DNA of 64,000 bases from positions 12,748,996 through 12,812,995 of the forward strand of contig NC_036457.1 in assembly GCF_002775205.1 (NCBI RefSeq). Reading direction: 5' to 3'. Source of the stretch: Xiphophorus maculatus. Its lineage: Eukaryota; Chordata; Actinopteri; Cyprinodontiformes; Poeciliidae. Shown piece by piece: positions 1-64,000 of the stretch (position 1 is the first letter of the stretch; every line of letters starts with the position of its first letter). The position numbers were made by a program, and so were the translations under genes. Below the pieces are notes generated by a model, which was given only the letters and a program-made list of their open reading frames with translations, was not told where the DNA came from and ran no database searches.

Positions 1-924
1 AGTCTTCCTGCGGATTGAGCTTTACCGGCTTTTTACATTCAGAAAGTAGATGAAGTTAGTTGCACAATCATTTAGTGTTGCCTTTATCTGACACTTACCA
101 TCAGCAACAATAAAACTAAATTCAGTCAAATTGTATAAGTGATGATGCAACCTTTTTAAAAATTGATTTTATCTAAGCGTGGGATCCTGAGCATAGAAAC
201 ACAACTTGCTCTCGTAAATCCTGAAAGAATCCTTTGAAAGTTCTCCTTTTGAAATATTTTGAATGTAGATTGTAGAGAAAGCCTTTGCAATTACTATTTA
301 AGATATCACAAAGAAACCGTTGCATTCTGAGTCTTCAAAGGTTATGTGATGAAGTTGATCCGTGTTGAATGCAGATCTGTCGGCTTACAGCTATATAAAT
401 GCCGACAATTATGTAAAAACCATCAATCTCTCTTCTCTAAGCTTTTTTATTTTCAAATACAAATAAATGAAGAAAAAATGTGCAAAGTATTGTGCATGTA
501 ATCTCAGGTTGTTACTTTCAGTACCATGCAAATGTTTCACCTCCAGCTTTACCTCCGTTGCGTTCCCCAGGTAGAAAAGCTGTTCATCATGTGCATGACC
601 CCGTTGTATTTCCAGTCCCTTGTTAATCATATTATATACATACATATATATCATCACTAGTGATACCTACTCACATTCCAATGCTTCAATCAAGAACAAG
701 AGGCATCTATAACTGAAACAAAGTCAACGTAACGAAACCGTGCTGAAGTTCTTGACTTTGATATGTTTCTGACGCTTGTTTCCGTTGTAGATAATAGAAG
801 CCAAAAATAACTTTGACATTCACTAAGAGGAATTATTTTATATAAATCTTTTGTATGAGTCACAGTGGAGATGCTAGGTGGGTACAGCCATTTTTGACAA
901 GAAGCGCTTCTCTTTTTTTGCCAT
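1..924 (-). other. blk 3' UTR and downstream flank
   Basis: Lies downstream of the blk stop codon, which is at 925-927. A minus-strand AATAAA hexamer at 446-451 is a plausible polyadenylation signal and would give a 3' UTR of roughly 470 nt. No other coding or RNA gene is visible in 1-445, which is AT-rich. The UTR end is inferred from the hexamer only. Confidence 0.4.
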
Positions 925-8120
<7,196 letters not shown>

Positions 8121-8280
8121 CCTGTGAATATAAAAGAAAAGTACGTAAGCTGAGCTGTATGCCACCCACAACATGCACAGATTGCATGCATCAATAACTG
8201 CTTAGCGCTGTAACAGCAGCATTAAAAAGAAAAAAAAACAAAAAACAAAACAAAACCTGATGAAACGTCTTTTGCTTTAC

Positions 8281-8360
8281 CTGATTAAGCTGATGAGCTT
8301 TCTGATTTTCAGTCTCCACTCCTCCCACTGCAGGCCCACGTCTTTGACCTCATGCCCAGT
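8281..8360 (-). other. blk: candidate upstream (5' UTR or alternative coding) exon of blk
   Basis: An 80-nt interval is bounded on the minus strand by a good acceptor (pyrimidine-rich, ends in tttttcag) and a good donor (CAG then gtaaag). It lies 160 nt upstream of the first coding exon, whose own acceptor is at 8122-8124. As a 5' UTR exon it would carry a 14-codon upstream ORF starting at its internal ATG. It is also open throughout in the frame of the kinase ATG (27 codons including the junction codon), so an N-terminally extended isoform starting further upstream cannot be excluded. No transcript evidence is available here, and the promoter and first exon were not identified. Confidence 0.5.
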
Positions 8361-10539
8361 CTGAAAAATAAACAAATCATTTGAAGCCGCTGCCGTTTAT
8401 TTTTCTTCTTCTTTTTGTACCAACTATCTTCGATTTTATTTCTTAGTAAATGGTCTTCTAATGGAACCAAACAGTTCTGGAAAGAGGAAGTTGACAACAC
8501 TTCTGCATCTTTCCTAAGTAGCACTTTATCAATGTACATCTGTCATGTTTGCGATAAAAATAGAGACAAGTTCAATTGCAAAGAACCGATCAAGAAGCTG
8601 ATTCAGAAATCCACATTTAACTCTCCTTATCTACACTAAGGTCATATTTTGTTCCACACATTAAAGTTATAGTTATAGTGTATGCTATTCAAACCATCGA
8701 AAATTGAAAAATTCAAACAAACTATTGTTTTATTTCCATTAAATTGCATGTGTAACTTTCTAGCGTGTCTTCTGAAAAGATTCTCTCTTTGCTGCGGAAG
8801 TAAAATTTTATAGCTTAAGATGCAAGTGAGCATAAATAGCCACACTTGTGCCCAGCAGACAATTAACATTAAACATTAAACATTACTGCCTCCGCTGTAT
8901 CATAAAATCTTTGATGAACGTTTCCTTAAAAATTATAACTTTAAATTTGTTCTTAGACAAAAAAGATATCTTTCTTAAATTTGGTTGCTACCAGCACACA
9001 GATTCCTTAAGTTTTAGAGTAAAACCACTAATTAATAGGAAGAACTACAGCAACTTTGTATAACATTTATACAAACATTAATACAAATATTTTACCTTCA
9101 ACAATATATTTTCCTTTCAAATGTTTGCTGTATATTACTTGCCATAATTAGATAATGTGACCATCGCTATCAATTTCTGATTCCTGAGAAAAACATTTTG
9201 TTTCATCATCTCTTGTAATTATCAACACAAATGCATGTGGTGCGCTTCTTTATAATAAATCTAACAGTAATTCTAACAGATGATATACATGTCTTTTTAA
9301 TTTAGGAAAATAACAACACGGGAGGTATTTACCTTCAGTTTGTCCTCAGAAGTAACTCAGTTGCAAAATGTCTTGAGTTTCCTTAGTGAAAACAGAATAC
9401 TTGTCAGTATGTCACTCTCACTCGCTTACTCACCCTGGTTTAGAAAGTTTCTCTCTCTCTGTCTCTGTCTCTCGCTCTCTCTGTCTCTGTCTCTCTCTCG
9501 TTCTCTCTGTGTTTCTCCCTCTCTGTCTCTGTCTCTCTCTCTCACTCTCTCTGTGTTTCTCTCTCTCTTTCTCATACAGAGGGATCAGACCTCCCTGAGG
9601 GTTCGTAGTGCAGAGTTTACTGGAAAAAGGCAATGGCATAGCTTGGCTTGCAATTATCTCCCTACTTTGTATAAACATCTATTAGCACTTTAGCCTCTAA
9701 ATTAATACAACAGTATTCATCCTCAGTTACAGCATTCACAAAGTTTTATTCATCAAGGCATATCAAGTTTTGCTCCAAATCATTTTAATGTCCTTGTACC
9801 TAAATGTTATATCTGTTGTGAAAAAAAAGAAGTGTTGGACCTGCTGTGTCTTTACAGCTAGTTGGTCTTAACTTTAGGTGTGGTGACTAAAATAGGCTGT
9901 AAGGTTTCCATGACACATTTTTCAGTTCCTCTAGTGGTCTGCGTTTTTTTTTTTTTTTTATCTCAACAGCACATCTCATACTGCTAAAAAAAACCGTTCA
10001 TGTTTACACGCTACCACTTTTTATTTGTTTGGGGAGAAAATAGCGATGTAGATCTGTGTTTATTTGACTGGCTTATTTTTTTTTATCACTATTAATAGTC
10101 ATGAATCATTGAAATAAAGACTTAGCATCACTGACGATAGCAATTATAAAAATATGCACTATGTCGTGAATCCTCTTTCACTTTTTGGTAATTGAGGAAC
10201 ATGATCCTGAACAGAAAACATTTAGTGCAAAATAAAAAAACAACACTTTAGCAGTTTTAAAGTAATGGTCTTCAGAAATCTCTCATATCACTGTGAAGAA
10301 AAGCTTCCAATTTTATACAACTCACTGGAAACCCTATTTAAGCCTCTCTGATATGATTGAGTGAGTGTGTTTGTGATTGCTGTCCTGATTCATTATTGAT
10401 ATTTGGCCATGCTGTAAACATTTTTTGAGGACACTGTGGTGTACAGATGAGGTATATGTGGTCGCAACACACCCAGGTCTCTTGAGACACATTCTTGATC
10501 ATCACACTTCCATTTCAGGACTAAATTGGTGGTTTGGTG
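8361..10539. other. AT-rich sequence upstream of blk, no gene seen
   Basis: No exon-like or RNA-like signal is recognised here apart from the (TC)-rich tract at 9450-9572. The blk promoter and any untranslated first exon probably lie in this stretch, but I could not place them. Confidence 0.5.
9450..9572. repeat. (TC)n / TCTCTG microsatellite
   Basis: Imperfect CT-rich tract with interspersed tctctg and tctctctcg units. It produces repetitive Ser/Leu and Arg/Glu readings in several frames, and these are not genes. Confidence 0.9.
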
Positions 10540-11689
10540 TTTTTGTGTTTTGTTCTGTTTACAGCTTCTGGCTTTAAATAAATATGACTTTGTGCAATAA
10601 ACTGTAAAGTGGAAGTAAATAAATCGTTTTCAAATAAAAAAAAATTATAAAATAAAAAAATCTGAAAAGTGTGGCACACATTTCTATTCAGTTCCTACTG
10701 AGTTAGCGTACTGCAGGAACACCTTTTACAGGTGAACATCTTTAACAGTATCTAGAGACTGAAACATTTGCTTATTCTGTTTTGCAAAACAGTCACAATG
10801 GATGGAAAGTCAATGAAGACCAAATAATAGTCTTGCCACAGATTCTCAAATAGATTAAGGTTTGATTTTTAATCGGACCATTCTAAAATTTTAACTTCTT
10901 GAGATCCAAAGCATAGCATCTCTGGTTGCATGTTTAGAGCTATTGTCCCGTGGCCTTAGATTTACATTCATCATCATTCTTCCTTCTTGTGCCTGCTCAA
11001 GAAATAAATTCTCACACCACCATCATATTTCCGTGATGTTCAGAGAGACAGATGTACAGTGTTTGTTTTCATTCATACTTGGTTTTGTGTAGAGACCAGA
11101 AAGTCCAGAGCACCTCCTTCCCCTGCATGGCTCGTCGCAAACTGCGAATAGGACTTTATTTGACTTTCTTTTAATTATGGCTTTCTTCTCGCCATCCTTT
11201 CATATTGACCAGATTTTAGGAGTTCATAAAAATAGTCTTGTCACCAGATTCTCCTGCATCACTGGTGCATCTCCTCCAGATTTTCCACGCGTCCCTATAC
11301 TACTATGATGAAGGATGATTACGCAACTCCAGTCCACATTTAGTGGACAGTCATGTCTTGGTGGGTTGAAGTTTAACCCACCATTAATTTAACAGGACTC
11401 TGTGAGATATTGCTGTATAATCTAGCCATTCTTTATATTCCTCCACAACTTAATCTTGACTGCTCTGCTTCTTTCTCTGGTCTTCATGATGTTTCTTCTT
11501 TGCTTAGGTTTTCTGACAAATTTCTAAGTTTTGCTGGATTTATACTGAGTGTAATGCACACTCAGATGAACTTTATTTAATAGTTAGGTAACTTCTGAGG
11601 TTAATTAGCTTCACTTCTTTTGTTAAAGCCGACAGAGTTAACAAGGCTGAATATTCAGACATTTGCTTAAAAAATACTTAATGCAATCT
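10540..11689 (-). mobile_element. decayed Tc1/mariner-like DNA transposon
   Basis: Read on the plus strand, this segment follows in order the antisense of a typical teleost Tc1-like element. It has an AAATCTGAAAAGTGTGG-type end near 10660, a segment like 'CTTGCCACAGATTCTCAA' near 10832-10849, a 'TGTTTAGAGC' block near 10931 and the antisense of the transposase start (cttcatgatg, near 11482). The transposase would therefore be on the minus strand. There is no continuous ORF, so this is an old inactive copy. Boundaries are approximate because the terminal repeats are degraded. Confidence 0.65.
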
Positions 11690-11697
11690 GATTTCAC

Positions 11698-13600
11698 CAG
11701 TGTTGTATAAAGTACTGAAATCTCAGAGTCAAGTAAAAGTACAAGTACCTCTCCAAAATACGACTTTGGTAAAAGTCGAAGTCACTGACTGAAATGTTAC
11801 TTGAGTTAAAGTCTTAAAGTATCTGAAACTTCTTGTACTTAAGTATGGAAATTACTGTAAAAATGGATGTACTCAAGTAATGTAATGAAAAGTACAAGTA
11901 AAAAGTAAAACAAAGCAAATGCGGTTTGAATGACATTTTTTATATTTTGGTAAACTTGTCAAATACACTTAAAATAATGTACACAACCAAGTGCAGGAAA
12001 AATTAAACCTGCTAATAGATATACCTGCAGGCATCATTTAGTTAAGAAAATTAGGTGCTTTACCTATAGCACAAGGTTAACTTAACCTGCTTTACAACTG
12101 AACCAGCTTCTTAGTATACTCTCCAGGACAGAAAATACAAAGTTTTTGTAAGCCTTAAGTTTTCCCTTCAAGTAAGGTCAGTGCTGAAAATGAGAAAAAT
12201 AAATAGTACAGAAAATGCGGCCAACATGAAGAAAAAGATCTGTTACGATTACTCTACTTCACAAATCAGTGAATCAGTCAATGCTACAGTCAGTAGGTGG
12301 TGCACACAACTGGTCATTATGCAAAAGAAAAAAAGAATTGGGAGGGAAATGCAGCTTATTGGCATCTGTAAACCTGGTTTTGAACTTGCATGCCTTTTCT
12401 ATATTCGTTAAATTTAGTCTAAATTGCTATCGCTATGGCTTCTGCCCCCCTTGAACAGAGGAGTCTAGGTAGCCTGCTACAGTCAACATTAGGCCTAAGC
12501 TAAATACACCACGTGTGGAACTGAAACAATGCCAAACAAAGTTCATTTATGGTCAACGTTTCACAATACAGTAGTGCCTAGTGACCAAGCTATAGTTACT
12601 GAAACAGGAGGATTATAACCATTTCATAATTAGTTACCTCGATGTGTTTCTTCAAGTTGGACGGGGAGTTTTTGTAAGATAGAATTTCCATGTGACTGCT
12701 ACTGATTGCGAGACTTGCTTTGTGTTTAATGGGAGAAGCGAAACAGGTGTATCCTAATTAAAAGTAAAGAAATCAAGAAATGGCAAAAAATGTGGAATGA
12801 AGATAAGAAAGGAAGAAGATTATATGAAGTACAAAAGTCAGTTCAAATTCGAAGCATTAATGAAAGAAACAGAAGAGAAGAAATAATAATTAGTAGATTA
12901 AGAGTAGGTCATACCTACTTAAATGACATGCTTTATAAAATAGGGAGGAAAAATAATGATAAATGTGAGAGATGTGGAGAGAAAGAAAATGTAGAACACA
13001 TATTGATGAACTGTAAGTCAAATGAACTCGAAAGGGAAGAATTAAAGAGAATAGTTAGAAATATAGGGCATGAATGGAATCTTAAAGGTATATTAGGAAA
13101 TGAAGGAAACATAACAGATATTCACAAATTAAGGAAAGCCTTGTTTATTTATCTTAAGAATACAAAATTAAAAAATAGAATTTAATAGATGTGAAGTAAT
13201 GCTTCTACACACTCATGTACAGTAGGTGGCGGTATGCACCTTAAAGTTGCTTGTGATCCGCCATAATAGAAAAGAAGAAGAAGAAGGTGTATCCTATTGG
13301 TGGTGATGAACAAGCCCAGGCAAGCAGGCTACGGACTTTGTTCGGTAGCCTGCTTGCTACTTGCTAATCAGTAGGTGGGATCAAAACACTTGCGTTTCTC
13401 TCTCTCGCTTTTTTGTAACGAGTAACTAAACCACACATTGAAAATGTATCGGAGTAAAAGTACGCAATTAAGTTCGGAAATATAGTGAAGTAAAAGTGAA
13501 AGTCATCAAAAATTTTCATACTCCAGGAAAGTATGAAGTACTCCAAAATATACTTAAGTAAAGTAGTGAAGTATTTTTACTTCGTTACTATACAACACTG
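11698..13600. mobile_element. hAT-type non-autonomous element with perfect 8-bp TSD
   Basis: Termini are inverted repeats: CAGTGTTGTATA at 11698-11709 and its complement TATACAACACTG at 13589-13600. The element is flanked by a perfect 8-bp direct duplication, GATTTCAC, at 11690-11697 and 13601-13608. An 8-bp target duplication with CAGTG ends is characteristic of the hAT superfamily. The arms contain repeated AAGTAC-rich motifs. No hAT transposase is present. A LINE fragment is inserted inside (12757-13284), so about 1.37 kb is hAT sequence. Confidence 0.85.
12757..13284 (+). mobile_element. 5'-truncated non-LTR retrotransposon 3' end nested in the hAT element
   Basis: An ORF at 12790-13185 encodes the C-terminal tail of a LINE ORF2, with a zinc-knuckle-like motif CERCGEKENVEHILMNC at about residues 56-72 of that reading. 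It is followed by a 3' UTR with CAGTAGGTGGCGGTATG and a (GAA)n tail at about 13270-13286. The insert is flanked by a 12-bp direct repeat, AGGTGTATCCTA, at 12745-12756 and 13285-13296, as expected for target-primed insertion. The start is 5' truncated. The 3' end and tail suggest an I-clade element; clade assignment is tentative. Confidence 0.8.
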
Positions 13601-15065
13601 GATTTCACAGTAAGTTGTATTCTGCTGACCATCTAAATAACTTGAGCAATAAGTCGATGATAGGTTTGGGCTTAGATTTTGGTAAATGAGGTGTAAAACA
13701 CTATAAAGTGTCCAATTCTGTTCATCTGATGTTGAATTGATCTTTTTTGTAGACCTAATCAGAACACAATATGTATCCCTCCTACCCTGAAAGACAGTTG
13801 TGTGAATTTTAAAAGATTAATTTTAAAAGGCTACCTTTTTTCCTCAACCGTAATGTGTTATGCGAGGGATGAACAGGTCAATTACTGTATTCGTTTGTAG
13901 TTGCTGTAGTTGCTCAGTTTTGACACCAGGGGGTGTAAACACTCGTGTTATAATCTAAGACCCTCCCGAAGGCCATTGCCTTTTTTCATCTCCTTTCAAC
14001 AAGTCCTTCCTGAAATCATTCAGTTTCTATTCATAACCAACCTTTACTGTGACCTCATACAGAAAGACGATTCTATGAGTGTTGGTCTTTAGGGATTTTT
14101 ATTGTGTTTTGCTTTTACATCTGTATACAGGGGAGCCGGGGCGGGGAGGGCAGGGCGGAAGTGTGCAGATATTAATGTAGATGCAAAGTCAGTCAAATTA
14201 TAGACAAAAAATGCAAACCGGTGAGAGGTCAGTCTATCAAACTGTAACAATGCTTTGGTCTTCCCACTCCATAGTAGCTAACCAGCTCTTTCCTTTTCTC
14301 ACCACACAATACACAGAGGGAATTCTCCCGTCTTCTTCATTGATACATAACACCAGCATGTCCTGATGTTATGTGCTTATCATTGGTAACTTACTGTGGA
14401 AAGTTGTTGAGAGTGACTCAGAGAGCCTTGTGAGGAAGATATCATTCACATTATACTGTAACCTATAAGTGCGAGGGTGAATAAATCTTACAGCACTGGA
14501 AGTGTTTGCTTCCTATGGGGGGGCTTATTGCAACATGCAACATGGAGATATTACTATCTGGGCAACACTTCACAGGTTTTTGTTTGGACCACCTGTGCTG
14601 TGCGTGGGGACCGTGCAGTGCTGTAGTTCTCTGACGGAACAACACACACATACACTAAAACACAGACACACACAGGGGCTGCAGGTGCATGGTGAGTGTT
14701 ATTGAGTGCGTCCTGGTTTTTAACTGTTGTTCCTCTTTAAACTCCTTTCTTCTAGTTTTTCCATCAGCCCTTGTTTTCTTCCCAGGGCTTGGCGGATGCT
14801 TGTGTACGGCTCTGTTGGGGTCCCCAGACATTGCATCCTGCCTGCAGAAGGGTCATAAGTGGCCCCACAGGATAACCTGAACAACAGTGGGAAAGAAAGG
14901 GAGCGTGGGTCTTTTCTGGTTATGTAGTTCTGACCAGCTCTGTGCCAAAAGCATGTACATTCTGCCAACTGCTGCTTTCAGTTCCCATTATTATTGTGAG
15001 TGTGCATAGTATGAAAATGAAAATGTCTCTTGTGTGCTCTTGTTTGCATGGTAACAACTGTGTGC

Positions 15066-15067
<2 letters not shown>

Positions 15068-15103
<36 letters not shown>

Positions 15104-15119
15104 GTGTGTGCGTGCGTGC

Positions 15120-15159
<40 letters not shown>

Positions 15160-15161
15160 GC

Positions 15162-15222
<61 letters not shown>
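15068..15222. repeat. (TG)n microsatellite
   Basis: About 150 bp of TG repeats interrupted by TGCG units. All Cys/Val and His/Thr reading frames here are artefacts of the repeat. Confidence 0.95.
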
Positions 15223-15223
<1 letters not shown>

Positions 15224-15299
15224 CCTTGTATTTGATACAGTGTAAGGACCATTTTTCAAACAAATACTATGTTGTGAGGACTGCCCTGGCTCTTGGCCC

Positions 15300-15420
15300 C
15301 ATAAGAAGAGGTGCTGTTAGTGGGTTAAGGGTTAAGTTTAGGACTAAGGTTAGGCTTAGGGTTGGGCAAATACTGGTAATGGTAATGGTTAGGTTGAGGG
15401 TAAAGGTCATGGTTAGGTGA
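15300..15420. repeat. degenerate GGTTAGG-type repeat next to the (TG)n tract
   Basis: Repeated variants of ggttaggg, gggttaag and aaggttagg follow the microsatellite. This arrangement is common in teleost genomes and superficially resembles telomeric TTAGGG. The units are too diverged to be an interstitial telomere with confidence. Confidence 0.55.
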
Positions 15421-18400
15421 TAGAAATGAATGAAAAATGAATGGAAGTCAAAGCAAAGAAGATTGAAAGACATACTTTTATGTGTGTGACATGACATCAT
15501 ACAACACACACATGTTATGCAAAATTGTGCAAAATTAAACATTTAAAGGAAGGTATGCAGTTGCTTAGTTTATCCGAGATGTGATTTATTCATACACACT
15601 CTTGGAAACACACAAAAACACACCGTAATACATACTTAATTATGTATCCCCCTCTATATCACAAGAGGCCCCCTTTTGGCTTCCTGTCTGTGTGGGAACC
15701 AGTTCTATCCTCTGTCACACATGAAGTGAGAAGTCTTGTTTTTCTATTTGCCATAAAAAGACAAGGTGATGAACAATAAATGCAACAATCCACCTCCACT
15801 GCTCAATGAACACACAGTATTGCTGTCCCTAGAGAGAGACAGTCAGACAAACCTAATTGTCCTTCAATATAACATCAGCAGCTGTTTTGCAGCATGCTTT
15901 AATGTGAAATTCATACCAGATTTAGGAAACAACACAACCAATATGCAAGCAACACAAATCAGTCATTGAAATAAGTTATGTGAAATGAAGACGAATGTTC
16001 AGAGAAACAAATGTAGATAATAATCTTTCTGTAAAATCTGGCATAAAAGCTTTTCCTGCTAACGACAGTAATCAAGGCGTCTGCTATAGAAAATCTGGTT
16101 GCATGTGTTGCTTTGGCGTGATTTTGACCCATCCCATTGTCTTTCCGAAAAATCCACCCATTTTGCTCTGTGAGGTGGAAGCTCGGCTGGAGACGGCAGC
16201 TCCAAGGAGGAGTTTTGGCTGCGATTTGTGGGAGCAAACGTTTAGGCACCTTCAAATAGCGGCTATGGAGGATTCAGTGAATCCTCAGACATGCATGAAT
16301 GAACCAAAGCAACACTCCAAGAATGTTTTTCACGAGGGTATCCCATGATAACATGATCTAAACAGGGCCATTCCTAAACATTTGTAGTGTCTTTTTGTAT
16401 TTACACTTATTCATGATTTCAAATGATTTTCTTCCATTTACTTCACCTCATTGCAAATAATTTCATTTATGAACTGATTTTTGTCAATTTAGATTATTAC
16501 CGACATGTATGTTTGATTTTTACTCAACAGGCCGTTGAGAATATTTATTATAAGATCATGACATCTATTCTGATTAATGTCCAATTTGTGTTTTGCATTT
16601 CTCCACAGTATACTTTCAAAGTTGAAAAGAGCTGTTGAAACTTGGCTTGAAACATTTATGCTGTTGGACTCTGCAGCGCTGTAGCTGGAAGCAAGTCTCT
16701 GCAGCTGCTCTGCAGGCAAGTTGCTCTGAGGTAAACATGGCTGCGGGAAAGCCCCATATTATTGTGCTCCGGATGACGTTCCTCACTCTTCCAGTGTTTA
16801 CTGTGGAAATTACTGCCAACGGCCAGCAAGCAGGTGCTTCCTCAGAAACTCGTTGCTTATCCAAAAGATTTGAAGATTAAATTAATCTCTGAGTGTCAAG
16901 CTAGCCAGCATCATGTTTCTTCTTTTTCAGGGTTCACAACTCCTTTTATCTATTGGTTTTCTTTATGCTTATTTTACCTGGTTAGATTTTTTTTTTACAA
17001 AATAGGAATCAAGATCATTCCTCCTAGTTTAATTATTTAGTGTTTTAAGCTACTGTTCCTCACTTATGTACTTAGTAAATGCTTTAAACTCTCATTGTAT
17101 TTATTTATTTTTTGTAAAACTATCTATATGGGGAAGTAAATATATGAACAAAAATATCAAGTAATTTAAGTAATTCATATCACATGCTTAAGAGTAAGTA
17201 TATATTCATTTGTCTCTGTAAAGACTTCTAATGGGCTGAAAAGCTGTACAGGTTGTTTGTTTGTTGTTATATGACTTGCACCCCACAAACCTGAGTGATG
17301 GAGGTGTAATAAAAAAATGGATTGATTGTTGGATGATTTTTTTTTGTTTTGGCCACTTGGGGGCAGAGCACATCTGACGTAGAGATCTGACATGAATTGG
17401 TGCGAGTTGTTTAAATTGCAAATTTTAACTTAGTTATACATCATCTAAAAATGTTGTCTTTCAGCTGGGAACTTTATGACACAACATGATGATGAGTTCA
17501 TTATTCTCTCATAATGAACTGTTTTGCCAAAATTGTTGCTGACAAAAATTGTCTGGACGGCGATCAAATTCTATTTTATTTATCCATATTCATCACAAGC
17601 TCCTTGTAATGATACTGGTGATAGTTTAATTTTAAAGTTCTAGTCATTTGAAAAGATTACTTACATTTTAATTGATTTGGGCCAACACATCTGGATTTAT
17701 GTATTAGTTTGTCTGAAATGAGACATTTGCATATCACATCATATATATGTGACATACATATGTTGTCTGTTAATGCTGGATTTTTAAAAAAATGTGCCTC
17801 AGCCTGGCGTCACTGAATATGTGCTATGTGCTTCCATAGAAAGGCATTGTTGGAACGTCACTATCTAAAGCTTTGTATTTTTAAATCTCACATGTGTCAG
17901 ATATGCTGACATAATGGGTTTTCATTTATTTGCAACTTTTAATATCTTCAGATGGTCTGGATTTGCATAATAATCGGATAAAACTAAACTTTACTGTTAT
18001 CGACTAAATGCGAGACTGAACAGTCTTCTCATGTTGGCAGTAATGGGAACTCTAAAGGTTTATAGTTATCTTACAATGCGTAAATAAAATTCTCTCAATT
18101 GCTGAGCCATTTTCTCTGTATGACAAAACTCAGAATCGCTGGTTTGTACAACTTTTCTTCATATTCAGTTTGTCTTTTTTCTTACCAACTAGTAAAAAAA
18201 AAAATCCTTTAGTTCAGTTCACAGCTATTTACTGTGATCAGATTATTTTTAATTTAAACACCTAGCAAGCATAGGTTAAGTGTTAAATCCAACTCCAACC
18301 AGGAACACACTGCCCACTACTGTGTTAAGCAGTCAGTCAGACTGACACCAATTATCTGTGTCACATGACCACATGAGACCGTAGCAAGAAACTGTGGGAA

Positions 18401-19066
18401 GGGCACATACATCAACTCTGTCTGGGTTTCACTGCAGAAAGACAATAAAAGAATTCTCCATGGAGGTCGGGATGCTCTCTGAGTCACCCTGCTGCATAAA
18501 GATGTTAAATAATTATGCTTATAATATTCTATATAGTCAGAAATAATGATCAGCAAAGTACACTGTTAAAGTCAGTGCTAGATTGAATTCATAATTATAA
18601 TATTAGCTCAATAGGACTAGAAAACAACCATTTACACAAAATATGCTGTGTATATTTTTACCTATGGAAATTTTTGACTTGACTTTTAGTAGTAAGTTTT
18701 TGTTTGCTTTTTTTTTGTTTTTTTTATTACACATGTTTTTTTTAATCCACAACAATCTCGCTTGACATTGATATGCATCTTGCATTTATGCATGAATCAC
18801 TTAAAACTGTAAAGGAAAAGCAAAGTCCATTTTTTATAGGAGAACTATCATATATCTTTTTCAAATGTTACATTTGTTGGGATGATAACAAAAATGAACC
18901 AAGTTATCACTTTACGTTTTTATTTTTGAAGATGTTACAGTTTCTGCAGTACACTCAGCAAAAGCTTACTTAAGAAGAATGTACTTTGATATACATCTGC
19001 ATGGGCTAAGAAACAGAGCAAAAACCATATTATGCATCACAATAATGAATATTAACTGTCATCCCT

Positions 19067-19072
19067 TTTATT
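19067..19072 (-). promoter_or_regulatory. possible rp1l1 polyadenylation hexamer
   Basis: Minus-strand AATAAA lies 526 nt downstream of the rp1l1 stop codon. It is a candidate only. Confidence 0.3.
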
Positions 19073-19597
19073 ACCTGTCATGCAGCCATGGTGAGCCCTG
19101 AACCCACACAGTTGTGGGCTAAAAATGACAACATATATAATCATTGTCTTATTGACTAGAAAAATATATGACTTTGTTTTTAATAGAACTTATTTAGACA
19201 AACATATTTTAGTCCTACAAAGAGAATATATTCCGCCACAACAGAATAAATGCACTACAATTATATCCTGTTTATGGAAACCTGCTAAATACAGTATATA
19301 CTGTACATTCAAGTATTTCAGATTCTCTTTTCATGCAATTGTATGACCAGCAGTGCAGATATAGCATTTCACTGTTTAAAATTCTCAAAAAAGTGCATCC
19401 AGTTTATGGTTATCTGAAACTAATAACATAGAAGATCCAAAGTTACAAGAGCAATCTAAACTTTGTTGTTATCTTTTGCTGACTTTGCAGATCTATAAAG
19501 GGTCTTTCTTCACATCTCTGATGAATGAGATAATTTGCAATTTCCAGACAGAATCACATTCATCAAGCAATCTCTTGATTTTTTTTTTTTTTTTAAC

Positions 19598-20446
19598 TTA
19601 TAGCTTTTTCAAACTCTTTGACTCGAGGCTTGTAACATCGTCTTGGCCATGTATCTCAGTCTCAGAATCTTCAATATCAGCAAAAGCACCATCCTCCGAC
19701 TCAGCTCTCTCTTTCATCAAAGCATCAAGAGGGATTAGTAATGTTTTCTTGGCAGTTTTCTTAGTTGCATCTAAACTCCCCAGCTTGTCTGCAACAAAAG
19801 GCTTCTCTCCATCAGCAGTGTCTTCTCCAGGATCTGAGTCTTCCTCAGCTTCGTCTTCTCCATCAGCCGAGTCTCCTAAGCTTCCACTCCAGCCATCAAT
19901 GGCTGTGTCAGTATCTTCATCTTCCTTTTCAGAAACCTTGACACTGTCATTCAAAGCAGCTGTTGTGGCATTTTTGTTTTCAGTAAATTGTGGCTCCTTC
20001 TCTTCTCCAGATTCATCTTCTGCTTTGTCGGCAGATTCTTCACATGCACACTCTTCTTCACACTGATCTTTAGATCTGGATTTTTCTCCACTGTCTCTCT
20101 TTGTAATCTCGCTGCCAATCATTTCTACTTCACTCACATCTTCATGTGTTAGTTTATAATCTTCTTGTCCTTTCGTGACAGCTTCAGAGCAATCTTCACA
20201 TTTGGATTCAGAGTCACTTTCATTTTTGACTGATTCAGATTCTTCAAGAGGTGTTTTATCTTCTTGGCTTTTTTCTTCTTGAAAAACTTCAATGCTCTCT
20301 TCCATTTTTCCTGATGATTCAAGTTCTTTGGCCAATAAAAGTTGTTCAACAGGTTCAGCCTGACTCAAAGACTCACTTTCATCAGTACATTCTTGTGGAG
20401 TTGTATCTACAACCTCATCTTCAGACTCCTCTTCTCCTGACTCATT

Positions 20447-20494
<48 letters not shown>

Positions 20495-23400
20495 TTTAAC
20501 TGTTGATGTGTCCTCCTGACCTGTGGTTTCACGTTTGCCTGCTCTTAAGTTGTTTGCAGACTTTTCGTCATCTATTGCTGAGCTGCTGCCTTCTGCCTCA
20601 GATTCATTTTCACTCACAGCTTTGGAACTTCCTTCGAATGTAGATTCAGGATTAGTCTCTGAGGAAACATCAGACTCTTCACCACCTGATGTTTGCTCTG
20701 ACTCTTTTTCGTTTGCTACATTATAGGCCTTGTTGATTTCATGTTCTGCTTCTGCAGCTGAAGTTTCATCATTTGAAGAGGCATCGTTACCCTCTACAGA
20801 GTCACTCTTGCTTTTGACCATATCTTCCTCTTCAGCATCAGTGGCATCAATACTTTGTTCTTTTAGCTTATCTTCTTTCTCTTCATTTGTCTCATCTTCT
20901 GAGTCAGATCCCTGTCTGCTTGTGGTTTCTTCCACTTCATCCTTACCAGATTCATTTTCAGTTGTATCTGCATCAGTCTCATCTTCTTGGTTGTCTTCAG
21001 CTTCACTTGCGAGACCAAGATCATGTATATGTTTTACTTTATCCGTTTCTTCTTTACAGTCAACCGCTTCTTCCTCTTCTGCTTCTTCAAATTTGTGCAC
21101 ACTTGTACTTTTTACAGTTGCTTCTTGCCCAGTCTGCTCACCTTTTGTCTGATTTTCAGCATATTCAATTGACAGTTCACTACTCATGTCTTCATTCTCC
21201 TCTGCATTGTCGTCGTCATTTGTGGTGCCGTTTATGTCTTCTGCAGAGTCATTCTCACTGGCAGTGCCACTTTCTTCATCGTCAACTGTTTCTACTTCTT
21301 CATTCTCTGTCCTCTCTGCTATAGCTTCCTCTTTAGGAGTCACGACTTTTGATTCACCATTTTGTGCCGGAAAAATCTCTTTATCAGTAGAAATATCATC
21401 TTTGGTGGTTGCTTCTTCATTGTCTTCTTCTGATGATTCATCTTCTGTTGATGAATCCCTGTTTTCATCTACAAACTCATCTGCACTGACAGCGGGAAGC
21501 TTCTCTTCATCTGTGTCGGTTCCTTCTGCTGAATCTTTCTCTGATTTATGCTCACTTAAAGCTGTCTCTGATTCTTCATTTTCATCTTCACTTTTAGTTG
21601 AAGAACCCTTATGAGCCTCTGCATCTGTATCCTCTTGTGGAGTGACCTGCCCTGCTTCCTCACAATCAGATTGATCAGGGCTGGCTGCTATTACAGTTTC
21701 ATCTTCTCCTGTGACTGCAGTTGGTTTTTTAACATCCGTTTCATCTTCTGTTGTTGCGCCCTCGTCTGATTCTCCAGAGGATTCAGCTACGGCTGCTTCA
21801 CTCTCATCAGGAGAGTCATTAGAATTGACTGGAGAAATTGTCTCTTCCTGATCAACTGTGCTGTCCTCCTCAGACTCTTCTCTTTCTGCTGCTTGAACCT
21901 CTGATTCTGCCTCATTGTGTTTTTTTGTGCCTTCATATCCAACTGCAGAGACTTTGTTCTTTTGCAGTTTTGTTTCACTTGTAACAGAAAGCTCATCGCC
22001 AGTTGTTTCTTCCTCTTCTTTACTTGATAATTCATTAATTGTGCCCTCCCTTTCATCTTCACTTTCATCTTCATCGCTGCTGCCACCTGACTCCTCCGCA
22101 GCGTCCTGGTCACTAGTGGTACTGGTACCTTGCCCGACTTCCTCCATGTCATATTTCTGGTTAGTTAAGATTGCCACAGGTGTATGCTCACTCGTGGCTA
22201 CTGAGGATATTTCCATAGCTTGTTTTTCATCTTCCGACAAGGTTGCATTAGATCCCACCTCTAAGAAACTCTCCTCATTCTCTTCTTCGCTGGATTTGAC
22301 ATCAGATGTTTGTGCTACACTAACCTCAACTGCAGGTTCTTTATTTTCAGTCTCGCTACATTCAATCTCTTCTGATGGCTCATTTTCACTTAAGATTATA
22401 GTGTCTTGTACCACATCAGTTTCTGCTTCACTTTCTTCTACTTCTTCTTCTTCAGTCTGATCCTTCACCATTTCATTAATCGTAACTGTATCATTATTCT
22501 TAGCATTCATCATTGATTGTTTCTTATTTTTCATGTGAACAATTATTTGCACTGATGGGAGCAACTCTCTCCTCAACTTTACCCAATCCATTTTTGCATC
22601 CTCCTGGGAAGCTTCCAGTTTGGTTGGCGATGACGCTTCCACTGAAACATCTTTCTCTGTTTCTTCTTTGCTTTGGACTTCAGTATTAGCAAAAGCAACA
22701 GTGTCATCATGTACTTCATTTGCATGGTTAGGAAACTGTTTAGTAGAAGCAGTGATATATTTAACTGGCATTGCCGCAGTTATTTCTTCTTCATCCTCAT
22801 CCTCAGAGACGCTGCTCAACATATCTGTATATTTCTCTGCTGTTTCACTATTTACATTGAATCCACTTTCTCCACCTGGTGTGATTGCATCACCAGTCAC
22901 TTCTTCTGAAGCTGTTTCTTCAGTATGTATGGCTCCACTCTCACTTCCTGGTCTTTCAACGCCTTCTGTGCCTGTCTTCTCCTCATTGTCTGTAGCAAAG
23001 ACCTTAACTGATTCTTCAGTAGTTGTCTGATCGTCTTGGCAGGCATCATCTGCTTCCTTTTCATCTGCTGTAAATTCAAAGGCTTCCTCTCCAACTTGTT
23101 GCGTTTTATTGATTTCTACTTCCTTTATTGCTCCAATAATAACTTTTTCAACAAGTGTTTCCGCTGTCATTGTGTCATCGTCATTTCCACAGGGAGCTGC
23201 ACAATCAACTGCGGTATTCTTCAGCGGAATCCTTTTCAGGTCATAGTCCGTAACAACGAGTGCAGTTCTTCTTACTTCTGCAGAGGGAGGTGGTATGGAA
23301 TTAAGGTTTTGCTCCACACATGTTTCACATGGACAGTATTCATCAATATTTTCACCTCGCTGGTCACTGTATAATGTCCCTGTTGTTGAATCGCTTTTTT

Positions 23401-26400
23401 CACCTTGTGAATCCATTGACTGTTGGAGCTTGAGCTTCACCCCCGGTCTTCTTTCTTCTGTTTGTTTATTTGATGTTCTGGATGTTGCTTCTGTTGGAGG
23501 TCTTGGTAACCCTACTCTGCCTTCAATTTTCCTCACTTCTCTGTCAATGCTTATTTGAATTTTGTTGTGCACCTCAGTTTTGAGTTCTTCTATCATTGTG
23601 TCAAGCTGATCGGTATCTCCGAGGCTCCATCGAACTTTTAACTCTTTCATTGCGCTGATATAATGTGTCATAAACTGCTTCTCTATTTTATTTAGCAAAG
23701 TTAGCACCCAAACGGGATCAGAATCTTGAGATAATTTCTTGGAGAGTTTTTCATCATTACTGCTGGATTCTCCAGAACTTTTGTTTGAGGACGATGGTGT
23801 TTCAGGTGGTTCTCTTGGACTATCATTACTTCTTATCGTTTCATCTGTGGCTGGATCCTCCTCTTCTTGGTTTACTTCTTCTATTTCTGGTTTCCACTGG
23901 GCATCTGTTTCATTGTATGTTTTCTCTATTAAACTGTTCTGAGGTTGAGATCCATCAATGTTTACATTGTTACTGTTCTTCACTCCATCACTACTCTTCC
24001 CAGAACCAGTGGATCCACTGTTTACATCCACACCAGAGGATGAGGTGTGATTGTACTCCCCCTCAACAGAATGATGATCGCTAGTATTTTGTAAATGTTC
24101 CTCTTCTGAGGGATTGGAAAGCCAAAGGGACCGAAGAATACTCATTAGCTCCTGATATCTTTCATTCTTTTCATTTGCATTCTTAGGGTCATGGTCTATT
24201 AACTGCAACTTTACAAGGCAATCTAAAAGACCTTGAGCTGAGGTACTTAGCTTACGCCCATATACAGGTGAGATTTCTGGTAAACTGTTGCATCTGTCAA
24301 GCTTAGGGTTTAAAAGTACTTTCATAACTTGTATGGAAGAGTTGAAGCTTGCATCTTCTCTCTGAGTACAGATATTACCTTCAGTTGGTGTCTCTAAGCA
24401 TGTTTGATAGTCATTTTGGACATTGTCCACGCCATTTACTTCTTTTGAATTTTCAGCTTCAGACTCATTCTTCTCAGCTTTCTCTGCTGTATCTGTTTCC
24501 TCAGCTACAACATTGTCTTTTACTCCATCGCTGTTTTCATTAAGTTCTTCCATTTCATAAAGGACTCTCTCTGTTGGTAAGGTTTTAAGCCATTCATTTA
24601 CTACTTCGGTGGGGGATGCATTAGGTAAGATAGATGGAACCAGCTCAAAGTCACCAGCATCATCCTTTTCCTTATGTTTACTGCCTTTACCACTTTTATC
24701 AGAGACAATGTCTGTGACTTCTACTGAACCATTTGCTATCCTGTCAGAAACATAAGATTTAGATCTTCCAGGGGAGGAAGTTTCACAAATATCTTTATCT
24801 GAACAAGACAGGGTTTGTGACAGGTCACTTTCATCTGAGTCTGCATGGCAAATTATTGGATGTTTATTTAGGCAAATGCCTGCATCTTCTTTACCCTGCT
24901 CTCTTGACCTATTGGTCTTAGAACTTCTTTTATCAGCTAGGCCTTCTTTGACTTCTGAAGGAGTCACACTTTCTTCTGTATTCTCAGAAACCACGCTGGC
25001 AGTAGAGACATCTGTTACATTGTTTTTTTTAGATTTAGCAGACATATGTGAGTGTACACTCAAAGAACTTTGTGACTTTCTTGAACTTTTTGATCCATGA
25101 ATCTCTGAGATCCTTGACTTTTTTGAACGCCCTGAAGCCTTGGACTTTGACGACGTGCCAGTAGGGGATCTGTCTTCACTCTCTTCAATTGTTACCGAGG
25201 GCACTTCAGATCTGCTTAGTGCCTCAGATGGATCAGATTTTGCTGATTTTGTTGAAACAGGACTAAAAGCTCTCTCTTCCACATATGTAGAACTTTCTTC
25301 AACTGGGACACAATAATTTTTTGATTTTCGGGATTTTGTTGATGTACGACTCTGTGTTCCCTCAGATTTCTCTGAAGCGTTTCCATCATTGTGGGGGTTG
25401 GATTCTTCCTTAGGAATATCAGGATCTATTAATTTGCTTGATTTTGCTTCTGACTCATTGTCTTCATCCATCCCAGTCTCCTGCCCAGGGGTGATGCAAG
25501 ATCCATTTGACTGTATGGTTCTTGAAGAAGTGTCAGACTTTATTGACAACACACTGTGAGACCTCTGTGACTGATCTTCTGTGGCTTTTTGTGAATGTGA
25601 AGCTTTTGATTTTGTGGAGACAGATGATACATTTGTCTTAAGGGATTTAGCAGAAACAGGACTAAACGTTTTTATCTCAATGTCGTCTGTGTTCTCATCA
25701 GCAACATTTTCAGGAGAAATGGCTAAGATTTCAGAATTATTTGATCCGCCATCTGAATGCCTTGATATTGTTGATTTGATTGATGAATTACTTGGTGGAC
25801 GCTTCATGTCTTCCACACTTATTTCTTCATCTGGTTTATTAGAGATTTGTAACTTAGAAGATTTGGTAGATTTACTGGACTTTGAAGATTTAGCAGATTT
25901 TGCTGACAAAGTGCTGGGAGGTCTTTGTGTTTTTCCTTCTCCATTTGAAGTGCCGTCCACTGAAGTAACGTCAGATGGCGTTGTCACTCTTGATGAAGTT
26001 TTTACATTTGTTGAGATGTTGCTTGATGACCTTTCATTAGTGTTTTCATCATTGAGAGTAGTGTCCGAAACCTGAGAAACAGTTGCTGAAATTCTTGAAA
26101 TGTTTGGTTTTGATGACCTTGTACTTGCAGCTTGCTCAACTGACTCTGTTACTGAGCTAGTAGACATGCAACTCGGTGGTCTCTCAAAGCTCTCTTCTTT
26201 TGAGTTTTTTTTACCTAAATCTCCCCCTGTTGATCTCTTGGATTTTGTTGAAGATTTTGACTTTGCAGATGTGTCAGACACCTGACTTCCTGCTCTCTCT
26301 ACAATGCTGTCACTTTCTGCAACATAATCTTCTGCTGGTACACCATCAGTGTTTGACCCACTAGATTTCACAGACGTTTCTGTCTCTGTGGACAGTGATT

Positions 26401-29400
26401 TTGCCAGTTCAACCGTTAAACTGTGGGATGCAGTCTCTTTTCTTTTTTCATGTTCATCCACTCCATGTTCATTAGCCTGACTAGAGGCTTTAGATCCAAA
26501 GCGTCTTTCAGATACATGGGAGCGACCTGTTTTAACAGATGTACAGCTTTCAGCTCTCTCTTGCATTTTTTCATCACTGTTGTCTCCATTGGGGGTCTCA
26601 ATGCTCTGAGCAGCTGCAACATCAGAGCATCTGGACTTTTTTGAACAACCAGAATCATTTGACTTGGTCACCTGTGATGATGACAAGTTTCCTTCCTCTT
26701 CAATATCCGAAGCAGTAATTTCCTGTTCATGTTCAGAGGGAATGTTAGAAGTTTTTGATTTTGTAGATGTCCCATTAACATTTGACATTGCTGATTTTGC
26801 AGAATTTACTGATAAACTGCTTGCTGGTCTTTCTACCTGATCAAGACCACATACACATTCTTCTGTTGCAGACATTGCACTCTCTGATCTGTCCTGAGAT
26901 GCTTTGTTATCTGTTCTCTCCCCAGTTTGGTTAGTATCAGAAAAAACTCCAGAGCTATTTGACTTTATAGAAATAACTGAATTTGATCGTGTGATGAGCT
27001 CTTGAACTGGATTATCACTTAAACATTTCAACGTGCCTGATCTTGTAGAAATATCTGACATGACAGAATGGATTGACATTGAACTCATTGATCTGCTTTC
27101 ATTGTGCTCTTCTTGACAGTCATCTTCATTATCACTTTTAGCATTTAGCTCACAAGTAACAGCAGAGGCTTTTGATTCCTTGGACACTTTAGAGATGTTT
27201 GATTTTGCTGATGTCACTGACCTGGCAGACATACTGCTCGGATTTCTGTCTACATTTTCCCAATCATCTTCTTCTGTTGGGCTTGTATGTTTTTTTACTT
27301 TGGAAGATTTTGTTGACGTAGCTGACTTTGCAGTTTTAGATGACAGAACACTGTTTGTTCTTTCTTGACTTTCCACAGTTTTGCCAGACATTGCATCAGA
27401 TATATTTGATTTGACAGACTTTGCTGAAGTGTCTGACTTTGCTGATTTTGCAGACAAAGCACTTGTAGGTCTGTTTGCTGACTTGACAGATTTTTCAGAT
27501 ATATGTGAGACGACTGATTTAGCTGAGGTGCTACTTGGTGGTCTTTTGGGATTTTCATGTTCATCATCACACCTTTCACATTCTGATTTTACAGACTGAG
27601 CAGACACCATACTAATAGTGCTTCCTTCACTCTCCCCTTCAACAATTCTTACATCAGAGTTGTCAGCACTGTTCTCCAAATCAACTTCGTAAACTTTTGA
27701 TCTTTTTGATGCATTTGATTTCTCTGATCTCCCTGATTTGACTGACCGGTTACTGGATGATCTCTCTGTGTGTTTCTCACAATCCAGACTTGCTGACTTG
27801 GTTGATTTATCAGAAACTGATGAATTAATTGATTTGACTGACATGCCACTTGTTCTCTCTTCATCTTCACTGCCTACCTCATCAGAAGGGGCAGGTATTT
27901 CAGATGGTACTTCAGAAAAATTTTTTAGGTCTGACATCACTGAAGCGTGTGATTTTTCTGACAAACCACTTGCTGCTCTCTCTTCAGACTTGGTAGAAAT
28001 TTCCGAGACACTTGACTGGATTGAAATTGTTGACGTTCTGCTTGGTGCTCTTTCTATATTTGCCTCTTTGTCATTTTCAATATCTGAATTAAAATTGTCT
28101 GACCTTTTTGCAAGTGGAGTATCAGTAGAACATTTTAATTTAATTGATTTTATAGATGTATTTGATTTAACTGACTGAGGTGATAAAGGTTTGTCTTCAC
28201 TTCCATTGCCTGCAGCTCTTTCTTCAGAATCTGGAGCCTCATTTTCCAAACAGAGTTTGGAAACTTTTAATCTTTTGCTTCCTTTAGAGGCATTTGATTT
28301 TTCTGATCTAACTGACAAATTGCTTGGGGATCTCTCCAATTGTCCATTATCATCGACCATATCATCTCCTCGACTTCCCAGTCCTTTTGATTTGTTTGAT
28401 TTGGCAGAGCTTGTTGACCTTTCAGTTTTGGATGACATCACACTCTCTGCTCTTGCTTGTGCTTCTTCAGTGTTACTTTCATTAGGACACTTTCCTGAAC
28501 AAGCCCCAGTAGTACTAGTTTTTACAGATTTTGCTGACAAAGAACTTGGTGTTCTTCCTGCAGACTTTATTGATATTTCCGACACAGATGACTGGATGGA
28601 TTTGGCTGACATACTACTTGGTGGTCTTTCTTCACCATGCACCATGTGTCTCTCTTCTTCATTGATAAGTCTTCCATCTTCCTCTCCTCTAGCTGAGTGC
28701 ATCGACTTATTTGATTTAGTCGAAACAATCGAGTCAACTGACAGTGGTGACACTGATCTACATTCATTCTCTCCTTCAACAACCCTTTCATTAGGGCAGA
28801 CAACCTCCAAGCAACCTGTATCAACCTTTGACCGTTTAGAAATTGTTGAAATGTTTGATTTTGTTGATTTTTCTGATCTGGCAGACATGTTACTTGCAGC
28901 TCTTTCCACCATTTCACCATTATTAGTTATGTTTTTATGAAGTTCGTCATGTTCTGCTGCCTTAGTAGATTTGGCAGATGTAGTTGACCTTACAGTTTCC
29001 ATTGACTGTGCACTCTGAGCTCTCTGTTCAGTGGCATTTTCACAATGTCTGTTATCAGAAATTTCAACAGATGCACATGACTCAATATCAGAAATGTTTG
29101 ATTTCTCTGATAAAACACTATGTGGTCTTTCTGCAGACTTTACAGACCTCTCAGAAACATGTGACCCTTTGCTTGTTGGTCTTTCCTGAAGCAGCTCTTT
29201 GTCATTTTCTTCACCGGAGCTTTTCTCCTGCCAATCATGGGTAGAACATTTTGATTTTGTAGATTCAATGGAAATAGCTGACTTTGTAGATCCGACTGAA
29301 AGTACACTCGGAGCTCTCTCTGGAATTGCCTCTTCAGTGGTGTCTTCACCAGGCCTTTTGCTTGAACATATGTTGGAAGTATTTGATTTGGTAGATTTAG

Positions 29401-32400
29401 TAGAATTTTTTGATTTTGTGGATGTAGCACTTGCTGGTCTCACTGTTTGTGACTCAACTGATTTGGTTGATGTACAATTTTCTGCTCTGTTTTCAGAATT
29501 TCTTTCCTCACTGTCTTGAAGAAATGACTCAGTGGCATCAGCAGCTTGAGTACAAGTAGAACAGTTTGTTCTACCTGATTTTAAAGAGATATTTGACTTA
29601 ACTGACTGGACCGACATTGAGCTCACTGATCTCCCCTCTTCTTCATTTAATATTCTGTCAGAGGGATTACAACAAACTTCAGAGGCATCCTTCTCTATAC
29701 ATGCTGCAGAAACATGTGATTTTGACGATTGAGCAGATGAGGTTGATATATTGCTTGGAGCTCTTTCTCTTTGTTCAGCATGATCTCCAGAAGTTCCTTC
29801 AACAACAGCATCACTTTGCTTTGACAGATTAGATTTTTCTGAAGCTTTAGAGAAGGTTGATTCGGTTGTCACATTTGATTTTGCTGACATAGCACTAGAT
29901 CCTTGCTGCTCCTCATCTGCCACATTGTCTTTATTCAACTTGTCACTGACTTTCAGGTTACTTGATCTTGCTGAAATGTTTGACTTAATGGATTTATCTG
30001 ACATGCAACTTGATCTCCCCGCAGTAGCATACAGATCATTTCTTTCATCACACAAATGACCAGAGTGAGTTGTTGAAACTTGAGAGGTTTCTGATTTTAA
30101 AGATACGACAGAGGTGTGTGACTGGCCAGATTTTACTGACATGACACTCCCTGCTCTTTCAGTTGTCCCATTATCTCCACAGGAGTTTTGTTCAGTTGTT
30201 ATCACAGATTTTGACCCAGATGATGCTTCTGACGCCACACTTGATGCTCTTGCTTCGGAAGTATCTGGTATTTCTGTAATGTTGCAATAATAATCCTTTG
30301 TTTGATTTAATTTGCTTGATTTTGCAGATATATTTGATTTGACAGACTTTTCAGATTTGACTGACAGCTTGCTTTGTGGTCTCTGTTCATTCTCATCTTC
30401 AGTGTTATCATTTTCGTTGATATCTGCCTTTTTTGTATCATAAAGCTCAGGAGTCTTTGATTCTCTGGATTTTGCTGACAAAGGACTGTTTGCTCTCACA
30501 GATGTCCTGGATGTTGGAGATACTGACTTGAGTATTGACGTCCCAGAAGCAGCAGACATTAAACTTGATCTAGTCCCTCTAGCAACTTGATTGTCTTCTA
30601 GGTTTTCCTCAGTTTTATCTTCTGGAGTCCTTGAACGATTATACTTCCTTGATATTGTACTATTGTCCTTGTTTTCTTCAGCTGTAACCTGATTGTCCTC
30701 CTCCTCTGATTCTTCTTGTACTATATTTTTTAATTCAGCAGACACACTGGATAAAGCTGACAGTGAACTCTGTGTTCTCAGCTCTGAATCATCCTCAGCC
30801 TGTTCTTCCACATCCTCTTCTGGCTGATGTTGTGGCAGTGGTGCCTTTACAGATTTAGTGGACTTAAAGGATTTCACAGATAGACTACTGGACGTTCTCT
30901 CTTTCTTTTCTTTGTCGTCACATGCTTGAAATCCTTCAGTTAAACCATCTGGAACAGCAGAACTGCAGTTTGTTGAGGCATTTGAATTAACTGACATGGC
31001 ACTTTTGGATCCTCTCCCCTCTTCTGAACAGTCGACTTTCTGAATTTCTTCTAATTTATAGGAACTCCAAGCTGCATGTGACTTTACAGACATAGCACTC
31101 GATTCAACTTTTTGCATCTGACCTTCTTCTAAATCTTTGGTTGTATTTTTTTCTTTTGGTTCGATCTGAACTCCTTCGGGTTCTCCGCAGTGGCAGATAT
31201 GAGAAGGTTTTGAAGTTTTTGGCTTGCTACGTTTCTCTGATGTTTTTGATGCTTTATCTTTTGGGACTTGAGATGGATTTGGAAAAGGCAACCCTGAATC
31301 CAACACTTCACTTCCATTAGTCTCTTTTCTGTCAGGGTTGCAAGTTTGGGAAAATGACCCATCATCAACATCGCCTGCACATGTAGCAGATCCAGGTTCT
31401 TCTTCCTCCTTTTGGTTTGATTCATGAGCAGTTTTGAGATCAATGTTCTTTGGAAACTTATATAAACCAGTGGTCTCACCATTTTCCACAGTGGATAGTT
31501 TCACATTGCACTTTGGTGAACACGTCTCCCTCCCTCTCCCTCTGGTGCAAAACTCCACCATTTCAGCTGCCTCAATACTTTCCATAATACATGTCTCCAC
31601 CACTTGGTCTGCAAGCTCTTCACTTGATCTCGACGTGGTTTGTTTTTCAATCACTGTCTTTCTAGAAACCACTGTACGTGAGGATGCACTTGAACTAGAA
31701 GTATGACTACACCGTCTTGCACCATGTGCCCCTGGTAAATTTTTCCATGTCTCATGACCCTGGCAGTGGCTGCAGCTGTAAGGACAGTGAGGTTTCTCCT
31801 TGTGCCCCTGATAGCGCTGTGTGAAATAAGCCTCATCAGCAGACATGATTTCTGATTCTGAACAGTTCACATCGCTAATTTGTGCTAGATTAGGGTCGTT
31901 GTGGGCTTTGATGTGGTCATGGGTTCTCCCTGCTGTCTTTTTTACTGTTGTAGACCAGTGCAACATTTCGTCATTTGGTAGTCTGAAGCACACTTTCATC
32001 TCCATGGATAAACTTCCATCTTTATTAACACGAACCCGTTTTTCTATGTCATCTTCTCTCACACTGTTGCCACTAGGTGGGCAGGAATTAATGAAGTCCG
32101 GAGAGTCTCTTCCATCTGGTACAGATTTGTCAGATGATACTGAGTGCTTGGTGGCTCTCTTGTCATCTCCCAGCTTTGGGAGAATGATACTTGTCTTTGT
32201 GGTGAGTCCTTAATTAATCAAACAGCAGTAGGGAAGAAGCAAATAAAATAATTAGTCCTCTTTTGCATCTGTGGTCATTTACCAAAAGTCAGAGAATTGC
32301 TTGCTTTTGATGGCACAGAATCTAACAGATAATAAAATGAAAATGTGTCTGGCATTGAAGACAATTCTTCGACCTTTAACTTAACTCATATTGGGTCAAA

Positions 32401-34847
32401 AGATTATTCTGTGAACAAACAAAATTGTTTCACTTACTTTCATTTCTGTCAGTGCGTTCTGTGGGACATGACTTCCCACTTAGCTTTGGAAGTTTACAGC
32501 TTGATGTTTTCTCAAAATCCTCCATGACTAATGGGTGAGAAGGCTCCCGTCCCACACAAACGAGAACACCTGGGCACTGCAGAAGGCTCTGTACGCTGTC
32601 AATCTGCAAGAGAAAAGCATTGTTTCATTTTAAACTCAACAGACAACACCAATCCACCAATTAAATTAGGAGCTCCTTATTGTACATGCTGCCCCTGAGG
32701 TGTGTTTAGTAAATTTAAGATGCTATTCCACTTGTTTCCAGATGATATCACAATCTATTTGATCATGAGAATAAAACCCCCAAATTATTAGAAAATTTAA
32801 TGAACTGTAATAAAGACATAAAACCCACACAGAAGTTGCATATGTGCAATTAGGTTGTACTTAAAATGTTAACAATATTCTTTCACCTTTTACTTAATAC
32901 CTAAAATTAGCTTTGAAAACTCAAATTTTCAACACATCTTTTATATTTTGATAACAAATGTCTAGTTTTGCAAGTTAGTAAATTTTAATAATGAAGCTGA
33001 ATGCTTATTTTCTAAAATAAATGGCAAAAAACAAACAAAAAAAAAAACAAGCAGGTTGAAATATTGAATTGTTTTCATTTTGCTCATGTGTATTTGGTTT
33101 TGATGACTTTGCACTTTCAAATTTTAAATCCAGTCTCAGAGAAGGTAGATGAATGGCTTCATCTGTGGTCACACAAAGCCCAGGTGAAGATAATTAATTG
33201 CCACCATGGAAGTCACATTTCTGAAACACCTCTGGTATCAAAGCAGCGAAGTTTCAACATTGACCTGTTTCTCCTCGCTCAAAAATAGCTCTGATTCGAC
33301 AAAGATTAATGGGCTTTTGGGGAGATATTCACAATCTGAATGGCTGTGTGAAGGAATATCCCCATTTCATTCCCTCATACACACACACTAATAATCCCTA
33401 CCCCACTTGACTCATAAAAGCTACTTAGTTCACGTGATAAATAATACCCATGTTTTCTTAAGGCACTGGTGTTATTAATGCCACTTATGCCTATTTTGCC
33501 ACACCAATAACTACCCTCTCTCCTTGTGCATGACATTTTATTTACTAGCATAATTTAAGTAAACACTGTCAACTGGATTGGATTATGCCCATACCAGGGA
33601 AGGATAGTATTTGCTATTTAACAAAGGCTTTGTCTCCAGATTAAGAGCTGTTTTGAATATGTTCCTTAATAGCACAAATTATACTTCAGGGTCAATTCAT
33701 AAGCAGGGGGATTTTTAAAATCCTGTGTTCATGTAATTAGAAGTATTAAACACCTGCTTATTGTGTAATTACTTTCTATATTCTTTAGGAGGAAAATAGT
33801 ACTTAGCTGGATCAAAATATGGTTCTTGTGTAATTTACTGTGAGCTATAATAAGATATTCATCCATTGCCTAAAGTAAGTGAAAGATGTTATGTGATAAT
33901 ATTTCAGGTTATCTTAAGTGTTCAAACTGATCTGAATTCATTGGAGATGTTATTCGTTTTGCTTAATGGCATATTTTGACATATTCACTAAGCCTTAAAA
34001 TATAAAAAGTTACGTAGGATTATAATGATTGACTTGCGTCACTCATGCCTTAACCTGTGGATCTGATTAGCCTGCAGTTTGGATTTGGATCTGTGCTTAT
34101 TCTGTCACTGCAGCTCTTAGCTTCACTCTAGTTTTCAGTCTTTCTCATAAACATGGTTTTAACATTACATATTTTTTTCTGTTATTTTCATGATACCAAA
34201 ACAATGCAAGCAAAATATATTCCTAGCATAACTATGATCATTTGATTTGTTTCTAAACTAAATAAAAGAAAAAACTTTCAACAATAAATTAAAGTAAAAG
34301 AAAACTACAACAAAAGTAAAACTAACTTGGAGTCACCCTATCTAGTTCATCTTACCTTACAGCCCTCTTGAGTGTACAGCTTCCTGATGTGGTACTGCAT
34401 GAGTTCAGAAACCTCTTCCAAGAACAGACCAAAGCTGCGCAGACCCCTACGATGCAATATTATGGTCTTCCTAAATGAAGGGTCGCTGTTTTTCACCAGC
34501 ACAATCTTTTTATTATTTTGGTGATGTAGGTGACAGTCATAGGCTGAGTGAGTCTCTTCATGTCTGCTTGGCCCACTAAGAACATACTGGTGTGGGAGAT
34601 GATGATAATATGGTGGGTGTGCGTGGTAGAAAGGCAACAGCTGGTTCTCTACATCGTCTAACGTGTGCGCGTGTCGACATGCGGAGCAAAGACAGCATTC
34701 CTGATCTAATTCATGATAGGCCCCCATGCCATGCTGCGATATCTTTGGTAGCCGGGTGATGTGATGATCTAAAGGGTGAGAGGACTTGTGAGAGCCTTCT
34801 CCTCCAACTGCATTGAAGCAGTGGAAGTTGCACTTGCGACGGGACAT
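19598..34847 (-). CDS. rp1l1: Rp1l1, retinitis pigmentosa 1-like 1 protein, 3 coding exons, 4,422 aa
   Basis: Doublecortin-family protein of the photoreceptor axoneme and outer segment, by family knowledge. Exons: 34356-34847 (from ATG), 32438-32603, and 19598-32208. GT/AG junctions and phases join to 13,269 nt. The first two exons encode a doublecortin domain (about residues 113-196) with VLVCVGREP near its end. The giant exon opens with DDIEKRV and EMKVCFRLP at about 270-290, the conserved RP1/RP1L1 block after the DCX domains. It then has a Ser/Lys repeat array (about 590-2600), conserved blocks with EVVNEWLKTLP (about 2750) and DPVWVLTLLNKIEK (about 3051), CPCETC near 3176, and an acidic C-terminal third with an Asp run. 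These conserved blocks follow human RP1L1 order. Human RP1L1 has two DCX domains; only the second is seen here. The first in-frame ATG (34847, context GCCAAAATGT) was chosen. The frame is open 35 codons further to a possible acceptor at 34953-34955. Confidence 0.9.
20448..20494. repeat. (ATC)n microsatellite coding a poly-Asp run in rp1l1
   Basis: An uninterrupted (ATC)n run on the plus strand, read on the minus strand as consecutive Asp codons. It places about 16-17 Asp at about residues 4125-4141, within the acidic C-terminal third. It is likely length-polymorphic, but any change by whole units keeps the frame. Confidence 0.9.
25060..31110 (-). repeat. Ser/Lys-rich tandem repeat array inside rp1l1
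   Basis: Protein residues about 590-2600 consist of more than 30 imperfect units of about 40-60 residues. Each has a core such as RPPSSMSAKS, KSxxSxxSxKS or ERAPSxLS, separated by acidic linkers. On the plus strand the same array shows as recurring tttgctgac, gatttgac and tctctc words. The S-x-K-S spacing gives many potential kinase sites. The function of the array is unknown. Confidence 0.85.
32604..34355 (-). other. rp1l1 intron between the two DCX-encoding exons
   Basis: AT-rich, 1,752 nt, bounded by donor gtaagatg (34348-34355) and acceptor ctcttgcag (32604-32612). No repeats of note and no other gene seen. Confidence 0.8.
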
Positions 34848-34952
34848 TTTGGCGTATCGCGACGTTGATGATTGGGCGTGAGATGTCAGAAGAGCAGGAG
34901 AAGGTGGTCGGATAAACTCTGATGGATATTTGACATGGTTTTCACAAGCAGC

Positions 34953-37900
34953 CTAGAGAAGTCTGCAACTTTTCTTCATGACTCCCCTTAATCCAACACT
35001 AAAAGAAAGATGAGAAAGTCATGAAAAACTTGAAGACATGCTTACGAAGGCAGCAAGGGGTGAGATATGTTAACTAAAAATGTTACATTTGAAAACTAAA
35101 CCAGCAGGTAACAATATAGTAAAAGCCTTTGGGGCACAATTATTTCAGCTAAAATACTAATACACACAGAATTTTATGCCAAGGAGGTAGAATATGGCAA
35201 CAGTGTAGATGCAGATGTAGATGTGTTGAAAATTAATTTTGAATATAACAATCTTCCTGGAAATTAAGCACCCAGAAAGTGCAATCAAGTATGTCCAAAT
35301 ATGTAAATTTGTAAATGATTTTCTCATTTTATGTCTAACTTATATTAAAAAAAAAAACTAACACAGCCTCCTTATTTAAATTGTACCATGACCAATCTCA
35401 TAAGTTTAACAACAGTCTGCCACAACTTTTCTTTTTATTTATCTTCTTTTTTCCAAATATCTGGTCTGTACGGAAATGTTCTTGCAGGAGGATCATTTCT
35501 GGATCACTTTGATACAATTGTAAGTTTTCAAAGACTATTGAGAGGGAAAACTTGCAGCATTTTGGGTGCTCTTGTTAAAAATCGCCAACTGCTCTACTAA
35601 GAATCTTCCCAAATAGAGGGTGGAAAACCAGAAAAGTAGAAATGTACCAGACCAGTACACTATGATGATAATGACATCATAAAGTAAACTCCACAGATTA
35701 CTTTGGTTAATTTTCAAGCACAGCAGACTCCTTAATGGCTTGGCTTGCAGCGCTGACAGATAAAAATAGTCGTAATCTACAATTATCGTTCCCATTTTAA
35801 GCAGGATCCAAAGGACATGGTTCTTACATAGGGATTGTACTGACTGGTGCGGAGATCAAACGGTAAATGAAGGCACGGATAATGGCTATAAAGCCGCAAA
35901 TAAATCCTCCGAATGACTTTAAATAACACGCTTACGTCTGTACAAGCAGTGAAAGTGGACATTACCTTGGTGATTGTCTCCTTCTCTGACATAAATAGAC
36001 TGTTTGCCAGATTCTCCTGCAACAAAAATCCAGGGATTACTAACCATAGTCAAAATATCACTAAGCACAATGTATTCCTATTGTGGCAGTACTTAGAGGG
36101 TTGAGGACAATTCTGAAGAAATGAAATGCCTTCTTGTCTACAATAAAATGTAAATCAAGAAATTTTGGAAGTGGTAAAATAGGCTAAGCTTGACTGACAT
36201 TCATAAAGAACTGCTGTGTCTGTCAACCTCTTTTTTTTTTTTCTATTAGCAACGCTTTATTATAGCAAAAAATCATTGTGGAAAAACATGGCCAGGAAAA
36301 GTCATTTACTACAATGCCTTTAGATCATGCATTCAACATTTTATTTGAATTTTTCACATTTATAAGCAACTCGTGCATTTTATTTAAAATATATCTAGAA
36401 CAAAAGGCTTATTATTCTGTTAATTCAGAATTTTAGAAATCAAAAATAAAATGTGCCCTGTTTTTGTCCACAGGATATTCTTTGTCATATGTTTCAATGC
36501 CGCATCATTACCTACAGTAGTGGATTAACTATACCACATAAATATTAATATTCCTTGGTAGTACTGTCCTGGTCTGTGAATTTAATGGGAGTCAAATCCT
36601 CAAATGTGTAAAAATCTACATATTTCTTAATGGTGGTAGAAACAAAAGAGCAGAGTACATTTTTTTTGTAAATTATCTGTTGCAAAACTAATAAAGTGCC
36701 TTCTTCTATTCGCTGAATTAATAATGTAAAAGTTTCCTTTGTCTTTACTTAATAATATACAAGGCTGTGGACTCCTTGATTAATGGGTTATATATCTTAG
36801 GTCTTGTGTTGGTCAAAAGGTCTGGAAAAATTTCTAACCAGCAAAATTAAACTACCATCCTGCAAAGAAAAAAAAACTGATAGCAATATCAAAGCAATGG
36901 AGCAGTTCAGCTAAAATAAGGTGAATATTAATAAGAAGAATACTTACATTGCATACAGCCATAATCCAGTAAATTATACAAGGCAAAAATGAAATATAGT
37001 CCCAAAGCTGTAGAAAGTGTGATGGAAGTTCCTAAAGAAACATCAGGAGTGTTGCAAGCATTTGATCTGCAAACCAGTCCAAAAGCTTTCCTGCAGACGT
37101 TGGCCTGCCTGCTAATCAGATGCAAGGGACACTAAGGATAGACTGAAAAGCCTTGCTAATCACTCTGAGATTGAACTGAAATCTGCTGAGGCTTTGGACA
37201 CATGACTTGGACCTTACCATTGCATAAAGCCAGTTAAACATTTGCTTAGGGATCAAGATGGATGCTCACTAACACATAATGACTAAGCAAATATCTATGT
37301 TGTTTTTTTTTTAAACAAAAATGAATGTTTTCTGCTTTGACATGCGTTTAAAACAGCATACCGGATGCTCTAAATGTCTTTTTTCACAATCCCCGTCTAT
37401 GTCATATTGAAATGATTTTCACTTAGGGTGTTGTAACATTCATTATAAACTTTTATATTCTATTATTGTATTCAAATATCAGTTCTGCTCTTATTGGCTA
37501 TACAACCAAGAAGCAAAAGACGTTACAGGGGAAAGAGGGCAGTTTTTAAGGCTTTTTCAGACATTTATATGGAAAATCATTTGCTTCAGTGAAGCAAAGA
37601 AGCGGTTTATTATTTTTGGGTAATTTGTCAGTGAACTAAACATAAGCAAGACTTCAGAATGACTAAATAAATTGAATCATATAACTACAATGGTTATTAC
37701 TTTACAGAGTGAGCAATTGTTGATATGCTGTTTAAAAAATTATGATCACATCACATTGTTTAAATTGCCTATTGCTATCCATTGATTTTGATGTGGTATT
37801 TTATTCCTTCTCGTGCAGCGCTATATGGTTAGGTGAAATCTCACTTCATTGGAAAAATCGGAGGCAAAATAAGACAAATGATTCGTTTCTCTTGATGCTC

Positions 37901-38646
37901 CCTTCTTGTGCTTTTTAAATGAAAGAATTTCAGCTGTCTCCCCTGGACATCCATGGATATAATATGTCAACATAGCCCTGTTTAAATGACAACAGGGCTT
38001 TGGGGGGATGTATGAAACTATGATAAATTATTTCACAACTCGTGTATATACCTGTCAAAACTTAACAAACAAATCTATAAGAAGAGGAAAAAAATATAAA
38101 AAACAATAGGCTGCATCAAGCTGGTTGTGAGCTGTGCACATACAAACTAAAACTTTGCCGAGACACCTATTGGTTCAGTTTCTGTACTTTACCTTTAGGA
38201 GTCTATCACCATGACACATATTGACTTGATAATATTGGTCCAGTCTTGCAAAATGTCCCCCAAAATCTATAAGATTTTGACAATATCTTCCCCATAACTC
38301 TTTTCATGTGACCTCACAGATATTTTGTTTGATTAATTTCTGATATTTGGCTATTCTGAAATGTTCTTCTGCAGAAGCCTTTCTCTTACTGATCTGGATG
38401 CATGTTTGGACTGACAGTGATGCTGAAAAGTAAAAGTTCTTATAATCAGCATTATTTTAGTTTGGGGACTATTCATGATTTTATTCACTCTAGTTCCATC
38501 ATAAAGTAAGCCCAGAGCATAATGCTGTCATGATGCTATGTCACTGTGGGTATGGTGTTCTTTTGGTGATTTTTGTGTCAAGCCTATTTTTTTTTTTGTC
38601 TCATAGATCAACTTAACGATGAACGATATCAATAATTGGCTTATCT
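34953..38646. other. AT-rich sequence upstream of rp1l1, no gene seen
   Basis: Probably holds the rp1l1 promoter and any untranslated first exon. I found no convincing promoter, exon pair or RNA gene. No sequence coding for a first doublecortin domain was recognised here on the minus strand. Confidence 0.5.
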
Positions 38647-38652
38647 GAAATT

Positions 38653-38883
38653 TACGGAAGAGGATTAGGGCCACTGAAAAAAAAAAAATTATGGCCCAGA
38701 AAAAAAATAAAATCTCTGAATTTTCATGTAAAAAAAAAAAAAAAAAAAAATTCAGTCCCGAAAAAAAAAATAATAATTCAGTGTCCAAAAGAAAAAAAAA
38801 AAAAGTTCAGTGTCCCGGAAAAAAAAAAAAAAAAAAAATTCTGTGTCCCAGAAAAAAAATAAAATAAAATAAATTCAGAAACC
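38653..38883 (+). repeat. left terminal inverted repeat of the 3.6-kb transposon
   Basis: Homologous in reverse complement to 42033-42261, including the ggattagggccactg terminus, the ttatggcccag block and the phased ttcagtgtcc units. Confidence 0.85.
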
Positions 38884-39149
38884 ACATCTGACTTTTTGCT
38901 AATAAAATGTTACTTTACCCAATACTTTCCTGGTATGGTTTTCAATATGTTGATTAAGCTCATTTTCCATTTGAGCAGGTCTAAAAGCTATAGTCTAAAT
39001 GCATTAAAAGACAATTATCCCTGATAATTACTAAAAATATATAAACTGTTGCATTTGAAGGAAGTCACAAAAACGCTCTAAAAATGTTCTTATGTTTTTT
39101 GGAATTTAGAAAATACAATTTTGCTAATTGTAACTAACTTAGAACAAGA

Positions 39150-39330
39150 AACGTTGGGGTGGTGCGGTGGAAAAGCACAACCCATGTATGGAGGCCTCAG
39201 TCCTGAATGTGGACATCACAGGTTCAAGCCCCGGACTGATGACCTGTGCTGTGTAGCTTCATTACTGGCTTTCCTGTCTGATCACTCTCAAAGGAATAGC
39301 AAAAAAACCTTAAAAAGTAGGAAAGTTTTG
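39150..39330 (+). repeat. tRNA-derived SINE nested in the 3.6-kb transposon
   Basis: Box A-like ggtggtgcggtggaaaagc (39159-39177) and box B-like caggttcaagcccc (39220-39233) lie at tRNA spacing. They are followed by a short unrelated body ending in ctttcctgtctgatc and an A-rich tail. The family was not verified against a library. Confidence 0.65.
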
Positions 39331-40181
39331 TCTTATAACGTCAGACAGTGAGAAAAAAATTACACATGACTTTTTTAATTATTATTTATTTTTTTATTAT
39401 ATATATTTTTTTACATTAATCAACTGCTCATAAATATCTGGTATCAACTCTACTATGTAAACTCTTGGTAAACAAAACAATGAAGTTCATTTGTATTTCA
39501 CAAAGAACTGGTTTTCATGTGTTCAATTTATGACATAATTCTTGCTGTACTGCCATTTTGTTCACATCTCAACCATACATTGTCAATATCTTTCGTTTAA
39601 CATAACAGCATTGTGTTTGAAAAAAAATTATATTTTTCATTAATCATAATGCATACCCATTTAAAAGGATTGATATTTGGTACATAACTGATTATCATAG
39701 AACAATAATTAACTTTGCATCAGCGTTGTTTCTTCAAATGACAGTGTGAAAGCAAAACAAACTATGGATTGGGAAATGAAAACATGTCAACAAAACTGTA
39801 TGTTTTACTTTTATCAGCACAGTAACAGCTTGAAGACTAATGTCAGGTCAAATCAGAACACTACAATAAAATTATGACAGCAATAAACTTTCATGTTCTA
39901 GCAGAATGATGTCGAAAATGTTATGTTTGCTTGCACACAATATGTCTTTAATTAAATGCAGTGCAGGAAGTCCTGTTTAGAGGGCACCTATCAGACATTG
40001 CAAAAACGATCAAATGGCATGATCGAGATAAACAGCAACACTTTTTAAATTATCTTTATGCGCACTGAAGGTGGCTAAATACTTTGAAGAAGAGCTTTTA
40101 TTATTTCTAGTAAACATACCAGCAGATTTGCTTTTAATACTTTTTACAGATTTGCTTTTAATACTTTTTAAAACAAAAACA

Positions 40182-41946
40182 TTACAGTGAACCAGTGAAC
40201 ACTTCTACCTGAATAAGATTAAGAAAGCAGAATTGGATGAGGCTTTTATCCAAAAAGTCTCCTGTAAAGTGACCATCATCCAGAAAGGTTTGAAATAAGT
40301 TCATCCAAAACTGTGCATTCTGTTTGCCGAGGGTCGACCACCAGCCTTCTATGCGCTGGTTGGATGTACTACTTCCGTAAAGGAAACTTTTGTCCCCTGC
40401 AAAACTGTCTGTGTGGTTTTGCCGCAGAAATATCTGCATTTGTTCAATACAAATGTTTTCTGTGCCTCTGTCGGCACGTATCCTCTCTGGACATCCGTTG
40501 ACGCATGAAACTGTTTTCAAATAGTAACTTGCAATCAATTTGGGGTCATTGTTCGAGGTATAAGCCTCCATCCATAAAACATGTCGGCTAAAACCATCTA
40601 TACAGCCACTGATAGCAATGCCATAAGGTTTTAGTTTATCGTAGCCAGAGTGCATTTGGTCCTCTGCAATTGTACTGACGTCTTCTCAACCGTCGTGCTC
40701 GTCTCAGTTCCACACCTTCTGGGTCAAACAATTTGATCAAATGTCTCACAGTGTCTTGTGACACCACAATCCATGTTGAACCGCACGAAGATGTAGCCAC
40801 CGATAACCTTGCATTTGTCCATTAGTCATTATTTGTTGTTTGATAAAGGCCAGCACTTCTTCAAGGTCGGACTGATTCTTTCTTCTAAACAGCCCAAGTC
40901 TTCTGCAAATTCTTCTGTCAATCTGCACACAAACAGATGAGAAAGGACAATTATTTACTCTGCACATCAACATTAAAGTTACCTTTTAGATTGAACCCTT
41001 AGGTCCCTGCTTAAAACGATTTACTGTTTTGGGGAGAATTACAATAACAGCAGCAGTAAATGTTCAATCCTCTATTTTACCAAAAAAGGAAGGACTGGAT
41101 TTTTTAGCATGTAAGTATAAAAACACAGATTCATAAATATACAGTCCGTTTAAGGTAAAAGGTATCATGCATCAAAACACACAAGGAAATATTGTTACAG
41201 TTCCATTTTTATTACAAAAATTAAACATCACATTAACTTTGATTTAGTTAAACAAAGCCTACCATTTCCACACCTGTGCGATAAATGTGCTGATAGTTTA
41301 GTTCAGGGATTGAGATGTAATTTCAGTCCTGAACTGACACATCACATTGCAAGAAAATGATTTTGTGATTCTCATAATGTAACTTTTTCCAACGCAGTAA
41401 CACAAACATATGATATACATAAGATAAAATAGCACAGATATGCACATTAGTTGGTGTTGGTGAAGAGATCCTACGATCAGATCTACAGCCAGCCGCAGAT
41501 CGGTGCAAGTCATACATTTTCCTTTTAAATATTTGCATATATAAACGTTTGTGTCACTTTATACTATAGTTTCTGTCCTCCACTGAACTAAAAGTTACAC
41601 AATTTAACACAGCGGGCATCTTATTTAGAAGGTGGCTGACATTCAGCTAACCTTAGTTTCATTGTAAAACATTCAAACAGAACAATAAAATAAAGGCACC
41701 AAACATATACGGGACAATTCCAGCAATCACCAGCTGTTACATCCTTTATTCATCTGTGTGATTTAACATTGTAAATCAGCTTATTGCTATAACCGCGTGA
41801 GCTAACAAACATGCTAACTACTAGCCATAACCGTTGGGCTATAGACACCAAACTATCTCATTTGATTTACTCACCTTTTGTTCTTCCATTAGTGCAATAG
41901 AGGCTTCGGGGACTCTGGCACGTAAAAAGTGACTTAAATCAGACAT
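40182..41946 (-). pseudogene. broken integrase-core (DDE/rve-like) transposase of the 3.6-kb element
   Basis: Three coding pieces in order: a 24-codon start at 41875-41946, ending MEEQK before a gtgagt donor; a segment resuming at 40922 after a cag acceptor (IDRRICRRLGLFRRKN) and reading to about 40780; and the catalytic part at 40182-40655, with GYDKLKPYG, CIDGFSRHV, CPERIRADRGTEN and SNQRIEGWW motifs. The last part is typical of the rve-like transposases common in fish and invertebrate genomes. Two frame disruptions, near 40778 and near 40635, separate the pieces, so the copy is inactive. The putative intron is 952 nt. Confidence 0.75.
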
Positions 41947-42032
41947 CTTTCTCCAAAACGTCAGCTGTCCGCCACAACTCGCGTCTGTCTGTGGTTCTGA
42001 AGCTGGTTGCTTGCTGGCGCCCATCTGTCAGA

Positions 42033-42261
42033 ATTGTGGTTTCTGAATTTTTTTTTTTTTTTTTTTTTTCGGGACACTGAATTTTTTTTTTTTTCCGGGA
42101 CATTGAATTTTTTTTTTTTTTTTCGGGACACTGAATTTTTTTTTTTTTTTTTTTCGGGACACTGAAATTTTTTTTTGTTTGTTTTACATCAGAATTCAGA
42201 GATTTATTTTTTTTCTGGGCCATAATTTTTTTTTTTTCAGTGGCCCTAATCCTCTTCCGTA
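42033..42261 (-). repeat. right terminal inverted repeat of the 3.6-kb transposon
   Basis: Reverse complement of 38653-38883. Contains four cgggacactgaattt-type units separated by T runs of about 10-20 nt. Confidence 0.85.
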
Positions 42262-42929
42262 GAAATTGACTGCATTTGTGAACTCAAGAAGATTAAATTC
42301 TTAAATTAAAAGACGCTTCAGTGAAGTATCAATTTTATGGCGTGTCCAGTTAAAGTTATCACTTTTAATGTTATATTTTCTCCTAACTGATGTTATTGTT
42401 TTTCAGTAGCACAATGAGTCATATTAAAAGTGGAAACACTTAGTTTTGGTTAGTCATTTCAAGGAGAAAGGAAATGCTGCAGAATACGTCACATATTTCT
42501 CTTGCTTACAGTCAACAGTTGCTTATGATGTCACTTGTTGTGAGAAATGATTCATCACACAAGCCTCCATTCTCCACCCAATGTATATACAATCTGTGTT
42601 GTTTTCCAAGGAGATTACTGGTTAATGGTGGGGGATTTAACTCAGTTAATTCTGACTAGTGCACCCAGAGTTAATTCTAATTCACTTTGTTTTCCTGGGA
42701 AAAACAAAGTGACCCCCTCTGCTGAGTCATCACGTTTTAGTCCCTTTGAGTCAAGAGGAAATGCAGGATATGGTGTTAGCTGTGAGGAAGGCACCGTCAC
42801 TCTTTACAATAAGATGACTGATGAGTTTCTGTTAACTCAGAATGTAACAAATTAACTATGACAAACATGACTTGTACTTTTACTGGATGTCAGGCCTTTA
42901 TAGAAAAAATATCTACTGTTCTGACACTT

Positions 42930-43312
42930 CCATCCATCCATCCATCCATTTTCTGGTCACCCTTTGTCCCTAATGGGGTCGGGAGGGTTGCTGGTGCCTA
43001 TCTCCAGCTACGTTCCGGGCAAGAGGCGGGGTTCACCCTGGACAGGTCGCCAGTCTGTCGCAGGGCAACACAAAGACATACAGGACAAACAACCATTCAC
43101 ACACACACTCATCTCTAGGGAGAATTTAGATAGACCAATTAACCTAACAGTCATGTTTTTTTTGGACTGTGGGACCGGAGTACCCGGAGAGAACCCACGC
43201 ATGCACAGGGAGAACATGCAAACTCCATGCAGAAAGACCCGGGCCGGGAATCGAACCCAGGACCTTCTTGCTGCAAGGCAACAGTGCTACCAACTGCGCC
43301 ACTGTGCAGCCC
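42930..43312 (-). repeat. tRNA-head SINE with L2-like tail and (GGAT)n end
   Basis: On the minus strand it begins with a tRNA-like head: box A tggcgcagttggtagcac at 43283-43300 and box B gggttcgattcccgg at 43244-43258. It continues with the very common teleost body (gtttgcatgttctccctg; ctgtccagggtgaaccccgc) and ends in a (GGAT)n tail at 42935-42952. The body resembles 3' ends of L2-clade LINEs. It is well preserved. Confidence 0.8.
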
Positions 43313-44338
43313 AAGCCTGACACTTATCAAAAAAAAAGTGTCTGAGTCCATTAACAACTAAATAAAATAATTTCTATTAGCCTATAAAATGAACTTCAAT
43401 ATGCTGAGTAATCTTTCGTGCTGACAGTTGTCTGCCCTCCGATGTGTGGAAGCATTTCAGATCACAGTCACAGCAGGACGCCACAAAGCTTATCAGCCCT
43501 GGAGTTCACACGTGGGCAGTGACTCCCCAGCTTAGCAATCCCTCCTCCTGGTTCTAGTTTAAATATCAGGGCTAATTAAGGAGCAGCCCGCTGTGCAGCA
43601 AGACTCCTTGTACATTAAGTCAGAGTCCCAGCAAGGCAAACACACCACTCTTGCATCATCAGTCCGATATTGTAATATTATGTAATTAGATTAAATTAAA
43701 CATCATAACAGAGATGTCATCTTCTGAATTTGACCAAGAATGTGTAATCAAATGAAAGTACATCCCAAGGCAATTTCATTTGTTTTGAAGGGCTTAATAA
43801 TTACAGTGACAAAGCTACACCAATCCAATCTATGACAGTGTGGCCAGACAGGCTTTAGCTCAGCTCACCTTTTTACCTTCCAGTCACTGTTGAGCCTCAG
43901 TCCATGTTGGATTTATTAATCCCCTTTGTTTGTGTTCCATGACCATATTTCAGCATATTTAATGCACAATATTTGATATTGTTCACATTGCATTTTCTGT
44001 TACACCCAGTGTAAAATATAGTTCATCTAAAATCTGCAAAATTACCACTGAATTTATGAAATTGAAAATGACTCAGATGATTGCAATTAAAAATAAACCA
44101 CATTAAGAATTTTTAATCCAAATTGAACACTAAATACAATTTTGAATTACTACTGAAAATGCAGTAAATGTGGTAAATGTTACTTGAGCTATAGCTGCCC
44201 CCAAATAGCTAAAAAAAAACAGGTCAAACATCCTTAAGTGTATTATGAGACAATGAAATAAATTTATTTTCTGTGTATATATGAAGCAGCTACACGTACA
44301 AAGTGATCAAAAACCATTGATTAAGAAAAGAATTGTGT
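43313..44338. other. intergenic, no gene seen
   Basis: A more GC-balanced patch at about 43430-43640 contains a GATA-like cttatc and a ctaattaa homeodomain-like site and could be a conserved noncoding element. Nothing else is recognisable. Regulatory activity is speculative. Confidence 0.35.
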
Positions 44339-44421
44339 TGTCAGAAGTGGGATTCGAACCCACGCCTCCAGGGGAGACTGCGACCTGAACGCAGCGCCTT
44401 AGACCGCTCGGCCATCCTGAC
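44339..44421 (-). tRNA. tRNA-Leu (anticodon CAG)
   Basis: 83-nt gene. The acceptor stem GTCAGGA pairs with TTCTGAC, followed by discriminator A. Box A is TGGCCGAGCGG and box B is GGTTCGAATCC. The anticodon stem TGCG(T)/CGCA encloses loop TTCAGGT with CAG at its centre. A long variable arm, as expected for leucine tRNA, lies between the anticodon and T arms. A TTTT tract about 11 nt downstream on the minus strand can act as the Pol III terminator. All arms fold, so the gene is probably functional. No intron and no encoded CCA. Confidence 0.95.
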
Positions 44422-45279
44422 AAGCTGCCCAACAATGTTGACAAAGGATAATCAAGTATATAAAGTGGTCGCTGTGACCTTTTTTCATGTTTTGCTTGGC
44501 TGTATACGAAAGCATTCGTCTTCATGGTATAAATGACTCCAGCAATAATTGTAGCACCTGCAAGGATCTGTACCTAAAGCTAAAATAAGAAATGAAAAAA
44601 CTAAACAAATCGATAGGCTACTAGGTTTGAAAACTTGGACAATATCTGATTTGACGAAATTTGTGTCTCGCAAAAGAATCCACAAATAAGATTCCTCGGA
44701 AACATGTGAAGGGAAATTGTTAGTTGCAGCAGAGTAGTCTTGTCATTTCCTTTTCCTGGATGCTATACCTTTAATGCCCACTAGGTGCTGGACACGTGAA
44801 GTGAGAAAAGAGTTTATTGCATACTATTAAAATGAGAAGAACACAGAAGGCTTGTTAAATATATTTAGCAACTTATGATAATTATTAAGTCGCATACCTT
44901 CTTTTTTGACAACAGCAACTCAGCTTTAATTCAGTGTGTGTTTTAGAAACAATATTGTACTTGTTATATTGAATCAGTTTCTAACGAACCACAAGTACCA
45001 TTACAAGAATTTCTTGTCAAGAGAGAGGAGCTAATAAGTGTCTACACTAGAAATAAGCACATCTGACCAATTTCTTATACTTGTAGTTTACATTCGTATT
45101 GTTTCAAATATTTCTCTTCAAAGTTCGTTAATGTTATTCTACTTTAATTTCAGTTCCAGTTAACCTTTTGGTGAAACGGTAGGTATTGATAACATTAAAA
45201 GGCTAGTTGCGTTTTCAAAAATAATTTTAAAGACAAATATTAAAAATGTAAAAATACTTAGAGCCACATTTAAACATAT

Positions 45280-45700
45280 TTGGAGATAAATTTTCAACCC
45301 ATCTATCATTCCAAAGTAGTCTCTGAGAAAGGGATAGTGTCTTTCCTGTCCTAAGTGAAGAAGACCAACCCCCCAGCATGATGCTTCTGCCACTATGTTT
45401 TATTGTAGGAATGGTGAGTTCAGACTGAGTATAGTTGAAAATAGCATTTTTTTTATTACTAGTGGGCTCTTTTTTGAGCAGTTCGGTGACTTCTGAAGGG
45501 AACTGATCAAATGAGAAGGCCACATATTGTATATTTTTTTTATTATGAACCTTTTGGAAAATGTAACTCTCCATTTCCACATTTATGTGGTACTTCATGT
45601 TGTGCTGTTGTTGAAAAATCTCAATAAAACACATGCAAAAATTGTGTTTTTTCAAAGTCTTGAAAGGCACTGTAGAATCACAAAGACAATTCTGTATCAC
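45280..45700 (-). mobile_element. decayed, internally deleted Tc1-like remnant
   Basis: On the minus strand a start like acagtgcctttcaagac (45656-45672) resembles a Tc1 end. An internal stretch gcatcatgctgggggg (45372-45387) corresponds to the transposase segment around SIMLWG. The frame is not intact across the transposase. Confidence 0.55.
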
Positions 45701-48700
45701 TGAATTATGCAATGAGATTTTGTAGAGCAAAATTTAGCAATCTCTTTGATTAGCTATTTTTCTGGGTACAACAATTATATCAGTTGTTGCGCTGAAAAAT
45801 TCAGTTATTTAAGCGTACATCGGTTCAATAACCTGGTGAAAAATGATCAAACTGTAATTTACATCTGAACTGTGACTTGTAATTCCAGGCTTCAAAAGCT
45901 CCTGAGGGATACGTGACTTTGGCTTATCTAAGCTTTCAGCTATCACTGCTCTTTAAGTACCCTGCCATCTGTAATAAACATAGACCTATCTAGCCCATAT
46001 CCTGTTTTGAACCTGTCAACATGGTACTTTAGCTGAAGAATCTGAACTCTTGGGACTGCCATGTGAGTCATTTCCATGCGTCTCGTTTTTGATGTCGAGT
46101 CTTTAAGGAAACAGGGCCGAACATCCAGCAGGAAGGGATTCCTCCACACTCAGACATTCACAACATCCCAAATATTAGAGCTAAAACGTAAGATTGGAGA
46201 AATGGGTGGCAGGAAATGGAAATGATGCCAGGGTTGACTGTTGCCAAGGTCACCCAGGAGGAGTCTTATGGAGAACCCCTGAGCGTAAACAGCTCAGATC
46301 AAGGCACGGGAAATGCTGTGTGTCATAACTGACGTACTTTATCTGTGATTAACCAGCAGTAAATGTAGGTTGTTGTTCATGTCTGGAGGAACTTGCATCA
46401 CTCAGTAGTCATCTTACACAGATATTCTTATACCATGAGTAAGGTAGAATTAAATTCCAGGGATCCTTTTAAAATGCTTTTAGGGTTATAACGGTTCCTT
46501 TTTTCAAATATCCATGAATATGTATGAAGCTCAACCTAAACCGTTTACACCCATGCCAAGTTTTTAATTCCTGAAAAATGTTCTCTGAGTAATTATGAAG
46601 ACATTATGGAAATTTAAAAATATTTAAATAAATATTTGTAAATAGGAGGAGGAACAATTCTGAGTGAAATTGAATTAAATTGGTAGAACTGCAGATGCCT
46701 CTTTGAACCTTGTTTTAAGAACATATGCAGGTAAGGAGGATGACATTTTGAAAGGGTTTACAGACACTCATTCCACATTTCTGAAATTAGGTGGATTTTA
46801 TAAGGATGAAAAACTGTAAACATGCGTATGAAATAATTTTGGATTGACAAACATCAGGCCTTCGATCCCGACTGGCTGATCAAACAATATATACCTCTTT
46901 CTCCCATTCAGAGCGGTCTAAGACAGAATGCATGTTATTAAATTACTGTAAGTTTAGTGGCCTTTTTCTAAGGAATAAGAAAAGTAATAATCAAATTTTA
47001 AAGATAATTATTTTTGAGAGCATTACTTATCCATGTTTGAATTTGTACCATTTAGTGAATTGCAGTTATTATTGCAATATCAGTGTTTACAGTATTGCAG
47101 TTGCAAAAGACAATTTAGATATATTACTTGTTAGGATATTATATTTCAGGTGCCATGCATCCAAATTCTGAATTTCAGTACTATATTTGACCTCCTGCAT
47201 AGATGTTTGAAATAATTTGTGAAATAAATGAAATCCTAATAAATACACATTTTAGGTTTCACACACTTGATAGAAATAGCAAGTATATGTCTGATATATG
47301 TCATATACTGTATGTCTGATCATTGATTTAATGATATGATCATATGAATGATGTGATAAATTATTTTATGATCTACTTAATTTAGTAAGTATTTACATAA
47401 AATGCTAAAACTGTTAGATTAAAACAAAAACATTTGTTTAGAGGAATATAAGAAGATAGTTTTCTTGCAATTCTGTGCATAATCTTGGAGCAAAATACTC
47501 ACTTTTCTTTGCCATACATTTATGAACAATAGTTATATTTTTTGTAAAATAAATTAATCAGTCTTTAATTATGGTTAACTTTTTACTGACACAATGGATA
47601 CCACAGTTTAAAACTAGGTGCAACACAAAATAAACAAAAATGACAAAAGGGAGAGACCATTTTTCTAAATAAAGCTAAACATGGGAATATGCAATTATGA
47701 TTCATTAAAATGTTTTGTTTTATTGTACATTTTACCATATCTTATCAATCTGACAGTAATTAAGCTGTTCATAGCACTAAGAAACAAACAAACAAAAAAA
47801 TTAAAGTACAAGTACAAGTAACAGAGAGGTTATAGGTTAGCTATAATTCAATGCATACTCAAAAGATCATATTATATATTATGTAAAATAATTTCCCACT
47901 CAGTTCTAAATGAGTTATTGCAATTTATTTATGCAATAGTGCAAAAGTCACAGGAGACATTTTTCTGCATTTCAGTGGCTCTGACTAATGTCCTCATTCT
48001 ATTTTCATACTGTTATATAATATTTTCCAAATCGGAATCTGAAACAAAAATACTTTCACCTTTAAAAAAATGAACATAAAAATTATTTAATCATGTGTGT
48101 GCAGTAATGAGTGAAGGTACTCGGCCAATCTAAGCATATTTGGCTCGGCTGCAAGGGAACTAGTTATTTTATGAATCATATTTGCTGAAACACTAGAGGC
48201 ACAATGTCTCGAGCTGTCATCAGGTGGCCTACTGCTTTGCTTTGTCTATCCTCTACAGTAGCTGTTAAAAGGGGCTCTCTCTCACACTGCTGAACTTATA
48301 CCATCACTCATCTAAATCATTACACCGTCTGCTTTTCAGGATGCGTGCTGTGTAAACTCCGCCTGCGAGCCCTGAGCCGGTGTGACTTATGTGGCCACAT
48401 TGCAGTGCAAAAGATGGGAGGCTGACCTTGAAAATCTGACTTAAGATTATAAACAAAATTTTACAAATTCCTTTAATGCTTAGCCACGTACTTGTATTTT
48501 CATAACTGAACACGTAATTAACTCACAGCTTCTAAAAGTATGACCCAAATACGAATAATTTAACTGTCCTTTACAATTTTACTCTTAGTCAGACTGTTCT
48601 ATAAAGAACGCTTTGCTTCATAAAATGTGCTGGCAATCATATTAAAACATGTATCGGAATGTCTCTTCCAAATATTCCCACACTCCGAGATCACACGTGG

Positions 48701-50129
48701 AACACATAAGGATGTGCTATCTCTTAAATGGAACAACCACATTGCAATTAGGAAGCACAATAGGAACATCCTCCTCTACATTGAGGTGAAGAGTTACACC
48801 GCCCCAGGGAGAATGTGCAGCTCGCAAAAACAACCACATAGTGCTGCAGCATGCGCACGATAGACCAACGCAACATGCTGTGGAGAGAGAGCAATGCAGG
48901 CCAGGCTGTGCAAATGGGGCATGTTCTGCACTTTTCTATGCAGCACACATGCATCAACAAAGGTTGTGTGGTTTAAAGCAGTTTAAAAGCTGCTAAAGTA
49001 CATTTCTCAGCGCGTGTTTCTGCCATTCTGCCAATTGCATCTAAAGCTTTAATGCTAAATAGAAATCTAGCCTTCTACTTCTCCTGGATTGGCAGCCATG
49101 TGCTGGCCTCGCTCTGTGCTTTCGCTGCTCGCTTGTATCTGCTCAGAACAGGTGCCGCATCTCGTTCGGCTGCCGCATTCGCAGCACAGGTTGGGGTGGG
49201 AGGCCCTTGGCCGCTTGCACCGTCCCCCAAGTTTTCCAGGGGTCCCCATCTGCGTCCCCTGCACATCCGCTGCCACATGGCACCTGTCCCTCGACGAGTC
49301 TGGTCCATTCTTCGTCCGGCAACTAACGCGCCTGCCACCAAACACTCCGCCTGGTTTGGAGCCACAATGAGATGAAGAATAGCTGCACCCATAATCCCTT
49401 TGCTGTGAAATGTGTTTCTCTGTGTGCGATTTCCTTCTTTTCCTCCTTTGGCCACATTTAGGGCCAAGTACAAATTGTAAACAGGTTATTATGCTGCTGT
49501 AACACACTCCTACTGGAAATGCTCTCCAACAGCATTTAGTGTTTGCAGACATAGAAGGGTGTTTATCCGGGTAGTTTAATTTGGTGCAAAGTTCACTGCA
49601 CTTAGCGTGATTAGCGTGCAAAATGGCTTTGTTTTGATAATTCCCTCAAAAGCAACTTGAAGTTTTACGCATCTAACAAGTGAATTTTTTGCCTATTTAT
49701 GTCGTTGTGAAATATCTTATGCTTAGTCAGATTGGCTGGAGAGTGTGTGAACTTTTAACTATTGCTACAGGTTTTGAGGACTATTGCTCCAGTCCTCTGG
49801 ACTTTGAAGAAGCTATTTTAACTTGAATACAATGTTACCTAAACTGAATACCCAACATTTTTACAATGTCAGTCTGTACAACAATAACAAAGGACTTCAT
49901 GGTCGCTACTATTGGTAGACTAGAATATTTCAGGCACCACGATTTTAAATTGTGCATTCCAATATCTGACCTTTTGGAAGGACTTTCACTGTCCTTTATA
50001 CAAATAACTGATAAATATCTTAGACACCAAGATCAGAAAGCCTGGGGAGCGGGGAAAAACATGTGGAGAGGAAATCATGGGTTAATTGTAATCAGTATTA
50101 TTTTTACATCAGCTTCGCAATGTCATGTT
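45701..50129. other. intergenic AT-rich sequence with one GC-rich patch
   Basis: No gene recognised. 46200-48250 is strongly AT-rich. A GC- and CpG-richer patch at about 49080-49380 has short overlapping open frames on both strands but no family signature. Confidence 0.4.
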
Positions 50130-50480
50130 TTCATAATATCCATTCTGTTGCAGCTCTGCCTGGACATCAGTGATTGTTCTTCTGCTGTAAGATGAACTTC
50201 TTGATATTTTGCAGTCTTCTTCAATTATGTGATATTTAACTCCATTCATCTTTCCATCAACTATGAAAATCTTCCCTGCCCCTCCTGAAAGTAAAGAATT
50301 CAACAGCATGATACTGTGATCATAATGTTTTATATTGAGAATGTGGTTTTCAGGGTGACACAGAGCTATTTTGCAGCCACACGCAATCCTTGATGTTCCT
50401 CAGACTTCACAGAAAGCATTCATTTCCACTGAGATTAAATTAAACACAACTGAACTCTATTAGTCTGATCAGATTAATCA
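50130..50480 (-). mobile_element. Tc1-like remnant, internally deleted
   Basis: Plus-strand words match the antisense of Tc1-like elements in order: ttcatctttccatcaacta (50243-50261), a run like atcttccctgcccctcctgaaag, and gagattaaattaaacacaa (50431-50449), a terminal region. The middle of the transposase is missing. Confidence 0.55.
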
Positions 50481-50987
50481 GATTAATCAGTTGGATGGTT
50501 GGGTGGATGGATATGGATCGACAGATGGTCGGATAAATTTATAGTAAAATGGCCTGAATCTAATTTTTTTTTTTTTTTTTTGCTTCACAATTATGCACTT
50601 CTATTTGCACATCAAATCAAAATAAAATACATTATGCCTCCCCCGGTAGAAGAACAGGCTGTAAGTTACATCACTCAAACACCAGGCCAAATTTATTTTT
50701 GGGGAGTCTCTGCCTCCATCAGTGCCGTATGCCTTAGTCACGTAGTTCGAATCAGCTACTTCCTCTTGACCTATAGTTATTACGTTAAGAACGTCACATA
50801 GTTGGAATAGCCTGCTTCCAAATAAGATGTGACTGGACGCTCCCTCCCTGGCTACACAATGGACTCTGCATCAACCAGACAGTGAGCCTCCTCTGTCCCT
50901 CCTGAGAACAAGATCAGTGGTCAGCGCTCACTTCTGTCCCATCAACATGGCTAATACGTTACACAGATGTGGTGGCTGCAGGTCGTG

Positions 50988-51028
50988 TACACACACACAC
51001 GCCCACCCCCGCACACACACACACACAC

Positions 51029-51100
<72 letters not shown>
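50988..51100. repeat. (AC)n microsatellite
   Basis: AC dinucleotide run with a short CCCACCCCCGC interruption near its start. His/Thr readings here are not genes. Confidence 0.95.
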
Positions 51101-51101
<1 letters not shown>

Positions 51102-52024
51102 ACTCAAACATATGCTAAGCTACTACTTGAACCGTTGGCGTTGTGTTAGACCAGCAGTCTTGTTTGTTTGCCCAGGGAAGTGACATGACGGCAGAGGAGG
51201 AAATAGGAAACATAACAGACTACCTGACAGACTCATTCCACAGGCTTGACCTGAGAATGGAGCTGAGCCAAGCAGCAATTAGAGAGAAATAACAAGAAGA
51301 GCCTCTTTTGTTTGTTCAGCCTATATCCTCATAATCACAAATATTGTAAACCCTATCATCTGTAAATGTGTGAAGAATTCAATTTGTCAAATTAGTAGTG
51401 ATTGTAATGGGGGAACGGGGACTATGGCAATAATTCCTAGTTGAGCCGGTGTGTATAAAGTTTTAACGTTTCTGCAGTTCACTGAAGTGTCGTGCTACTA
51501 CTTGTTGTCACGTTACTCTCTCCTTGTATTCTTGCTGATTTATAGCTGCTGAAGCAGCACTAAAACCAGACTCTGGCTTTCAGCTTCCAGCTCCGTCTAC
51601 AGGTTGATATGACAATGAGTCAACTTTGAATTAGGAAAAAACGGAGCTTGACAAGTTGAGTGTTTTGCCCTCACTTCCCGAAAGTGTAATATTCTCAAGA
51701 TGAACAAATTGCCCTGAAACAGGCCCATATAACTCTCCTGGGAATCTCACTGAAGACGTGTTTTGATGATCTTTGGCTCGAGCAATTAGGCTGATCATAC
51801 ACTGAGCTAGTAGTTTGATTCCAAATGTCTCAATATGTGGGGCATTATAAAGTAACTAATATTCCAAAAGTTAATATTTTTATGTTTTATTTTATTAAGT
51901 CCACTCATGTAAGTTGGTGTTTAAACTTCTGAATGAGTAAGTAAATATGAATCACTGTTTTTATTTCTTAAACTTTCTTATCACTATTTGATCTGTATTA
52001 AAAGACCAGATGATGATGACAACA

Positions 52025-52056
<32 letters not shown>

Positions 52057-53540
52057 TTTTTAAATTAAAAACAGTACTGTTTAAGTAAATTGCAATAATT
52101 TGAAATATGGTAAATATTTTAATAAAATAGCTTGTCTTTTTTGTTTACTTCAACTCACTGAAATAGAAAGTGATAAAGGAAGTTAGTTTTCCCTTTCTTT
52201 TAATCCTTAATCAATGCACCTTATAATTAAATCTGAATCTGATGTGATGATGGAGAGTTGATGCTTAAGTTTTTGTCCTTGTCCGGGTTACCATGTCCTA
52301 CCCTCAGGTTATGTGATTGTGATTGTTGTGATATTGGACTTTTTCTTCATCAAGGGAGTCTACTGCAACCCCCTAGCTAACACAATGACAGCTCTTGGGC
52401 CCGATGCTTGTCAAAAACCGCTTTTTTACAAACACAAATGCCTGTGGCTGTCTCTGCCTGAATCTCATATTCAGAATTTGACGACACTCAAACTGACCCA
52501 CGGCAGAGTTTAAAACCCTCTGAGGTACGCAGGGTAATGGTCTAACCTTACAGAAATGAGAGCACTAGCCAACTGCAAACACTGCTACATGATGAATGTT
52601 GTCACTCCACACAGTATGATCACATTCGCAGCAAAGTGTCAAAGCTATGAAATCTGGGTTGGATATTGTCCCTAAAAAGGCCAGATTTAGTACAAGTGTC
52701 TATGTGCTTGTGTTAAATATGCAAAAGGCCATGTTGTCACAAACTTCGCAATGAAAAACGGTGGAAGACGAGTAGGTAAAGATGTTAATCAGCCCGGTAG
52801 TCCTTCCTCCCGCCTTCTGAACAGCGGGTTCCCTTCTCTTAATCTGGCTCTTTTAATGCAGGGCCTAGCCAGGCCCAAACATCCTGACGGAGAGAAGCTT
52901 TTCCCTTATCAGTCAGGAAACACTGCTCCTCCGCCACATCCTCTTTACAAGAAGCACGACTCAACCATTCCCAAAAAAATGCAGGAAGAGCAAGCCAGAC
53001 TCCAGGATTTGTCAAAAGCCCCCCCAAATTCCTTTTATTGACACAGAAACAATTTCAAGAGAACGCAGAGAGGGCAAGAAGAGTAGGAGTAGGCAAAAGA
53101 AAAACGGAGGAATTAGAAGGGTTTAAAACACTATATTGTTTTTTTATTTAGTTTTGAACAGATCACAAAAAAGGTCTGCATCAGCAAGATACACCATGGG
53201 GCGAGCAAGTGGGTGTGGGGGCGATGGGTTGGGAAGGGGGGATCGGTGCGCGTTAGAACGACACCCAGAATAAGACTCCAGAAAAACAAAAGGAGGACTG
53301 AGATGGAGGTGGGTGGCAATGAATGCGTCTGTTTTACAGTAATCCTCTGAAGCGGGATGATATGAAGGAAAAAGAGAGCCAATGGGAAACATGACGGAGA
53401 GGGTGGAAAAAGCAAGTGAGTGTCGCTTAAACCTCAAAAGAACCCAAAATAGAAGATACACGGTGTGACGCCCGTATTGAACATGGGTAGATGACTTTAC
53501 AATAGCTCCCAAAACGATCCCAAAAAAAGTAGACGCTCTA
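51101..53540. other. intergenic between (AC)n tract and sox7 3' end
   Basis: Holds an (AAT)n run at 52026-52054. Two open stretches occur (36 codons at 51185-51292 and 97 codons at 52751-53041, both plus strand). Neither has a family signature, and neither is called a gene. Confidence 0.4.
52026..52054. repeat. (AAT)n microsatellite
   Basis: Uninterrupted AAT units, about nine copies. Confidence 0.9.
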
Positions 53541-53554
53541 TAATGTTTAATTGT

Positions 53555-54351
53555 TTTATTTTTTATTCTAGGCATCTAGTCAATCTATGTGGCAGCATCT
53601 CAGTATATATCAGTTATTTCCAGTATTTTCTTTAAATAACAATGAACAAGGTTTGTTCTCTAGTGGTATTGTCATCATATAAAAATCTAATCTTCATAAT
53701 CTTCCATTAATCTAAATTAGCATACACTTAAATTTACCATTATCTTTCAATGAAGAGGTTGACTATATGACTATATTACTAGAGAAGTTGTTAAAATATG
53801 CCTTCCTTTCTTCATTATACACCACTTAATTGAATTGCATAAGAAATGTTCAGCTAAAACCATTTTCAATTACAACTATTGAGGTAAGACTCCCAAACTG
53901 ATGAGAGTGACAAAACAAAAGGCAACATTCAAAATGGAAAAGTATAGATAACAGCGTTACAATTATGCAACAAAAACATCAACAGACTTAAATTAGCTTC
54001 TAAAGAGCATCTGTACATGCCTCCGCAGCTACATTAATTGGTGAATAAACAAGCCTTTTAAGATCGTTGCACTAAAAGTTAGAAATTTCCTAGCAACTGT
54101 CGGTGGCATTCTATAGTAGTCTGTGTCTGTGTCCCTGAGGTGTCCATCTCCGTATCTTCATGTTTCTCAGACTGCTTGTTGTTCACACTCGGCTCCAGAC
54201 AAACATATTGCTCAGTAATCAGTTCAGTTTTTTAGGACAGGAAGAAGTTGCTCATAGATGCTAAAAACTGCAACATTGTCATTCATCTTTGAAACTGTCT
54301 CTACAGTCTGTGCTTTTAATCAGTCTTATGTCTGTAAGTGAACCAGTGGGC
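53555..54351 (-). other. sox7: probable sox7 3' UTR
   Basis: Two closely spaced minus-strand AATAAA hexamers lie at 53562-53567 and 53555-53560, about 790 nt downstream of the sox7 stop codon. No competing ORF or repeat is seen in the interval. The extent is inferred from the hexamers only. Confidence 0.45.
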
Positions 54352-56582
<2,231 letters not shown>

Positions 56583-56834
56583 TTAAGAAGCGCGTCTGAG
56601 ACTCTTAACGAAGTTGTGCGCTTTCTGTCTGCCTGTCGCCTGACTTAAAGCTGTGAAAAACTACAAAAAGACAAGAAAAAAAAAACTGACTTTTCTAATT
56701 AAATTCCTGTGTTGCTTTAAGCTCTAGCTCAACCTGAATGCCTGAACAGATTTCAGGAGAACGCACAGATGCGCAATTACAGCTGCTCCTCCATGTGGGT
56801 TATGATTCTGTCTTTCCTGGTGGATGGGGGAAGG

Positions 56835-56842
56835 CTTTATAT
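56835..56842 (-). promoter_or_regulatory. possible sox7 TATA-like box
   Basis: Minus-strand ATATAAAG lies 280 nt upstream of the sox7 ATG, in a locally GC-richer stretch. It would place a start site near 56805-56812 and a 5' UTR of about 250 nt. There is no direct evidence of use. Confidence 0.35.
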
Positions 56843-56850
56843 TTGAGGAG

Positions 56851-59800
56851 CAGGTTCCAGGAGAAATCCCGCAGGACTCTCGACTCCTCCTTGATTGCAA
56901 GTTAAACCCAGTGGAAGGGAAGGGATAGGATGCAACATTTCAACACAAGTAACTCCTTAAACTAGCCTGACAACACAACAACTCTTGTCATTAACACAAA
57001 TATTAATTAAACTAATAGAAGAACTCATAACATTAGATTCACAAGCTTATTTCAAGCTTCGTAGTTTAAAAAAGTTGTTGAATTCACGTTGAACTCAGAA
57101 AATACATATATTTTTTGTTTTAGCTATTTATTTTTGGAACTTTATCTTTTCTGGTCTTTGTGGAACACCTTGCATGACCATCTTGACAAACCTGTTTTGC
57201 AGTCTTCTCATCTTTCAGAAAACTTCAGTTGTTAAGTGACATTTTGAGATTTCCATTGCACTTTAGGCGTCAGGTTTTTTAGGTTCTTTTTTTTTTTTTT
57301 TTTTTTAGTGTGCAAAAAGAGATGCAAAAACAAAGTACATAAAATGTGACGTTCTTCTCATTTTTACAGGATTATAACCTGTAAATGTTAACCTGTTTAA
57401 TGTTAAGCAATTAACATTAAAGATTCAAAATAATTTTCCTCTCCCTGTGATGGTCATTCTGAGCCACATTTCTGGCTGAGCAAATGAATAAAACCACTGA
57501 GCGCACACAGACTAATCAGTTTCCTTCTGTAGCCAACAGTGGGTGCATATCAAATCCAGGAGTTCCTGTTGACAGGATACTCTCAGCCTGCAGAGGTTTA
57601 GGAGCTCACACTCCCACACACACTCGCTCTCATTGCTCAAAACACAGCCACCAACATCAGGTCACAAATTATCGTATCGGTAATATCTTTGGAGATGAGA
57701 GAAACCTGACCACAGATTACAAAGACATGTTAAAGTTAACATGCAGCTCAGGTTGAAATCCGTGTCTTGTAGGGAGTCGTGCTGCTTCTTACTTGTCAAA
57801 GTAAGCTGTCAGTTTTTAGTTTACCCCCCACAGGAAAAGGATATGGCACCTGAAGCCACAGATTGGACCCGATGCAGGCACATCAGTGATATATAGGGCC
57901 ACACTTCCTCTCCCTGTTCTGACTTGGACTATACTGCTGTGTTACCAGTGAAAGTCAGAGAGTGAAGTTATGGTGAGTTTAGGTATAAACTAAACTTTCC
58001 CATTAGACAGCTAATGTGAGATAAAATGCTTTTGTGTTTTAAATGCTAAATTACAAACTCAGAGACAGGGAGTCCTGAAATGACAAATGCCTCTAAGTTT
58101 TACCCATTATTGCTGGGCAGTTGAGGCATCTCAACTACACTGACAACAAAGGTTATCTCTATATGCTGTAATAGAAATAAATTATTGGAAATAGATTTTC
58201 TTTTTTTAAAATTGTAAAATAACACAAGTTTGCTCAGAAAATATATAATATGAAGAGATATAATAAAATGTTTTAAACGTTTTTTAAGACCTTTACGAAA
58301 TGACAAAGTTCTTTTTAATATAATAAGGTCTTAAAAACACCAAGCAACAAATGCAATTTGAAATTTGACTTTTCATCTCTGCTCGGCTGCTCATGTCAGC
58401 TAGAAAGCTGGATTTTATAATTTAGATAAAATAAACGTTGGCCATAGAAGTTCATTTGTTTTTTACTTTCTAGGGTACTAAGCCCATCTGCCCCTGATTT
58501 GGACTGAGACAGATGATGATTATTCACCTTATTTTATTTTTCATTAAAATAGGTCAGATGCCATTATTAAATTAAAAAAATGTTCATGATGTCCATTTTT
58601 AATATGAATCTACTGTTATTCATCAGGCTAGTTTACAAAATCCTCATATGTGCAAATGAATACACAGTATTTCTTATCATGTCTACACTTTGCTTTAGTT
58701 ATGAGGAGCAATTCAGGGTGAAATTTCACCTTTTTACTTTATTCTTTAACTCATGGGCCACATGACTTGATTGAGCTCCAATGTTGCCTAAAAGTCCACT
58801 TTAGTTTGGCTCACCAGTTCCTCATAATAGGCCGTGTCCTGGAAACTCCCGTCATGGTGTGTTCAACGATTTAGTTAATCTAAAAATGGCTGTGCGAACA
58901 GTTTCTTTTACTTTGTACACTAAATTTGTCTGATTAAAACTCTGGCGGATATCATTTTTGTATGTAAATAAAGAACTTTAAGACGACCAAACCTGAAACA
59001 AGACCAATGCTGCTCTCCCATCTTAAATGAAGTAATGTTACAATCTCTGCCCAGATGTGTCACTGAGTCAAAAAGGGAAGTGCATATCTGTTAAAATGAC
59101 TGAAGTGTCAGACCCAAAACAGCGTCTTTCCTCGATATAGAGGGGATTCCTATGCAAATACTGGTGGATTCTCTATTGGTTCAAAATCCATTTTCCCACT
59201 TTTTCTTCCCCTCTTATATTAAAATAGGTTATAGAAATACAGAAATAGCTACGGTAATCATAATAATTTCCTTTGACTTCTAAGAGCAGAACACATTATT
59301 GATACATTTCATGAAATCTTTAAACAGGTTCAAAAAAGAACCTTTGTGTTTTTATTAAATCTTCTTTAATAAGTCATTTGAAGACCAGAAGCAGAATTGT
59401 CTCAGATTGTGAGTAGAAATTAATTGGCTCATAATGGACATGATTTCCCTCAATAACATAAACACATCTGTTAAATTTGATGCATTTTGAGAATTGAAAA
59501 ATGCAGGAAACCTCCGTTTCTTTGTAAATCATCATTGAGACTAGAATATATGGAATATATTCTATATATAGAAATATATTTGAGGTTTTTTAATAACCAA
59601 TGAGACTGGTTTCTAGGTGTTTACCTAGAAATTATTTTCTGATATAAAAAAAATATTTTCCTGTAACAGTGAGGATAAAAAAAGTGATTGGAGGATCAAA
59701 GATACTGGAAAAAGCATAAAGGCAGTTCTAAAGATTCCTGTTTGTACTTTGTCATATTAGTATCACACTTCTTGAAGTCAGTCAAAGGGTTTTGTGAAAA

Positions 59801-60979
59801 TGGGTTTTGACTGTTAAACACATTCCGGTTAAGATTTCAAGCTGAGATTACTGACCAAAGCTCGTGTGAAAAACAAAACAGTAAAACATGGTAGACGACA
59901 ATCAGTGCGTTGTGTGTTGCAACTTTGCAGCCTTTCAAACAAAGATACAAATCACAAAAATTACAAACCTGAACATAACTAATGTATTTTGGGAAGACGT
60001 GATGCAAGTGGTGTCAAAACTCAAGTCTGTGCCTTATGGCTCTGGGTCAACATCAAAACCTGAAAAACACGTCTAACACGCCTGATGAATGGCTGACAAG
60101 ATATACGGCTCTGTAGGTAATTTTTTTGAAAAAGATGTAAAAAGACATAAAATGGGCTATAATAGCCAGAACTGAACTCGTGGGAGAAAGAGGCCTCAGA
60201 GGTTTGTCAAAGAACATTAGTAAAAAGTATAATGAAGACAGAGTTGCAGTTGTAACCACAATATAGCAAAAGTTGGTTCTACAAAATATTGGTTCAGAAA
60301 GGCTGAACGCATATTCAAGTACACAATCTTTTTTTTGATTTTTATTAAGGAAAAAAACTGGGATGCTCTGCAAGGCACCATAAACCAAACAATAATGTTA
60401 AATCTGACAATTTTTTGTAAAGATTTGTCATATTTCCTTCTAAGCTAGAGGGTGCAACAAGATTTAGCTGATTGTAGCAGGAAATGGAAAGAGAACGGAA
60501 TAAGAATTAGCACACCTGACGTGCCTACAAAGTTAGTCAACCTTTTCTTTCGTCCAGGGAAGACAAAGCACACATTCAGATCATTTCAACACAGACAAAC
60601 CTAAAATAGAGACAAAGAATGCTACAATATTTTCAATGCGCAACACTGGACACCACTGGCATCTTCTTTTCCTCATCCCACACAGGAGCTGGAACAAGGC
60701 GGGTTTGTTAAGAGTTTGTGAAGTCAAACAAACCGGAACATCCTGCGTCACATCTGTAAGGTAAATGGTGACTGTCAGCCAAATCATCTGTGACAAAAAT
60801 ACATACCTGAATACTTCCACTGATTTTGTAACGTGGCCCTACAGTTTATAAACTTCCACAATGGGATATTGTTTTCTCTTTCTGTAGGAGTTATGCTATT
60901 CATAAATTAACCTAATTTCAGGCCATAAAATACAGATACCAGCGTCAATAAAATACCAGAGTCAAAATGTGTGTCCATA
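56851..60979. other. intergenic between sox7 and pinx1, no gene seen
   Basis: AT-rich, without recognised exons, RNA genes or well-preserved repeats. Because pinx1 lies upstream of sox7 on the same strand, this interval is likely to contain sox7 regulatory DNA, but no element could be specified. Confidence 0.45.
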
Positions 60980-60985
60980 TTTATT
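60980..60985 (-). promoter_or_regulatory. possible pinx1 polyadenylation hexamer
   Basis: Minus-strand AATAAA lies 424 nt downstream of the pinx1 stop codon. It is a candidate only. Confidence 0.35.
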
Positions 60986-61408
60986 TAGAAAAATGTCGAC
61001 ATTTCATAGACAGACTCGTTTTAAAAAGCCCATCATGCCAAAGTACCAGATGTCATGTATCACATTGATGACCGCTTTCCTTTCAGTTTTTGAAACGAGT
61101 GATAAACTGGGCGACATGGAGAATATGGAGTTTTGTATACATAAATAGTAATGCATGCAAATAGTAAAAGAATAATAAATGTGAAAACAGCTTTTTTTTC
61201 CCTGAATCATATTTAATGACTCAGGAGATACAAGAATCAGGAAGAGCTAATTTAATTTAAGCCAGCTGCTAAGGCATCTGTTGTTCATGTATTAGAGATT
61301 TCATTTGGTTACAAATATATTTAAAAAGGTCGGTATTAGGACAAGAACACAAGTGAAGTAAAAAGTTTTTGGAAGCTGGACAAATTTAACCAAAACCTAA
61401 ACTCCACC

Positions 61409-62029
61409 CTATTCTTGATTTTCTCTCTTCCTTTTCTTCTTCTTGGATTTTTTAGTAACTAGTTCCTCCTCACACTCCTTTACTCCATTGTGGTCTTCCT
61501 CGCCCTCATGAACATTTATAAGCTGCTTTTCTATGTGTTTAGATTTTTTCTTCTTGGAGAAACTTGGTTTTTCACAGTTCATCTCCAGAACACTGGCAGA
61601 GCTAGAGTTTTCATTTTCATCAATGATTTCTGCAGTTTTTCTCTTCTTTTTCTTTCTTGAACACGCTTTCTCCTTGTTTTCTTTTTCTTCTGGTACAATG
61701 GGGGCACTGCACTTCTCTTCTACATCCACTAGCTCCTCTTCTAGCTTTTTGTTCTTCTTTTTCTTGGGTTCTTCAGCATCATTGTTGCTGCTATGGACTG
61801 GACTGAGCTCCTCAGCGGGGCTTGATATTTCAGTAGTCTCCGCTTTGACAGAAGATGCTGAACCTTCAGAGCCACGAGCCTTCTTCAGCTGTGCCATGCG
61901 CTGCGCAAAATACTCCTGCATGCTCAGAGAACTTGTCACAGTCTTGGTTATTGACTCAGTATCAAGTTCAGAAGAAGCCTTAGTCCCACTTTCCTCTGAT
62001 TCAGATGGAGACTCGCTCCTGCTCCTCCC
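61409..62029 (-). CDS. pinx1: Pinx1, last coding exon (partial gene, C-terminal 206 aa)
   Basis: PIN2/TERF1-interacting telomerase inhibitor, a nucleolar G-patch protein that binds TRF1 and telomerase and is linked to rRNA and snoRNA processing (family knowledge). Only the terminal exon is visible. It follows acceptor tttgtggtgtag (62030-62041) and ends with TAG at 61409-61411. It encodes a Ser/Glu-rich stretch, then SMQEYFAQRMAQLKKAR (about exon residues 59-75), closely matching the conserved QEYFAKRMA segment of PINX1, then a Lys-rich tail with KKKK clusters (nuclear/nucleolar targeting, telomerase-inhibitory region). The N-terminal G-patch exons were not found in 62030-64000 and probably lie beyond the window. 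Position upstream of sox7 on the same strand matches the human locus. Confidence 0.85.
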   Translation of the reverse strand, partial: GRSRSESPSESEESGTKASSELDTESITKTVTSSLSMQEYFAQRMAQLKKARGSEGSASSVKAETTEISSPAEELSPVHSSNNDAEEPKKKKNKKLEEELVDVEEKCSAPIVPEEKENKEKACSRKKKKRKTAEIIDENENSSSASVLEMNCEKPSFSKKKKSKHIEKQLINVHEGEEDHNGVKECEEELVTKKSKKKKRKRENQE

Positions 62030-62710
62030 CTACACCACAAAGACAAAAAATAAAAAGAGTTATTTAGAGAATCTGTACATCCAGACCTGGTACACCATTT
62101 TGAACAAAGGAGCTTAAGTGATTGTCAATCATCAGACTATGATTACTCCAAAGATGTAAAGTGAGTGAAAAACCCAAAGAAGGATGTTGAAGCAACAATA
62201 GGTGTTAGAACCTTAACATAAGCACAGTTAACAAAAGAGTCGCTTTTTTTTTTTATTGTTCCTGACATCCAGCTGGGCTTGTTCGCAGTCAGCTCCAAGC
62301 TGTCGTCCCTCTGTAACAGCTCCATATTTAGTGGTGAGGAGCTGTTATAGAGATACAACTTGTAGCTGAACTGTGACTGTCAAATCAAAATGAAACTAGA
62401 TCTGCTGTTTGTGTTGGCTTACCACCAGAGCAAGAAAAGAGAAGAAAACCAGGGCTAGCAATCAACCTAATCTAACACGTGAACTTTCTTAGGAAAGTCA
62501 TCTCTCATTCCACAGAAATGTTTCAGAAGTTTAAATTTGACTTTATTCTCCTAAGAAGAGGGCATGTGCATCAAAAGAGAAGCTACTTAGTTAACTTAAC
62601 AAAATAATATAATTCAGAGTATTATAAAAGTGTGGTTTCTCTGAATAAAGTTGCAAAACACTTTTACAACCTAGACTGGGAAAAACTATGCTTTGTTTCA
62701 TACAAAAGGT

Positions 62711-63804
62711 CAGGCGCCTCATGCATAAAAGAGTGCGCAGTTTTCACACTAAAACTTGGCGTACGGAAAGATTTAGCAAAGTGCGGCGCACAAAAAAATT
62801 CGAATGTATAAAGCCGTGCGCATGCACGTGGCCGCGCACCTTTCCTTTATACATCAAAATTTGCGGGAAATAGAGCGCAGCTGCTGGTCTGCTCTGCCGC
62901 CTACATAAATACATATGTAAATTAGTATGAATATCCGGAAGTCTGCCACCACTTGAAGCAATAACCATGGCAACATCCTTGTTTGTAGCAGTATAAGTAT
63001 TTATAATAATAATAATAATTATTATTATTATTATATATATTATTTAAAAGGTGCTTTCAGGGAACATAAGGTAACCTCACAAAAATAGAAATAATACATT
63101 TTAAAGAAAGAAAAAAATACAAATAATAAAAAACAGAAAATAAAGAGATCATGCAAATGCCTGTTTGAACAGCAGAGCGTTCAGCCGGGATTTAAAGCCA
63201 GACAGAGAGTCAGAGAGTCCTTTGAGTGGGTAAAATGGACGTTTATCATAAATAGTGGAATCATGTGCATCAGTTGTACATTTACAGAATAGAGTTGCTT
63301 TCTGTCCGGAAAGGTACATTCACAAAGCTGGCGGCTCCACTGAAGGATGACTGCAGCTGGACTGGTCCCGGTACCTACTAGTGAGGTTTTTGGATCCTTT
63401 TATTTTTGCTTTCTTTATTTTGTGTGTGTGTTAGCTTATTGTCTGAGGATAAATGTGGTTTAGTTTCATTCTTTACTTTAAATAATAAGTTAAAGTAAAG
63501 TAACTTTAACTTATATATTAAAATCATGAAAAAAACCAAACATCGGGTTCGATGCTTCTTGGTCTAAATAACACTGAATGTAGTGATATTGTAGTGTATT
63601 TAGGTGAGTTTTGACGCTTTACAGCTTGATATTGTCCACAGAAAAAGTTTCATGGCTGCCGCACATTTTCACGCCAGCGAAAAAGTGTACGTATATTTAC
63701 GCAAACTTTGGCGCAGAGTTACATTTTATACATGCGGACTTGTGCATAAAATATGGCACTGCACATTTTTTGTGCGCACACACGCTTTATGCATGAGGCC
63801 CCTG
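62711..63804. mobile_element. inverted-repeat (MITE-like) element in the pinx1 intron
   Basis: Ends are imperfect inverted repeats: aggcgcctcatgcataaa at 62712-62729 and tttatgcatgaggcccct at 63786-63803 (17 of 18 match). Similarity between the arms continues inward over GCGCAC-rich sequence. No transposase is encoded and no clear target duplication is seen. The ends resemble PIF/Harbinger-type fish elements, but this is tentative. The centre (62998-63300) includes an (ATA)n run and other repeat-like sequence, possibly a nested insertion. Confidence 0.6.
63000..63045. repeat. (ATA)n/(ATT)n imperfect palindromic microsatellite
   Basis: ATA units followed by ATT units and a short TA run. It lies inside the inverted-repeat element in the pinx1 intron. 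Confidence 0.8.
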
Positions 63805-64000
63805 GACTCTTACTGAGAAAGGATTGCTTGCTGGAGGCATGGACTCTGTTGAAGTTTTAAATAATTGGCTCTGATTTTATCCAATCACTAATGTTCGGCT
63901 GTTTGTAATGTGCCAGCTTACCAGAAATCGTGTGTGCTGTAAACAATCCCACAGCATCTTTGCCAGCAATAAAAGGCCTTATAAATTAATTTTGTTCAAA

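Follow-up and report, generated by a model that had tools for sequence, protein, structure and literature searches.

Blocks of diverged tandem units are described for the A-band super-repeats of titin, where, in the part of the account cited here, domains at comparable positions are more alike across blocks than within them, a likeness that is strong among the central blocks but slight at either end (PMC10665226). RP1L1 is associated with the axoneme in the outer segment of photoreceptors, and its human repeat is described in the cited excerpt as a polymorphic 16-residue sequence, present as 28 repeats and rich in Gln, Gly and above all Glu (PMC12206149). The zebrafish gene rp1l1b is described as nearly double the size that rp1l1 genes have elsewhere and as missing their defining features (PMC7600334). 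Lastly, casein kinase 1 is known to phosphorylate poly-SxxS runs in sequence once they have been primed, and in PER2 the lysine three residues before the priming serine matters (PMC12709424).

Here, we analyse 64,000 nucleotides of Xiphophorus maculatus DNA (the window), whose minus strand carries a giant coding exon with a long serine-ladder array (Table 1). We interpret the array, with a probability of about 0.85, as a protein-coding higher-order tandem repeat, in which a block made up of five units that had by then diverged was copied inside the giant exon of an RP1L1-like gene. As in the titin A-band, groups of diverged tandem units would have been copied as blocks; unlike titin, whose units are folded Ig and FnIII domains spread over many exons, the units here are predicted disordered ladders within one exon. 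No folded domain was seen as the unit in an AlphaFold2 model built from a four-row alignment (mean pLDDT 48.1, pTM 0.11), a shallow alignment that itself depresses confidence, and the array is predicted to be disordered, as such pLDDT values would lead one to expect. The human RP1L1 repeat of the excerpt cited above likewise is a repetitive stretch in the coding part of a gene of the same family, but the unit of the window is a diverged Ser/Lys sequence of about 40 residues.

Table 1. Positions of the features in the window; the last row lies on a second contig of the same genome, and copies and classes refer to the five-unit block.
Feature	Position	Strand	Basis
ORF with CxxC...H...C motif	12730-13185	+	sequence motif
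Giant coding exon, one open frame of 4203 aa	19598-32209	-	stop-to-stop ORF
Serine-ladder array (aa 360-2440)	24890-31132	-	22.5% Ser, Ser-Ser spacing in multiples of three
Copy 5 (partial), B5	26990-27094	-	best partner, class profiles, trees
Copy 5 (partial), A5	27095-27247	-	best partner, class profiles
Copy 4, E4	27248-27361	-	lag test units, best partner, trees
Copy 4, D4 (weak)	27362-27472	-	lag test units, class profiles
Copy 4, C4	27473-27544	-	lag test units, best partner, trees
Copy 4, B4 (short, no class fits well)	27545-27625	-	best partner, class profiles, trees
Copy 4, A4	27626-27763	-	lag test units, best partner, trees
Copy 3, E slot, C-like unit	27764-27853	-	best partner, class profiles, trees
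Copy 3, D3 (weak)	27854-27979	-	lag test units, class profiles
Copy 3, C3	27980-28051	-	lag test units, best partner, trees
Copy 3, B3	28052-28195	-	lag test units, best partner, trees
Copy 3, A3	28196-28333	-	lag test units, best partner, trees
Copy 2, E2	28334-28453	-	lag test units, best partner, trees
Copy 2, D2 (weak)	28454-28555	-	lag test units, class profiles
Copy 2, C2	28556-28627	-	lag test units, best partner, trees
Copy 2, B2 (weak)	28628-28759	-	lag test units, best partner
Copy 2, A2	28760-28903	-	lag test units, best partner, trees
Copy 1, E1	28904-29023	-	best partner, copies 2-4 profiles
Copy 1, D1	29024-29128	-	copies 2-4 profiles
Copy 1, C1	29129-29182	-	class profiles
Copy 1, B1 (E0, A1 missing before it)	29183-29317	-	copies 2-4 profiles (B 27.0, E 25.4)
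Copy 0, D0	29318-29440	-	class profiles; copy 0 stretch matches A2-D2 in genome search
Copy 0, C0 (short, hand-split before test, at aa 908)	29441-29488	-	copies 2-4 profiles
Copy 0, B0	29489-29632	-	profiles trained on copies 2-4 only
Copy 0, A0	29633-29764	-	best class A, all-member profiles (aa 28.4, nt 27.1 bits)
Small exon completing DCX	within 32430-32624 (ORF bounds)	-	joined-exon DCX match; C24 identity
Upstream exon, first part of DCX	34347-34952 (ORF bounds)	-	Pfam DCX E 3.3e-5
Paralogous giant exon	C24:9424500-9434400, internal 1237-5514	+	shorter serine-ladder array, AGY head signature

The giant exon had no match in Pfam (E up to 0.1) or, by sequence, in the PDB (E up to 0.01). 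The two exons upstream of it, joined at the inferred splice site, encode one DCX domain (E 3.6e-12), directly upstream of the giant coding exon as in RP1 and RP1L1. Those two proteins carry DCX domains in tandem, and no second DCX was found in the joined exons at E up to 1; a tblastn search with rp1-like exons extended into the first-DCX region (in 34347-34952, minus strand) as a degenerate alignment only. This region is rich in His and Cys and resembles a decayed first DCX, with only the second DCX recognisable. An exon break inside DCX (at about profile position 40-41) is common to the window gene and to the three relatives described below, and as it is also found in other DCX genes of the genome it is not diagnostic of RP1/RP1L1.

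A search of the genome (704 Mb, 101 contigs) with the exon protein gave, besides the window itself, three matches with E up to 0.01, on contigs C24, C21 and C6. The C24 gene is the closest, with an exon 3 that is 64% identical over 45 aa and a large exon that matches that of the window at 35% over 329 positions (E 2.6e-28) and at 45% over 98 (E 1e-7). The C21 and C6 genes match the window exon more weakly (1.2e-4 and 1.6e-4). Each of the three relatives has two DCX matches, the first of C24 being partial; we read the C24 gene as RP1L1-like and the C21 and C6 genes as RP1-like, which is our own reading and not an annotation. From these sequence matches, and with a large exon akin to that of an RP1L1-like gene, the window gene is placed in the RP1 family, closest to the RP1L1-like paralogue. 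The preliminary description had named the gene Rp1l1, which holds for the family and the nearest paralogue but not for the domain content: with one detectable DCX only, we call it RP1L1-like and not a full RP1/RP1L1 member. The window also contains a tyrosine kinase gene and a SOX17/18-type HMG gene, candidates for BLK and SOX7, which neighbour RP1L1 at human 8p23. The SOX, kinase and PINX1-like ORFs of the window found no match at E 1e-3 in seven pieces of the C24 flanks (about 40 kb upstream and 30 kb downstream), and a whole-genome-duplication origin of the paralogues is therefore not demonstrated. The window gene is probably the teleost copy once called rp1l1b; it fits the description of zebrafish rp1l1b (PMC7600334), orthology being drawn from that description only, and the C24 paralogue with its two DCX matches would fit rp1l1a.

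Downstream of the array, the C-terminal part of the giant exon (19601-24889, minus strand; aa 2441-4203) is acidic, with 27.6% Asp+Glu, and is reminiscent of the Glu-rich human RP1L1 repeat region. A TCA tandem repeat of 17.7 copies at 20442-20494, possibly variable in length, gives an aspartate run in this acidic tail. Elsewhere in the window, long A-rich inverted repeats occupy 38653-42261, one 59-nt pair being 100% complementary, and flank an ORF at 40182-40685 (minus strand); the region is possibly a mobile element, and the ORF is reminiscent of an integrase core. The plus-strand ORF at 12730-13185, with its CxxC...H...C motif, resembles the end of a non-LTR retrotransposon reverse transcriptase.

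The units of the array are serine ladders, with a serine at each third residue. Ser-Ser pairs at spacing +3 number 253 against 104.7 in local shuffles (z 18.9), and spacings of +3, +6, +9, +12 and +15 are enriched while all others up to 14 are depleted; Ser/Thr ladders of at least 19 residues number 21 against 0.24 in shuffles. The first 22 residues, the ladder heads, are net basic in 36 of the 42 units into which we cut the array, and every linker of at least 8 residues is net acidic (36/36). The ladders also carry a codon signature. AGY encodes the head serine in 36 of the array's 39 R-x-x-S-x-x-S motifs and TCN the next serine in all 39 (AGY 0), against AGY in 65 of the 429 other array serines (heads versus others, p 2e-23). 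Further along the ladder, at positions 10, 13, 16, 19 and 22, TCN accounts for 32/32, 35/35, 28/28, 21/22 and 20/21 of the codons where Ser is present. The C24 array shares the signature: with the loose motif 11 of 17 heads are AGY, compared with 65 of 246 other serines (p 0.0017), and with the stricter motif R-x-x-S-x-[LM]-S, which was picked after the data were seen, 7/8 heads are AGY in C24 and 23/24 in the window exon. The giant exons on C21 and C6 hold 2 and 4 loose motifs and 1 and 2 short ladders, respectively, and a serine spacing of three is not clear there (as judged without a shuffle control). Serine has two codon sets, and a switch between them requires a two-base change, as stated in the excerpt of PMC6872785. 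Common descent of the units best explains the codon pattern, and most simply read, the units of the two genes would descend from one ancestral unit, with Ser rarely lost at these positions since. The serine-ladder units with their AGY head and TCN next codon are new here; among the literature matches listed we found no description of a serine ladder or a higher-order repeat in fish RP1L1, which does not prove its absence.

For the analysis of unit order, the array was cut at its R-x-x-S-x-x-S heads, some boundaries being set by eye or by hand, and 22 units (aa 924-1740) were taken as the core. All 22-unit tests (lags, partners, identity, leave-one-out, codons and trees) had the unit at aa 860-923 unsplit and the unit at aa 924, later found to be D-like, in the A slot of copy 1. 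Of 11 unit lags in this core only 5 and 10 are enriched, both in DNA (z 4.9, permutation p 0.0005 each) and in protein (p 0.002 and 0.001). Over all 42 units, lags 5 and 10 again reach p 0.0005 each in DNA, with lag 9 at p 0.02, and in protein lag 10 gives p 0.02 and lag 5 is not significant (p 0.096). A period of four units, as first proposed, is ruled out, since lag 4 is not enriched (nt p 0.95): the order A-B-C-D is right, but a fifth unit, E, stands between D and the next A, and the period is five units. The positions proposed for the units have fared better, all eleven (four A, four B and three C) falling on, or within about 12 nt of, corresponding units.

A lag scan that makes no use of segmentation (aa 360-2500) agrees with this period. 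Its strongest lags are 190, 192, 361, 383 and 169 residues (570, 576, 1083, 1149 and 507 nt), and the peaks at 570/576, 1083/1092 and 1149 nt exceed 20 synonymous shuffles. An autocorrelation at 175-190 residues had been foreseen, and lags of 190 and 192 are indeed the strongest, with 80 matches at lags 180-194, where 20 synonymous-codon shuffles gave 15.4 on average and never more than 34. Successive A units lie 570, 570 and 516 nt apart, in line with the expected 520-570 nt. In addition, 443 windows have at least 28/42 matching bases, where 20 such shuffles averaged 76 and reached 104 at most; the excess is largest at 165-194 and 360-389 residues. Part of the excess over synonymous shuffles reflects unit-level descent, because the shuffle also breaks the serine codon pattern. 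That a low-complexity Ser/Lys sequence should have produced this pattern by chance is scarcely credible. Off-register units do share 40% of their residues, so that any two look alike, but the whole-unit permutation preserves composition and, in the 22-unit core, still singles out lags 5 and 10 alone (p 0.0005), and the AGY/TCN pattern is unrelated to protein composition. Tandem Repeats Finder, whose longest period is 500, did not list the array.

Units fall into classes by their position in the block. The best partner lies in the own class for 15 of 22 units, in DNA and in protein alike, against 3.6 expected and maxima of 13 (nt) and 12 (aa) in 5000 label shuffles, and leave-one-out class calls are correct for 16/22 (aa) and 14/22 (nt). 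The full-unit nucleotide tree needs 8 class changes and a tree of unit heads 7, where shuffled labels need at least 10 (2000 shuffles for full units, p 0.0005); the amino acid tree is weaker (11 changes, p 0.03). Labelled by copy number, the full-unit nucleotide tree gives p 0.96, that is, units do not group by copy. This grouping by class (p 0.0005 in the nucleotide tree) upholds the earlier proposal of block duplication, here of a segment of roughly 550 bp, after the units had diversified. The classes are not equally firm: A, C and E are clear and B and D weak, and in the DNA trees B2, B4 and D2 are placed within the C and A groups. The expectation that A would group with A, B with B and C with C is thus borne out for A and C but not for B, the weakest, where B4 stands outside the groups formed by B1, B3 and B5 in the full-unit DNA tree and by B2, B3 and B5 in that of unit heads. 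Nor is every slot held by a fixed class, as had been supposed; A, C and E do cluster, but one E slot holds a C-like unit and B4 fits no class well. Same-position units are more alike than neighbours, as in titin, clearly for A, C and E and weakly for B and D.

If the five classes had separate roles, such as position-specific docking or phosphorylation sites, the super-repeat would be a functional register, which is how the cited part of PMC10665226 reads the titin super-repeats. A, C and E are in keeping with such roles, being still recognisable at 51-57% DNA identity between copies. We nevertheless regard this reading as improbable: the B and D classes are hardly kept, block lengths range from 138 to 190 aa with units missing, and a C-like unit occupies one E slot. 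We infer instead that the five-unit order mainly records how the array grew and needs no function of its own.

Three complete A-B-C-D-E copies are present (27248-28903). Copy 1 is without A (28904-29317) and is preceded by copy 0, an A-B-C-D copy (29318-29764), and after copy 4 a partial A-B follows (26990-27247). The repeat had been placed at 27040-28920; it is found there, but its extent is greater, the block pattern running upstream to about 29764. When eight upstream units (aa 816-1102) were scored with profiles from copies 2-4, the first was close to a tie between A, C and D, and the others read B-C-D-B-C-D-E (ordered path p 0.003; p 0.009 for all 13 upstream units). The near tie concerns A0 (12.2, 12.2 and 12.0 for A, C and D), B1 scores higher for E and A than for B by DNA alone, and B5 ties between B and E with the same copies 2-4 profiles. 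The unit at aa 924 (29318-29440) was rejected as A1, being D-like by profiles. We claim no register upstream of aa 816, where the first five units alone score best as E, E, E, E and A. In the downstream direction no significant register emerges (p 0.12 over eleven units, 0.08 over fifteen), and an extension of copy 5 past A-B and into a copy 6 is suggestive with mixed pair tests. A genome search with copies 1-4, which scores best candidates only, returned, apart from the query, just the copy 0 stretch (29327-29785), which aligned to A2-D2 (E 7e-4).

Alternatively, single units could have been duplicated at random, with no copying of blocks, and the fixed order sorted by selection for function. 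Whole-block tests with unit order permuted reach p <= 0.05 in only 1/21 copy pairs in DNA, where block alignment is mostly uninformative as local alignments seem confined to single units. Identical codons in register, beyond shared protein sequence, are 0.561 against 0.509 (Fisher p 0.015, permutation p 0.085), a weak excess for the five-unit register. Both results, and a ladder that is common to the units and looks constrained, speak for single-unit duplication. In protein, however, 11/21 copy pairs reach p <= 0.05, and the order of copies 2-4 beats whole-unit permutation (pairs at p 0.005, 0.005 and 0.025). Moreover, linkers outside the ladder match in register too (aa 1001 with 1378, for instance, or 1136 with 1515), and it is implausible that five classes should converge on one order in block after block. 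We therefore hold random single-unit duplication to be very unlikely and retain duplication of the five-unit block.

The array thus shows three periods, with the unit order seen in the core and upstream of it, and from these we infer the sequence of events. First, a step of about 9 bp, or three residues, would have built the ladder S-x-x-S-x-K-S. Dozens of copies would then have been made of a single ancestral unit, some 40 residues long and consisting of a basic ladder, with R-x-x-S at its head, and an acidic linker. A block of five units that had diverged, A-B-C-D-E, would in turn have been copied to give about five blocks. After block copying, small deletions, the replacement of one E unit and long divergence would account for the present array. 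Identity between block copies amounts to 51-57% in DNA and 34-45% in protein (counting the aa 924 unit in copy 1), and the DNA figure suggests that the duplications are probably old and not recent. Copies 2 (28334-28903) and 4 (27248-27763) are the most alike pair (45% against 40% aa; block score 254 against 200 and 199) though copy 3 lies between them, a likeness for which simple adjacent copying does not account. The ladder unit is common to both paralogues, and a significant five-unit period is found in the window gene only; in C24, lag 5 gave p 0.086 and lag 6 p 0.019 (eight lags, 16 hand-cut units), from which we make no claim. Therefore, either the block was copied after the window gene and C24 split, or it has been lost or blurred in C24. 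The five-unit super-repeat of this array is genuine, and it is a new instance of a known growth mode of repeat proteins.

As to function, the array contains runs of serines spaced by three, as do the casein kinase 1 targets PER2 FASP and TAp63alpha, and, as in FASP, a basic residue lies three before the first serine; unlike those single short clusters, as the cited excerpt describes them, the window holds dozens of ladders, known from sequence alone (PMC12709424). We tentatively propose, at somewhat less than even odds, that the array is a disordered, phosphorylation-tunable spacer on photoreceptor axonemal microtubules, a proposal drawn from motif resemblance only. Priming would occur at each R-x-x-S and casein kinase 1-type relay phosphorylation at each S-x-x-S step, and stepwise phosphorylation of the ladders would alter the charge of a long spacer on the axonemal microtubules. 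A lysine directly precedes many of the ladder serines, which is not what casein kinase 1 obviously prefers. A more elaborate form of the idea, which we consider unlikely, would make the array a giant phospho-ladder: the five classes would form a code that recurs along the axoneme, with a separate kinase or partner reading each class, the number of blocks would determine how long a photoreceptor structure is or how it is spaced, and the AGY/TCN pattern would have been kept since before the rp1l1 copies split.

Protein similarity alone cannot separate descent from convergence in low-complexity repeats, and the AGY/TCN pattern offers a simple test for their common descent. A strict three-residue serine ladder with a fixed codon class in two paralogues suggests that these serines are held by selection. 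RP1L1 and its partner RP1 are retinal disease genes, and to our knowledge their large disordered parts have no assigned function. Relay phosphorylation would be a concrete, testable idea for these disordered parts of RP1L1 and RP1.
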